Shown: piece after piece, positions 1 through 50,008 of the stretch
How positions within the stretch are numbered: the first letter of the stretch is position 1
How the letters are laid out: each line of letters begins with the position of its first letter
Virus record (IMG/VR): IMGVR_UViG_3300042923_001831
Span: 1-50,008 of that record
Direction: 5' to 3' (one strand)
Source of the DNA: a virus
Length of the DNA: 50,008 nucleotides
Position numbers and translations under genes: made by a program
Notes under the pieces: generated by a model
What the model was told of the DNA's origin: nothing
What the model saw: the letters and a program-made list of their open reading frames with translations, nothing else
Database searches by the model: none

Positions 1-1080
1 ATGGTTATCTTTCTATCTTTACTATTATTTGTGAACACAGTTAGTGCAAATGAAGTTCCAAAGAAAAACACAGCATCATCATTAAATTCTGTTTCAGTAG
101 ATAAAAAGGCGATCGAAAAACTTATAAAAGCTACCGAAACCACTGCAACAACTATCAGAAAAAAAATATCGATTTCTGAACCAAATCAAATTTTAGCAAT
201 TAATGCAAAATCTATCCAAGGGTTAACTTCTGCAATTGATAAAGCTAAAATTAATTTAAAAAATTATAAGGGTAAAGATAAAGCTTCATTTGAAAAAAGA
301 TTGAAACAACCAGAACATACGCTTGGCCAAGCAAGAGTCTTTAATACCACAATCACAAATGGTGAAAAAATCCTAAAAGAAAAAGTAGCCTTTCAAAAAC
401 TTTTTACTACTCAACCCTTTAATTCAGAAAAACAGTTAAATGAATTAATAAAGAAAAACCAACAATATACAAAAGACATAAATAAACTTACATTTACCCC
501 ATCAAGAAATGCATTTTATATGAAATATCAGGAATCCTTGGAAATGATGATTAGTGATAAAACTACATTCTATAGTCTTAACAAACGCATAGAAGCCTTT
601 ATTTCTTTTACCAAAAATCATGAACCTACGGAAGTCTGGGAAGAGTTTGATAATATCTATACTAATATTTATTCATCCTTATTAGATGAAGATGATGATA
701 ATTTAATTCAGGATAAGTGGAAATCAACTTATTATCCTACATTTGTTGCCCCCGAGGAGGCCAACATCCAAAAATTTGTAAAGGATTACTATGATGCCAT
801 TAATGCTCGAGACGCAGAAGCACTGGCAGAGTTATATCCTTATGAATCAGTTGAGGAAAAAATTATTTACATTGAAGAAATTAAGGAGAGTTTAAGCAAA
901 TTACCTTCTACACAAATATTTGAGGTTTTAAATTACGATGAACTATTTGTATATGAAAATGAAGCATCTGCTTATTTTACTATGAATAGAATTGTTGATG
1001 GTATACCTTATGAAAATTTTGTAAAACTATATTTATATAAATTTGATGGTAAGTGGTTATGGGATTTAGAAAAAATGTAA
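1..1080 (+). CDS. Putative exported protein with C-terminal NTF2-like domain
   Basis: Unrecognised secreted protein. The visible N-terminus is a hydrophobic signal peptide of about 16 residues ending VSA before a Lys-rich mature part. The middle (about residues 30-250) is helical and charged, rich in Lys, Thr and Asn. The last 110 residues, with the stretch YYDAINARDAEALAELYP and a WLWDLEKM end, look like an NTF2/SnoaL-type fold. The ATG is the first base of the window, so no ribosome binding site can be seen and the true start may lie upstream. It is oriented opposite to the late phage genes and ends in its own terminator. It may be a flanking host gene or phage cargo. Confidence 0.6.
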   Translation: MVIFLSLLLFVNTVSANEVPKKNTASSLNSVSVDKKAIEKLIKATETTATTIRKKISISEPNQILAINAKSIQGLTSAIDKAKINLKNYKGKDKASFEKRLKQPEHTLGQARVFNTTITNGEKILKEKVAFQKLFTTQPFNSEKQLNELIKKNQQYTKDINKLTFTPSRNAFYMKYQESLEMMISDKTTFYSLNKRIEAFISFTKNHEPTEVWEEFDNIYTNIYSSLLDEDDDNLIQDKWKSTYYPTFVAPEEANIQKFVKDYYDAINARDAEALAELYPYESVEEKIIYIEEIKESLSKLPSTQIFEVLNYDELFVYENEASAYFTMNRIVDGIPYENFVKLYLYKFDGKWLWDLEKM

Positions 1081-1097
1081 TAAAATAAGTAAACTGT

Positions 1098-1136
1098 AGA
1101 AAGAGCCTCTTCAAACTGAAGGGCTTTTTTTATTCT
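1098..1136 (+). terminator. Rho-independent terminator after the exported protein gene
   Basis: A hairpin (AGCCTCTTCA paired with TGAAGGGCT, one bulge, loop AAC) runs straight into seven T residues, 20 bases after the stop at 1080. Confidence 0.75.
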
Positions 1137-1217
1137 TTCTGACCTTTGCAAAATTCCATAAATATACACATTTATTAACAGAATACTTTGGTAATCTTAT
1201 ATTGAGGTGATTATGGG

Positions 1218-1457
1218 ATGTTATGGAAAATACGTACATATATAATTGTTTTTGTTAGAATCATTATTAGAATCTTTCGACCAAATTGGGTAGACGTAGT
1301 GGTGATTCGAACCGCTGAAGATACATACATTGCCAGTGCATATGATGGTACATATCGGGTTTATCACAATTACGGATCTACACCAGAGCAAGCAAAGGAA
1401 ATGGCACTGTGGAACTTAAAAAAGTGTTATGAAGACGAAAAAACCCCTATCGAGTGA
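1218..1457 (+). CDS. Small hypothetical protein, N-terminal membrane segment
   Basis: 79 aa, not recognised. Residues 5-22 are very hydrophobic (IIVFVRIIIRIF) with interspersed Arg, so it is probably anchored in or bound to the membrane. The rest is a short soluble domain that could form a small alpha-beta fold (VDVVVIRTAEDTYIASAYDG, then a helix from STPEQAKEMALWNLKKC). The start is set by GAGGTG eight bases upstream of ATG 1218. Codons and orientation match the upstream gene, and the hairpin over its stop separates it from the convergent genes. Confidence 0.55.
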   Translation: MLWKIRTYIIVFVRIIIRIFRPNWVDVVVIRTAEDTYIASAYDGTYRVYHNYGSTPEQAKEMALWNLKKCYEDEKTPIE

Positions 1458-1474
1458 GAAGGGGGCTTTTAAGA
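1446..1474 (+). terminator. Hairpin terminator overlapping a stop codon
   Basis: CCCCT and AGGGG arms flank the TGA of the small gene and are followed by GCTTTT. The arms are short. It lies between convergent genes and probably serves the + strand unit. Confidence 0.45.
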
Positions 1475-1864
1475 AACAAGTTTAATTAGTTCTTCGCATT
1501 CTACATCTTTACTAATACCTAAGTAGGATAAGAATTTGTCAAGGATAGCTTTATTTAAGTGGGTAGGAAGTACTCCCATTTCAGGTACATTTTCTTTCGA
1601 AGATTTATATACGTACTTTAAATCTACAATCGATGGTACTTTCAACCCTGAACCTGGAATGTTTTTTAATAGATAGTATCTATCTGGGTCAGAAGCAAGA
1701 TGGTGAATCTGGCTGGAAATTGTAAAATAGTAAATTTCGTTATCAGTAAACTCATATTCAATTGGTAAAAGAATAGGATGTCCACCCATTCGAAAATCCA
1801 ATAAATTTGACTGTTTAAAAGTGATGTTTTTCTTTTTTATTATTGATCCTTCAAAATAACGCAT
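1469..1864 (-). CDS. Putative toxin partner of Panacea-domain antitoxin
   Basis: 131 aa, no family recognised with certainty. It follows the Panacea-domain gene and its ATG shares one base with that gene's TGA (TGATG), so the two are translationally coupled. Known: Panacea (DUF4065/SocA-like) proteins act as antitoxins for many unrelated toxins encoded beside them. The predicted beta-rich core (HPILLPIEYEFTDNEIYYFT) with a helical tail would fit a small effector, but no catalytic motif is evident. Toxin function is inferred from pairing alone. Confidence 0.55.
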   Translation of the reverse strand: MRYFEGSIIKKKNITFKQSNLLDFRMGGHPILLPIEYEFTDNEIYYFTISSQIHHLASDPDRYYLLKNIPGSGLKVPSIVDLKYVYKSSKENVPEMGVLPTHLNKAILDKFLSYLGISKDVECEELIKLVS

Positions 1865-2511
1865 CAGTATACCACCAATTCATCATCTTCTTTATAAACA
1901 AACAATTTTTGCCCTTTTATTTCATTACCAATTTCCCAAAGACTTCGAATATCATCATCAGTTAATGTAGTTTCAGATTCATCTAATGTAAAAACATTTC
2001 CATTTAGTTCATGGCTTTTATGAGTATCAATTTCTAAGTCCTTAAACGCATCATAAATTTCAACTAAAGAGGAATAATAACTAATCATCTTATCTCTTGT
2101 AATTATCGGGTTTAGCTTTTGCTTTACTTCATCTTCTAATTCTTTCCAGGGTTCTTCATTATGAGTTAATTCGACCAATTGATCCCCTGTTTGTTTACCG
2201 TATATATAATTAACAACTTTAAGGATTTTAGATGTATCTGGGTCTAAGTTCCCAACATCACCAAACCCCATAGAGGTTATTTCAGCTAAATGATTATGTC
2301 TGTATTCTCTAAAAGCATCTCTAACTACTGGGCCATTTTCCCATGCCTCAATACTATTTACAAAAAGGGGTTCACCTTTTACAGCCAAATGCATTGCTTG
2401 GGAATAGTATAATAGTTTTTGAAGTTTAATGTTCCCTTTATAAGAGGGAAAAGCAACATCACTATTGTTTTTAATAAACCATCTTGATATGTCAATTACA
2501 TCTTTGGGCAT
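1864..2511 (-). CDS. Panacea (DUF4065) domain protein, putative antitoxin
   Basis: 215 aa. Residues about 1-150 match the Panacea/DUF4065 pattern: an early helix DISRWFIKNN, then LQKLLYYSQAMHLAVKGEPLF, then AWENGPVVRDAFREY. Known: such domains neutralise diverse toxins in toxin-antitoxin pairs, and some regulate transcription. The start at 2511 has AGAGGTG just upstream, and a good sigma-A promoter lies at 2544-2572, so the pair can be transcribed in the lysogen independently of late genes. It lies after the endolysin, the usual place for lysogenic conversion cargo. The C-terminal third has no recognisable domain. Confidence 0.75.
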   Translation of the reverse strand: MPKDVIDISRWFIKNNSDVAFPSYKGNIKLQKLLYYSQAMHLAVKGEPLFVNSIEAWENGPVVRDAFREYRHNHLAEITSMGFGDVGNLDPDTSKILKVVNYIYGKQTGDQLVELTHNEEPWKELEDEVKQKLNPIITRDKMISYYSSLVEIYDAFKDLEIDTHKSHELNGNVFTLDESETTLTDDDIRSLWEIGNEIKGQKLFVYKEDDELVVY

Positions 2512-2543
2512 CTCACAACACCTCTCATCGTTTCTTGTGTCTT

Positions 2544-2572
2544 ATAATACACTATGTAATTAATATGCACAA
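2544..2572 (-). promoter_or_regulatory. Sigma-A promoter of the Panacea operon
   Basis: On the minus strand, TTGTGC (2567-2572) and TATTAT (2544-2549) are 17 bp apart, about 33 bases before the Panacea ATG. Confidence 0.6.
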
Positions 2573-2699
2573 ATTGTTTCACGAATATCTGTTCTGGAAA
2601 AATAACTTTATATAATATAAAGTAGGGAAACATTCCTCAAGGCTTATCCATATGTACCAATGTTTCAAATAGTTTTAAGTAAGATTCTTTTAAGAATTA

Positions 2700-2734
2700 C
2701 AAAAAGCCCCTCTCGTTTAAAGAAGGGCAATGAA
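2700..2734 (-). terminator. Terminator at the end of the late operon
   Basis: On the minus strand, GCCC..CTTTAAACGAGA..GGGGC folds as a hairpin and is followed by TTTTTG. It begins within 10 bases of the endolysin stop. Confidence 0.7.
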
Positions 2735-2735
2735 A

Positions 2736-3302
2736 TTATACTTTTATTACATGAACATTCTTCCGACCGTATTTTTCTTTTAACTCTGCTGCAACCTTTT
2801 CAGCTTGTTCAGTTGGCATGGAACCTGTCTTAATAAAAGCAAGTTCTTTTTGTTCCTTTTTAGGTTTTGGAATTGATCTATCGAATAAGGCTTGTTCCTC
2901 ATTTCTACGACTAACCAATCCCTGAAGAACCTTTCCTCCACCTTTATTCCACTTCTCAAACTCTACTGAAGCTTTATCGAATTGTCTCTTATTCACGTAC
3001 TCGAGTAAAGTGGACTTTTGCAATGCCCCCACTCCACAGTTATAGGCAAAGGAGACAAGTGCATCAAACTGATTTTGGTTTAATTCCACCTTCACCGCTT
3101 GATTGACACCATCCACAAATCGCTGAATGTCTTTATCAAAAAGAGCTTCAGCTTGTGCTTGTGAAATGACTTGCCCCTCTTTTACACCGGCAGTGCTGCC
3201 ATAACCAATCGTCCACACTCCTGCAGGACATTTATAGGCATTCAGTCTACAACCTTCATATTTTTTAACAAAATCTGCTCCACCCTTTGAAAGCTTCATC
3301 AT
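2736..3302 (-). CDS. Endolysin, GH24 lysozyme (muramidase)
   Basis: 188 aa. It should cleave the N-acetylmuramic acid to N-acetylglucosamine bond of peptidoglycan to release progeny. The GH24 phage lysozyme domain covers about residues 5-140, with the catalytic pattern E-8aa-C-5aa-T (Glu16, Cys25, Thr31) and TIGYGST. No signal peptide is present, so export should depend on the upstream holin. The last 35 residues (FIKTGSMPTEQAEKVAAELK) form a separate small SPOR-like module, possibly wall-binding. ATG 3302 overlaps the holin stop by one base, with a GGGAGCTG ribosome binding site. A second in-frame ATG follows at once. Confidence 0.93.
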   Translation of the reverse strand: MMKLSKGGADFVKKYEGCRLNAYKCPAGVWTIGYGSTAGVKEGQVISQAQAEALFDKDIQRFVDGVNQAVKVELNQNQFDALVSFAYNCGVGALQKSTLLEYVNKRQFDKASVEFEKWNKGGGKVLQGLVSRRNEEQALFDRSIPKPKKEQKELAFIKTGSMPTEQAEKVAAELKEKYGRKNVHVIKV

Positions 3303-3670
3303 TATTTATCAGCTCCCTTACCGAAAGACTTGAATTTATCCTTTACTTCACCTGGTAGATCAACATCGATGGCTTTTAGATTCTCCGTAATGCTTCCGCC
3401 TTCTTTATAGATGAATAAGGCTAATGTAAACCCGGTTAAATAAAAATTAAGACCCAAAACGAGGTCTATAGCAAAGACAAAGACAATTCCTACTAGCTCA
3501 CCAATCCAGCGAATGATACCATCTCTCATGATGCGTGATTCGTACTTGTTTACCCCTTTCCATGTTTTTAAAAGTCCAGAGGTAAAGTCCAGGACTTTTA
3601 CAAGAAAATAGAAAAATAGTGCATATTGAATTGGTTTTGGTAATAAGTCGAGCAAATGAATATCGAACAT
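3302..3670 (-). CDS. Phage holin (toxin secretion/lysis holin family)
   Basis: 122 aa with three hydrophobic segments at about residues 10-30, 50-72 and 75-92. It resembles the phage holin 4 family (LPKPIQYALFFYFLVKVLDF; early Leu-Leu segment; central RWIGELVGIVFVFAIDLVLG). It would form the membrane lesions that let the endolysin reach the wall. It ends in the coupled endolysin start. Two terminators lie directly upstream at 3741-3770 and 3799-3830, so lysis transcription must read through them or start locally. Confidence 0.88.
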   Translation of the reverse strand: MFDIHLLDLLPKPIQYALFFYFLVKVLDFTSGLLKTWKGVNKYESRIMRDGIIRWIGELVGIVFVFAIDLVLGLNFYLTGFTLALFIYKEGGSITENLKAIDVDLPGEVKDKFKSFGKGADK

Positions 3671-3740
3671 TTTATCTGTCCCTTCGGAAATAAAATTAAC
3701 CCCGATCGGTTCCGGACCATACTAGGTCGTGGGGCATAAA

Positions 3741-3770
3741 AAATACACCTTTCTAGGTGTTAGTTTTGTT
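3741..3770 (-). terminator. Terminator upstream of holin
   Basis: The minus-strand hairpin ACACCT-AGAA-AGGTGT is followed by ATTTTTTATG. It is the second terminator in line after the Ntn-hydrolase gene. Confidence 0.7.
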
Positions 3771-3798
3771 GCACATAATCGTCCAACTACAACATAAA

Positions 3799-3826
3799 AA
3801 AGTCAACAAAAGTTGACTAAATTAAG
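3799..3826 (-). terminator. Terminator of the Ntn-hydrolase gene
   Basis: The minus-strand hairpin AGTCAAC-TTTT-GTTGACT is followed by TTTTTTATG and sits right at the stop codon of the gene at 3822. Confidence 0.8.
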
Positions 3827-4601
3827 TAGTAGCTGCTTCCCCTTTAAAACCATATCCATTAGCCATTTTAACAAATTCTTGATAACCTCTAGCTACATGT
3901 GGCATTTTTAAAGAAAAAGTGCCATCTTCATTTTGTCTATCATTATTTTGAATTGCAATACCATTATGGCCAGCAGTAATTATATGCATATGCTTACCAA
4001 TTCCATATCTTGGGTTACTTTCTAAGAAATTTGTAATGAGGATGTTATATGCTTCTGGTAATCCAATAATCTCTGCAAATCCATATACTTGATTAAAATT
4101 TGAATCCATCCATTTTAACATTTCTTTATAGTCATCAATATTTGAACCTGAGCCTATTGATATTATTTCATGTTGATGTGCTATATAAGGTTTGAAGTCT
4201 GGTGCGCAAAGCTTTATTACAGTTGACCTAGGTACTGAATTATTTCCAATAGTTATTGCTGATTTTGGAAAAGTACCGATCATTAATAAGTGACAACCTA
4301 ATTGTTTATCAATATTTGGTGCATTACTATAAATTCTCTTTGCTTTCTTACTCCATTTTTTTGCAATATAGTCTGGTATAAATCCTCTGTCTTGTTTTTC
4401 ATTTCTAATGCAATCGGCTAACCCTTCAAGCATTTTAAAACCAAGCCTAACACTTCCAGCAAATCCAGCACCAATGTTGTTTGTAATGGGGTAAAATTTT
4501 TGCAGACAATCTTTTTCGTAATTATTTCCCCATGAAACTTTTACATCCGATAATGCAAAACTATATCCAAAAAAAGAATTAACACCTATAATCCACGTCA
4601 T
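3822..4601 (-). CDS. Proteasome/HslV-like Ntn hydrolase (predicted)
   Basis: 259 aa. The N-terminus is Met-Thr-Trp, so Met removal would expose Thr as nucleophile. Further landmarks of the proteasome beta fold appear in order: Asp19 in ALSDVKVSW, Lys35 in QKFYPI, a small-residue loop GAGFAGSVRLGF, and SIGSGS at 148-153. The Asp-to-Lys spacing of 16 equals Asp17 to Lys33 of proteasome beta subunits, and the Thr-to-Asp spacing is one residue longer. Known: proteasome, HslV and Anbu use this triad. Inferred: a peptidase or amidase in this superfamily. It has its own promoter (4624-4652), a perfect AAAGGAGG site and its own terminator, as expected of an independently expressed cargo gene. The partner and target are unknown. 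Confidence 0.65.
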   Translation of the reverse strand: MTWIIGVNSFFGYSFALSDVKVSWGNNYEKDCLQKFYPITNNIGAGFAGSVRLGFKMLEGLADCIRNEKQDRGFIPDYIAKKWSKKAKRIYSNAPNIDKQLGCHLLMIGTFPKSAITIGNNSVPRSTVIKLCAPDFKPYIAHQHEIISIGSGSNIDDYKEMLKWMDSNFNQVYGFAEIIGLPEAYNILITNFLESNPRYGIGKHMHIITAGHNGIAIQNNDRQNEDGTFSLKMPHVARGYQEFVKMANGYGFKGEAATT

Positions 4602-4623
4602 AATAATTTCCTCCTTTAAGAGA

Positions 4624-4652
4624 ATATTATCTTTATTAAAATTACTTGTAAA
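4624..4652 (-). promoter_or_regulatory. Sigma-A promoter of the Ntn-hydrolase gene
   Basis: On the minus strand, TTTACA (4647-4652), a 17-bp spacer and TAATAT (4624-4629). The ATG follows 23 bases later, after AAAGGAGG. Confidence 0.7.
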
Positions 4653-4687
4653 ATGTATTTTTTCGTCCGAATGTCTTACATAGTGTC

Positions 4688-4903
4688 TTACATAGGATGC
4701 CCTTCATCCTTCTCAATTGACTTGTAACAATGGTCTTTTTCAAATGAATCTAATAATCTACAAAGCACCTTACATACTTTGCAATTCTTTTTCTTTACTC
4801 GCTTTCCCATTCTAGATGAGATTGTTTCATCTGGAAATCCGCCTAGAATTGTATTTAATAACTGATCTATCGAGATAAGTAAATTCCATATATACCTTTT
4901 CAT
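4688..4903 (-). CDS. Small conserved phage protein (SIDQLLN..GGFPDETISSR type)
   Basis: 71 aa. The pattern LLISIDQLLNTILGG, then PDETISSRMGKR, then a CKVCKVLCRLLD stretch and HCYKSIEKDEG, recalls a small conserved protein that I associate mainly with phages and prophages of Gram-negative bacteria (from memory, not searched). The first 20 residues form an amphipathic or membrane-associated helix. Three closely spaced Cys could bind metal. It lies between the DUF4376 gene and the Ntn-hydrolase promoter, next to the lysis region. The ribosome binding site is weak. Function unknown. Confidence 0.55.
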   Translation of the reverse strand: MKRYIWNLLISIDQLLNTILGGFPDETISSRMGKRVKKKNCKVCKVLCRLLDSFEKDHCYKSIEKDEGHPM

Positions 4904-4909
4904 ATCCGC

Positions 4910-5518
4910 TTACCAGCTAATTTTGTTTACTTGTTCCGAAGTTGTTGCAGCCAATACTGACGCTTCTAACGTCCAGTACTTCCCTTGTACCGTCATTTCG
5001 TGCTTCTTAATGTCGCGCGTTATTTGGTAGAATTCGTCTTCGTTAAGCGTTACTACACCCATGTTTTTTGACTTCCAGCGAATGACTGTTTCTAGGCTGT
5101 ATTCCGCTTCCGTTAGCTTCCCATCGGCTTTTCTGCTCTTAAGGAATAGTAGGTCGTTTGATTGCTTTGTGAAGTTACGCTGGTCGTGGTCTTCGTATCC
5201 GAATACTAACGCCTTGCCGTCCCTAGTTACTGTAGACGTGAATCCCGCGTAAAAGGCTTCCGTACATTTTGCTTTAAGTTCTGTAATCTTTTTTTTGCGC
5301 GCTACTTCTACAGGCTCGTAGTTCAGTTTAGCTTCGTCGAATTCTGTTTCGGTAATAGCTGTAAAGCCTTCGCCTGTAAGTTCTTGCCTTGTACCGAAGA
5401 CCATTTCTGTATAGTCCTGGTTGTATTCCCTGATTAGGATATCATTCAGATTTAAGCCTGTAGGGTAATTAATTAGTCCGTCTTCGCCTTTACTTAAGCT
5501 AGTTTTATAGAAATTCAT
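4910..5518 (-). CDS. DUF4376-like tail fibre-associated protein
   Basis: 202 aa. The C-terminal 110 residues follow the DUF4376 pattern found beside tail fibre genes: KKITELKAKCTEAFYAGF, then VFGYEDHDQRNF, then VIRWKSK, then HEMTVQGKYWTLEASVLAAT and a KISW end. The N-terminal part is a short domain with no name. Probable role: tail tip or fibre accessory, or fibre assembly factor. AAGGGGAG lies upstream of ATG 5518. Codon use is richer in G and C than that of the lysis genes, like the fibre gene before it. Confidence 0.7.
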   Translation of the reverse strand: MNFYKTSLSKGEDGLINYPTGLNLNDILIREYNQDYTEMVFGTRQELTGEGFTAITETEFDEAKLNYEPVEVARKKKITELKAKCTEAFYAGFTSTVTRDGKALVFGYEDHDQRNFTKQSNDLLFLKSRKADGKLTEAEYSLETVIRWKSKNMGVVTLNEDEFYQITRDIKKHEMTVQGKYWTLEASVLAATTSEQVNKISW

Positions 5519-5531
5519 TGTTTATCTCCCC

Positions 5532-6791
5532 TTATAAAATAATAGATTCCGTCGGGTGTACGCCGTGAAGTATGGTGGTAGTCGCGTTAATCGTGACCGA
5601 TTGGCTCGACTTTTTTACTACGGCAGCGTTAGCGCCTTCTTTGACTGTAAACATGCCGCCCATACGCTTAACTAGACGCCCTTTCATAAAGAAGCTAGAC
5701 GTTAAAGTCGTGCGATTGTACACGTTTCTACATAGCACGTTATCGGACCCCCTAGTGAACATCGCATAGGAATCCTCGTTAATGATACCCATGCTTTTAG
5801 CGCCTACCGCGCCTAACGTTGTAGTGGTTGCGGCTTGTTGAAGGCTTTGACTAAGTCCGTCGACGTTTTCACCATACCACGTAGAAAATATGTGGACCAT
5901 TTTCTCGTCTGTTTGGTGGTTATACACAGAAGCGATACCGTCGCCGTAGTCGTTTATATCAGCGTTTTCCCAGTTATCCGCGTAGTAAGTGTTCCATCTA
6001 CAGTTGCATATACGACCGTCGGGTCTAGTATAGTACCAGCCGCCGTTGCTTACCAGGTGGACATAGCCGCTATCATCTACGAAGTTTCGCCCTATCGTAC
6101 CGCCGCCGTAGCTGAATTTCGGCGTCGTGTTTACGAATGTCGCGGTAGCGATGTTAAATTCCCGATAGCTGTTATTTCCTGATATGCACATATGCAGTCC
6201 GCCGTTACGCGCTACGAATATCGGCGGCTGGTTAGCTACAACCCCCGCAGCTATCACCTTTTGCGTCAAGATATTACCGTTGTAATCCATGACATAAAGG
6301 TTGTAAACGGTTGACCCGTCCGTTTCTAGCATATACAGGTTTTTACCGACCCTATCGACGGAAAAGAAAATAAGTCGGGCTGAAGCGTTGGTCCATATTC
6401 TAGTCCATGTATTCGTCGCTTCGCTGTATTTGTATAAGTCCCCTTTGTTTACATGGGACGCCCCCCATAGGTTAGCGAATATGATATCGTCCCCGTTCGG
6501 GTCCCTGACAGGGTAGAAGTTCCCGTATTGTTTATTGGTTGCGTGGGCGTGCGGCGCGGTTCCTAAAATGTTCCCAGCCTTGTCTACTTTGTAGCCATTT
6601 GCTGCGGCTGTTGGGAATATATAAAACTTGTTATGACCGCCTACGATAAGGTCTGTATTAACGGCGGTTGTAATACCCGACTGTGTGGATACGGTTCCGT
6701 ATTTGTTCATCGTTTTAGTGAAGCCGCCACCTGAAAAGGTTTTCGGTACGTTTCCGCCCCCAAAGGGTCCGCCGTGTTGTGCTATATCCAT
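5532..6791 (-). CDS. Putative tail fibre or tip protein with repeated beta blades
   Basis: 419 aa from the start at 6791, chosen because GGAGG lies nine bases upstream; an upstream in-frame start would overlap the previous gene. It has no clear family. It opens with a Gly-rich head (HGGPFGGGNVPKTFSGGGF) and continues as regularly spaced beta segments of 35-45 residues with Asn, Gly and aromatic residues (KFYIFPTAAANGY; GGLHMCISGNNSYREF; GYVHLVSNGGWYYTRP), as in a beta-propeller or receptor-binding fibre. It lies in the high-GC tail-tip block, so it is probably a host-recognition protein. Confidence 0.65.
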   Translation of the reverse strand: MDIAQHGGPFGGGNVPKTFSGGGFTKTMNKYGTVSTQSGITTAVNTDLIVGGHNKFYIFPTAAANGYKVDKAGNILGTAPHAHATNKQYGNFYPVRDPNGDDIIFANLWGASHVNKGDLYKYSEATNTWTRIWTNASARLIFFSVDRVGKNLYMLETDGSTVYNLYVMDYNGNILTQKVIAAGVVANQPPIFVARNGGLHMCISGNNSYREFNIATATFVNTTPKFSYGGGTIGRNFVDDSGYVHLVSNGGWYYTRPDGRICNCRWNTYYADNWENADINDYGDGIASVYNHQTDEKMVHIFSTWYGENVDGLSQSLQQAATTTTLGAVGAKSMGIINEDSYAMFTRGSDNVLCRNVYNRTTLTSSFFMKGRLVKRMGGMFTVKEGANAAVVKKSSQSVTINATTTILHGVHPTESIIL

Positions 6792-6795
6792 ACCC

Positions 6796-7134
6796 TTACA
6801 CCTCCGAAGCCAGGACGCCGTCGCTGTCATAGGTCAGGGTCCTAGTAGTCGTTTTTAGTACCGTAGTCCCGTTCGTATCGTAGTATGTCAGTGTGCGGGT
6901 TGTATACAGCGGCGTAGTTCCCCCGCTAAGCACGGACCTGATAGCTAGGGTCCCGTCTTGTCGTTTGTGTTCTATTGTTGTGTATATTCCTTCCGCGTCC
7001 TTGTTTGTCCTATAGGTTTTATAGTCCCGTAGTTCTGTTTCTTTCATCGCTTCGTCATACTGCGTCTGTACCGTGTTTCCCCAGACGCTGGATATCGTTT
7101 GACCTGGTGCTATGTTCGTTTTTTCGTATGCCAT
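6796..7134 (-). CDS. Small hypothetical tail-region protein
   Basis: 112 aa, not recognised. It begins MAYEKTNIAPGQTISSVWGN, then has helical, Gln- and Glu-rich sequence and two near-identical beta hairpins, LYTTRTLTYYDTNGTTVL and LKTTTRTLTYDSDGVL, about 20 residues apart, so the C-terminus has an internal duplication. AAAGGGGGG precedes ATG 7134. The gene ends four bases before the next start, in an operon with fibre genes. Probably a tail-tip or fibre-base component. Confidence 0.6.
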   Translation of the reverse strand: MAYEKTNIAPGQTISSVWGNTVQTQYDEAMKETELRDYKTYRTNKDAEGIYTTIEHKRQDGTLAIRSVLSGGTTPLYTTRTLTYYDTNGTTVLKTTTRTLTYDSDGVLASEV

Positions 7135-7149
7135 TTAATAGTCCCCCCT

Positions 7150-7575
7150 TTATAGATTTTGGAAGCCGATTTCCCAGGATACAGTCGCAGTTCTTCGGTT
7201 GTCTTTCATTTCTTCGACTAACGCCCTAGCGACCAACTTCCCACTATTCGGCGTATCAGTCCCCCCTACATAAAGCCCGATTTCTTTCCAATGGAAAAGC
7301 GCTTCGTCTTTATCGAAGAAGACTTCGGCGATAGCTGCGCCGTTATCTCTTGCGACCGTCGTTATCGGCTTCCTTACTCGTTCGTTTTCTAGCTCCATGT
7401 CCCCCAATGACACAATCCTAGATCCATCTCCAACTGCCACATGGGAAAGACCTGTAGGGCCTAGACCAGCCACTAAGTCTAGTAGCCACTCTAACCCTTG
7501 TTGAATCATCATATTTTTATATTTTCGCTGCCCGTCTTTCGTTTTTATGGTGACGTTTGGCTTTACTTGTATCAT
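7150..7575 (-). CDS. Tail protein, paralogue of the protein at 12889
   Basis: 141 aa from ATG 7575, which has AGGGGGAT upstream; a longer frame from 7632 would overlap the hub gene. The pattern MMIQQGLEWLLDLVAG, then LSHVAVGDGS, then a run ending LFHWKEIGLYVGG resembles the gene at 12889 (IVDTGKQGIADQLLAA, then THMGIGTGTTA, then ITEAGIFTAV), so the two probably share a fold. Base composition changes inside the gene: the 3' half (below about 7400) is GC-rich and the 5' half is not, which suggests a recombination joint. Confidence 0.65.
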   Translation of the reverse strand: MIQVKPNVTIKTKDGQRKYKNMMIQQGLEWLLDLVAGLGPTGLSHVAVGDGSRIVSLGDMELENERVRKPITTVARDNGAAIAEVFFDKDEALFHWKEIGLYVGGTDTPNSGKLVARALVEEMKDNRRTATVSWEIGFQNL

Positions 7576-7585
7576 ATTTATCCCC

Positions 7586-10500
7586 CTATAATCCGAATGG
7601 GTGGGACGGATCCCCAAAAGTATGGGTATCAAAGAAGGTGATACCTCCAGTTATCTTACTGGCAGCTGGAACCGTCTCGTTAATTTTTGGTTTCACTTTC
7701 TTAACAAAATCATCTGATAATGGATGGGAATCCTTTGCCCAAGTCTTGGAACGTGAGGTTGTTTTCCAGGTCAAGACGTAGTCATCTTGTAGTGGTTGGA
7801 TATTGTCTGTAGCAGAATCTTCAATTTGACCCTTTGCGCTTCCAGTTACTCTCGTACCTATATTGGCAGGTCCTTGTAGCCATCTTTGAACGACCATATC
7901 TTCCTGACGATTGGACGATTCTAGATTTGCGAGACGCTTTGCGAATTCTTTTAGACGTTGGGCAATTCTACTTTCTGCGTTATCAGCTTTATTTAACGTT
8001 ACTCTTCTTCTAACCACTCCACCCTGTATCCATTTTTCGATTTCGGTTATTTCAAAAAGGCCCTTGGTATTATATGTTGGAAGATCTACTGTAATAAACT
8101 GACCCGCACGTAAACCGGGTACAAAAACTTCACAGCTTCCAAAGCCTTTGGGATACGCTCTATCTCGCAAAATAGCACGTCCTAATTCTCTTGCAGCCAC
8201 GACGTCTATTAAACTAGTATCGTTAATGCTTGTCTCAATACGTCCGTATTGTTGAATGCTAGAATCATCGGTTAGCTGAACCATTATCGGATACATGTAT
8301 CGGTAGATAGCTTCTAAAATTGCATCCTTTATTGGAATATTATTATCACGGAATCTAAGGGATCCTTCGTTAAAGTCCAACATGACATCAAATAGTTGCT
8401 CATCGTGTAGGTTTTGAATACCAACTCGAAGAGGTACTTTAACCCCGCCTTGTATAAGATTGACTTGAATACCACCATCGTCACCTTCGCCAAGTCGATA
8501 CGGCCTGGATCCAAGTTTGTAGATTGTATTCTGTCCATCTACTACAATCTTCTGGGTATATGGATTAGACACCCCTTGGCCACCGAAAACATATACAACG
8601 TTTGCAATGCTATCATCTTGACCAAATCTAGCAGTGCCGGCAACAATATTTTTAGATTCTTTACTTAAAGTAACAGGGTGGATTGCTGCTGAAGGTGGAT
8701 AAAATTGTAGTACCCTCTCAGCTCCATTCCATTCAACATGCCAAGACCAACCTAACAATTGTGCCAGTCTTTCGGTTACTTCGAATAAGGAGACATAATT
8801 AAAAACCTGTGTAGGCATTCCCTTTGTAGTAGCAACAACTTTGTCCAGGTTAATACTATATCCGTAATATTTTCCCCATAAGTATTTCAGGACTTCACTT
8901 ATGGTACCGGAATCTGCTGTAAACGATTCGCTTACATATACTTCTAGGGAAGCAGCAGTCCAGTCATCTACTGTGATATCCATCTCAGTTGTGATAGATC
9001 CTCTTGCACTTGTCGGATTCCCTATAATACGCCCACCGAAGTAATCTGTATTTCCAATCCCATCGACAAGATAAATGTTAACTGGTGCTCTTTGTTTAGC
9101 TAAGTTTAATATTTCGGCATTTGGGGAAGGTATTTTGAATGTCGCTGTACTGACCCGATCCTTGCCGCTATGCCGAAGGTTTAAACCATTGACCGGAATA
9201 GAAATACCATTAATAAATACCTGTTGTAACAACGTCTTCACCTTCCCCTTTATGCTATCAGCTATTCCTGTATCGTCCCAGGCTATCCCCAGGGCGTACT
9301 TAAGATATAGTTCGTCGATGATTCCTACGCCATTAGATGATACTGGGCGCTTCGTTTTTAGTCCTAGCGTTTCAGCTGTAGCGATTGCTTCCGCTAGGCC
9401 GCGCTTTGTGCTAAGTGCTAAGCTGTCCGTAAAGACCGCCTCGTCTTGCAGCATAGATTTAACCTTTGCGATAACTTCGTCGGTCGCGGCGATTAGGTCG
9501 TCCGCGCTTCGGGCTAATAGTAAGGCTGCGATAATGCTATCTGCTACTGTACTGCTATCGTCAGGCGGTAGCCCAGCGCGTTTACTCAATAATTCTGCTA
9601 AGCTCAAGGAAGTATCCTTCCGTAAACCAATGATTAATTGAAGTAATTCATCGGTTAGGCCCATTGTTTCGGCTGCGAATTTCATATTTCCGTTTAGAAT
9701 TTGATCCATGGTATCGGAATTGTCGACTAGTCTTATTCCGACTTTAGCTTTTAGCGTGTCGTTTGTCGCGATGGCTTCCTGAAGAAGGGCGGATAGCGCG
9801 AATCGGTACCCGTCCTCTACCCGGTTACTATCGCCTGAGGTGTCAAACTGCCCGCCATCCCAGCTGACCGAATCCCAGGACCCGCCTAATACATATCGGT
9901 ATAGTCTAGCGATTTCGTCCATAAGGTCGATAGTGTCGGCTGCGTTCCTTCTTGTCATTACGCCCAGAATATCCGCGGCTGCGATCGCTTCGTCGATAGG
10001 TAGTTTCGCTTTTGTTTGTAAGGTGTCTACCAGGCTGAGCGTATCGGCTAGCTGCTTACGGGCTTCGATGCATGCCGTATCGGATACGCCTACCGTATCG
10101 TCAATTGTAGTTCCGAAGCCCGATACCAGGTCGATAGTGTCCTGTAGATCGACCATTTCAGACCCTGTAACTTTTGCTTTAAGAATAAGGTCTTCCACCA
10201 GGTCGATAGCTTCCTGTAGTTCCGTCATTTCGTACTTATTCGCCAGGATGTCCGCAAGGGCGACCGTATCCGCTAGTGTTTTCATATTTTTAAGTCCGAT
10301 ACTATCGGATAGTGGTAGATTCGAATTAAGCGTTGCTGCGTATAATCCTAGAATACTGTCCACCAGGTTAATAGCTTCGTTATAAAGTAGGTTAATAGCT
10401 GCCTTTGTGTCGTCTTTGACCGATAAGCTGTCTGCTATAGCTAAGCTTATTAATAGACTAATAGAATCCGCTACCGCTGCTAGGTCGCCCGTGGCATCAA

Positions 10501-12835
10501 AAGCGGCGCTGTCCCAGGCTGCCATATCGAAGGACGACCCTAAGATTAAACGTGTAATGTTATCGATACTATCAGCTACCCTGATGATATCGTCTACTAC
10601 GCCCAACGTGACCGATAGCGCGAAGGTATCAGCTAAGGTCGTAACTGAATTAAGGATCGCGCCTATACGATTAGCTAGGGCGTCGTTTACGGTTCCCACA
10701 TCGTCTATAGTTTTCGCTATATCCTTTATGTGGTCGTCGCTAAGCGCCATTAAGTCCCCTAGAAGGGTCATAGCCTTCAGCTTATTATCGTCCGCCAGGC
10801 TTAAGGCAATTTCCGCTGCTGCCGCTTTGGCTGCTAGGGTTAGCTGTTCCGCTACTGGAAATTTGTCCCCTACGATAGCCGCTACCGACCGAAGTAAGCT
10901 GTCGGATAAATCTAGTAGGTCGTCGATATCCTTTTTAATGCTGAAGGTTGCCGTATCCCCTATGCCCGTTGTATCCCCAGGGCCAGGTCCGATATTCTTA
11001 CCCACGTCGTTATCGGATAAGTTAACCGTATCCCCAGCCGTTGGTCTTGCTTCTATACTGCTGGAATCCGTTACTCCTGTAGCGCTGTCCCCAGCTGTGC
11101 GTGGCATATCCAGCCCGCCGATAATCGTATCCGTTACCGTGCTGCTGTCGCCTGTATTCTTACCTGTTTTCGCGTCTTCGCTATCCGTTAGGGTTAGCGA
11201 AGACGCGACTACGTCCTTCACTTTTGCCGCGGTACTATCCGTTACGCCGATGGTATCCGCTAGGTTATCTTTTACTGCAACCTGAATCGCGTCCGCCAGG
11301 CTTAAGAGGTCCTCGCCTAGTATTCCGAAGCCCGTCTTAAATTCCAGGGCGTCTTCCAGGCTGATAGGGTCCCCTGACGAATCCCAGTAGGATTCATCAA
11401 AGCGACCTAGCCCGAATTCGGCGGGGATTGGTACGCCCATCTTAAAGGTCCTAGCGATATCGTCCGCCAGGCTTAAGCTATCCGATAGGACCCGCTTCGT
11501 GATGATAGCCAGGTTATCGGTCGGCGTAGCTGTGTCGTCGTTTCGGTCGGAAGCTTTCGCCTTTATGGAATCGACCGTCGTTAGAAGGTCGCCCAGGTAA
11601 TCCTCTACCCTTTTGACGATATCGTCGGAGCTGGTTACGGTATCCGCTGCGTTTGACTTTGCTTCCAGGCTGAAGTCGTCCGTTACCCCTAAACTATCAT
11701 CGGCAGCTTCAGGGCTTAACCCTTTAGCCAGGTCGTCCGCTAAACTTGTGGCGCTGGCTAGGTCCCCTTTCCCTACCGCTGTGGCGATGTTATCCAGTAC
11801 CGCCATAACGTCAGACCGTTGCGCCCGCATTTCCAGCGCTAGGGTATCCGCCAGGCTTAACATATCTGACCTGTAAGCGGTCACGGCTGCCGTGATTCCC
11901 TCTAATACGTTGACCGAATCACTTATACGCGGCTGCGCGTTACTAGTTATTGTGTCCGCTGTGTCTAACGCGATCTGGTCGGAAAGACCTCTAAGACCGC
12001 TTTTTGCCATTAGGAAATCGTTAACGGCTAGACTGTCCCCTTGTACCGCCTGGGATAGCGCTAGAAGGCTGTCCGCTAACGCGACCCCGTCTTCTAGTAA
12101 GTAGATACTTCGCTGGATAGCCGAATCATCTACGTCAACGATGTCCGCTACGTACGCCTGTATCCCCGCCCTTAAGCCAACTAATAAGCTGACGGATTCG
12201 TTTATTTGCAACTTTGCCTTTTTACGTATCGCGTCCGCCAGGCTTAAGGTATCGCCTACTGTAAGCTTCTTTAGGATTACGTCCCATTTAGCTGCGTCCC
12301 ATTGGTAGACGTCCCAGCCGTCAGTCGGTGGTTGTCCTACTGTGTGTTTAGGGGTCAAGGTATCCGATAGACTTAAAGTGTCACCATAACTTCGATACCA
12401 GGCGAAGGAAGGGTCCGTATATCTCAGCTGTAGGTTATCGATATAGACCGCGTCGTCCCCCGCTGTAGCGGACCCGTCTTTTGAGTAGACTAGCTGTAAA
12501 TTATTGTCCGAATCCTCACTTAATACTCCCGATTCCCAGTACGCCCAGCCGGTAGTCCCTGACTTTTCTAGGACCTTAACCCCGTTAAGATAGATACGAA
12601 GCCAGTCCCAGTTCAACTCTGAAGACGTGTAGTAATAAAGCGATACCTTTGCGTTAGTTGCCCCTACTGGTACCGATATATCGACGTTGTGCGTACTTGT
12701 TGAGTTGTGTCCTATAACGGCGCTACGGAAAGAATATGCCCCGTTATAGGCGCGGTTCGTGGTCCGCGTCCATGTTCCCGAATTGGAAAAGGCGGTTAAA
12801 CTACTGCCCTCGAATGTTTCTAGTATAGTCGCCAT
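7586..12835 (-). CDS. Giant baseplate hub protein with N-terminal repeat stalk
   Basis: 1749 aa. Residues 1-135 form a beta-sandwich domain resembling a carbohydrate-binding module. Residues about 145-1195 hold dozens of imperfect repeats on the theme DTLSLADSI..K, period about 20-25, interrupted four times by a W/FD..WD..FD.SGD motif. Residues about 1200-1690 resemble the gpD-like hub (phage late control D) of siphovirus tail tips (VFINGISIPV, ITVDDWTAASLEVY, LLGWSWHVEWNG, RIETSINDTSLID, GQFITVDLP). A short tail of unknown fold follows. GGAAGGGGGCGG precedes the ATG. It should sit at the tail tip, with the repeats as a long projection for adhesion. The repeat part is far richer in GC than the hub part. 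Confidence 0.75.
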   Translation of the reverse strand: MATILETFEGSSLTAFSNSGTWTRTTNRAYNGAYSFRSAVIGHNSTSTHNVDISVPVGATNAKVSLYYYTSSELNWDWLRIYLNGVKVLEKSGTTGWAYWESGVLSEDSDNNLQLVYSKDGSATAGDDAVYIDNLQLRYTDPSFAWYRSYGDTLSLSDTLTPKHTVGQPPTDGWDVYQWDAAKWDVILKKLTVGDTLSLADAIRKKAKLQINESVSLLVGLRAGIQAYVADIVDVDDSAIQRSIYLLEDGVALADSLLALSQAVQGDSLAVNDFLMAKSGLRGLSDQIALDTADTITSNAQPRISDSVNVLEGITAAVTAYRSDMLSLADTLALEMRAQRSDVMAVLDNIATAVGKGDLASATSLADDLAKGLSPEAADDSLGVTDDFSLEAKSNAADTVTSSDDIVKRVEDYLGDLLTTVDSIKAKASDRNDDTATPTDNLAIITKRVLSDSLSLADDIARTFKMGVPIPAEFGLGRFDESYWDSSGDPISLEDALEFKTGFGILGEDLLSLADAIQVAVKDNLADTIGVTDSTAAKVKDVVASSLTLTDSEDAKTGKNTGDSSTVTDTIIGGLDMPRTAGDSATGVTDSSSIEARPTAGDTVNLSDNDVGKNIGPGPGDTTGIGDTATFSIKKDIDDLLDLSDSLLRSVAAIVGDKFPVAEQLTLAAKAAAAEIALSLADDNKLKAMTLLGDLMALSDDHIKDIAKTIDDVGTVNDALANRIGAILNSVTTLADTFALSVTLGVVDDIIRVADSIDNITRLILGSSFDMAAWDSAAFDATGDLAAVADSISLLISLAIADSLSVKDDTKAAINLLYNEAINLVDSILGLYAATLNSNLPLSDSIGLKNMKTLADTVALADILANKYEMTELQEAIDLVEDLILKAKVTGSEMVDLQDTIDLVSGFGTTIDDTVGVSDTACIEARKQLADTLSLVDTLQTKAKLPIDEAIAAADILGVMTRRNAADTIDLMDEIARLYRYVLGGSWDSVSWDGGQFDTSGDSNRVEDGYRFALSALLQEAIATNDTLKAKVGIRLVDNSDTMDQILNGNMKFAAETMGLTDELLQLIIGLRKDTSLSLAELLSKRAGLPPDDSSTVADSIIAALLLARSADDLIAATDEVIAKVKSMLQDEAVFTDSLALSTKRGLAEAIATAETLGLKTKRPVSSNGVGIIDELYLKYALGIAWDDTGIADSIKGKVKTLLQQVFINGISIPVNGLNLRHSGKDRVSTATFKIPSPNAEILNLAKQRAPVNIYLVDGIGNTDYFGGRIIGNPTSARGSITTEMDITVDDWTAASLEVYVSESFTADSGTISEVLKYLWGKYYGYSINLDKVVATTKGMPTQVFNYVSLFEVTERLAQLLGWSWHVEWNGAERVLQFYPPSAAIHPVTLSKESKNIVAGTARFGQDDSIANVVYVFGGQGVSNPYTQKIVVDGQNTIYKLGSRPYRLGEGDDGGIQVNLIQGGVKVPLRVGIQNLHDEQLFDVMLDFNEGSLRFRDNNIPIKDAILEAIYRYMYPIMVQLTDDSSIQQYGRIETSINDTSLIDVVAARELGRAILRDRAYPKGFGSCEVFVPGLRAGQFITVDLPTYNTKGLFEITEIEKWIQGGVVRRRVTLNKADNAESRIAQRLKEFAKRLANLESSNRQEDMVVQRWLQGPANIGTRVTGSAKGQIEDSATDNIQPLQDDYVLTWKTTSRSKTWAKDSHPLSDDFVKKVKPKINETVPAASKITGGITFFDTHTFGDPSHPFGL
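9255..12400 (-). repeat. Coding repeat region of the hub protein (DTLSLADS-type)
   Basis: Short, diverged repeats keep Asp at fixed positions (consensus roughly D-T/S-L-S-L-A/T-D-S/T-I/L). Related nucleotide segments such as GTCCGCCAGGCTTAA recur many times on the + strand. Composition is GC-rich: 34 of 60 bases at 9481-9540, against 23 of 60 at 14821-14880 in the tape measure gene. Confidence 0.75.
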
Positions 12836-12888
12836 TTAACCGCCCCCTTCCAAAAATAAAAGGGCAGCCGAAGCAGCCCCCCAAACTT

Positions 12889-13332
12889 TTACCCGATAGT
12901 GTAAGTCCATGTTAATTCCAGGGTATCGTTTGCCCCTTTGTTAATCGCTGAAAACACGATTCGGCTATACATAGTTCCAACTGTTACAGCTGTAAAGATT
13001 CCCGCTTCCGTGATCGCACCGGTACCTACACCAGCACCGAAAGTCGCAACATTTGTTACAACATTTCCTGATCTTGTTTTAGTTAAAGCTTGACGAGTTC
13101 CTGTTTCAGCAACGAGTGCTGTATTTGCAACTGCTGGAGCAGTTGTACCAGTCCCAATCCCCATGTGTGTTGGTTTTGGGATGGTAGGTGCTGCTAACAA
13201 TTGATCAGCAATTCCTTGCTTTCCTGTGTCCACAATCAAATTGTACCCTAAGTCTTTCTCTTCTTTTAATTTCCCATTTGAATCTAATAATCTAGCTTTA
13301 ACAAATCCGATTGTTAATAATTGTTCTTCCAT
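12889..13332 (-). CDS. Tail protein (small structural protein)
   Basis: 147 aa from ATG 13332, which has a perfect AGGAGG upstream; the longer frame from 13371 would overlap the preceding gene. It has an N-terminal beta region, then THMGIGTGTTAPAVANTALV and TEAGIFTAVTVGTMYSRIVF. This pattern recurs in tail-tip and fibre genes of Gram-positive phages and in the gene at 7150 here. The two related genes bracket the giant hub gene. Probably a baseplate or fibre-attachment protein. Confidence 0.65.
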   Translation of the reverse strand: MEEQLLTIGFVKARLLDSNGKLKEEKDLGYNLIVDTGKQGIADQLLAAPTIPKPTHMGIGTGTTAPAVANTALVAETGTRQALTKTRSGNVVTNVATFGAGVGTGAITEAGIFTAVTVGTMYSRIVFSAINKGANDTLELTWTYTIG

Positions 13333-13345
13333 GAATGGTTTCCTC

Positions 13346-13909
13346 CTAAAATGTTGGAATTTGATTGACAAAACTCATATCACTTGTGAGATTAGTAATG
13401 GGATGAGGTCTCGCTTTGATAGAAATAGATGGTTCAGAAATCTTCTGAACACCGTACCCCAGACCTTGCAAAATTCCTTTGCAATAAAAAAAGCAATGCT
13501 TAAGATAAGCACCGCTTAAGGTTGGAACATATATATCTACCTGGAATCGTTTTGGATTGTTTCTTTGCTCTTCAATAGAAGGGGAAGTCCAACCTATTAC
13601 TTTGTTGTTCTCAGTAATAGTTGAGCCTCCCATTAATTCCTCAAACAACTGCATATTTAAATGATTAGTTGTTAGGCTAAAGTCAGCACCAAGAATAGTA
13701 TCATCTTCTTCGTGCACCTCGATAACCCCTATTCCATCCGCTTTATCGATAATTCTTTCCCCTTGTTCGATTAGTGTTTGGATGGGTATGTCTGTTACTC
13801 CATAAATTTTAATGGGGTTGCTAGTAGCGAGTCCCTTTTCAGTTAGAGGAGTTATTGTTACTAGCTTGACACCCCTTAATATTTGACGCATTTCTATTGC
13901 AGTTGTCAT
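13346..13909 (-). CDS. Putative tail protein
   Basis: 187 aa, no certain family. Beta-rich, with LVTITPLTEKGLATSNPIKIY, IIDKADGIGVIEVHEEDD and RFQVDIYVPTLSGAYLKHCF. It sits right after the tape measure gene, where many siphoviruses encode the distal tail protein, but typical distal tail motifs are not evident. ATG 13909 has AGGCGGTG upstream. The start falls inside the possible small frame at 13840-13988. Confidence 0.55.
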   Translation of the reverse strand: MTTAIEMRQILRGVKLVTITPLTEKGLATSNPIKIYGVTDIPIQTLIEQGERIIDKADGIGVIEVHEEDDTILGADFSLTTNHLNMQLFEELMGGSTITENNKVIGWTSPSIEEQRNNPKRFQVDIYVPTLSGAYLKHCFFYCKGILQGLGYGVQKISEPSISIKARPHPITNLTSDMSFVNQIPTF

Positions 13910-13988
13910 TTGTGTTCACCGCCTCATCTCCAACAGTGTTCATTAATACAATCGAGATAGAATCCGATGGGGTTATATTTTCGTTCAT
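13840..13988 (-). CDS. Possible short leader or small ORF after the tape measure gene
   Basis: An ATG at 13988 with a strong AAAAGGAGG upstream opens a 49-codon frame (starts MNENITPSDSISIVL) that overlaps the first 70 bases of the tail protein gene in another frame. The strong ribosome binding site is the only support. It could be a leader peptide that feeds ribosomes to the next start, or the result of a frameshift separating two parts of one gene. Confidence 0.3.
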
Positions 13989-14003
13989 CTAGTATCCCTC
14001 CTT

Positions 14004-17000
14004 TTAAAGGCCCAGTCGTCTCAATGCAGTTTCGATTTTGCTTCCAGCTTCGTTTCCGTCTGCAAAATGGTTGTCATACACTTTTACTTCAATTTTTGTA
14101 CCTTCTGGTGAAGAAACTTGTGGAGATATATTGATAAATTTCTCAAATAGACCAAGTAATTTCTCTAGCTTGTCCTCTAAATTTGGAGATTGAATAATGT
14201 TTGTTACGGTTAACGTACCTTTGTTATCTCGTATAGCGTTTGCTGCTCCCCCAATTGTAAATGCCATGGAAGGAAGGTCTGGAATTGAAGCCAATGCCAT
14301 TTGCTTTGCCGCATCGATGACACTACCCATATTTTCTTTTATACCTTCTGCAAGTCCTGCTGGTACGAAAACTCCTAGTTTTTTGGTTCTACGAGATGGA
14401 GATCGGATGTCTAAGGTCTTTTGAATAGAGATAGGTACAGTGTTTGCTAGTGCTTGAGCTTGACGCTTTAGCGGTTCTTCCATTTCTTTCATACCGTCAA
14501 TTAGGCCTTGTATGGAATCTCTACCAATAGCTGATAAAGATGTTTTCATATCGAATTGAGTAGTTGTACCTTTACGGATTTCTTTTATTTTTGCTATCCA
14601 CTCATTTTTATATAATTCAAGATCTGTTTGAGTTTGTGTGCGTAATTCCGTTATTTTAGTTTGTGTATCAGTCTGCAAGCCCTGAAGTTCGTTTACCGCT
14701 TCTGTTCTGGCCAAATTATTTTTTGATTTCCATAGATTAACGTAATCTTGAAGTTGTTGATCAGAAAGCGTATTTAACGCGGCAATTTCTGTTGCAGCAC
14801 TTGGACCCATTGCTCGAAGTTCTTCTAATAACCCCTTATCGATTCCCTTAGACGCAAGAGTAGCAATATTCTTTGACCATTCCTCAAATGTAGTAACTTG
14901 TGATTTAAGATTTTCAATTAATTGTTGACCGGAAACTTCACTTTTTTTGGTTACTTCATCGAATATTCCTGAAAAGCTATAAAGAGACTTTGTCCTACTA
15001 TCTAAGGTTTGATTGTATTCGTTTGTTAAACGCTTTTCTTCTTCAATTAACCTATTATTAGCTTCAGAAATTTTGTTTGTATATTCTTCGTTTATCGCGA
15101 TCAGTTTTAAGTTAATCTCTTGCTTTACCCTATAAATCTCTCTCTCATAAAACATTCGTTCTTCGGAACCCAATTTGTATTTTTTTAAATTGTTTTCATA
15201 CATTCTTAATTCCTGTGTTAAAGAGAGTTCATTATAATACTTCTTTTGTTCGATAAGCTCTTTCTCTTTGTCAAATTGCTCTTTATGCAATTCTTGTTTA
15301 ACTCGGTAAACCTCGCGTTCGTAAAACAATCTTTCCTCAGAGCCTACTTTGTATTTTTTTATGTAATCTTCATACAACTTCAGCTCTTGGGTTAACGACA
15401 GTTGATTAAAGTACTTTCTCTGTTCAATCCTTGTCTTTTCTCTTTCGAATTGCTGTTTTCGGAGTTCTTCCAACTCTTTATTGTGCTTTTTATTTATTTC
15501 ATAGATAGCTTTATTAGCTCGTTCGACCGCATTAGGAACGGTTTTATACTCTGTCTTTAGCTTTTCTAGTTCCTTAATAGCGTCTGCTGCACTAATTTTT
15601 TTAGCATCTAGCTTGTAGTCAATTTTCTTAAATTCTGTTTCAAAACCTTTTTTAGCTGAAGCTGCAACTTGCTGGGCAGTCTGTTGTACAACCGAAGCTT
15701 TATTGGAAATCCCTTTAGCTACACCTGTGGGAATATGTTCCCCTACTTCTTTTTCTAGCTTTTTCGAAGGAGAACGAATGATCAGTACTTTTTTCATCCA
15801 GTCCGGAATCGAGTTTGCTAATTCTTCAACTTTCTCCTTAACTGCACCGAAATTCAAGCCACCAAGTAAACCACTGATAATGTCTATTCCGACTTGTTTA
15901 AGGTCAACACTCTTGAGAAAGGTTTCAGCCTCTTGCCATTTTCCTTCAAAGTTTGACCTAACCTCTTCCATCTTTTTAGAAAGAGAAGTGTTCATTTCAT
16001 CAATTTTTTTACCTGGCCATGCTTTGATTTCTTCCCACTTTTCAGAAGTATCCTCTTTGATTTCTTCCCACTTATTAGATACTGCCGTTTTTATTTCTGA
16101 AACTTTTTTGCTAGTATCCTTCTTCATCATTTCCCATTTGGAAAGGACTTCTCCCTTTTCCCAATTGACATGATCAGCGTGTTCACCAGCTTGTTTTTTG
16201 GCTTCAGAAACCACTTTTTTATGCATACCTTCAGCGTGATTCACGACACTATCTCGTTGCATCTTTGCATCTAATATCATGATGTTAGCTTGTTCGGCTG
16301 ATATACTACCCACTTCATCGCGTTGTCGGATAATTTCCTGAACGGTTTTATCGTATTGTTCATTCGCAGCCTTGATAGCACCTTGAGTTTGCTTTTGTGA
16401 ATTTTCCACCACATCAGCCGCTTGCGATGCTGAAATTGAACCCGCTTGCGCTTTCATACGTTCCAAGATACTTTTGGATTCAAGTTCATTTTTGGAAAGG
16501 TATTTAATGCCGTTATTGACCATACCTTCCTGAATCAAATTAATTTGTGTTTTTTCAGCCTCAGTCAATGAACGTTTTTCGTTTGAAGCCTTTGCCATTA
16601 TTTCTTTAATAATATTTTCGCCATTGTTTACGGCATTGGTTTGTTGTTCGTATTTCTCATTCATTTTGGCGATGGCATCTTGTTTGTCTTTTTCACTAAG
16701 GAGTTTGCTGTTGGAGAAAAATTGATTCATGGTGGCCAATTCTTGCTCGTGCTTTTTTTTCATGCCAGCGAGCATTTGGTCACTCATTTGTTCAAAGTTT
16801 TTAACGATATTATCAGCGGTCGCTTTGGTTACGGTGGTGCCACTCCAATTTAATTGATTTAGAGATTCAGTTGCCTTCTCATTTAATTTTAAAAATCCGC
16901 TAACCGCTTTTTGTGTACTTTTTGAAACCCCATCACCAAATAATTGAGCCTCTAATGATGGTTTTTTCAGTTCCTTTGAAACTTTATAGGCTGCAACTCC

Positions 17001-19028
17001 TAAAATGGCCAATCCTGCTACCGTTAACCCAATTGGACCAGTAATGACTGCTAATGCACCCGAAAGAACTCCAGCAGCACCTCCAGCTATTCCAAAACCT
17101 GTGGCAATTGCTCCTAATCCTGTCACCGCACTACCCACTACGGAAAGTAGTATTCCTCCAACGGCAACTACTCCCAAAATAGCCGTTCCTACCGCTACTG
17201 TGGTAGCAATCGTTTTTTGTGTGGATCCATCTAGTGAATTCCATTTCTCTGTTAGATCAGTAATAATAACTGTTGCGCCTTTTATAGCCGGGGTAAGAGC
17301 TTCAGTAAATTTAATTTTTGCAGTTTCAAGAGCACCGCTCATTTCATCAACTGCGCCGGCTAAATTATCTTTCATTTTCTTTGCTGCTTCGGCAGATGCC
17401 CCTGCTGAATTCTGTAAAGCTACAGTCATCTTATCAATTTCAGTAGGTCCTGCTTCCATAAGCGACAACATTCCAGATACTGCTTCTGTTCCCACAAGAG
17501 ATGCAATGTTGGCTGCCTTTTGTGTATCAGTCATACCCTCCATAGATGTTTGGAAGTTTTTAATTAACTTTGTTAAACCAACAAAATTTCCTTCTGTGTC
17601 AGTTATCGTAATGCCCATTTTGGACATCAGTTGGGAATTTTCCTTTGAAGGTTCTAATAAACCTAACAAGGCACCACGTAGTGTTGTCCCAGCCTGTTCG
17701 CCTTTCATTCCAGCGTTAGTCATAATGCCAATTCCCGCTGATAGTTCTTCTAAACTAATACCTAATGCGGCAGCTGGCGGACCAGCATATTTTAAAGCGT
17801 ATTGCATATCCGTTAGATTGGCAGCGGAAATGTTAGCTGTTTTGGCAAGGATATCGGCAACATCATTTGCTTTGCTTGCTTCCATCCCAAAAATATTCAG
17901 TGTAGATGCCATGACCTCAGCGGTTTGCGCCATATCAGAACCCGATGCTTCAGCTGCTGAAATAACACCAGGCATTGCTCCGATGATTTCCTGTGCTGTA
18001 AAACCTAGCGTAGCTAACGCTTCTTGACCTTGAGCGATTTCGGTAGCACTTTTAGAAGTCGATGCACCTAAATCTAACGCTTGATCTTTTAATGCCTTGA
18101 GTTGCTCACCTGTAGCCTCAGAAATAGCACCTACTCGGCTTACTTGTTGGCCAAAATCCATCCCAACCCCGACAGCATTCTGCATCGCGTAGGTCATGGT
18201 TGCAAAACCTGCTCCAGCGGTCATTGCCATTGAACCGCCCACGGATTGCATTTTACTTCCGACGGAATCCATTTTTGAGGCGAAATCTCCCCATGAACGT
18301 CCCTGTTGAGATAACTCACTTTGTAATTTTTCTAACTTTTGAGTAGTTTGTGTGAGTTCATTTTGCATTCCATTTAGACTAGCTTTTGCTTCATCCAATC
18401 GAATAGACATTTGCTTTGTTTCAGCTGAATCCTGTCCCTTTGCTTCAACTAATCGATTATATTCATCCTCAAGACGACTAACTAACTGGCGCTGCAGCTC
18501 CATTTTTTGATTGAAAGATTGTATTTCTATGCCCGCTTGCTTAATTTCGTCACCAAAGTTTTCTGATGAGGTCGCTATAACTTTAAACTCAGAATCTATT
18601 TTCCTCATTGCCAGAGATAAAGCGCCTAGATCTCTTTGAAATTCACTGGTGCTTTGATTCTCTTTAAACTGATTCATCTTCTGAGTTGTCTGTGTTAGCT
18701 CATTTTGCATCTTATTAAGCTGAGTGTTTGCAAAATTCAATTGAATTGCGAGATTTTGAGTCTCTTTTGAATCTAATCCTTTTTGAAGGACAGAATCTTC
18801 ATAGGCTTTTTTTAATTGCGCTACCTTTTGTTGTTGCAATTCCATTTGTTTATTGAGGGATTGTATATTAACTTCAGATTGTCTTAGCTCATTTCCCCAA
18901 ACGCCGACACTTGTTTTAGTTGCTTCAAATTCGGATTTTACAATCTTCATTTGTTTGGCAACCGAACTCATCTCATTACGGAATTCTGTGGAATTAGAGT
19001 ACAGCTTGACACGAATGTCTTTAGCCAC
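14004..19028 (-). CDS. Tail tape measure protein (TP901 type)
   Basis: 1674 aa. Known role: sets tail length and helps DNA entry; at about 1.5 angstrom per residue the tail would be near 250 nm. In order: two copies of a coiled-coil segment (about 13-120 and 127-235, both ending MQNELTQTTQK); the TP901-type core (about 255-560: QVSRVGAISEATGEQLKALK, YAGPPAAALGISLEEL); hydrophobic Gly/Ala/Val segments (about 590-670); long coiled coil with a tandem duplication (about 1190-1303); and two IRSPS-containing modules near 1085 and 1535. The start is GTG 19028 with AGGAGGTG upstream. Confidence 0.95.
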   Translation of the reverse strand: MAKDIRVKLYSNSTEFRNEMSSVAKQMKIVKSEFEATKTSVGVWGNELRQSEVNIQSLNKQMELQQQKVAQLKKAYEDSVLQKGLDSKETQNLAIQLNFANTQLNKMQNELTQTTQKMNQFKENQSTSEFQRDLGALSLAMRKIDSEFKVIATSSENFGDEIKQAGIEIQSFNQKMELQRQLVSRLEDEYNRLVEAKGQDSAETKQMSIRLDEAKASLNGMQNELTQTTQKLEKLQSELSQQGRSWGDFASKMDSVGSKMQSVGGSMAMTAGAGFATMTYAMQNAVGVGMDFGQQVSRVGAISEATGEQLKALKDQALDLGASTSKSATEIAQGQEALATLGFTAQEIIGAMPGVISAAEASGSDMAQTAEVMASTLNIFGMEASKANDVADILAKTANISAANLTDMQYALKYAGPPAAALGISLEELSAGIGIMTNAGMKGEQAGTTLRGALLGLLEPSKENSQLMSKMGITITDTEGNFVGLTKLIKNFQTSMEGMTDTQKAANIASLVGTEAVSGMLSLMEAGPTEIDKMTVALQNSAGASAEAAKKMKDNLAGAVDEMSGALETAKIKFTEALTPAIKGATVIITDLTEKWNSLDGSTQKTIATTVAVGTAILGVVAVGGILLSVVGSAVTGLGAIATGFGIAGGAAGVLSGALAVITGPIGLTVAGLAILGVAAYKVSKELKKPSLEAQLFGDGVSKSTQKAVSGFLKLNEKATESLNQLNWSGTTVTKATADNIVKNFEQMSDQMLAGMKKKHEQELATMNQFFSNSKLLSEKDKQDAIAKMNEKYEQQTNAVNNGENIIKEIMAKASNEKRSLTEAEKTQINLIQEGMVNNGIKYLSKNELESKSILERMKAQAGSISASQAADVVENSQKQTQGAIKAANEQYDKTVQEIIRQRDEVGSISAEQANIMILDAKMQRDSVVNHAEGMHKKVVSEAKKQAGEHADHVNWEKGEVLSKWEMMKKDTSKKVSEIKTAVSNKWEEIKEDTSEKWEEIKAWPGKKIDEMNTSLSKKMEEVRSNFEGKWQEAETFLKSVDLKQVGIDIISGLLGGLNFGAVKEKVEELANSIPDWMKKVLIIRSPSKKLEKEVGEHIPTGVAKGISNKASVVQQTAQQVAASAKKGFETEFKKIDYKLDAKKISAADAIKELEKLKTEYKTVPNAVERANKAIYEINKKHNKELEELRKQQFEREKTRIEQRKYFNQLSLTQELKLYEDYIKKYKVGSEERLFYEREVYRVKQELHKEQFDKEKELIEQKKYYNELSLTQELRMYENNLKKYKLGSEERMFYEREIYRVKQEINLKLIAINEEYTNKISEANNRLIEEEKRLTNEYNQTLDSRTKSLYSFSGIFDEVTKKSEVSGQQLIENLKSQVTTFEEWSKNIATLASKGIDKGLLEELRAMGPSAATEIAALNTLSDQQLQDYVNLWKSKNNLARTEAVNELQGLQTDTQTKITELRTQTQTDLELYKNEWIAKIKEIRKGTTTQFDMKTSLSAIGRDSIQGLIDGMKEMEEPLKRQAQALANTVPISIQKTLDIRSPSRRTKKLGVFVPAGLAEGIKENMGSVIDAAKQMALASIPDLPSMAFTIGGAANAIRDNKGTLTVTNIIQSPNLEDKLEKLLGLFEKFINISPQVSSPEGTKIEVKVYDNHFADGNEAGSKIETALRRLGL

Positions 19029-19041
19029 GTTTTTTCACCTC

Positions 19042-19541
19042 CTATCCAAGAATTTGGTCGATGTATACCGCTTCTTTTTCCTGCTTCTCTGCTTTTCTGC
19101 GTGCTAAAAGCTGTAGATGGTATACAATGTCCATCTCATCTATTTGATTTTGCGTGAAGCCAATCTCTATTAACGCGTTGTACATATCGAGGACCGCTTC
19201 GCGCAATGTTAGTTTTTTGGGTCTTGGTTACCTTCCCCATCTGATAGCAACTTACTTGCTTGTTCGATATTCCCAATGACATAATTGACAGTCGCATAAA
19301 CTGTTTTTAGTAATTTACGAGAATCAATTCCATTTTCGAATTGATTAATATCAAATTGATTTCCAAATGCATCACAAACAAATTGCATTTGATTGTCTAA
19401 ATCTAGATTCCCCCCTGCTTTTCCTTCAAAATTGTCAGCGATTTCTGATGCTTTTCTGAACAATTTACCAGGAATAAAGGACGGGGAAACATAACGTTTT
19501 TCTTCATTTTCAATAATCAATACAATAGTCATGGAATTCAT
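19042..19541 (-). CDS. Tail assembly chaperone, -1 frameshift product (gpGT-like)
   Basis: Ribosomes that slip at the A AAA AAC heptamer (19212-19218) near the end of the 110-aa chaperone read on through 56 more codons to TAG at 19042-19044. The predicted product is 166 aa, with an extension running LTLREAVLDMYNALIEIGF, then helical QNQIDEMDIVYHLQLLARRK, then a charged end. Known: most long-tailed phages make a G protein and a shifted GT protein in this position, just before the tape measure gene. No other gene occupies 19042-19208, so the frame is otherwise unexplained. Confidence 0.8.
19209..19541 (-). CDS. Tail assembly chaperone, unshifted form (gpG-like)
   Basis: 110 aa, ending NQDPKN. 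By position (between tail tube and tape measure genes), size and the frameshift signal at its 3' end, it is the gpG-type chaperone that coats the tape measure protein during tail assembly. A beta-strand start (MTIVLIIENEEKRYVSPSF) and helical body (FRKASEIADNFEG; RKLLKTVYATVNYVIG) match the phi13/TP901-like chaperone group. TAAGGAGG precedes the ATG. Confidence 0.85.
   Translation of the reverse strand: MNSMTIVLIIENEEKRYVSPSFIPGKLFRKASEIADNFEGKAGGNLDLDNQMQFVCDAFGNQFDINQFENGIDSRKLLKTVYATVNYVIGNIEQASKLLSDGEGNQDPKN
19212..19218 (-). other. Programmed -1 ribosomal frameshift site A AAA AAC
   Basis: On the minus strand the last codons CCA AAA AAC TAA contain a canonical X XXY YYZ slippery heptamer in register, one codon before the stop. 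Slipping by -1 continues with CTA ACA TTG. Confidence 0.8.
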
Positions 19542-19572
19542 TTCTGATTTCCTCCTTAGATTTTTAAAATAA

Positions 19573-19603
19573 AAAAGAGAGAGAATTTAATCTCTCTCTT
19601 AAA
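19573..19603 (-). terminator. Possible attenuating hairpin after the tail tube gene
   Basis: On the minus strand AAGAGAGAG and CTCTCTCTT arms are followed by TTTTATTTT. Such hairpins often set high tail tube mRNA levels relative to downstream genes. Confidence 0.65.
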
Positions 19604-19607
19604 CGAA

Positions 19608-20183
19608 TTAAACAGTTGGTGTTAGTACAGAACCTGCGTAGACAACCTTTTCAAACCACTTTCCACCTTGAGTAAAGCTCGTGCCATCCTCCGCCTGTCC
19701 TTTCCAACGACCATTATATTGAAGTGGCATGAATTTCAATTTTAGCTTTGCTGTTTGCGGTGCTGGTTTTCCTTCCTCCGTTTTTCCTTCCACTGGTAAG
19801 AGCTCTGGTTTTCCTTTTAAAAACCAGTAGTAGCGATAACCGCCTGTGGAAAGTCTTGAACGAAATCCAAGTGCAAGTTCAATGGTTTTATCGTTAATAG
19901 ATGCAAATTGAACACCGTTTTCCTCTGTATGGCCAAAGATTTTCTTTTGTAGCGCAAGTGGAAGGTCTGTAGCTTCAATTTCAACATCAATGTCTCCAAG
20001 TGTATTTAATACTGCGTATGAACTGTTGTCAGCCCATACAGTTTCACTTTCTGTTTTTGGATCCACTTTGACATTTACTGCACCTGGTAATTTTTCAGGT
20101 GCTGCATAAGTAACGCTGGTCGCGTCATCTTCTGTTAATTCCGCGATATGGAACATATCTAATCCTGTAAGTACTTTTGTCAC
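19608..20183 (-). CDS. Major tail (tube) protein, phi13 family
   Basis: 191 aa, the main building block of the tail tube. The sequence fits the phi13-type major tail protein: KVLTGLDMFHIAELTEDD, PGAVNVKVDPKTESETVWAD, DIDVEIEATDLPLALQKKIF, GYRYYWFLKGKPELL, then TAKLKLKFMPLQYNG near the end. The start is GTG 20183, preceded by GAGGAGGAAATTTC, and it overlaps the previous stop (GTGA). A hairpin with loop lies between it and the chaperone gene. Confidence 0.92.
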   Translation of the reverse strand: MTKVLTGLDMFHIAELTEDDATSVTYAAPEKLPGAVNVKVDPKTESETVWADNSSYAVLNTLGDIDVEIEATDLPLALQKKIFGHTEENGVQFASINDKTIELALGFRSRLSTGGYRYYWFLKGKPELLPVEGKTEEGKPAPQTAKLKLKFMPLQYNGRWKGQAEDGTSFTQGGKWFEKVVYAGSVLTPTV

Positions 20184-20563
20184 GAAATTTCCTCCTCGTA
20201 AAATGTTTTTTGGTATCTCATTGGTTTATGAAAGACTTTAGTATCTTCTTCGTATATATCGGTAGAATCATAACGTGTATAACCTAGCGATTTCATAGTT
20301 TTATCCACTTCTTTCGCTATCGGGGTTTGAGAAGAGATATTCTCTTCAGTATTAAAAATACTAATTTGGAATTGAACTTCAGCCGAAATGGAAACATTGT
20401 CTGCAAAATCGTCATCAGCATTACCAATCTCTGAATATACGATTCTAGGGAAGGCGTTAACATCATTCGCTCTTAAATTATGGAACCCACCAGTACATAA
20501 GGAGACAAGCCTTGGATTAGCTTTTAATGCTGCTAGTAGCTCACTTTTCGCATCAAAACTCAT
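20180..20563 (-). CDS. Tail terminator/completion protein (DUF3168-like)
   Basis: 127 aa. It resembles the tail terminator family between head-tail joining and tail tube genes: DAKSELLAALKANPRLVSL, then FPRIVYSEI, then a strand pair VSISAEVQFQISIFN and a helix TPIAKEVDKTMKSLGYTRYD. The role is to cap the tail tube and dock the head. It overlaps the genes on both sides by 4 bases (ATGA and GTGA), a tightly coupled operon. Confidence 0.82.
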   Translation of the reverse strand: MSFDAKSELLAALKANPRLVSLCTGGFHNLRANDVNAFPRIVYSEIGNADDDFADNVSISAEVQFQISIFNTEENISSQTPIAKEVDKTMKSLGYTRYDSTDIYEEDTKVFHKPMRYQKTFYEEEIS

Positions 20564-20946
20564 GAATCAATCGCATCCAAATAGACTTTTTCCATCGCGG
20601 AAACAGCCTCATTTTCACCCGAATTAACACCTTTTTCTATAAATGGGCGAGGAGACATTTTGGAAGTGCCGTATTCAAGAAACTTAGCCCTCCAAGCAAC
20701 CTTTTTATTAGGTCCAACCGCTACATACTTCTCGCCATCTTTAGACTCAAGAGGGCGAGATACAGTGATATTATCCTGGATATGAGGATGGTCCTTTTCA
20801 CTTCGATCAACGTGTTCCCTTTGGTGTTTAGCGATGATTTCTCCTCCAACTTTCAGAGCTTTAGAATCTACTTTTTCTATATCCTTACCTATGTTTTCGA
20901 AAAGGTCTTCCAATTCATCAAATCCTTCGAAATCCATTCTAGCCAT
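20560..20946 (-). CDS. HK97 gp10-like head-tail joining protein
   Basis: 128 aa from ATG 20946, chosen because GAGG lies nine bases upstream; the in-frame ATG at 20961 lacks a site. MDFEGFDELEDLFENIGKDI, then VGGEIIAKHQREHV, and then FLEYGTSKMSPRPFIEKG with its Tyr-Gly-Thr signature are typical of the HK97 gp10 family, a minor tail-completion protein. It overlaps the end of the head closure gene by eight bases. Confidence 0.9.
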   Translation of the reverse strand: MARMDFEGFDELEDLFENIGKDIEKVDSKALKVGGEIIAKHQREHVDRSEKDHPHIQDNITVSRPLESKDGEKYVAVGPNKKVAWRAKFLEYGTSKMSPRPFIEKGVNSGENEAVSAMEKVYLDAIDS

Positions 20947-21277
20947 TGATCTCAACCTCATTGCACATGATTTCGTAATAAGCTTTTGAATTCTTTGCTA
21001 AGTCAAAATCAAGAACGTCAAATATGCGACCTTTATAAACAGCCCGCATATCGTGAGTTAAGTTTTTGTTTAATCGAATTGAAATTTTTTTAGGCGATTT
21101 AACCCCTAATGTGCCAGCAACCACTACTTCTGAGTTTCTCATGCTTAAAATCCCATCGATTGCTCCCCAAACCGTAAAGGCATTCTCCCAACCAATTTCT
21201 ATCCAGTTCCCCTCGGCATCCTGGCCCCTCAATTTCTTTTGGAAAGTGATCCGCTTATTCAGTTTGTTCTGGTTCAT
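20939..21277 (-). CDS. Head closure protein (phage head-tail adaptor)
   Basis: 112 aa. It matches the Phage_H_T_join/SPP1 gp16-like family: LNKRITFQKK, GNWIEIGWENAFTVWGAIDG, VVAGTLGVKSPKKISIRLNK, YKGRIFDVLDFDL. The protein closes the connector after packaging. It overlaps the previous gene by 23 bases. AAGGATAAG precedes the ATG. Confidence 0.9.
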   Translation of the reverse strand: MNQNKLNKRITFQKKLRGQDAEGNWIEIGWENAFTVWGAIDGILSMRNSEVVVAGTLGVKSPKKISIRLNKNLTHDMRAVYKGRIFDVLDFDLAKNSKAYYEIMCNEVEING

Positions 21278-21470
21278 TTTTCTTATCCTTTGCAGCTGTT
21301 GGTTTTTCCTTTGTAGGTTTCTTAGGTTCTTCTTTAGGCTTTTTCAGAAAACCTAATTTGATAAGTTCCTGAGCTCTTTCCTCGTTGGAAGTCTCATATT
21401 CGGAACCTTTTGCGTGGAATTTTTCCGTATTTTTATCATTAAAATCGTCCAAAACTAAGTATTTTTTCAT
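21255..21470 (-). CDS. Small phage protein between connector genes
   Basis: 71 aa. The first 45 residues (KKYLVLDDFNDKN, YETSNEERAQELIKLGFL) match a small conserved type found beside connector genes in many Gram-positive siphoviruses; the rest is a Lys/Pro/Glu-rich low-complexity tail. Probably a structural accessory or assembly factor. The ATG overlaps the previous stop (ATGA), with GGAGGTGAAATTTT upstream. Confidence 0.75.
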   Translation of the reverse strand: MKKYLVLDDFNDKNTEKFHAKGSEYETSNEERAQELIKLGFLKKPKEEPKKPTKEKPTAAKDKKNEPEQTE

Positions 21471-21742
21471 AAAATTTCACCTCCAAAGCTTTTTATTTTT
21501 AGAATTATCGATTGTAAGGAATTATTGAGGGCAACGACATTTAACGACTTATCATAGTTTTCGTGATTCAAAATGGAATAAATAATTACCGCCCTTTTAT
21601 AAAGAGCGGTTTCTTTCCCAGTCGTTTGTCTAGGTACTCCGGATGCTTCTAAGTCTTCTATAGCTGCATCAATAAGTAATTGAACGTCTGTGTCTGCCTC
21701 ATCCCCGTCGATTTTCAGGGCATTTTTAACAAAATTGAGCAT
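21467..21742 (-). CDS. Head-tail connector protein (gp6-like)
   Basis: 91 aa, all helical: VKNALKIDGDEADTDVQLLI, IEDLEASGVPRQT, KRAVIIYSILNHENYDKS. This is the pattern of the HK97 gp6/SPP1 gp15 connector family that forms the ring below the portal. GGAAGGGG lies upstream of ATG 21742. It follows the capsid gene in the standard order. Confidence 0.88.
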   Translation of the reverse strand: MLNFVKNALKIDGDEADTDVQLLIDAAIEDLEASGVPRQTTGKETALYKRAVIIYSILNHENYDKSLNVVALNNSLQSIILKIKSFGGEIL

Positions 21743-21759
21743 AATTTATGCCCCTTCCT

Positions 21760-22911
21760 TTACACAGTCGGAGCAACTTTAGCAATACGGAAAGCCGATT
21801 TAAGTTTAATTTGGTGATCAACCCAAGCTGTGACTACGAATTGCTCGATACCTGTTTTTACATCTTTGTCTCGATCAAATAATGCTTCTAAATCATAGTT
21901 GAAGTGAGAGTATCCGTAGTCACCTACAATTGGATCTACTGCGGAATCACAAAATTCTACTGGTTTACCTAGAACTTGTTCTGGTTGAGCTGTATAAAGA
22001 GTAGCATTACCGTTAGCAAGTACCTCGATGATGTCGGAGTAATCTTGATAACGCATAACAATCGTTGCGTTTTCACGATAATCTTCATGAAGAGATGCGA
22101 TGGCATTCTTAATAGCTTTATATTTTGTATCACCTGTTACTTCCGTTACGCCAGCAGAATAAAATGACATGTGCTCTTCTCCAACTTTTGGTGTTTTGGT
22201 AAATGCAATTTTCTTTTCTTTTGCCGCTACCCCGGACTGTAAAGCATTCTCTACATAAGTAACAAGATTTACATCTGATCCATTAAGTACAGTCTCAGAA
22301 ACACCAGCAAATACCTTGAATTTATGACGACCAAAGGATACTGTATCCCCGGATGCCTTTAGCTCCTTCGCAGTTTCAGTATCTGCGATAAAATCATCGT
22401 CATCTAATGTAAAGCTTAATTTCGGAATTTCTAAATTTGTAATTTGTGTAACGGTTGAAAGATTGCGAAGTGGATTTTTAACTGATGGTTCAACCAAAAT
22501 ATCCGTAGAAACAGTTTTTGGTAAGAATTTGTTTCCACCAGTTGTACCGTTATCTCCAAGCGCTTGGAATACATCTGTGGAAACAGACTTTTGATGCATT
22601 GTTGAACGAATTAACTCCGCTTTTGCTTTTACCACTTTTTGCTTAGGATCATTTTCATTAGCTAACCCTAGAGTTAGGTTCTGTTGTTGTAGCGCGAATT
22701 GTTGTTTTTGTTCAGCTTCCTTGGTGTCATGCTGATCTTTAATTACATCAAAGCGCTGCTGTAAATCTTTCTTTGACTGTTGTAATTGTGTAATCTCATC
22801 CATCGTCGCCTTAGGATCCACCGCTTTTTGGGACAAATCATTTTCAACCTTTTGTAACTGCTGACCGATTGTTAGTAAATCTTGCTTTAATTCAAATAGT
22901 GTTTTCTTCAT
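21760..22911 (-). CDS. Major capsid protein, HK97 fold
   Basis: 383 aa. Residues 1-105 are a charged coiled coil, the usual delta domain that acts as internal scaffold and is removed by the prohead protease. The rest fits the HK97 fold: KFLPKTVSTDILVEPSVKNP, SFGRHKFKVFAGVSETVLNG, ENATIVMRYQDYSDIIEVL (E-loop and spine helix region), and QFVVTAWVDHQIKLKSAFRI at the end. TTTTAGGAGG lies before the ATG, which overlaps the protease stop by four bases. No separate scaffold gene is present. Confidence 0.95.
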   Translation of the reverse strand: MKKTLFELKQDLLTIGQQLQKVENDLSQKAVDPKATMDEITQLQQSKKDLQQRFDVIKDQHDTKEAEQKQQFALQQQNLTLGLANENDPKQKVVKAKAELIRSTMHQKSVSTDVFQALGDNGTTGGNKFLPKTVSTDILVEPSVKNPLRNLSTVTQITNLEIPKLSFTLDDDDFIADTETAKELKASGDTVSFGRHKFKVFAGVSETVLNGSDVNLVTYVENALQSGVAAKEKKIAFTKTPKVGEEHMSFYSAGVTEVTGDTKYKAIKNAIASLHEDYRENATIVMRYQDYSDIIEVLANGNATLYTAQPEQVLGKPVEFCDSAVDPIVGDYGYSHFNYDLEALFDRDKDVKTGIEQFVVTAWVDHQIKLKSAFRIAKVAPTV

Positions 22912-23681
22912 TGAGTTATTCCTCCTAAAATAGTTTTTAAATAATCTAAGTTTGCTATTGATTCAGAAGCTATCTTTTTACGTTGTTCCATCTCTTTGAT
23001 ATCTACATGTGAATTTTGCTGCACATTTAATAGTTGTTCTGGTACATCTTTGTAGTGACTTAGCAGCTCTACATCTGCACAAGCGATGGCATCTTTGGTT
23101 TCTTCGATAACAGTGATGTTAAATAACTCTGTAGCCTCATCAGCATCAAGCCAATTGTCTTTACCATTTAGTAGTTCCTGTAGCTTTTCCTCTGTTAATG
23201 CTTCAGTCCCTTTGCCCAAGTATGCAGGTTTACAAGTTTTCGCTTCGGTTTTATCCAACCAGTCTGCTTGTTCGCGACAATCTACAGCATTAGCACCCCA
23301 CAGCGATATCATAGGTTTATGAATCATAAGGAACGTATTTTTGTACATGTAGATGTTGTCGGCAACCATGATTAAAAAGGATGCTGCACTTGCAGCGATA
23401 CCATCAACATAAGCATTAATAGTCATTCGACTTTTAATCCTATTTAACTGATTTATCATTGCGATGGTAGTAAACACAGAACCGCCAGGAGAGTTGACAT
23501 ATATGTTTAAGGTCTTAACTGTTTTGGGCAAGCTATCCAATGCCTGCTGAAACTCCGTAATGGTTACATCTGTTTCATTCCATTTATAACCACTAATAAT
23601 TGCTCCATAAATAAAAAGATCAGCTGACTTTTCATCCGCTGATGCTTTCATTTCCCAATATTTATTCAGTTTTTTGTCCAT
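22908..23681 (-). CDS. Head maturation (prohead) protease, ClpP-like S14
   Basis: 257 aa serine protease that trims the capsid delta domain. The ClpP fold spans about residues 20-185, with NSPGGSV (oxyanion loop, 63-69), catalytic Ser98 in GIAASAAS and catalytic His121 in LMIHKP. The C-terminal 50 residues are a charged linker that may be autocleaved. The start lies inside the end of the portal gene (20-base overlap), with GGGGGTGAAAG upstream. Confidence 0.95.
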   Translation of the reverse strand: MDKKLNKYWEMKASADEKSADLFIYGAIISGYKWNETDVTITEFQQALDSLPKTVKTLNIYVNSPGGSVFTTIAMINQLNRIKSRMTINAYVDGIAASAASFLIMVADNIYMYKNTFLMIHKPMISLWGANAVDCREQADWLDKTEAKTCKPAYLGKGTEALTEEKLQELLNGKDNWLDADEATELFNITVIEETKDAIACADVELLSHYKDVPEQLLNVQQNSHVDIKEMEQRKKIASESIANLDYLKTILGGITQ

Positions 23682-24927
23682 TCTCTTTCACCCCCTTTCG
23701 TAGCGAGACATCCATATCAATTGGATAAAGATCACCGGATATCCAGAGTTCTTCCGCTTTACCTCCTTTCGGTGGCAAATCTTCTAATCTTCTAACCTCA
23801 TCAGGAGACATTCCAGCGCTTCTAAGCATAACTTGATAGAATTGCGTTCTAGCAGCAGTATCACCTCTTAGAAGACCACCTAGGCTGAATTTAAAGTAGT
23901 ATCCTGCTTTTCTTTCATGTGGATTAAGGAACTTCCGGTTTAATTCTTGTTCATATTGCCTTACGGTAGGTGTTAATGACATCTGAACGAATTGGATCAT
24001 CATCTGCTCATTGCTAGAAAACCCCGTACCTTCTGAATCGTTTAAAAAAGAAACAGGAACATTGTACACATTGGCCACTCGTGAACGAGTTATCTTTTCG
24101 GATGCCAATGTGTCAGATGCAAAGTATTTTCTGTCGAGATCCGTCACCTTTACACCTGGTTCCTGAAACAAAATACCACCGTTTTCTTGATAAAATCTTT
24201 TAAAATCGTCGATAATTCGTTGTCGCTTTTCCTTATCAACGTTCGCCCCATACTCCAAGATAAAACTATCTTTCTTCTGCATTTCAGAAAGGCTAAACTC
24301 TTGAACGGCTTTATCGTACTCGAGTGTATTTTTTAAAACACTTATCGGATTTATCCCAGCCCATCTATTAGTACCAGAAATATGCTTAACGTGGAAAATG
24401 TTCATGTTGTGGAAATAGTAGGTGCCGTCATTCCCTGTCACCTTGTACCACAATTCGCCGTCATCATTGTTTAGAAAAGGGGTTACATAACTAGAATCAA
24501 TCGGCAAAAACTTCTCGGGTTGCATCCGGATGTCTCTTGTAATAACAGCATACCCATTACCTGTCTCATTTCTTGAAACCTCAATTTTATTGAAAGCTTC
24601 AAAGCTAGTCATATTAGAATTTGGCTCGTTTATAATCACATCTGCTGCTTGATTCATTTTCATATCGTAATTTTGATACAACTTGATTGGTAGCGAGGAG
24701 AATGTATTGGACAATCTACTAATCACGCTGAATATCGTTTCGTTCGTTGCTAATTTACTATTATCAATGCCCCAAAACCTTCGACCTTCCCAACTGGAAA
24801 ATTCGAATCCGTTTCCGCTCCATCCAGCAACAGCTGCCTTGACAGCATATTTTAATCGGCTATACCATTTCAATTTCTCACCACCTTCATTTATTGGCTC
24901 TATTAAACGATACTGTTGATATTTCAT
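23662..24927 (-). CDS. Portal protein, HK97 family
   Basis: 421 aa; forms the dodecameric ring through which DNA enters and leaves the head. Family landmarks: TIFSVISRLSNTFSSLPIKL, NMTSFEAFNKIEVSRNETGN, MNIFHVKHISGTNRWAGINP, VPVSFLNDSEGTGFSSNEQM, and the C-terminal PDEVRRLEDLPPKGGKAEEL. The ATG directly abuts the T-tract of a minus-strand terminator, and the terminase gene is about 2 kb away instead of adjacent. Confidence 0.94.
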   Translation of the reverse strand: MKYQQYRLIEPINEGGEKLKWYSRLKYAVKAAVAGWSGNGFEFSSWEGRRFWGIDNSKLATNETIFSVISRLSNTFSSLPIKLYQNYDMKMNQAADVIINEPNSNMTSFEAFNKIEVSRNETGNGYAVITRDIRMQPEKFLPIDSSYVTPFLNNDDGELWYKVTGNDGTYYFHNMNIFHVKHISGTNRWAGINPISVLKNTLEYDKAVQEFSLSEMQKKDSFILEYGANVDKEKRQRIIDDFKRFYQENGGILFQEPGVKVTDLDRKYFASDTLASEKITRSRVANVYNVPVSFLNDSEGTGFSSNEQMMIQFVQMSLTPTVRQYEQELNRKFLNPHERKAGYYFKFSLGGLLRGDTAARTQFYQVMLRSAGMSPDEVRRLEDLPPKGGKAEELWISGDLYPIDMDVSLRKGVKENGQKTE

Positions 24928-24929
24928 AA

Positions 24930-24962
24930 AAAGAAAAAGAACCCATTAATGAGTTCTTCTTT
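24930..24962 (-). terminator. Terminator immediately upstream of portal gene
   Basis: The minus-strand hairpin AGAACTCAT-TA-ATGGGTTCT (one T-G pair) runs into TTTTCTTTTT, and the portal ATG comes next. Confidence 0.7.
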
Positions 24963-25268
24963 CTGGTAACTCTGCAACTATATCATCCGTTAGTTTAGGC
25001 ACATTCTTTCACATTCTGCTTGATACAATGGAACTAAAATGGCGATTCCTCGTTCAAAGAATTGCAATCGAAAATCAAATGCTAAATAGAAATTTTTTCA
25101 ATAATTATCTTTGCACTTTCATCAAGTTTGGAAGGTAATTCATTGAGGGTGAATATTTTAAATCCAAAATTCAACCGTCATTCATAGCTAACTCACCACT
25201 TGTTTCTTCTGCTAAAACATTGAAATATGTTAGCTTTTTCTATGGATATCATTACTGAATAGGCAAAT
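24963..25268. other. Intergenic region, no gene supported
   Basis: About 300 AT-rich bases between the portal terminator and the hexanucleotide repeat. Only very short frames with poor start signals are present. It belongs to the accessory insertion between portal and terminase genes. Confidence 0.5.
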
Positions 25269-25322
25269 ACTAACACTAATACTAATACTAATACTAATAC
25301 TAATACTAATACTAATACTAAT
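25269..25322 (+). repeat. Tandem hexanucleotide repeat (ACTAAT), nine units
   Basis: One ACTAAC followed by eight perfect ACTAAT units. It lies 39-92 bases upstream of the small membrane protein gene at 25361, outside any convincing frame. Confidence 0.95.
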
Positions 25323-25360
25323 CCAAGACTTCGCAGTCTGGAAAAAAGGGCAGTGATTTC

Positions 25361-25543
25361 ATGAAGAAATTTATTGTACTAATGCATTTAATTTCAGGTA
25401 CTTTTGCAGCTTCCTTCGTTTTACACTTTGTTAGGAAAAACTCATCCGAACACAGAAGAATTCTGACATCTGTTATAGGAACTCAACTTCTATCGTGGGT
25501 ATTTCTTTTTATTACCTCTATGAAAGAAAAAGCGAAATCTTAA
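25361..25543 (+). CDS. Small membrane protein (accessory)
   Basis: 60 aa with two hydrophobic helices (about 3-25 and 36-53) separated by a basic loop (RKNSSEHRR). Not recognised. It is oriented against the late operon, with its own terminator, so it is probably accessory cargo expressed from the lysogen. A GGGCAGTG element lies before the ATG. Confidence 0.5.
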   Translation: MKKFIVLMHLISGTFAASFVLHFVRKNSSEHRRILTSVIGTQLLSWVFLFITSMKEKAKS

Positions 25544-25560
25544 AGATTTCGCTTTTTTTA
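25528..25560 (+). terminator. Terminator of the small membrane protein gene
   Basis: AAAGCGAAATCTT and AAAGATTTCGCTTT form a long stem (12 bp or more) with a minimal loop, then TTTTT. Near-symmetric, so it may act in both directions. Confidence 0.8.
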
Positions 25561-25755
25561 CGCCATTTAAGCTATCCTTTAGTTCCTTAAGGATTATTCA
25601 TTTATTTTATTATATGCTAAGAGAATTTCCGAATGAAAAGGCCGATATTTCTACGAAGTGGAAGTATTGGCTAAAATTAAAAATAGATTTTAAATTAATG
25701 TTTATCCATATTATTTAGATTTCTTGTGTACTTATGGTTTATCAAGAAAACATGA

Positions 25756-26226
25756 TTACGTTTGGTCTTTTCTAATGAACTTTAAATGCCATGGTAAGTA
25801 AAAAGCATACGCAACAAAGTGAATGGGAGTTGAATACCAGTGATTATAACCTTTCATTAATCCCACTTTAGTTGTTAGCCATTCAAGTATTAGTGACAAA
25901 ATGACAAAGAAGATAACCAAGAACCATTTCTTATCTTGTTTATATAAGTTTAAATATATAACTGATAAACATGAGGGTATGATTCCAAATAGGGTAAGCT
26001 CGGGTAATCCTTCCTTTTGTGGATTTCCTATATCGAAAATGTCAAATGGAACTGCTATTGTCATATCAACCATCCAAAGGATATAACCAACTACACCAAA
26101 AGTTATATAAATTTCTTTCCAGTTTATTCGTTTCTTAGACATGAAAAAAACAATTAAAAGTAGAATTACACTAAGAATTGCTGGATACCACCAGCCTTGA
26201 TTCAAAGAAAAGTCTGGCTGATTCAT
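25756..26226 (-). CDS. CBO0543-like integral membrane protein
   Basis: 156 aa with four or five membrane helices. Family-type features shared with the gene at 33109: a Trp/Tyr-rich N-terminal helix, an Asp-rich loop after helix 2 (PFDIFDIGNP), a helix with LSLILEWL, a final YNHWYSTPIHFVAYAFYLPWHLKFI. I recognise the group as CBO0543-like proteins, common in spore formers and of unknown function. GGGGGATTATT precedes the ATG. It lies in the accessory insertion between TerL and portal. Confidence 0.65.
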   Translation of the reverse strand: MNQPDFSLNQGWWYPAILSVILLLIVFFMSKKRINWKEIYITFGVVGYILWMVDMTIAVPFDIFDIGNPQKEGLPELTLFGIIPSCLSVIYLNLYKQDKKWFLVIFFVILSLILEWLTTKVGLMKGYNHWYSTPIHFVAYAFYLPWHLKFIRKDQT

Positions 26227-26229
26227 AAT

Positions 26230-26880
26230 AATCCCCCTTTTTCTTATTGTTACTCACTAATAATTAATTATTCATATTTATTGAAGGTAACCATACACTA
26301 TGGGGGGATCTCTTCATTCCATGAATATTAAGGCCTAATGAATGTGTATCTTAGGTGTTAGGAACTTTTCCTCCTTGAACATGTCCCTTTCCATCCACAC
26401 AATAAACTACAGTCCTTCTTTCACTAACGGTCAGATATATATAGTATCAACTTAAAAAATGTTGAAGGAATGCACCTTTTATCGTTGTTTACATGTATTC
26501 ATAGGTACGGGATTTAAGGACTTGAATTAAGCCCTCTTTGGGTAACAATAGATCCTGTGATAAAGCAGTCTCTTCAACAGGCAAATAGTCTGTCTTTCAT
26601 CCCTACCGCGCTTTCGCTTACTAGCCTTGAAGTTTAGTCTGGAAGGAGTACACTTCCACACTAAACTTCAAGGTCGTATCTTTCCCCTATTAGACATATC
26701 TATTTCCATATCTTTGAATACCTTGAATACTATAAAAAATACCTCTATATAATGTGTTAGCAAAGATAGAAATTCGGTCATTTTTGTATCATTACTTACG
26801 TTGAATACGGTAGAAATTAATACTATATATAACTGCCCGTTAGTCGCTTAAGAAAATCAACAACATTCTTTATAGAGCTA
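26230..26880. other. 650-bp non-coding stretch with a long hairpin
   Basis: No supported gene. A long hairpin lies at 26625-26673. On the minus strand near 26500-26610 a short open stretch without a start (PVEETALSQDLLLPKEGLIQ) looks coding-like, so this may be a decayed gene remnant. It separates the TerL stop from the CBO0543-like gene. Confidence 0.5.
26625..26673. repeat. Inverted repeat, 21-nt arms, 20 of 21 paired
   Basis: Arms CCTTGAAGTTTAGTCTGGAAG (26625-26645) and its near-perfect reverse complement (26653-26673) flank the 7-nt loop GAGTACA; there is one mismatch. No T-tract follows on either strand, so this is not a standard terminator. Confidence 0.9.
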
Positions 26881-28680
26881 TTAATTAAACAAATCTCTAA
26901 CAGAAATAAATTCAATATTACCATCACCTTTTGGTTGAGATAACATAGGAATTACCTCTGTATGAGCATTCAGGAAAGCCGCAAATCCATCTATTTTCCT
27001 GTATTTACTTTGTTTAGAAGGTAAGAAATTACCGTTTCTATCTTCAATTAGTTTTACATTATTCATATACCATCGGAAAAGTCGATTTTTATTATTGATA
27101 ACTTTCCCGTCGAGTAACAGCTGCCTAATATCTTTAAGAGCAGGACTAAGTGATAAATGACCTTGTCGAACTGGCACTGTATCAAAGCCATAGGTCTTTA
27201 GGTCCTCATTTAATCGATAAGCATTGGCAGGATCATAAGCTATTTTCTTAATAAAATAGAGTTTAGATTGATCTATAAACCAATCATATACATACTCGTA
27301 TTTCACATACTCCCCAGGAATAATCGTTAACCATCCTTTTTCTTCAAAATCTTTATAGTTTATTCCTTCGTTGTCTTTATCTACTTTTGCTTGTGGTACC
27401 CAACTGTGAGAAAGTATAAAAACACTTCCATCATCTACAGGAAATTCTAAACAAGCACTAGTAAAATCTTCAGTGGATGATAAATCATAACCCCCCACAC
27501 AATCGCGACCATTTAGAGCTTCAAACTCCATAACATTTTCATTTCTTTTTAATATCTCAATTCCGACAAAAGACATTTCATCGTTATCTACGAAAATATT
27601 AAACTGTTTAGTAATCCAGTCATTTTTTTCTTCAGGAATAACCTTATCATTGTTCCAGTCATCGATAAGGGAAGGTAAATCTAAGGATACTCCCATATTA
27701 GGATTGGCTTTAATCCACAATTCCGGTTTTTCAATTTCGTCTACGTTGTCTAACTCAGCCATGAAATAAAATTTTCTATCTTGGTTAATTACACCATCTA
27801 ATACATCAGTAGCTACTTCATAGTTTTGTACTAATGGACCTTCTAATTGATATCCTGCAGTTGTGATATACAGTATCAAAGGCTGTTTTCTAGAACCACG
27901 AGACTTCTTTATAACGTTTATCAATTTGAAATTCTTAAACTCGTGAATTTCATCAAAAACACCTAGATGAGTATTCAATCCATCTAGTTTTTTACTGTCT
28001 GATGCACGGGGCTCAATTCTAGATTGGGTCTTATCATAGAAAATGCCTTTTTGGTTTTCTCTTAGGCGCTTACGTAGCTGCGGTGATTTCTGTACCATCG
28101 CTCTACTTTCATCAAAGAGTTCGCCAGCTTGTTGCTTGGTATTTGCTAGGACGTAGACACGGGCTCCTGGTTCATTGTCTTTAGATACAGCAAAGTTGGA
28201 CAACCCTGAAATCATAGTGGTTTTTCCGTTTTTACGACCTATAAAAATAAGGCCCTCACGAAAGCGCCTATAACCTGTATCTTTATGAATCCACCCATAT
28301 AAAGAACCAATAACAAAGTGTTGCCACGGTTGGAGAACTAAACTATTGTAATCCCCTTTAGAAGGTTTGCAGTATGTTTCAATGAATTTTATGGGACGAT
28401 GTGCTTTTTCCTCGTCAAAAATCCAAGGGAAGTCTTCAGTCCCTTGCCTTTTTATATCATCCAAATGCCTTTGGCATGATTGGATATTTTTTTTACTAGC
28501 CTTAATATTCCCTTTGACTACTTGTTCAGCATACCAAGTTGTTCTTGGTTTTGGGGAAGGTCTTTCAAGAATATAGAATTGCTTAACTTGTTCTTTACGC
28601 CAAATTTGATACCACTTTGCTATTTCAGATGGCTTAGAAGTCGTCGAAATCGTCATCATCGACAAGTGATCCACTTCCAT
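26881..28680 (-). CDS. terL: Terminase large subunit (TerL)
   Basis: 599 aa. The ATPase and nuclease that drives DNA into the prohead and cuts it. ATPase region: LQPWQHFVIGSLYGW, a Walker A-like GRKNGKTT, and a Walker B-like LGVFDEIHEF. Nuclease region: the GGYDLSSTEDFTSAC acidic motif, then IAYDPANAYRLNEDL, and DGFAAFLNAHTE near the end. It resembles HK97-type (Terminase_1) enzymes of cos phages and looks intact. The start is uncertain (ATG 28680 or 28659; neither has a strong site) and overlaps TerS. Confidence 0.94.
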   Translation of the reverse strand: MEVDHLSMMTISTTSKPSEIAKWYQIWRKEQVKQFYILERPSPKPRTTWYAEQVVKGNIKASKKNIQSCQRHLDDIKRQGTEDFPWIFDEEKAHRPIKFIETYCKPSKGDYNSLVLQPWQHFVIGSLYGWIHKDTGYRRFREGLIFIGRKNGKTTMISGLSNFAVSKDNEPGARVYVLANTKQQAGELFDESRAMVQKSPQLRKRLRENQKGIFYDKTQSRIEPRASDSKKLDGLNTHLGVFDEIHEFKNFKLINVIKKSRGSRKQPLILYITTAGYQLEGPLVQNYEVATDVLDGVINQDRKFYFMAELDNVDEIEKPELWIKANPNMGVSLDLPSLIDDWNNDKVIPEEKNDWITKQFNIFVDNDEMSFVGIEILKRNENVMEFEALNGRDCVGGYDLSSTEDFTSACLEFPVDDGSVFILSHSWVPQAKVDKDNEGINYKDFEEKGWLTIIPGEYVKYEYVYDWFIDQSKLYFIKKIAYDPANAYRLNEDLKTYGFDTVPVRQGHLSLSPALKDIRQLLLDGKVINNKNRLFRWYMNNVKLIEDRNGNFLPSKQSKYRKIDGFAAFLNAHTEVIPMLSQPKGDGNIEFISVRDLFN

Positions 28681-28963
28681 CTTTTATTTTCTTTCTTTGG
28701 GCGGGCGTAAGTCCCAGGGATTTAAGTAGATTATTTAAAGTTTGAACTGTCTTTGTTAACTCAATGGAAAGGGGGTTTTTCACCAAATTAGTTGCCCCTG
28801 CCTTATTGGTGTACTCATACATTAGTTTTGATTTTTTCACTTCAGTTTGCAAACGCCTGTAGAATTGATGTGTCTCCAGATATAACTTAATTAATTCCTC
28901 ATCCGATTCTTTGTATGAATCACCAATATACTCTCTGATTTTTTTGGCTGTTGGAACCGCCAT
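28634..28963 (-). CDS. terS: Terminase small subunit, P27 family
   Basis: 109 aa DNA-recognition subunit. The helical pattern IREYIGDSYKESDEELIKLY, then QFYRRLQTEVKKSKLMYEYT, then NPLSIELTKTVQTLNNLLKS and LGLTPAQRKKI fits the P27 (Terminase_4) family; it ends in an acidic tail DDDDFDDF. AAAGGGGGG lies upstream of ATG 28963. It lies directly between the candidate cos region and TerL. Confidence 0.92.
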   Translation of the reverse strand: MAVPTAKKIREYIGDSYKESDEELIKLYLETHQFYRRLQTEVKKSKLMYEYTNKAGATNLVKNPLSIELTKTVQTLNNLLKSLGLTPAQRKKIKDGSGSLVDDDDFDDF

Positions 28964-28969
28964 GGATTT

Positions 28970-29066
28970 ACCCCCCTTTCATGAAAATTTTAATCGCGGT
29001 GCCAGCGATGGGCCCAGCCGGTCTGGGTGGAAAATAAGTTCCCATTTTAGGGGTAGGGGGGCTATC
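28970..29066. other. Candidate cos region between HNH and TerS genes
   Basis: About 95 non-coding bases with unusual GC-rich runs (GGTGCCAGCGATGGGCCC, and a hairpin CCCAG-ACCGG-CTGGG on the minus strand) in AT-rich surroundings. HK97-type cos phages with an HNH gene beside TerS usually have cos here. The cut position cannot be read from the sequence. Confidence 0.4.
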
Positions 29067-29414
29067 CTACACCAAGTCCCTGTTCGCCTTCACCTTTACC
29101 ACGTTGAAGCGCCGTTGTTTCTTTATTTTTCCACTACCCTTTTCAGGATGCTCTTTGTTATGGCAAGGATGACAAATGCTGATAAGGTTATCCATATCAA
29201 GCGCGAATTCAGGATGATCATCAAATGATTTAATATGATGGACCATATCTGCTGAGATGACTTGTCCTTCACTTAAGCATTCTTGGCAAAGGTAGTTATC
29301 ACGTAAAAGTATCAACCCTCTACACTTCTTCCAAGCTGCACTGTTATAGAACTTCTTTGCTACTTTATTACGTTTATATTTGTCATACAGTTTGGATTGG
29401 TAGAAGTTAGTCAT
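29067..29414 (-). CDS. HNH endonuclease (packaging-associated)
   Basis: 115 aa. HNH domain at about residues 40-92: Cys43 and Cys46, His59-His60, Asn76, then Cys81 and Cys84 and His89 (VHHIKSF ... DNLISICHPCHNKEH). Known: HNH proteins encoded beside TerS in HK97-like phages act with terminase in cos cleavage. It starts after the small gene at 29421, with AAGGAGGAAAGGATG upstream. Confidence 0.9.
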   Translation of the reverse strand: MTNFYQSKLYDKYKRNKVAKKFYNSAAWKKCRGLILLRDNYLCQECLSEGQVISADMVHHIKSFDDHPEFALDMDNLISICHPCHNKEHPEKGSGKIKKQRRFNVVKVKANRDLV

Positions 29415-29420
29415 TTTCCC

Positions 29421-29579
29421 TCATCCTTTCCTCCTTACAGCTCCGTTTACTCTTTTGTAGGTATCACGATTCTTCCCCATCAATTCATCCAAATCTCTTT
29501 GACTTAGTACTTCTTTCTTTGGTGACATCTCTTCTAGTTGCCTCTTCTGTTTTTTTGATAAATGATCTGCTAATTTCAA
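29421..29579 (-). CDS. Small conserved phage protein with TTG start
   Basis: 52 aa, from TTG 29579 preceded by AAGGTGATGAC, a near-perfect match to the 16S anti-Shine-Dalgarno. Sequence KLADHLSKKQKRQLEE, then QRDLDELMGKNRDTYKRV and a basic end. Basic and helical, it recalls small proteins next to HNH and terminase genes in Bacillus phages, possibly DNA-binding. Translation runs on into the HNH gene. Confidence 0.65.
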   Translation of the reverse strand: MKLADHLSKKQKRQLEEMSPKKEVLSQRDLDELMGKNRDTYKRVNGAVRRKG

Positions 29580-29596
29580 GTCATCACCTTCTTAGG

Positions 29597-29635
29597 CAAA
29601 ATAAAAAGCACTCACAAATGTGAATGCTTGTGTAT
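29597..29635 (-). terminator. Terminator upstream of the packaging genes
   Basis: Minus-strand stem AGCATTCACA-TT-TGTGAGTGCT, 10 bp with one T-G pair, then TTTTTATTTT. Its right arm and T-tract nearly equal those at 30331 and 30632. Confidence 0.8.
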
Positions 29636-29647
29636 GAAAATAATTGC

Positions 29648-29675
29648 TTGTCCGAAAAAATCAAAAAGATATTAT
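29648..29675 (+). promoter_or_regulatory. Possible sigma-A promoter for the toxin-like peptide
   Basis: TTGTCC (29648-29653), 16 bp, TATTAT (29670-29675). A segment matching the complement of the downstream Shine-Dalgarno (ATTCTCCTT) lies at 29674-29682, at or just before the expected start point. Confidence 0.4.
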
Positions 29676-29726
29676 TCTCCTTCCAGTAGCATATAAATCA
29701 AACATACTAAAGAAAGGAGAATTAAT

Positions 29727-29813
29727 ATGATGTCACCTTTTGAAGCGATTATCATTTTGGTTGCACTTGCTTCGAGATGCATTAGTGTGGTTGTTTTTGT
29801 TGTAAAAAGTTAA
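29727..29813 (+). CDS. Type I toxin-like small hydrophobic peptide
   Basis: 28 aa (MMSPFEAIIILVALASRCIS, then VVVFVVKS), a single membrane helix. Length, the S-x-F-E-A start and a stable downstream hairpin fit the putative holin-like toxins (TxpA/BsrG/BsrE group) that Bacillus prophages and chromosomes pair with an antisense RNA. AAAGGAGA lies seven bases before the first ATG. An upstream element complementary to that site could hide it. No antisense promoter was identified with confidence, so toxin function is inferred. Confidence 0.6.
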   Translation: MMSPFEAIIILVALASRCISVVVFVVKS

Positions 29814-29824
29814 GTGAAGGATTA

Positions 29825-29858
29825 GAAGAGTAGATCTCGCACATCTGCTCTTTTAATC
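29825..29858 (+). terminator. Terminator of the toxin-like peptide gene
   Basis: AGAGTAGAT-CTCGCAC-ATCTGCTCT stem of nine pairs including one T-G, followed by TTTTAAT. Confidence 0.7.
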
Positions 29859-30074
29859 TATAATAAAATGTATGCTTTTGGCGTTCATTTTAAACCAGTT
29901 TAAAAATAATTAAATTAAACTAAATTTTGTTTAACTTAAAAGAGTAAACAATAAATTAGATAAAATCACTTCCCTTGCAATGTATGTTGCAAGTATTTCT
30001 TTATATTTTTCTTTAATCTTTTCTTTAATCTTTTCTTTAGGACTTTTGCATATAATGAAGGGAAAATGTTTATC

Positions 30075-30192
30075 GTACACCAACTGTAGTACTATATCGT
30101 ACACCAACTGTAGTACTATATCGTACACCAATTGTAGTACTATATCGTACACCAATTGTAGTACTATGTTTATGGTACACCAATTGTAGTAC
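30075..30192. repeat. Iteron array, five copies of GTACACCAAYTGTAGTAC
   Basis: 18-bp units start at 30075, 30099, 30123, 30147 (exact 24-bp period) and 30175 (28 bp on). Copies 1-2 have AACT and copies 3-5 AATT at the centre. Each unit begins and ends with GTAC. The 24-bp period, near two helix turns, suits co-operative protein binding on one face. The frames across it encode only repeated short peptides and have no ribosome binding site, so this is read as regulatory or replication DNA. Confidence 0.9.
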
Positions 30193-30206
30193 CAAACGTA
30201 CGTTTG
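30193..30206. promoter_or_regulatory. Perfect 14-bp palindrome CAAACGTACGTTTG next to the iterons
   Basis: Fully self-complementary and abuts the fifth iteron, so it is probably a separate dimer binding site in the same control region. Confidence 0.7.
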
Positions 30207-30219
30207 TAAAATTATTAGG

Positions 30220-30331
30220 TATTTGCGGGTAAGGATTTGCACCTTACATGAACAGTCGCTACACCAACTTCATTCGAGCCGATTCCCATAGAATCCGCAA
30301 CACTCTGCGTCTACCTGTTCCGCCACCGCAA
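30220..30331 (-). ncRNA. tRNA-like RNA (pseudo-tRNA with long variable arm)
   Basis: Minus-strand RNA of about 110 nt with a tRNA layout. Acceptor TTGCGG pairs with CCGCAA. The D-arm GGCGGAACAGGTAGACGC is very like that of Bacillus tRNA-Leu. The anticodon arm is AGAGT-GTTGCGG-ATTCT, giving TGC at 34-36. A long variable arm ATGAAGTTG-GTGTAG-CGACTGTTCAT follows, then the T-arm TAAGG-TGCAAAT-CCTTA. Oddities: a class II variable arm with an Ala-type TGC, TGC instead of TTC in the T loop, a mismatch at 7-66, an oversized anticodon-to-variable segment and no encoded CCA (the end is ATACC). A non-aminoacylated pseudo-tRNA (tRNA-Other) is known from B. cereus; kinship is a guess. Confidence 0.6.
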
Positions 30332-30366
30332 AATAAAAAGCACCCTCAAAAGGATGCTTTTTAATC
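30331..30366 (-). terminator. Terminator abutting the tRNA-like RNA
   Basis: Minus-strand stem AAAAGCATCC..GGGTGCTTTT with loop TTTTGA, then TTTTTATTTT; bidirectional in form. The T-tract runs into the 5' end of the tRNA-like RNA. Confidence 0.8.
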
Positions 30367-30567
30367 CAATACAATAATAATTGTTTGATAAAATACGAAC
30401 AGAAGAACTAAAATCGCTCCATAATTAGCAAGGATGTTAGGAATTTTAATTGCCCTTAATATCCATTTAAAAATAAGTCCTGCAATTAACGGGATAAATA
30501 AAATAATAGCAAGCTCAAATGCCATTTGATTCATTAGGTCTTTCAATGGCGAAAAATCAATATTCAT
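30361..30567 (-). CDS. Small membrane protein, two helices
   Basis: 68 aa, not recognised. Hydrophobic helices at about 16-34 and 48-67 with a basic turn (KWILRAIKIPN). AGAGAGGTAGAAT precedes the ATG and the gene lies between two near-identical terminators, as a single-gene unit. Possibly a holin-like or superinfection protein; nothing in the sequence decides. Confidence 0.55.
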   Translation of the reverse strand: MNIDFSPLKDLMNQMAFELAIILFIPLIAGLIFKWILRAIKIPNILANYGAILVLLFVFYQTIIIVLD

Positions 30568-30629
30568 ATTCTACCTCTCTATATTCTGTTTTTTTTATCA
30601 TTCGACAAAAATAGAGTAATTCCTTTTTC

Positions 30630-30664
30630 AAAATAAAAAGCACCCTTGAAAGGATGCTCCTACA
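30630..30664 (-). terminator. Third copy of the AAAATAAAAAGCAC terminator
   Basis: Minus-strand hairpin GAGCATCCTTTC..AGGGTGCT followed by TTTTTATTTT, close in sequence to those at 29597 and 30331. Confidence 0.75.
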
Positions 30665-30862
30665 TTATAGATCCGTACTATTCCCATGAAATCTAATGAC
30701 CCCTTGATCAGTTACTTCTACCTCATGTACCGTTAAAGTAGTACCTCTAATTGTAACCACATCTGCCTGCATCATTAACTGTAAAATATCTAATGTAACC
30801 TCACTACCGTATGTACCATTTTCTATGACAGCTTCAATGTCATACATTTTTTCGTCTTCCAC
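30665..30862 (-). CDS. Small hypothetical phage protein
   Basis: 65 aa from the GTG at 30862, which has AAGGTGAGG eight bases upstream; an upstream GTG (30871) overlaps that site and ATG 30847 has none. A single small domain MYDIEAVIENGTYGSEVTLD, QLMMQADVVTIRGTTLTVHE. Beta-rich. Not recognised. It lies downstream of the gene at 30887 and is probably co-transcribed with it. Confidence 0.5.
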   Translation of the reverse strand: MEDEKMYDIEAVIENGTYGSEVTLDILQLMMQADVVTIRGTTLTVHEVEVTDQGVIRFHGNSTDL

Positions 30863-30886
30863 TTTTTCCACCTCACCTTTTTATCA

Positions 30887-31276
30887 TTATTCGGATTCTA
30901 AATTTACACGATTTAGTTTTTTCCAGCTAGTAACAAGTTTTTGATCCTGTACATCATTAGATGTTATAAGGATTGTCTCATATGATTTAACCTGGTCTAC
31001 AAAAGATGATCCCACACTACATAACCATTTATGAATGTCTACCTCACTCAATTTAGTATTTTCAGTTACGATAGCGGTACCAGAAATTCTTAATTCTAAA
31101 ATGTTACTAGTCCCTTTTGTGAACATAACACTTTCATAATCTCCATTTCTAGTACTTGGGTTACATTTAATTTCTTCTGTTTTATGTTTTTTTGCTAATT
31201 CGTCTGCCTTTTCTCTTTGCCTTACTATTGCTTGAGCTTGTGCGCTTTTATTTTGCATATCATACCTGTATCCCAT
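30887..31276 (-). CDS. Hypothetical phage protein
   Basis: 129 aa. A charged N-terminal helix (QAQAIVRQREKADELAKKHK) leads to a small alpha/beta domain (YESVMFTKGTSNILELRISG; SEVDIHKWLCSVGSSFVDQV; YETILITSNDVQD). No family recognised. GGGAGGTGTTAGCAA lies before the ATG. Next to the late switch region; role unknown. Confidence 0.5.
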   Translation of the reverse strand: MGYRYDMQNKSAQAQAIVRQREKADELAKKHKTEEIKCNPSTRNGDYESVMFTKGTSNILELRISGTAIVTENTKLSEVDIHKWLCSVGSSFVDQVKSYETILITSNDVQDQKLVTSWKKLNRVNLESE

Positions 31277-31573
31277 TTGCTAACACCTCCCTTCCCCGTT
31301 AATCTTACCGAGGTAAAGTGATTTGGCAAACAGCAATCGTTCGTCAAAATATGACAAATAAAATGGAACTGATTCAGGTTTGTCCTTAAAAGGGACCCCT
31401 TTAATCAATTCCTCATGTTATTAATTTATCAGGTTAAAAAACAAATATCACACAAATATTTTCAATTTTTTTAATAAATTTTTACAATTATCTTCAAATT
31501 ATTTTATTATTAATTCATAATAGTAAAATAGTACCCTTACTAAATAAATGCAACAATAATAGGAGAACTAAAA
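31277..31573. promoter_or_regulatory. Divergent intergenic region with + strand promoter
   Basis: AT-rich. TTTACA (31481-31486), 18 bp and TATTAT (31505-31510) form a likely sigma-A promoter for the membrane protein at 31574. No gene seen. Confidence 0.5.
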
Positions 31574-32323
31574 ATGAATAGAGAACAAGCTAAGAAAAAT
31601 AAAAAAAAATTCGAAAAAAATGATATAGCATTATTCTTAGCGCCAATTACAGCTCTTTGTTACGGGCTAGTTTATACTTTGGAACTCGGAAAATATAACT
31701 ATTATGGAATACCTACTTCCTTAATTGAGTTAGATTTGAATTCTTTAACTTCTGGTATCTTAACCTTATTTCCTATGCTCTTAATAATTTTCTTTTTTAT
31801 ATATCATTTGTTTTTTAAAATTAAATCTAATAAAACTAATGATCTCGAGGAAGATGTGAAAAAAAAATCTTCAAAATGGTCTTTAGTACGTGATATAGCA
31901 ACACTCGTTGTTTTAATATATATATGTGGATTCATCTATGGATTATATATAAAGTATTTTGGCAATATCACATATTTGATATTTATTCTAGTTATGATAT
32001 TTCTAGTGTTTATTATCTTTATGATTAGGTTTTATAAAAAGGAGAATTACACAAATACTTTAATAACTGGTATTTTATTCTTTATTATTTTTTCATTTTC
32101 ATTAGGATATATTGCGCCAGCACTCAATACTCATCATGTAGTAATTCAAGTAAAAAATCAAAATTATATTCTTTTAGAAAACTATAAAGAAAATTTCATT
32201 TTATCTCCTGTAGATTTAAAAACAAAAACATTAAAAAGAGAGTTAATCCTAAAAAATATTGCGGACGATGATTATAAAATTAAAAGGGAAAAAATAATCT
32301 TAAAAAATTTTATTATTGATTAA
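31574..32323 (+). CDS. Polytopic membrane protein (accessory)
   Basis: 249 aa, not recognised. Helices at about 18-36, 58-82, 105-127, 132-152 and 163-183, then an 80-residue soluble C-terminal domain (HVVIQVKNQNYILLENYKEN; LKTKTLKRELILKNIADDDY). It is opposite in direction to the phage early genes, has its own promoter and terminator, and is markedly AT-rich, all typical of a cargo gene. Multi-pass membrane proteins in such positions often act in superinfection exclusion, but nothing specific shows this. Confidence 0.55.
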   Translation: MNREQAKKNKKKFEKNDIALFLAPITALCYGLVYTLELGKYNYYGIPTSLIELDLNSLTSGILTLFPMLLIIFFFIYHLFFKIKSNKTNDLEEDVKKKSSKWSLVRDIATLVVLIYICGFIYGLYIKYFGNITYLIFILVMIFLVFIIFMIRFYKKENYTNTLITGILFFIIFSFSLGYIAPALNTHHVVIQVKNQNYILLENYKENFILSPVDLKTKTLKRELILKNIADDDYKIKREKIILKNFIID

Positions 32324-32325
32324 TA

Positions 32326-32356
32326 AAAGCCACTTAAAATAAAGTGGCTTTTTCAG
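32326..32356. terminator. Bidirectional terminator between convergent genes
   Basis: AAAAGCCACTTTA..AAAGTGGCTTTTT: a strong stem with A and T tracts on both sides, between the stop at 32323 and the ArpU stop at 32334. Confidence 0.8.
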
Positions 32357-32798
32357 TTTCTTTAGCAACAGCAATATTTAAATTTAAGGCAAGTCGGTAA
32401 AATGCTTTCCATCGAATCTTAGCGTATGTCATAGAACTTATAGGTGGTTGAAATTTAAAGCAATAAACGTTGTAATCTGTTAAATAATCTGCGTCTTCAC
32501 TCATATATCTTTCTTCAATAAGAAACCTCTCCATCTTGGGAAGTCTACTCACAGCTCGTTCTATCCGTTCACATAACTGCTTCCTTTTCTCTTGCTCATC
32601 AACATTGTATAAAGCAATGGAAGCTGTTTGATCACTTGTTTGATTAGTAGATCCGTGAAATCTAGGTGTACTGGAGGAAGTGATTGAGGCTTCTCTCTCT
32701 TCGAAAGTTAGGTACTTAAACAAGCGATATTTCTCTAGGTGCTCCTCCACTTTGGCTTGGGTAGCCTTTCTATCTAATTCAGGTAATTCAAAACTCAT
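32334..32798 (-). CDS. ArpU family late transcription regulator
   Basis: 154 aa. Family-type features: an N-terminal DRKATQAKVEEHLEKYRLF, then YLTFEEREASIT with the acidic/Ser-rich segment, then a sigma-like C-terminal helix-turn-helix (CERIERAVSRLPKMERFLIE; RYMSEDADYLTDYNVY; MTYAKIRWKAFYRLALNL). Known: ArpU-like proteins control late genes for packaging and lysis in Gram-positive phages. Inferred: it acts on the region with iterons at 30.1 kb. AAAAGGGGTG lies upstream of ATG 32798. Confidence 0.85.
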   Translation of the reverse strand: MSFELPELDRKATQAKVEEHLEKYRLFKYLTFEEREASITSSSTPRFHGSTNQTSDQTASIALYNVDEQEKRKQLCERIERAVSRLPKMERFLIEERYMSEDADYLTDYNVYCFKFQPPISSMTYAKIRWKAFYRLALNLNIAVAKETEKATLF

Positions 32799-32880
32799 CT
32801 AGACACCCCTTTTGGAGAAATCCTATCTTTTTTTATTTCTTTTCTTTACTTGTCATATCATAAATATTAGCAAAAGTTTC

Positions 32881-32982
32881 CTATTTTTCTTTTGGTTTAT
32901 TCTTTGGTTTAATCGGATACTTTTCGATATGAGCTAGCCGTTCCTCTTCCGTCATCTTCCATTCATGCACTTTTCCTAACAT
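32881..32982 (-). CDS. Very small protein, MLGKV family (copy 1)
   Basis: 33 aa (starts MLGKVHEWKMTEEERLAHIE) from ATG 32982, with GGAGG nine bases upstream. Its first 30 residues match the protein at 42135 (LGKV..W.M.EEERLA.I.K.PI.P), so the prophage has two copies of this small family. Role unknown; one amphipathic helix predicted. Confidence 0.65.
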   Translation of the reverse strand: MLGKVHEWKMTEEERLAHIEKYPIKPKNKPKEK

Positions 32983-33108
32983 GATCGAAACCTCCAAATC
33001 TGTGTAAATTATTTTCTTAATGAGCAACAAACTACTTGTCAAATAGGTATAAATTCACTTAGTTTTTCCAAATAATAGATAAATGTCGTCATAACTAGGA
33101 GACTAACG

Positions 33109-33555
33109 ATGGTCTACATTTTTACACTAGCCTCATTGGCTATTAACATTCTAATTATTCTGTTGGTACCCATTAAACTAACTAAACAAGAAATTTATAT
33201 GACATGGGTTTTCGTTACCCTTAATGTTCTATTTGCTGATCTTTTAATTGGCGATATAATTGATCTATACGATTTAATTGATCCCGGACCTCAATTTTTT
33301 GATTTATTTGTACAGGTGACTTTACCAGCCACATTTGGAATTCTTTACATAAACTACATGCCCAAAAGTAATAAAAAGTTTATATATTATCTTATGTTTT
33401 GGGTAATTTTCTCTACGTTATATGAATTTTTATCAAGCATTTGTGGCTACGTAGTGTATAAGGGCTGGAAACTTTGGTGGACCCCTATTTATTTTTTATT
33501 TGCTTGTTTAATTACTCGTTGGCACTATTATTTTCTAAAAAATAAAGGTGATTGA
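33109..33555 (+). CDS. CBO0543-like integral membrane protein
   Basis: 148 aa with about five membrane helices. It has an Asp-rich loop after helix 2 (IGDIIDLYDLIDPGPQFFDL), a helix ending STLYEFLSS, and a C-terminal Trp-rich helix with TPIYFLFACLITRWHYYFL, matching the topology and landmarks of the gene at 25756. CBO0543-like proteins are common in spore formers and have no known function. It is on the + strand inside the early minus-strand block, with a strong terminator: an accessory gene. Confidence 0.65.
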   Translation: MVYIFTLASLAINILIILLVPIKLTKQEIYMTWVFVTLNVLFADLLIGDIIDLYDLIDPGPQFFDLFVQVTLPATFGILYINYMPKSNKKFIYYLMFWVIFSTLYEFLSSICGYVVYKGWKLWWTPIYFLFACLITRWHYYFLKNKGD

Positions 33556-33671
33556 AATTAAACTAAAACGACTTTATTTTGTACATTCTGTGAAGTCAGT
33601 TTACATTAATTAGGTAAATGATATAGTCACGTTGAGACCTTTACTATAAACAAAGTTCTCAACTCCTATAA

Positions 33672-33720
33672 TTACCCAAGAGCGTCATCGAGGACATTCG
33701 CTCTTGGGTGTTTTTTATTA
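33672..33720 (+). terminator. Strong terminator after the CBO0543-like gene
   Basis: Perfect 10-bp stem CCCAAGAGCG / CGCTCTTGGG with a 14-nt loop, then TGTTTTTTATT. Confidence 0.9.
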
Positions 33721-33721
33721 A

Positions 33722-34210
33722 TTAAAATGGATCATCATCATCTAGCTCGTCATCAAGTGAATCATGATTGGAAAATGGATCGATAGGTTCATCCTCGACA
33801 TCATCAATAGTTAGTTGATCCTTGTTTACCTCTACGGTACCATCTTTACCAACATTGTATTTAACCCCTTCATGAGGTTCTTCATAAAACTCATCAATAC
33901 TCATTTGAGATTCTTCAATATTCAAAGTTACATCTGAGCCGGCTTTTTTATAAAAGTTAAAGGACTGTTCTGAAGAAGTGTCACCTTTAACAATGAACTC
34001 CAATGTTGTCTTTTTACCGTCCTTTGTGGTCTTACTAAACTCACAAGTTAGTTTTTGGTCAACACCTTCAATTTGCAGCTCGACCACCTCACGGGTCATT
34101 TGATTGAGCTCTTGTTTCTTCTCGTCCTCACCTTTGACATAAAACTGAACTAGCTCTTTTTTGCTATCCTTTGTTTGCTTGTTGAAATGTGCTTTTACTG
34201 TTACTTGCAT
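33722..34210 (-). CDS. Early protein with SSB-like acidic tail and duplicated fold
   Basis: 162 aa. Two similar halves of about 48 residues (VTVKAHFNKQTKDSKKELVQ / LTCEFSKTTKDGKKTTLEFI, each followed by V-K-G and a short strand-turn-strand) precede an acidic region that ends SLDDELDDDDPF. The DDDDPF tip recalls the DDDIPF tip of bacterial SSB, through which SSB recruits repair and replication proteins. No classical OB-fold motif is evident. It lies among replication genes, so a DNA-metabolism role is plausible. GAAGGGAGAG precedes the ATG. Confidence 0.6.
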   Translation of the reverse strand: MQVTVKAHFNKQTKDSKKELVQFYVKGEDEKKQELNQMTREVVELQIEGVDQKLTCEFSKTTKDGKKTTLEFIVKGDTSSEQSFNFYKKAGSDVTLNIEESQMSIDEFYEEPHEGVKYNVGKDGTVEVNKDQLTIDDVEDEPIDPFSNHDSLDDELDDDDPF

Positions 34211-34235
34211 GTATTTTCTCTCCCTTCATTGTCCC

Positions 34236-34505
34236 TTATCGTCTATTTCCACGATTCTTCTTTTTACGAGTATTCTTTGGAACTTTAGGAAGCATGGTCC
34301 TACGTTTTTTCCAAAACTCCAATTCACCATCTATTTTGTTACTTAGTTGCTGAAACCGTAATTGCGCCTGGTCTAAATCGTTAATAACTGATGTTTGCAA
34401 GTCGTACTTCATATCTAACTGTTGAATCTTTTGGTCAAATAGCTTTCCAGAGTAATAGATAAATAGCACAGCGATAATTAGTAGTATTGATAAGAATATG
34501 ATCAT
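34236..34505 (-). CDS. Small membrane-anchored coiled-coil protein
   Basis: 89 aa. One N-terminal membrane helix (IIFLSILLIIAVLFIYYSG), a coiled coil (about 28-68) and a very basic tail (KNTRKKKNRGNRR). Not recognised. The ATG overlaps the RuvC-like gene's TGA (ATGA). It could tether phage DNA or replication proteins to the membrane, but this is only suggested by topology. Confidence 0.55.
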   Translation of the reverse strand: MIIFLSILLIIAVLFIYYSGKLFDQKIQQLDMKYDLQTSVINDLDQAQLRFQQLSNKIDGELEFWKKRRTMLPKVPKNTRKKKNRGNRR

Positions 34506-35083
34506 TGTTTGACCTTCTCCTTTTTAGGTTTTTTTGGTTCTGGATTAATAATGGTTTGAATAACTTCATTTTGATAAGACGTTAGCAATCCAAATTCTCC
34601 GTTTAAGGTAAAAGTTAAATCAAGAGCAATCTTGGCTAATATGTAAGCATCAACCACGTTGTCACTTTTGTGCAAAAATCCATAATGTTCATTTACTGCC
34701 TTCATAACCGCTACTTTCTTTTGTGGTCCTGTTAGGCGCTTCTTGCTCCCTTTTTCTCCTGTCCAGCCTGAAACATTCACGAATTTTTTTACGGCATTTG
34801 GAGCTACTTCGTAATATTTAAGCTTACGTTTGAAAAGCTCATTTCTAATGCCGTGGTGCAGTCCACCAGCAAACATCGCTCGTTGTGTGTCATATGGGAA
34901 GCCTTCAATGCAAATAACGTCTCCAGGTCTAACATGAGCGATTACTTCGTCAATTAAGGTAATCATTCTTTTTGGATCTACATCTCCTATACCAGTGAGC
35001 TCTTTGGCACGAACAACATTCCCACTCTCGTCCAGTGCAACGAATCCTGTTTTTGTAGATGGATCAATTCCGACAAAGCGCAT
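34502..35083 (-). CDS. RuvC-like Holliday junction resolvase
   Basis: 193 aa from ATG 35083, chosen because AAAGGAGG is seven bases upstream; longer frames lack a site. RNase H-fold resolvase layout: Asp7 in FVGIDPSTKTGF, Glu60 in DVICIEGFPY, and the Asp141/Asp145 pair in HKSDNVVDAYILAKI. Such phage enzymes resolve branched recombination or replication intermediates before packaging. The C-terminus is a Lys/Pro/Glu-rich tail. It is in the replication operon with DnaB. Confidence 0.82.
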   Translation of the reverse strand: MRFVGIDPSTKTGFVALDESGNVVRAKELTGIGDVDPKRMITLIDEVIAHVRPGDVICIEGFPYDTQRAMFAGGLHHGIRNELFKRKLKYYEVAPNAVKKFVNVSGWTGEKGSKKRLTGPQKKVAVMKAVNEHYGFLHKSDNVVDAYILAKIALDLTFTLNGEFGLLTSYQNEVIQTIINPEPKKPKKEKVKQ

Positions 35084-35189
35084 CATTTCTCCTCCTTTGC
35101 AATTCATCTGCAGCTGCATAACGTTCTGCCATTCTATTGTTTTCATTAGTAGCGATTTCATAGAGTTGTTGATTTGTAGCTTTAAAGAA
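35064..35189 (-). pseudogene. Coding-like remnant before the RuvC-like gene
   Basis: An open frame without a start ends in TGA inside the RuvC-like gene start (FFKATNQQLYEIATNENN, then RMAERYAAADELQRRRND). The helical, charged peptide looks like a protein C-terminus, and a TAA lies directly upstream. It may be what remains after loss of the front of a small early gene. Confidence 0.3.
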
Positions 35190-35224
35190 TTACATAGATA
35201 TTAATCCTCAGTTTCTTCAGAATT

Positions 35225-35448
35225 TAATAACACTATAAGAATCATTATGTTGGGAATTGAATGTAATATTTTGTGAAAAACATCAATTTTCATGGAAGAA
35301 AAATGTATTACCTTTGAATTTCCATTTATTTTTAGTGGTCTTTTGTATAAAAAAGTTGTTTACTTTTGCTTTTTACCTAATATAATGATTCTTATATTGG
35401 GAATCCCTTCCCTACATTGTTGAATTACAACACATTCATCATTTGAGA
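35225..35448. repeat. AT-rich intergenic region with inverted repeat pair
   Basis: ATAAGAATCATTAT (35234-35247) and its exact reverse complement ATAATGATTCTTAT (35384-35397), each followed in the same direction by TTGGGAAT. Between them lie about 135 AT-rich bases with no gene. On the + strand TATAAT-like bases near 35381 could be a promoter for an antisense RNA. It may be a regulatory site pair or part of a replication origin. Confidence 0.55.
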
Positions 35449-35574
35449 CTAAAAAGACACAGATTTCTTTTTAATGCCGCTATTACAAGTGTGGCAAACA
35501 CGTTTATGTTCACTGACAGTTGTTTTTTTCAAAGGGAAATTTTTAAAACATATACTGCAACTGACTAATTTCAT
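35449..35574 (-). CDS. Very small zinc-finger-like protein
   Basis: 41 aa, from ATG 35574, which overlaps the DnaB stop (ATGA). Sequence KLVSCSICFKNFPLKKTTVS, then EHKRVCHTCNSGIKK. Two Cys-x2-Cys pairs (positions 6-9 and 27-30) with His between them suggest one zinc-binding knuckle. Possibly a DNA or protein adaptor for the helicase. No paralogue in the window. Confidence 0.65.
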   Translation of the reverse strand: MKLVSCSICFKNFPLKKTTVSEHKRVCHTCNSGIKKKSVSF

Positions 35575-36869
35575 TGTTGTTTCACTTCCTTCGGTATCTC
35601 TTGGAATTTCTGCTTCCAGTTCAGGAAAAGTAACTTGAATTCATTTACCCCAATATCTCTTCCTTTAGCGAAGGTTTGATTGACAATCTTACCTTGTGAA
35701 GTTGTTTCGCCCTCACTCCATAGGAATTCAACCACATCTGCATCTTGTTCAATGGAGCTTGATTCTTTTAGATCAGAGAGTTGCGGACGTCCTCTTTTTT
35801 CTGAATCCCTCGTCATTTGTGATAACATCATGAAGCAGCAGTTCATATCCATTGCGATTTGTTTCGCTTGTCCAGTTACACGCCCAATAGCAAGTGCTCT
35901 AGTATCTCCTTTAGTTTGAGGAATACTCATAATCTGAAGGTAATCCACTACAATCATGGCAACCTTGCCGTATTTCTTTTTAAACTGCTTTGCCGTTGCT
36001 CTTATTTCATCGATGGTTACGCCTGAGCTATCTTGCATAAAGATTGGTAAATATTCAAAGTTGTCATAAGCTCTATCAAGCAAAGCTTGTTCTGCTGTAT
36101 CTAGTTTTTTCATTTTGATTTTTTGAAAAGGAATTCCAGTTACAGCTGACAACATACGATCCTTTAATGAATTCCTTTTCATCTCTTGGCTCCACACCAA
36201 CACAACACCTTGCTTTTGTTGAGCTACTCCAAATATCCTTTGTAAGGCAATTGCAGTTTTACCTACTGAAGGACGTCCAGCACTTATAAAAAGCCAACCT
36301 CTCCATAAACCTTGAGCCCATTTATCAAACTCTGAGAAACCTGTTGTAATGTACTCTGCTGGTGTTTTAAGGTGTAGGTAGTATTCATCCTTTGTCTCTG
36401 AAAAACTAAGCATTTTAGAGTTACCCTCTGGTCGAATTTCTGTCACGAGTGCTTCAATGTATGAAAAATACTCTTCATCCGATTCATAATCATCACGGGA
36501 CATTCCTTTAATAATTTCAACCATATTTTTAGTTCTACGTTCAAAGGCTTTTGACCGAATGATTTCTGCATAATATTTTGCATTGGCTGCGCTTGGACAT
36601 GAAGCTGCTAGTTGTGAGAAGTAGGAAACTCCCCCTTCATCCATACGCCCGCCTTTCATATAGGTTTCTGTTACAGTGATAATATCAATTGGCTTTCCTT
36701 TTTCTTCTAGCCATCTCATAACCTTGTAAATTTCTTGATGTTTAGGAATATAAAAATCTCTTTCTTCTAGAAAAGTAAATTCATCCAAAACACCTGAATC
36801 AAGAAACACTGCTCCAAGTACAGATTGTTCAGCTTCTACAGCTGTCTCAGCTTCCCCAATCGAAATCAT
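35571..36869 (-). CDS. dnaB: Replicative DNA helicase, DnaB-like
   Basis: 432 aa from ATG 36869, chosen because GGAGG lies eight bases upstream. N-terminal DnaB domain (about 8-110: EAEQSVLGAVFLDSGVLDEF) and a RecA-fold ATPase: Walker A GRPSVGKT (198-205), VVLVWSQEM, Walker B IVVDYLQIM, and motif MLSQMTRDSEKR. Unwinds phage DNA at the fork. The protein O-like gene before it overlaps its start, the usual initiator-helicase pair. The phage lacks an obvious DnaC-type loader. Confidence 0.95.
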   Translation of the reverse strand: MISIGEAETAVEAEQSVLGAVFLDSGVLDEFTFLEERDFYIPKHQEIYKVMRWLEEKGKPIDIITVTETYMKGGRMDEGGVSYFSQLAASCPSAANAKYYAEIIRSKAFERRTKNMVEIIKGMSRDDYESDEEYFSYIEALVTEIRPEGNSKMLSFSETKDEYYLHLKTPAEYITTGFSEFDKWAQGLWRGWLFISAGRPSVGKTAIALQRIFGVAQQKQGVVLVWSQEMKRNSLKDRMLSAVTGIPFQKIKMKKLDTAEQALLDRAYDNFEYLPIFMQDSSGVTIDEIRATAKQFKKKYGKVAMIVVDYLQIMSIPQTKGDTRALAIGRVTGQAKQIAMDMNCCFMMLSQMTRDSEKRGRPQLSDLKESSSIEQDADVVEFLWSEGETTSQGKIVNQTFAKGRDIGVNEFKLLFLNWKQKFQEIPKEVKQQ

Positions 36870-37635
36870 CCGGATTGCCTCCATCTGCTAGGAATTTTTG
36901 AAACTCAATATCTTTAACCCGTGGATCTGCTTGTTTTTTTGTTACTGGTTGCTTAGGCTTTTGAGAAGCCTTCATTTTAATAGCTAGATCACTAAATTTT
37001 TCACGAAACTTTTTAGCAGAAAGAACATTAGTCTTCCAGAAAGAATCAGTCGTAACCCAATCCATTACTTCTTTAGCCAATCTCTTGTCCACTTCATCAA
37101 TTTCAAGGAGCTTCCTGAAATCATCCGCCCAGGATTGAAGATTAGCTTTTTTAACCAAATGTTCAACACCAGCCTCTTTTGCAACAGCTGATACATTCTC
37201 ATGAAAATAATTGGCCATTTTAAAATAAGTGCTGTCCTCGGCATACGTTTTTTGTTTACGACTTCTAGTTTCCTTTATTTCTTTATGCACTTCTTTTTTA
37301 GTACCAGAAACCTCTGTAGCACGTCCTTGCCATTCGTCGTAATTTTTATTAAAACTCAATATCCTTCCCCTCCTGGGACCAATCCCAACAACACTAACAA
37401 TCTTGCGGTCTATTAAAGTTGTAAGCTCTTTAACAACATGGCTTTTTGTGCTGTTAATGGCTTCTGCTAAGTAGGTTAGAGCCATTTCGTATTCCTTCCG
37501 GCTGAATCCATATGTATAGCGCCATATCACCATGATTATTCGCATTTGTGTGCCGTTGAGATCCGTCTTAGAAATTTGCTCGATGATCTCGTTGGCAATC
37601 CGTGTATGACCTTTTTCAATTTGTGGGTTTGCCAT
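36847..37635 (-). CDS. Phage replication protein O-like initiator
   Basis: 262 aa. The N-terminal winged helix fits the phage rep O family: NPQIEKGHTRIANEIIEQIS, then GTQMRIIMVIWRYTYGFSRK, then ALTYLAEAINSTKSHVVKEL. The C-terminal half is helical and charged, suited to recruiting DnaB. The end PDDFDWGS overlaps the helicase start. Known: lambda O binds iterons inside its own gene; no clear iterons are seen here. Confidence 0.85.
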   Translation of the reverse strand: MANPQIEKGHTRIANEIIEQISKTDLNGTQMRIIMVIWRYTYGFSRKEYEMALTYLAEAINSTKSHVVKELTTLIDRKIVSVVGIGPRRGRILSFNKNYDEWQGRATEVSGTKKEVHKEIKETRSRKQKTYAEDSTYFKMANYFHENVSAVAKEAGVEHLVKKANLQSWADDFRKLLEIDEVDKRLAKEVMDWVTTDSFWKTNVLSAKKFREKFSDLAIKMKASQKPKQPVTKKQADPRVKDIEFQKFLADGGNPDDFDWGS

Positions 37636-37652
37636 GAGTTATCATCCATTCT

Positions 37653-38057
37653 TTAGACTTTCTCTTTTCCTCTTAAAATTTGAATAGCTTCACTGGAAGC
37701 AGATAAACCAATGCTTAAGGCCGATACGTAGAATTCAAGTTTTTCGATTTCTGCATTTTTCTTAACCAGTTGCTTGGACATATTTGTAACTAGTTCAATC
37801 GCTCTATCCTTTTCTCCAGATAATTTTTCAAGTTTAGCAAGATGGACTTGTTCGATTGCTTGGACTTCTTTTTCCGTGAATGTTTTTTTATCTTCAAGCT
37901 CAATAAATAACAAAGGATTACCAACTAAAATTGTCCCCTTATGTGGATCTTCGATTGCTTGATAAGATACTCTCTCTTCAGTATCTTTTAATTTTCTGAC
38001 TGGAATAATGGTGCCTTTGCCAATTCGGTCAACATTTCCTAAAAGTTTTATTCTCAT
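37653..38057 (-). CDS. Hypothetical early protein with coiled coil
   Basis: 134 aa from ATG 38057 with TGAGGTGG nine bases upstream. The front is a small beta domain (MRIKLLGNVDRIGKGTIIPV); residues 60-115 are a coiled coil (FTEKEVQAIEQVHLAKLEKL). Not recognised. It lies between the MBL nuclease and protein O in the replication operon, so a helper role in replication or recombination is possible. Confidence 0.6.
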   Translation of the reverse strand: MRIKLLGNVDRIGKGTIIPVRKLKDTEERVSYQAIEDPHKGTILVGNPLLFIELEDKKTFTEKEVQAIEQVHLAKLEKLSGEKDRAIELVTNMSKQLVKKNAEIEKLEFYVSALSIGLSASSEAIQILRGKEKV

Positions 38058-38061
38058 ATAG

Positions 38062-38805
38062 TTAAACCACCTCAATCTTGTAATCTATTCCAGCTTTAAA
38101 ACCTTTCTTAGCTAGTGCTCTTTTAACCGTCATTTCAGCAAGCGCAGGCATGTTATTTGAGCTCGATAAGTGTGTAAGGTATATTTGCTCTCCCGTGCCT
38201 GTAATGAGCCTAGAAAGGGCTCCTGCGGTCTGTTCGTTTGATAAATGCCCTACGTGGGAAAGCACCCTAGCTTTTACACTGTCTGGATAGTTCGAAACCT
38301 CAACCATGTTGGGCTCGTGATTTGCTTCAATAACATAAATATTTGAGTATTCCATGGTAGTGATCATCTCTGAATCAACATGACCCGTGTCTAGGCAAAC
38401 GGAACATTTATATCCGTTATTGTCCGAAATGACGTAGCCAACCGAATCATAAGCATCATGGTGTGTCTTAAAGGATTCAATGAAAAAGTACTCGAGTAAA
38501 ATGTCGTGACCTGATTTGAAAGGTCTTTTTAATTCACCATCTACACCTTGTATGGACTTCCATTCACCTTCAGCTGCATAGACTGGTATTTTATATTTGT
38601 TGGCCAGGGAAATTCCTTTAATATGGTCTGAATGCGCATGAGTCACTAAAATCGCAAATATAGAATCCGGACGAATTCCAACATCCAGTAATCGCTTCTC
38701 TATTTTTGTCTTAGCTATTCCACAATCCACTAGAATGGTAGTTTCAGATGACTGGACGGCAATTAAATTGCCGCCAGATCCACTAGCCAGTATCTTAACT
38801 TCCAT
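38062..38805 (-). CDS. MBL-fold metallohydrolase, YycJ/WalJ-like nuclease
   Basis: 247 aa from ATG 38805, chosen because GGTGGTG lies upstream. It has the MBL motifs: HxHxDH at 56-61 (THAHSDH), then a DTGH metal loop (SVCLDTGHVDSEM), then EANHEPNM and LSHVGHLSNEQT near the end. Known: YycJ-type MBL proteins are 5'-3' exonucleases. In the recombination cluster with Bet and an SbcC-like ATPase, it may supply the single strands that Bet anneals. No lambda-type exonuclease was found elsewhere in the window. Confidence 0.88.
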   Translation of the reverse strand: MEVKILASGSGGNLIAVQSSETTILVDCGIAKTKIEKRLLDVGIRPDSIFAILVTHAHSDHIKGISLANKYKIPVYAAEGEWKSIQGVDGELKRPFKSGHDILLEYFFIESFKTHHDAYDSVGYVISDNNGYKCSVCLDTGHVDSEMITTMEYSNIYVIEANHEPNMVEVSNYPDSVKARVLSHVGHLSNEQTAGALSRLITGTGEQIYLTHLSSSNNMPALAEMTVKRALAKKGFKAGIDYKIEVV

Positions 38806-39328
38806 AGGGTTCACCACCTAAGTTCTCATTAGAAAAGGGTAGGTATTTCTTTCTTGCTTTAGAAGCCGCTAAAGATGCTTCCTCTTTTGTATCAAAATAA
38901 CCAAAATGAAGTTGTTTTCCTTTAAAATTCACATATGCTCTCCATCTAGAATCCCGACTAAACCAAGCAATACCCCGCAGATTACTTTTCGTATGCTTCC
39001 TTGTTATTACTTGATTTTGATTGTTTTGGCCACGTGTCAACAACCTCAGATTAGATTTGCAGTTATCTAACTTGTCACCATTAATATGATCAACGTCCAA
39101 TCCATTAGGAGCATCCATAATTACTCGGTGCAACCTGATGTATGGTTTGCCTTTTTTAATACACGTTCTTGCATATCCTGTATCGCTTAAAAACCAAGTA
39201 TTTGGAAATGCTTTAATATTGTCTAAAACCGCTGTATCGATAATTGTTTCTAAGGTTTTCCCTTTATGCGTCATAAAAATTGCGGTAACACTCCCGCGGA
39301 TTTCATAGGCATTTTTCAAACTACTCAC
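38795..39328 (-). CDS. HNH-AP2 endonuclease (homing type)
   Basis: 177 aa. HNH part at about 65-105 (RLHRVIMDAPNGLDVDHING, then NLRLLTRGQNNQNQ) and C-terminal AP2 DNA-binding domain at about 110-168 (NLRGIAWFSRDSRWRAYVNF, then LHFGYFDTKEEASLAAS). Free-standing homing endonucleases of this type insert between phage genes. It fits tightly between Bet and MBL genes, overlapping the latter's start. The start is GTG 39328 or TTG 39319; the latter has AGGTGAG upstream. Confidence 0.88.
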   Translation of the reverse strand: MSSLKNAYEIRGSVTAIFMTHKGKTLETIIDTAVLDNIKAFPNTWFLSDTGYARTCIKKGKPYIRLHRVIMDAPNGLDVDHINGDKLDNCKSNLRLLTRGQNNQNQVITRKHTKSNLRGIAWFSRDSRWRAYVNFKGKQLHFGYFDTKEEASLAASKARKKYLPFSNENLGGEPYGS

Positions 39329-40240
39329 CTACTCTAGAGAATCGTCTGAGGAAGCCTGGGCTTCGTTCATATAGATGTGCATTTCAATAATGTTTAAGAG
39401 ACCTGTTAATTGAGCAAGTGTTGGTTTATCTCCCATTTGTGGAGCATTTCGAGCGATATAAGCTGCTGTTGCCTCTTTGCCTTCAATTCCTATTTGTTTA
39501 AGTTTTTTTGTGATATCTGACCGAAGTTTTTTAACCTGCTTTTCCTCTTCACTTTGTTCTGGTTTAGGTTGGATAGGTGCATCGATAATTTCCTGGTTAG
39601 GAGTAATATCTCTTCTTTGATGTGGTTTGTATTCTGGAATACCGTTGTCCGGTTCACCAGAAATTATAGTTTCGTCTTCAAATTCAAGGCCATATTGCTT
39701 TTTTAAGGCACGTTGTTGAACATGCTTGCCGAACATATCAGCAGTCCATTTATTCCAGTTATCTTTGTTTTGGCCAGTGAACATATGAGCGATTTCTTCA
39801 ACATCCATTACCACGGTCACTGGACGATAGCCTTCACGGTAAGCAACACTATAGGCTCCAATAATTTTCCCTCGAGGGAATCCAATTTCGTGTGTTATGA
39901 CTTCAAGTTCTTTTGTTTCAGGATTCCTTGCCATTTTAAATTCATCATTTTCATGAACCATTTGAGTATCTGGTGCTTGAAAGCCTTCTTGTTCACGAGC
40001 TTTCGAAAGATAAGCTTCAGCAGCAAATTGGATTCGGGCTTGTTGACCATATTTAATAAAAAATATTTCATTTTTGAAAGGATCTAAACCATATGAAGCT
40101 GCTTTGTGTACGAATAACAGAAATTCAGTATCAGTAGCTGTTGGTGCAATTGAAGTACGAATAACTTCTAATACAGCTGGTGAGAATGCTTCGTTAATTT
40201 CAGGTGTTAAAGCTAAATTGCTAATTTGATTTTTAGACAT
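39329..40240 (-). CDS. bet: Phage recombination protein Bet (RecT superfamily)
   Basis: 303 aa from ATG 40240, chosen because GGGAGG lies upstream. Single-strand annealing protein. Typical Bet core: FLLFVHKAASYGLDPFKNEI, then FFIKYGQQARIQFAAEAYLS, GFPRGKIIGAYSVAYREGYR, and GKHVQQRALKKQYGL. The C-terminus is helical. The partner exonuclease is probably the MBL or SbcC-like protein of the same operon. Confidence 0.93.
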   Translation of the reverse strand: MSKNQISNLALTPEINEAFSPAVLEVIRTSIAPTATDTEFLLFVHKAASYGLDPFKNEIFFIKYGQQARIQFAAEAYLSKAREQEGFQAPDTQMVHENDEFKMARNPETKELEVITHEIGFPRGKIIGAYSVAYREGYRPVTVVMDVEEIAHMFTGQNKDNWNKWTADMFGKHVQQRALKKQYGLEFEDETIISGEPDNGIPEYKPHQRRDITPNQEIIDAPIQPKPEQSEEEKQVKKLRSDITKKLKQIGIEGKEATAAYIARNAPQMGDKPTLAQLTGLLNIIEMHIYMNEAQASSDDSLE

Positions 40241-40259
40241 TTTTATTCCTCCCGGGCTA

Positions 40260-40412
40260 TTAAGCCAATAAATATTTTGTGTCACCAGTAACACGATGGA
40301 TTAAAACCATTTGGTGAGTTTCATTTTTAACAATCAACCAATCCTTAGGATCTAATCCTTGCGATTGAATGAATTTAGACTGGTTTTTGGTTGGCTTTTT
40401 ACCGCTTTTCAC
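40260..40412 (-). CDS. DUF6906-like small protein
   Basis: 50 aa, GTG start at 40412 with GAGGTGAAAG upstream; the GTG overlaps the TGA of the SbcC-like gene. Sequence KSGKKPTKNQSKFIQSQGLD, then WLIVKNETHQMVLIHRVTGD, resembling the DUF6906 group. Basic, with a beta hairpin; function unknown. Confidence 0.7.
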   Translation of the reverse strand: MKSGKKPTKNQSKFIQSQGLDPKDWLIVKNETHQMVLIHRVTGDTKYLLA

Positions 40413-41926
40413 GAAGCTTTCACCTCAATCCTTAGTTCCTCACCAGCTACAACCCTACTTGTTATTAGTTGTCCTGTTGGCTTTTTATAGCTTGTAATCG
40501 ATTCAGCATTATCGATAAAACTCGGAACAATCACACCACTTTGCTGAGATAGAACTTCACGCAATTCCAAACCTGCACGGATCCCTTCTGAAAGAGAAAG
40601 CTTGCTATAATCTTTTCCGTCCATCTGGACCTCGAAATCTGGCTTAAATTCACCATCACCTTTGTTTTGTTTAAATAGCCTGATAGATAAAGTGGTGAAT
40701 AGGGCTTGTACTTTTTCAGCCTGTAATTCTGCCTCTTTTGCGCGGAATACTTTCACACTATCCAGGACAAAGATGGAATCATTTAAAGATTTTAGGACCT
40801 CATTTTCAGCTTGTTTAGCAGCATCAATTTCGTCCTGAAGCTTCCCATAAGTTGAAATGCTAGAGTAAGCAATTAGTAGTTCTTGTCGCTGATCAGTCAG
40901 TTTACGGACATTTTCAATCTGTTCAGAAACATCGACATATTCCATTTCTTGAAGTTGTGCTTTTACTTCATCACGCTGCTTAATCAGTTCGTTATGATTT
41001 TCTTTATACTGTTCAATTCGGTTTACTTTATCGGCTTTAACTGCTTCAACTGAATTGTCATCCAGAGGACGTTTGCAAGTTCTGCAGGTATCTTCAATGG
41101 CCTCGTTCTTAAGTGCTGGCCAACGTACTTTGGACTTTTCAATTTGGTCCTGTAACACTCGTAATCTAGATTGAGTATTGTTATATTCTTGATTTCTATC
41201 ACTTGCTGAATCTATAACACTATTTATCTCCTTGATTTGCTTATCAAATTGGGCGATTTCAGCCTTTAAAGAATCTGCAGGTACATTAACACTCGATAAG
41301 TTATTTAACTGTTCCTGAAGTGTTTTTGTTCGGCTCTGCGCGGCAATATATTCTTTATCCTTTTTGTTCTTGTTATCCTTATGAATTTTCTCGAAGTCAT
41401 CTAAAGAGTGCTTTTTAAGTAACGTTCCTAGCTTGTCAGCTTGTAGCTCAGGTAAATGCTTCAGTATCTCTTTATTTGCTGGAGCCGTTACATACTGCAG
41501 CAACATGGACCGTTGTTTATCCCATTTCAAAGTAAAAAAATAGTCTGGATTGAATAAGGAGAAAAACAGATCTTTATCGAATAACTGAGATACTAAATCG
41601 TTGAATTCGGTAGCCTTGGATGGAACCCCATTTATGTAGAACTCGGCTTTGCCTTTCTTTTGTCCACGACCTAGAAGGACAGATTTTCCATTAACCTCTA
41701 ATAGAAGTTGTACTAAGGTTTCATCACCTACATAAGTTAATGGAGTTGGGTCCATCTTGCTTCCCAACGTGTCATTCGAGTACAATAACCATGTAACAGC
41801 TTCACCAATCGAGCTCTTACCTTTCCCATTGTCACCAGTGATCTCTGTCATCTCGCCAAAGTTAACAGTGAGATCCTGGTGATTTTTAAAGTTTTGTAGT
41901 TTAAGAGATATAAAATTTATTGACAT
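40409..41926 (-). CDS. SbcC/Rad50-like ATPase
   Basis: 505 aa SMC-like protein. Walker A in GDNGKGKSS (31-39), a coiled coil (about 175-275), a zinc-hook-like CRTCKRP near 280, a second coiled coil, an ABC-type signature LSLSEGIRAGLELREV, and SFIDNAESI at the Walker B position. It is half the length of bacterial SbcC. No SbcD-type nuclease gene is next to it; the MBL nuclease may be its partner. GGAGGGACTTAC lies before the ATG. Confidence 0.88.
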   Translation of the reverse strand: MSINFISLKLQNFKNHQDLTVNFGEMTEITGDNGKGKSSIGEAVTWLLYSNDTLGSKMDPTPLTYVGDETLVQLLLEVNGKSVLLGRGQKKGKAEFYINGVPSKATEFNDLVSQLFDKDLFFSLFNPDYFFTLKWDKQRSMLLQYVTAPANKEILKHLPELQADKLGTLLKKHSLDDFEKIHKDNKNKKDKEYIAAQSRTKTLQEQLNNLSSVNVPADSLKAEIAQFDKQIKEINSVIDSASDRNQEYNNTQSRLRVLQDQIEKSKVRWPALKNEAIEDTCRTCKRPLDDNSVEAVKADKVNRIEQYKENHNELIKQRDEVKAQLQEMEYVDVSEQIENVRKLTDQRQELLIAYSSISTYGKLQDEIDAAKQAENEVLKSLNDSIFVLDSVKVFRAKEAELQAEKVQALFTTLSIRLFKQNKGDGEFKPDFEVQMDGKDYSKLSLSEGIRAGLELREVLSQQSGVIVPSFIDNAESITSYKKPTGQLITSRVVAGEELRIEVKAS

Positions 41927-41938
41927 GTAAGTCCCTCC

Positions 41939-42163
41939 TTATTCACCTGCAGTTTTACAAACCGCCATTTCTCCAACATAACTCATACAACAACTACCAT
42001 TTTGATGAACCCAAACGGTTTCGCCGTGAACATCCTGAAATTCATACACTTCTTCACCCTCAGTGATGTCTTCCTGGCATCCAACACAATCACCCAATAC
42101 CTTTGGCTCTTGCTCCTTATGTGTCCAAAGCAAGTCATTGACCATTGGATTTTCTACTGGCAC
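41939..42163 (-). CDS. Small zinc-ribbon-like early protein
   Basis: 74 aa from GTG 42163 with AGAGGTGAG six bases upstream (an earlier GTG at 42172 overlaps that site). Sequence LGDCVGCQEDITEGEEVYEF then TVWVHQNGSCCMSYVGEMAV: a treble-clef-like LIM/zinc pattern C-x2-C ... H-x4-CC. Probably a DNA or protein adaptor. It overlaps the previous gene's end. Confidence 0.6.
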   Translation of the reverse strand: MPVENPMVNDLLWTHKEQEPKVLGDCVGCQEDITEGEEVYEFQDVHGETVWVHQNGSCCMSYVGEMAVCKTAGE

Positions 42164-42323
42164 TATTCTCACCTCTATTCTTTTTAGGCTGATTAAAATT
42201 AGAATCAGTTAAGTTTGCAAAAACGGCTTCCGTTGGCATCTTAGTAGGAACGATTGGGTGCTTAGCAATATAAGCCAACCTCTCTTCTTCGGACATATAC
42301 CATACCGTCACTTTTCCAAGCAT
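42135..42323 (-). CDS. Very small protein, MLGKV family (copy 2)
   Basis: 62 aa from ATG 42323 with a perfect AGGAGGAAACTTC upstream. Starts MLGKVTVWYMSEEERLAYIA, close to the 33-aa protein at 32881, and adds a 30-residue polar tail (NFNQPKKNRGENSASRKSNG). Small early phage protein; function unknown. Confidence 0.65.
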   Translation of the reverse strand: MLGKVTVWYMSEEERLAYIAKHPIVPTKMPTEAVFANLTDSNFNQPKKNRGENSASRKSNGQ

Positions 42324-42334
42324 GAAGTTTCCTC

Positions 42335-42418
42335 CTATTTGCGTTTTGATGCTGCATAGATTGCTATTAGACGTTCCTGTACTGTCATTGATAGCCACTG
42401 TTTTGGTTTGATTTTCAT
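42335..42418 (-). CDS. Very small early protein (27 aa)
   Basis: Starts MKIKPKQWLSMTVQERLIAI from ATG 42418, with a perfect AAGGAGGTGAGACAG site. Basic, helical, without family. Ribosome binding strength and spacing inside the early operon are the main support. Confidence 0.5.
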   Translation of the reverse strand: MKIKPKQWLSMTVQERLIAIYAASKRK

Positions 42419-42449
42419 CTGTCTCACCTCCTTCAAAAGTAAAGGGTTA

Positions 42450-42584
42450 TTAATCTTGTGGATTCTCAATCATGTAACCTATCGTGACAACTTCCCGTAA
42501 GCTAGTAGAATAATCAACGGAAACAAGCTTTGTTTGTAGGTCTCCATCTGCTACATAATCTATAAGTTCTTTACTGAATTTCAT
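42450..42584 (-). CDS. Small early protein (44 aa)
   Basis: Starts MKFSKELIDYVADGDLQTKL from ATG 42584, with GGGGAGGTCAG nine bases upstream; overlaps the antirepressor's end by 14 bases. Ends GYMIENPQD. Not recognised. Confidence 0.55.
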   Translation of the reverse strand: MKFSKELIDYVADGDLQTKLVSVDYSTSLREVVTIGYMIENPQD

Positions 42585-43380
42585 AAGGCTGACCTCCCCT
42601 CATCAGGCTACTAGAACATTTATAGCTAACCCCTTTTAGGAATTTATTAATGAAATACTGTTGCCCTCTACCGGTTACCTTGGTAGTCTTTGATACCGTC
42701 ACATGACCATCTGAATGAGTAACTGCAGTTTCTTTAACTTCGAACAAGCCTAGTTCCATCGCCCGTTGAGAAGGGCTGTTATAATCTGTTCCTTTTCGTC
42801 TAATGAGGTATCCCTTTTCCCTTAACTCTTCATACAAGCGGTTTTGACCTGTGGGGTAACCATTTTGTTTAAGTATTTTTGCTAGTTCCCCAATTAAGAT
42901 GGATGTTTTTGACGCGCTAACAGCATCAGCGAATATCACTTTTGGTTTATCCATCTGAATCTGTTGCTCAGCTACAATCCGTTTTTGCTTTTCATCCTTC
43001 AATGCTGTGATGACACCAATTATGTAATCTGGATCGTTGAGCGTTTTTTCTAAAACATCATCCGTCATGTATGCACCATGTTTACGGATTGTTGGTAATA
43101 CCTCATGTGTGACCCACCGCTTGAATTGTTTTGCTTCGGGTTTCTTACTTCCGAGAATTAATGAATATAACCCTGCTTCATTTACAATATTTGTTTCACC
43201 CTGACGACCTAGATTGAACCTAGACCGTTCATCTTCATCTAATCTTTTTAATGCATCAGTGGGATTTTTTATTTCCAAAACCTCACAAACATCTTTTGCA
43301 ACAAACCAAGGTTCGTTGTTTAATAGAATTGTTCTTACTTGGTTTGCACCGAATTGAAAAACTTTTGAAATTTGATTCAT
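42571..43380 (-). CDS. Phage antirepressor (BRO-N plus ANT/KilAC domains)
   Basis: 269 aa from ATG 43380 with AAGGGGAATG upstream. BRO-N domain at about 5-105 (PWFVAKDVCEVLEIKNPTDA; NIVNEAGLYSLILGSKKPEA; FKRWVTHEVLPTIRKHG) and a C-terminal ANT domain (SKTSILIGELAKILKQNGYP; RLYEELREKGYLIRRKGTDY; TGRGQQYFINKFL). Known: such proteins counter CI-type repressors or modulate early transcription. It lies beside the immunity region. Confidence 0.92.
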   Translation of the reverse strand: MNQISKVFQFGANQVRTILLNNEPWFVAKDVCEVLEIKNPTDALKRLDEDERSRFNLGRQGETNIVNEAGLYSLILGSKKPEAKQFKRWVTHEVLPTIRKHGAYMTDDVLEKTLNDPDYIIGVITALKDEKQKRIVAEQQIQMDKPKVIFADAVSASKTSILIGELAKILKQNGYPTGQNRLYEELREKGYLIRRKGTDYNSPSQRAMELGLFEVKETAVTHSDGHVTVSKTTKVTGRGQQYFINKFLKGVSYKCSSSLMRGGQPYEIQ

Positions 43381-43394
43381 ACATTCCCCTTCTT

Positions 43395-43478
43395 TCGACA
43401 ACATTTACAACTTAATAACCTACCAAACTAGGTATTTCGTAACACTTCACCGGCAATCTACTAATATCGACAACATTT
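43395..43478 (-). promoter_or_regulatory. Control region with 12-bp direct repeats before the antirepressor
   Basis: TCGACAACATTT occurs at 43395-43406 and 43467-43478, 72 bp apart, around a small hairpin (ACCTA..TAGGT). They could be operators for the antirepressor. A clear promoter is not seen. Confidence 0.4.
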
Positions 43479-43491
43479 TTCGCCATCAAGT

Positions 43492-43520
43492 CTAAAAAAA
43501 GTGAGGTTATTCACCTCTTT
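43492..43520 (-). terminator. Terminator between small gene and antirepressor
   Basis: Minus-strand GAGGT-GAATA-ACCTC hairpin followed by ACTTTTTTT; weak five-base stem, so it may only attenuate. Confidence 0.55.
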
Positions 43521-43530
43521 GTCGAATACC

Positions 43531-43650
43531 TTATGAACTTTTCTTTTCTTCTCTATCTAGCTTAGATTGCTTAGCAACATGACGTAACACACCAGGCTTT
43601 AACCACTTATCGACAGCTGCTGCTAATTTGTCAGCTGGTACCTTTATCAC
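43531..43650 (-). CDS. Small early protein (39 aa)
   Basis: GTG start at 43650 preceded by AAGGAGGCGATTGCC. Sequence IKVPADKLAAAVDKWLKPGV, then RHVAKQSKLDREEKKSS: one basic helix-rich domain. Not recognised, but the strong ribosome binding site and position between early genes support it. Confidence 0.6.
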   Translation of the reverse strand: MIKVPADKLAAAVDKWLKPGVLRHVAKQSKLDREEKKSS

Positions 43651-43668
43651 GGCAATCGCCTCCTTGCT

Positions 43669-43968
43669 TTATTGTATGTTGGCCCGATTGTCCGTTATTT
43701 CTGATATCCTTCCTATTTTTCGTCCAGCACGGATTAGTTTTCTTATGCCACTTTGAACATCAGAAAATTTCATGTATTGATAAAACATCTTGTTGTTTTC
43801 AATATCTAAAAACTTAAAAACAGGATCAGCAATAAATCTATCTAATTCTGCATACATTGGGCGCATTAATTCGTTTAAATAGACATATCTTTCATGAAAA
43901 CGGCTATATTCGATTTCTACTTCCCTAAGAGCTCCTTCCAAATCCAACTCTTCAAATTTAAATTCCAT
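43669..43968 (-). CDS. Hypothetical early protein
   Basis: 99 aa from ATG 43968, with GGGAAGTG upstream. Helical (EFKFEELDLEGALREVEIEY; YVYLNELMRPMYAELDRFI), ends with a basic helix. Not recognised. Between the Cro-like gene and the antirepressor. Confidence 0.55.
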   Translation of the reverse strand: MEFKFEELDLEGALREVEIEYSRFHERYVYLNELMRPMYAELDRFIADPVFKFLDIENNKMFYQYMKFSDVQSGIRKLIRAGRKIGRISEITDNRANIQ

Positions 43969-43972
43969 AAAA

Positions 43973-44212
43973 TCACTTCCCAACAATGATTTTTACTTTT
44001 GGAGATTCATCCGGTTTAACTAGCACTGGTTGAAGGCAATCCTGAATCATATTCAAAATACTTTTTGCAATCTCGACTTCTTTATCCGAATAATAACTTC
44101 CATCATTTTCAGCAACAGCTTTCAGATAACCAACTGAGTGCCATAATGCTGACTTACAACAATCAATGATTAATTCACGGTCTTGATTGCGATAATCGAT
44201 TTTTATTTCCAT
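43973..44212 (-). CDS. Hypothetical early protein
   Basis: 79 aa from ATG 44212, seven bases after AAGGAGG. Helical with two Cys (IIDCCKSALWHSVGYLKAVA) and a short strand at the end. Not recognised. Second gene of the early operon, five bases before the next start. Confidence 0.55.
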   Translation of the reverse strand: MEIKIDYRNQDRELIIDCCKSALWHSVGYLKAVAENDGSYYSDKEVEIAKSILNMIQDCLQPVLVKPDESPKVKIIVGK

Positions 44213-44255
44213 GAACATTCCTCCTTATTTATTAAATTGGGAAAGATAAGTAAAA

Positions 44256-44507
44256 TTAGGCTGTTTGTGTTTCTTCTTTATTTTGTAAGTTTGATACAAC
44301 GACACTTGTAAAAAAAATATCCCTAGGGTCTTTATTAAAAAAAGAAGATACCTTTAATAGTAATTCCGCAGATGGTGGTCTACCTTTTTCAAGTTCATTA
44401 ATTGTTTGTCTAGATACACCTAATTCCTTTGCCAGCTGCTCTTGTGTCAAATCAAAGCCTTCACTTCTTCGAAGGTATCTTATATTGTTATTCAATTTGT
44501 TTTTCAT
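44256..44507 (-). CDS. XRE family regulator, Cro-like
   Basis: 83 aa with one HTH_3 domain at about 8-62 (LTQEQLAKELGVSRQTINEL, then PSAELLLKVSSFFNKDPRDI). First gene leftward from the immunity region, opposite the repressor, hence Cro-like or an early regulator. GCGGAGGTGATAAG precedes the ATG, and a consensus sigma-A promoter lies 43 bases upstream. Confidence 0.88.
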   Translation of the reverse strand: MKNKLNNNIRYLRRSEGFDLTQEQLAKELGVSRQTINELEKGRPPSAELLLKVSSFFNKDPRDIFFTSVVVSNLQNKEETQTA

Positions 44508-44549
44508 CTTATCACCTCCGCGTTATGTTGCATCAACCTTACACATCAT

Positions 44550-44578
44550 ATTGTAGTATCGAACTTACAATCCGTCAA
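44550..44578 (-). promoter_or_regulatory. Early leftward promoter with overlapping operator
   Basis: Minus-strand TTGACG (44573-44578), 17 bp, TACAAT (44550-44555). A TTGTA..TACAA inverted repeat (44551-44570) covers the spacer and -10, a likely operator for repressor or Cro. Confidence 0.75.
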
Positions 44579-44609
44579 GTAAAAACAACATTAAATTAAT
44601 ATTTTTTTC

Positions 44610-44625
44610 GTAAACTATAATTTAC
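44610..44625 (+). promoter_or_regulatory. Repressor promoter -10 within palindromic operator
   Basis: GTAAACTATAATTTAC (arms GTAAA/TTTAC) contains TATAAT at 44616-44621, 46 bases before the repressor ATG. Its arms resemble the TTGTA/TACAA element at 44551. The -35 is poor, as for an activated or weak maintenance promoter. Confidence 0.5.
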
Positions 44626-44666
44626 AATATGTTATATAGAACCTACATTAATGGGAGAGGTATTAA

Positions 44667-45101
44667 ATGGGTAATGAACTGGGGCAATTCCTCGAAGAAT
44701 TAAGGGGTAAATTAAGTTTAAGGGATGCTGCAGAAAAAAGCGGTCTTAGTCACACGTATATTCGTGATTTAGAGCTCGGATTAAATAGAAAAACTAAAGC
44801 TCCAATAAGACCATCAGCAGATACCTTAATACAGTTAGCTAAAGCTTACAATTGCCCGCCAAATGATTTATTAAAAGTAGCTGGGTACATTGAAGAGGAC
44901 GTTGATTCAAATAATAGCGTTAACTACGATTCTTTATCCGAAATCAACAAGCTAGTCGAGAAATACGGCTTAGATCAACTAGGATTCTTCGATATCGAAC
45001 AGTGGAAAAACCTTTCACCAGACGATGTATTACTACTGGAAGAACAATTCAAATCAATCGTAAAATTCGCTAAGAAGAGAAATGAAAACAACAAAGATTA
45101 G
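44667..45101 (+). CDS. XRE family lysogeny repressor (CI/ImmR-like)
   Basis: 144 aa. HTH domain at about 5-72 (LRDAAEKSGLSHTYIRDLEL, then PSADTLIQLAKAYNCPPNDL), then an acidic linker and a C-terminal helical part (LEEQFKSIVKFAKKRNENNK). It has no peptidase domain, so it cannot self-cleave like LexA or lambda CI; removal by the ImmA-like protease at 47983 is expected, as for ImmR of ICEBs1. GGGAGAGG lies before the ATG. Confidence 0.88.
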   Translation: MGNELGQFLEELRGKLSLRDAAEKSGLSHTYIRDLELGLNRKTKAPIRPSADTLIQLAKAYNCPPNDLLKVAGYIEEDVDSNNSVNYDSLSEINKLVEKYGLDQLGFFDIEQWKNLSPDDVLLLEEQFKSIVKFAKKRNENNKD

Positions 45102-45146
45102 ACACCTAGAACAAGCATTCGCTTATTTGGGTGTCTTTTTATTTTC
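45100..45146 (+). terminator. Terminator after the repressor gene
   Basis: Outer stem AGACACC/GGGTGTCT enclosing an AAGC/GCTT stem, then TTTTTATTTT, separates the repressor from the cassette. Confidence 0.75.
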
Positions 45147-45159
45147 AAGGAGGAAAACT

Positions 45160-45393
45160 ATGTCCACCACAATCGAGCTAAGAGAAATTTTCAAGTTAGC
45201 CCACCATGATATTGCTAATAAGGTTTTTGAACGATATGCCGAAGAGATCGTTGAGGTAGAATTAAATGCTTTGGGGTTAGAAGTAGTTATCGAGGAACTT
45301 TCTGTTAGGATAGCTCAGATTTATCAGGAAGAACTCAAGAATGAATTGTTTAAGAATGCCAATAAAGTCATTGAACGGAACGAAGAAAAATAA
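45160..45393 (+). CDS. Small hypothetical protein at the head of the cassette
   Basis: 77 aa from ATG 45160, with AAGGAGG seven bases upstream. Almost wholly helical (IELREIFKLAHHDIANKVFE; YAEEIVEVELNALGLEVVIE; LKNELFKNANKVIERNEEK), acidic. Not recognised. First gene of the insertion between repressor and ImmA-like gene; it may belong to the ParB-like/methyltransferase unit or to the repressor. Confidence 0.55.
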   Translation: MSTTIELREIFKLAHHDIANKVFERYAEEIVEVELNALGLEVVIEELSVRIAQIYQEELKNELFKNANKVIERNEEK

Positions 45394-45444
45394 AAAATAC
45401 TACTACATTCAATAATACATTTTGTACGAGAGGTAGATTTATCA

Positions 45445-46977
45445 ATGTCATTTACAATAAAATCAATCCCAATTAATGACATTCATGTGAATGTCCTTAA
45501 TCCTAGATACGAGCCTCAAGAGAGTGAAGTTAAGGAAATGAATTTAATTATTAACCAAGGCAAAATACTAGGATTAATTAAAGATATTGCCCAATTTGGA
45601 TTAGATCCGAGTGAAAATCTAATTGTATCTTATGATAATGAATTGGAAGCATACGTTTCAGAAGAAGGTAATAGAAGAATAACAGCAGTAAAGTTATTAA
45701 AAAATCCTGAAATAACACCTTCGTTTACAAAAAACAGAGATAAGTTTATTTCAAAGATATATGAAATTAAATCACAGTTTCCTAACAGTACCATCAAAAA
45801 AGTCAATTGTGTAATTTTTACAGATTCGATGACCCAAGACCATTTTATTGAATTAAAACACACCGGAGAAAATGACGGAGCAGGAAGAATATCATGGGAT
45901 AGAGAAAGCAAAATTAGATTTTCTAAAGAAAAAAATCCATTTAACCTTTATCTACTTGAATTTATGCAAAATATGTTTCCGGGACAGTCAAATTTTTATA
46001 CTTCAACTGTAGAAACGAGGATAATCTCTGATCCCAATTTTAGAACTGTCTTTGAAATGGAAATCTCGAAAAATCCTCCCAAAATAAATTTTAATTCTAA
46101 AAAAGGCTACAATAGATTTTATTTTGTAATTGACGGATTAATTAATAAAACATTTAATGTAGGTGATTTTTATTTAAAAGAAGATAGAGAAATATTTATT
46201 AATAAACATTTTGGGTCTATAAATGAAGAACAAGATGAAGATTCAGTAAGTTTATTTAATTTCGACTCAATTCCTTTACCTGAAGAAATAGACATGCATT
46301 CAGACAATATAGAAACTTCCAAAATCTATGAAACGGAATCAGAACCAGTCACAGATTTAGAAGCAGATAATAATAAATTTGTAGAGACAGTTCCACAAAA
46401 TTCAGATGTTACAGTTAATCCAAATTCATTAGACCTACAAAATGAAACTGGTATTGTCGGTAGACCATATAAAAATATTTCTGAATATCATAATCTTACA
46501 AAGGCAATACCTTTTAAAAATAAATTCCGAAAAAATTTAAGAATAAATCAAACTCTTAAAGAATTGTCAAACATTGAGTATAAAAATAACCCAGTAGCTT
46601 CAATGTATTTGTTACGGAGTTTATTAGAATCATATGTAAATGAATACATTGATTGTTTTGCAAGTAGAAATGACGAGTTAAGGATGAAAGGAATTAGTCC
46701 TAAACGAGAAAAAAGGACAAAGAAACTCAGGGAACTTTTATATGATGATATATATATTCACTTAAAAGATGTAATTCAACACTATTCAACAACATATGAA
46801 CTAATTAAAGTTACTTTTACCGAAAACAATAATACTGCTACAACGCAAATTATCAATCATTATGTTCATTCGTCTACAAATTACCCAGATAGTTCAGAAA
46901 TATTAGATGCATGGCAAAAAATAAATACAATAATTTCATCTTTGGATATTTTACTAAATAATCACTCTGCCAATTAA
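45445..46977 (+). CDS. ParB/Srx-like N-terminal domain protein
   Basis: 510 aa. Residues about 5-150 match the ParB N-terminal (ParB/Srx) fold: SIPINDIHVNVLNPRYEP, then LGLIKDIAQFGLDPSENLIV, then EEGNRRITAVKLL (GNRR at 75-78). A variable acidic region follows (about 260-350). The C-terminal domain (about 375-505) is helical (ASMYLLRSLLESYVNEYIDC; INHYVHSSTNYPDSSEIL) and weakly recalls HEPN-like domains. Known: ParB-like domains act as CTP-dependent clamps or as nucleases in conflict systems. Its methyltransferase neighbour suggests a modification-linked defence role. AT-rich. Confidence 0.7.
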   Translation: MSFTIKSIPINDIHVNVLNPRYEPQESEVKEMNLIINQGKILGLIKDIAQFGLDPSENLIVSYDNELEAYVSEEGNRRITAVKLLKNPEITPSFTKNRDKFISKIYEIKSQFPNSTIKKVNCVIFTDSMTQDHFIELKHTGENDGAGRISWDRESKIRFSKEKNPFNLYLLEFMQNMFPGQSNFYTSTVETRIISDPNFRTVFEMEISKNPPKINFNSKKGYNRFYFVIDGLINKTFNVGDFYLKEDREIFINKHFGSINEEQDEDSVSLFNFDSIPLPEEIDMHSDNIETSKIYETESEPVTDLEADNNKFVETVPQNSDVTVNPNSLDLQNETGIVGRPYKNISEYHNLTKAIPFKNKFRKNLRINQTLKELSNIEYKNNPVASMYLLRSLLESYVNEYIDCFASRNDELRMKGISPKREKRTKKLRELLYDDIYIHLKDVIQHYSTTYELIKVTFTENNNTATTQIINHYVHSSTNYPDSSEILDAWQKINTIISSLDILLNNHSAN

Positions 46978-47015
46978 TAGATTTTTAATCTATAATTAGG
47001 CTAGGAGTTGATAAT

Positions 47016-47879
47016 ATGGCTAATCCTTCACCCCTAAGGTATCCAGGTGGTAAATATAAAACTTATAATTATATAAAGTCATTAATTGAAACAAACAGAT
47101 GTACAACATATATAGAGCCCTTTGCTGGCGGTTCAGCTGTGGCATTAAAACTTCTATTGGATAATGTGGTCAAAAAAATTATCATAAACGATTTTGATCG
47201 TTCCATTTATGCATTATGGTATTCAATTATCAATTATCCTGACGAATTAATAAGACTTATTCATGATACTCCAATCACAATGGAAGAGTGGTATAAGCAA
47301 AAAGAAGTTCAAAAAAATAAAGTACATGAACCTCTAATAACCTTAGGATTTTCCACACTGTTTCTAAACCGAACAAATAGATCTGGAATTATTAAAGCTG
47401 GTGTTATCGGCGGAAAAGAACAAAATGGAAATTATTTAATAGATTGTAGATTTCCTAAATCAGAAATTATTAATAGAATAAAAGAGATTTCCAAACTTAG
47501 AGATAAGATTGAACTTTACAATATGGATGCAATTATTTTTATTGATTTAGTGATTAAAAAAACAAGAAACTCATTTACTTTTTTTGATCCACCCTATTTT
47601 CAAAAAGGGCCAAGTTTATATGTTAATTTTTATTCTACTGAGGATCATTTAGCTCTATCAAAACAAATTCAAAAAGAATTGAGAAACAGAAAGTGGATTG
47701 TTACCTATGATAATGCCATAGAAATAAGAGATATGTATTTAAACCTTGAATTTATGGAGTATTATTTAAACTACACTGCTCAAGACAAGAAAAAAGGGGT
47801 TGAATATATGTTCTTCTCTAATAAAACTGTTATTTCAGATCCCACAAAGCATCTGAAGGTCCTTCAACCACTCCTATAA
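47016..47879 (+). CDS. Dam-like D12-class adenine-N6 DNA methyltransferase
   Basis: 287 aa. Complete D12 motif set: LRYPGGK (7-13), EPFAGGSA SAM pocket (34-41), IINDFDRSIYALW, an RTNRSG stretch and catalytic DPPY (191-194) in FFDPPYF. The family methylates adenine, GATC in Dam itself; specificity here is unknown. GGAGTTGATAAT precedes the ATG, 39 bases after the ParB-like gene. No restriction enzyme of known type is adjacent, so this is an orphan methylase or the modification half of a system with the ParB-like protein. Confidence 0.93.
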   Translation: MANPSPLRYPGGKYKTYNYIKSLIETNRCTTYIEPFAGGSAVALKLLLDNVVKKIIINDFDRSIYALWYSIINYPDELIRLIHDTPITMEEWYKQKEVQKNKVHEPLITLGFSTLFLNRTNRSGIIKAGVIGGKEQNGNYLIDCRFPKSEIINRIKEISKLRDKIELYNMDAIIFIDLVIKKTRNSFTFFDPPYFQKGPSLYVNFYSTEDHLALSKQIQKELRNRKWIVTYDNAIEIRDMYLNLEFMEYYLNYTAQDKKKGVEYMFFSNKTVISDPTKHLKVLQPLL

Positions 47880-47898
47880 TGCTCACTACTAACATTCT

Positions 47899-47935
47899 AG
47901 AAAATGTCCACAACACGGACATTTTCTTTTTGTTG
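47899..47935 (+). terminator. Terminator of the ParB-like/methyltransferase cassette
   Basis: Perfect stem GAAAATGTCC / GGACATTTTC with loop ACAACAC, then TTTTTG, isolates the cassette from the protease gene. Confidence 0.9.
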
Positions 47936-47961
47936 TAAAAACGAACAAGTGTTTGTATAAT
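47933..47961 (+). promoter_or_regulatory. ImmA-like promoter with LexA (SOS) box
   Basis: TTGTAA (47933-47938), 17 bp and TATAAT (47956-47961). CGAACAAGTGTTTG at 47942-47955 fills the spacer and exactly fits the Gram-positive LexA/DinR consensus CGAACRNRYGTTYG. Expected effect: LexA blocks the promoter until DNA damage. Confidence 0.88.
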
Positions 47962-47982
47962 TCCCATTAGGGAGGAAATTAT

Positions 47983-48501
47983 ATGGGAATAGAAAACAGA
48001 ACCTACCGAACGACCTCGCTTGAAGATTGGGTAACTACCTTATATACAGGACTAGGAATCTTTCAACCGAATCAATTGAAGATTGAATATATAGCCCGTA
48101 TATACGGCATATTTATAAAGAAAAATCCTATGCCTACCTTTTACATTGTTAACGGTAGATATATGGCCATACACATCGATAGTCGAGTTTCAGCTAATGT
48201 ACAAAAAGAAATGTTTTTCCATGAACTATGCCATATCCTGAGACATGTAGGAATTCAAAGCAAGATGCCAATGGCATTTAGAGAATTCCAAGAATGGGAT
48301 GCTAAGAACTTCACTCGATATGCAGCCATCCCCTACCACATGATTAAATATATAGATTTGGATAGTCATAACGTTATTGACCAGATGGTAGGCTTGTTCA
48401 AGGTCACACCAGAATTATGTGAGGAACGCTTAGAACAAATAAAGAACCGTACAGGGTACAACATATATGTAGCTGAATCAAAACATAAATATGAAGTGTA
48501 A
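47983..48501 (+). CDS. ImmA/IrrE-like metalloprotease (antirepressor)
   Basis: 172 aa. Zinc protease motif HELCH at 80-84 in MFFHELCHILRH, with FYIVNGRYMAIHIDSRVSAN before it and a winged-helix-like C-terminal part. Known: ImmA of ICEBs1 cleaves the repressor ImmR to induce the element. The repressor at 44667 lacks its own protease domain, so it is the probable substrate although the cassette separates them by 2.9 kb. The promoter holds a LexA box. GGGAGGAAATTAT precedes the ATG. Confidence 0.9.
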   Translation: MGIENRTYRTTSLEDWVTTLYTGLGIFQPNQLKIEYIARIYGIFIKKNPMPTFYIVNGRYMAIHIDSRVSANVQKEMFFHELCHILRHVGIQSKMPMAFREFQEWDAKNFTRYAAIPYHMIKYIDLDSHNVIDQMVGLFKVTPELCEERLEQIKNRTGYNIYVAESKHKYEV

Positions 48502-48574
48502 AAAGTGGCATCATTTAACAGGGGTATTAACGAGGTATTTTATATATGATTAAGGATTGAAAGGAGGTAATACC

Positions 48575-50008
48575 ATGAGGGCTGTAGATTACCCTAGGGT
48601 ATCAACCGATGAGCAGGCACGAGAAGGTTATAGTATCGCTTCTCAACATGAATCAAATACCAAGTTTATTGGATCCCAGCAGAATTGGAACCATGTTGGT
48701 TCATACATCGATGATGGTTATAGCGCTAAAGATCTAAATAGACCTGCAATGCAAAGGCTAATTAAAGATGCCCAGGCTCAGAAATTTGACGTTGTTGTTT
48801 TTTATAAATTAGATCGATTAGTTAGATCAGTTAGTGACCTGGATAAGTTGTTAAAGATATTCGATGCAAATAACATCGGTATTCGCTCTGTAACCGAGCC
48901 ATTTGACACGACAACAGCCATGGGAAGGTTTCTTATTACACTTGTTGCTGCTATCGCACAGTGGGAGCGTGAGACCATTTCTGAGCGTGTTGTGGTTAAT
49001 ATGATGAAAAAAGCTACCCTTGGTGAACGGAATGGTGGCAAAGCTCCTTATGGCTATAAACTAAAAGACGGTAAATTAATCATTCATGAAGAAGAAGCGA
49101 AAGTAGTAAGAGAAATGTTTAGATTATATATTAACGGTAAAGGTATACGTTCTATTACCCTCTATTTACAACAATTTGGAGTTGAGAAAGGTATTAGAAC
49201 AATTAGCCGAATGATAGAGAATCCAGTTTACTGCGGAAAGCTTAGATGGGCAAATAATTCAAAAATGGATGCCATCATTTCCGATGAAATAATCCATCCA
49301 CAAATTGTTGATGAAGAAACATTTGAAAGGGCTCAGGCAATTAGAACAAACCGCACAACTGAAGGAAAAAAAGCGACCTCCCCTTTTCATTTTAGCGGTG
49401 TATTAAAATGTGCCCGTTGCGGATCCCCCCTATCTGGTTATAACAGAAAGGCAAAAGGCTCCAAACATTACCTTTGCATTAACCGAAAGAATAATGCTAA
49501 TTGTGACCTTCCACAATTTACTGAACACGCACTTACAAGTAAATTCTTAGAAGAGTTATCACCAGATGACCCATACCGCTTTTTTAGTTTGGCCAAAGAC
49601 TTTGTTCTGGAGCAAAAAGAAATGGAAAACGCTGATCAACTTATTGATGACATAGAAAGAGAATTAGCAGCCATAAGGAACCGAAAGAAAAATTGGTTAA
49701 TGGCTTTGGGTAATGGAATTATGAGCCAGGAAGAATATTTATCGATGACTAGTGAGGATACTAAAAAAGAAGAGCTCTTGAATGAGCAGCTAAAGAAGAT
49801 AGATAAAGTTGATACTTCCCTTGATCGCGAAACCGTACTTTCATTACTCGAAAATATTTCGAAGTCCTGGGATTCAGTTGGCGATTATGAAAAGAAAGGC
49901 TTTATTAATGACCTTTTTGAAAGTATTATTGTCGATGTGCCAAAGGACTATATACGTGCTGCTGGCAGAACCCCCTCTGTCATTATCAAAGAAGTTAAAC
50001 TCCACTAA
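48575..50008 (+). CDS. int: Large serine recombinase (integrase)
   Basis: 477 aa from ATG 48575, which has AAAGGAGG upstream. Resolvase domain with catalytic Ser10 (PRVSTDEQA) and KLDRLVRSVSDLDKL, FLITLVAAIAQWERETISER; recombinase domain (APYGYKLKDG; ITLYLQQFGV; ISRMIENPVYCGKLRW); zinc ribbon (LKCARCGSPL, C..C further on); C-terminal coiled coil about 380-460. The usual Tyr-Ile/Ala-Arg at the start is Tyr-Pro-Arg. It integrates the phage at attB without host factors. The TAA is the last codon in the window. Confidence 0.97.
   Translation: MRAVDYPRVSTDEQAREGYSIASQHESNTKFIGSQQNWNHVGSYIDDGYSAKDLNRPAMQRLIKDAQAQKFDVVVFYKLDRLVRSVSDLDKLLKIFDANNIGIRSVTEPFDTTTAMGRFLITLVAAIAQWERETISERVVVNMMKKATLGERNGGKAPYGYKLKDGKLIIHEEEAKVVREMFRLYINGKGIRSITLYLQQFGVEKGIRTISRMIENPVYCGKLRWANNSKMDAIISDEIIHPQIVDEETFERAQAIRTNRTTEGKKATSPFHFSGVLKCARCGSPLSGYNRKAKGSKHYLCINRKNNANCDLPQFTEHALTSKFLEELSPDDPYRFFSLAKDFVLEQKEMENADQLIDDIERELAAIRNRKKNWLMALGNGIMSQEEYLSMTSEDTKKEELLNEQLKKIDKVDTSLDRETVLSLLENISKSWDSVGDYEKKGFINDLFESIIVDVPKDYIRAAGRTPSVIIKEVKLH

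Follow-up and report, generated by a model that had tools for sequence, protein, structure and literature searches.

A divergent proteasome-like Ntn hydrolase encoded at the tail/lysis boundary of a Fernvirus-like Paenibacillus prophage

Results

Gene, flanking signals and host phage

The gene described here is located between the tail-fibre module and the holin gene, where tail and lysis genes adjoin in a 50,008-base IMG/VR virus record; the record was examined as a whole and is referred to as the window (Table 1). Its 259-aa ORF starts with ATG ACG TGG (Met-Thr-Trp) behind a strong AAAGGAGG site. Asp19 and Lys35 are 16 residues apart, a spacing equal to that of Asp17 and Lys33 in the known triad, and the small-residue loop GFAGS (residues 46-50) is followed by a GSGS motif (residues 150-153). 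The Met-Thr start, the Asp/Lys spacing and the order of loop and motif, all noticed in a first-pass annotation of this DNA, were thus borne out. The same annotation had given the gene a terminator and a consensus promoter of its own. Terminator-like sites numbered 7 in the region as against 2.0 ± 1.4 in shuffled sequences and the segment downstream of the gene showed a folding z of -4.6, and the terminator after the stop codon is convincing. The promoter-like site is well positioned yet weak; since such sites were not more frequent than expected by chance (8 in the region, 9.7 ± 3.0 in shuffles) and the match was 9/12, calling it a consensus promoter was an overstatement. Two TATGTAAGACA copies lie twelve bases apart (4672-4694) and overlap the stop codon of the upstream neighbour of the protease gene. 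This 12-base direct repeat was considered as an insertion footprint, but no further copy is present in the window and it was set aside as not informative.

Table 1. Features at the proteasome-like gene and its neighbours (window coordinates)
Feature	Position	Strand	Basis
Proteasome-like Ntn hydrolase, 259 aa	3822..4601	-	ORF, homologue alignment, PDB profile matches, AF2 model
Predicted nucleophile Thr2 (Thr1 once Met is removed), Asp19, Lys35, GFAG loop 46-49, GSGS 150-153	within the 259-aa protein		
Ribosome-binding site AAAGGAGG before ATG	4608..4617	-	sequence 5' of the start
Promoter-like TTTACA-17-TAATAT, match 9/12	4624..4652	-	site frequency in region not above chance
Intrinsic terminator-like hairpin right after stop codon	3801..3818	-	hairpin count against shuffles, folding z
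Second hairpin followed by T-rich sequence, between protease and holin genes	3745..3760	both	hairpin scan, folding
Upstream neighbour: small conserved phage protein, function not assigned (phrog_3342)	4688..4903	-	PHROG match
Downstream neighbour: holin (Phage_holin_4_1)	3302..3670	-	Pfam match
Endolysin (phage lysozyme)	2736..3302	-	family match

The window carries the gene set of a temperate siphophage (terminase, portal, ClpP-like head protease, capsid, tail, holin, endolysin, RecT, DnaB, anti-repressor and serine integrase). Capsid and portal share about 74% identity with the proteins of Paenibacillus larvae phages, with phage Diva of the genus Fernvirus at the top of the portal match list, and the carrier is a Fernvirus-like Paenibacillus prophage. 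The record begins exactly on an ATG and ends exactly on the stop codon of the integrase gene (positions 1 and 50008); its ends therefore resemble the limits of gene calls more than attachment sites. Two genes at 45445-47879 (plus strand), near a regulator-like gene (44667-45101) and the serine integrase, matched the anti-phage defence system PD-Lambda-5 (component A, E 3e-182; component B, a methyltransferase, E 4e-115). Other genes recorded in the window were a Panacea/SocA-type antitoxin-like gene (1469-2511, minus strand), which, with a 131-aa partner that overlaps it by one base and matched no family, forms a candidate toxin-antitoxin pair; a 1749-aa tail-region protein (7586-12835, minus strand) consisting mostly of a degenerate 'DSLSLAD...' repeat; and a 249-aa ORF (31574-32323, plus strand) with 23% GC as compared to 37% for the record and neither PHROG nor PADLOC matches.

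Homologues and conserved residues

The 259-aa protein scored below threshold with both the Pfam Proteasome model (PF00227; 13.7 bits against a gathering score of 22.4) and the HslV model (NCBIfam TIGR03692; 13.8 bits against a cut-off of 157.75). A claim from this single sequence would have been a guess, and homologues were therefore gathered from a Vibrio plasmid, a Salmonella plasmid, six loci in GTDB genomes, three virus records and one Acidobacteriota genome. Ten of these were intact and came from Omnitrophota, Chloroflexota, Acidobacteriota, Pseudomonadota, the two plasmids and the three other virus records. Conservation of Thr2, Asp19 and Lys35 among homologues, a check proposed along with the first reading, was found in 11/11 family members (window protein and ten intact homologues), where identity falls as low as 18%. 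Met1, Trp3 and Gly49 were likewise invariant, and GSG at 150-152 was kept in all but two of the 11. Every intact homologue begins Met-Thr-Trp, and in most members a ribosome-binding site precedes the Met-Thr start. Two of the virus records (L019 and L020) have an in-frame ATG further upstream, but there the ribosome-binding site fronts the second ATG, directly before Thr.

Some members were broken: that of L004 is frameshifted, while that of L007 and a copy in L036 are truncated or interrupted. Such copies would be seen with dispensable cargo as well as with drifting genes. Three very divergent proteasome-like proteins were also seen in the same phylum as locus L005 (L026 1492-2487, L027 1501-2211 and L028 ~1474-3231). 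They carry an Asp/Lys pair and, at position 2, either Thr or Ser; a terminase-like gene is found upstream of the one in L026, and the L028 protein is ~585-600 aa long.

Relation to proteasome and HslV

A profile of ten members, searched against all PDB sequences, matched 27 chains at E<=1 (best E 2.8e-6), and 27/27 were proteasome or HslV. Together with the invariance of Thr2, Asp19 and Lys35, this selectivity ruled out a chance resemblance. Alignment to HslV paired T2 with T1, D19 with D17 and K35 with K33, and profile-profile comparison with HslV (hhalign) gave an E of 6.2e-8. An AlphaFold2 monomer model built from eight rows (pLDDT 85.7, pTM 0.85) showed the proteasome beta topology, in the element order strands, H51-66, H76-92, strands, H155-167, H181-195, E205-211 and E214-219, that is, the four-layer alpha-beta-beta-alpha fold with a beta core and helices H1-H4. 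Structure prediction followed by fold search had been suggested as a check of the Ntn assignment; the best 50 PDB matches of the model were all 20S proteasome chains (probability 1.00, best E 5e-9). Neither outcome named beforehand as refuting the first reading, a fold other than Ntn or homologues lacking the three residues, was thus obtained. The sequence-level proof spans ~110 N-terminal residues, and the C-terminal half is placed by the structure prediction and the conserved GSG. Extra segments at ~111-125 and 168-180 were present in both alignment and model. On the strength of fold and triad, the product of ORF 3822-4601 almost certainly belongs, as a divergent sequence, to the proteasome-like (Ntn hydrolase) family. 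The first reading had offered a peptidase or amidase. An amidase is possible, but by sequence and structure the protein belongs to the proteasome/HslV branch and not with the acylases.

It is not HslV itself. Apart from the score, its length (259 aa as compared to ~175 aa), the missing partner in the record and the tree spoke against this identity; in the tree a branch of length 3.06 (changes per column) set off the HslV pair, although the forks between groups were weak. Segments that HslV lacks were located behind the first helix pair (between strands), in the H3-H4 interval and at the C-terminal end. A search for an HslU/ClpX-type ATPase (PF07724, AAA_2) gave no match in the 50,008-base record, whereas the same search was positive in 14/14 control genomes. 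The earlier statement that no ATPase gene lies near was therefore correct; HslU may be supplied by the host as partner.

Distribution and neighbourhoods

None of 50,697 phage records matched any of the four different members used as queries, so related Fernvirus phages lack the gene (cf. the gene list of phage Diva) and a standard phage gene was rejected as an explanation. Viral contigs were scanned three times with patterns derived from single proteins or an early, small alignment, each time without a hit; patterns drawn from an improved alignment retrieved the three virus records (L018, L019 and L020). The tail-fibre protein encoded nearby was used in a scan to reach the corresponding site in sister prophages, and no match was returned. 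In the groups sampled, each several hundred genomes added no more than a few members to the seed and in some cases none, counts that are lower bounds since collection scans use short peptide patterns.

In L018 the homologue has tail genes on one side and an amidase gene on the other; in L019 a gene with weak resemblance to holins and a tail gene of the NlpC/P60 type are nearby; and in L020 the tape-measure gene and that of a minor tail protein flank it. Mapping of neighbours, again suggested earlier, thus recovered tail or lysis genes in the virus records, but plasmid and chromosomal members had no tail genes nearby. In L005 the homologue overlaps an integrase gene by four bases, and in L008 it adjoins a RelE-type pair. 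The distribution is patchy and mobile, and this spread, the plasmids and the integrase neighbour supported the earlier designation as phage cargo.

RES-domain genes adjoin the frameshifted homologue of L004 (9082-9915) and the homologue of L009 (11193-11987). Their matches sit at the family cut-off. The two genes are homologous to each other (E 3e-9) in hosts of different phyla, and RES matches are few in those genomes. They accompany 2 of about twelve homologue loci; no RES gene was found in the 50,008-base window, nor was a RES partner found when looked for on the Vibrio and Salmonella plasmids. The association is a lead from two cases, not proof.

Discussion

On balance, we take the protein to be an ATPase-independent N-terminal-threonine peptidase, the product of an accessory cargo gene that the Fernvirus-like Paenibacillus prophage carries where its tail and lysis genes meet. 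Methionine aminopeptidase is able to remove Met in front of Thr, and the chemistry of the triad is established for proteasome and HslV. Host methionine aminopeptidase would remove Met1, upon which the freed Thr, with Asp19 and Lys35, could attack a peptide bond, with the oxyanion site shaped by the GFAG loop and the GSGS segment. The extra segments may restrict the substrate and may alter or block ring assembly; the targets would be phage or host proteins in a flexible or unfolded state, one or a few of them, as opposed to general degradation. As the proteasome-like connectase is a ligase, hydrolysis of peptide bonds is something we infer, and we hold it to be quite likely. A function as cargo, and not in virion assembly, is also likely for the gene, and the prophage bears a second, known cargo system in PD-Lambda-5. 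The position at the tail/lysis boundary by itself would suit a virion-related role equally.

In such a role the enzyme, encoded in the late module, would cleave a protein of the tail, fibre or lysis set while virions are assembled. Besides the site between tail-fibre module and holin, the positions of the L018 and L020 homologues speak for it, but it is unlikely in view of the absence of a match in the 50,697 phage records and of the gene from related Fernvirus phages, the members on plasmids and chromosomes away from tail genes, and the terminator that closes the cassette in the window. The patchy mobile distribution would also be expected of a defence or anti-defence factor, a protease that senses or disarms a competitor or host immune protein and possibly controls a toxic partner; the RelE-type pair beside the L008 homologue, PD-Lambda-5 elsewhere in the prophage and the mutually homologous RES genes beside homologues in two distant genomes point the same way. 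PADLOC models, however, matched neither the protein nor its homologues, the window has no RES gene and RES genes stand at only two of about twelve loci, which makes this role rather improbable. More speculative still is a two-gene conflict module, in some genomes, of the protease and a RES-domain effector of the NAD-degrading type, the protease activating, releasing or removing the effector; the window copy would be a detached protease that interferes with or stands in for such a system. If true, the RES association would give orphan proteasome-like proteases their first functional setting.

An altered catalysis, either as a connectase-like transpeptidase/ligase or as an acylase/amidase acting on a small molecule, is conceivable because the Ntn clan is chemically diverse, and the proteasome-like family includes connectase and extra segments are able to change function (PMC8665760). 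We regard it as very unlikely, since the model has the H1/H2 pair (51-66, 76-92) that connectase lacks and the fold and sequence matches are to proteasome and HslV, not to acylases. That the protein is an inactive relic or a fold-only binding protein is scarcely credible: some homologues are broken and the window gene is of low GC and cargo-like, but the gene in the window is unbroken, and very divergent intact members all keep the triad.

That the gene stands alone had been regarded as unusual, which did not hold. Fuchs, Alva and Lupas (2021) described 22 novel proteasome-like families, several of them in phages, and found no co-occurring recognisable AAA+ partner for them (PMC8665760); families with phage members include PPH, AAH, CPH, DAH and PMI-4 (PMC8665760). 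The Salmonella jumbo phage pSal-SNUABM-04 has HslV and lacks HslU (PMC7823757), and further phage proteins with a proteasome-like fold are present in a library of predicted viral structures. Lone proteasome cousins in phages are thus already known as a kind. The sparse Met-Thr-Trp family is named in no curated library, being matched by no Pfam, NCBIfam, PHROG or PADLOC model, and it extends the proteasome-like family to Paenibacillus-type temperate phages. The 2021 survey left the role of lone proteasome relatives as a question (PMC8665760), and a temperate phage with a relative that is small, soluble and ATPase-free offers a convenient setting in which to probe it.

Among known systems, HslV (ClpQ) shares with the window protein the Thr1/Asp17/Lys33 triad, the GFAG loop, the GSG motif, the order of secondary structure and a significant profile match, whereas the window protein is longer, has additional segments, lacks HslU in the record and is separated by a long branch. 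The 20S proteasome beta subunits gave the best fold matches (50/50 of the top) and share the catalytic layout, but the window protein falls below the Pfam gathering score, has no propeptide and no alpha subunit or ATPase gene was seen in the record. The HslV-type genes of pSal-SNUABM-04 also occur without the ATPase subunit, in a phage of another type, and are annotated as HslV itself. PPH, AAH and CPH are, like the present gene, lone proteasome-like phage genes without a recognisable AAA+ partner. Identity with PPH was rejected, as PPH has ~140 residues and no helix H2, in contrast to 259 residues with H2 at 76-92; AAH and CPH are both described as compact and insertion-free. Connectase was rejected since the H1/H2 pair is present and the turn between S3 and S4 is short, where connectase has a two-helical insertion. 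The PMI families (proteasome homologs with multiple insertions) resemble the window protein in having several insertions, one of them between H3 and H4. PMI-4, reported from Firmicutes, Proteobacteria, PVC, other bacteria and phages (PMC8665760), has insertions after H1/H2 and between H3 and H4; the extra segments of the window protein, at ~111-125 and 168-180, may be their counterparts. Among the clusters of Fuchs et al., PMI-4 fits best by insertions and spread, and the two are possibly the same family.
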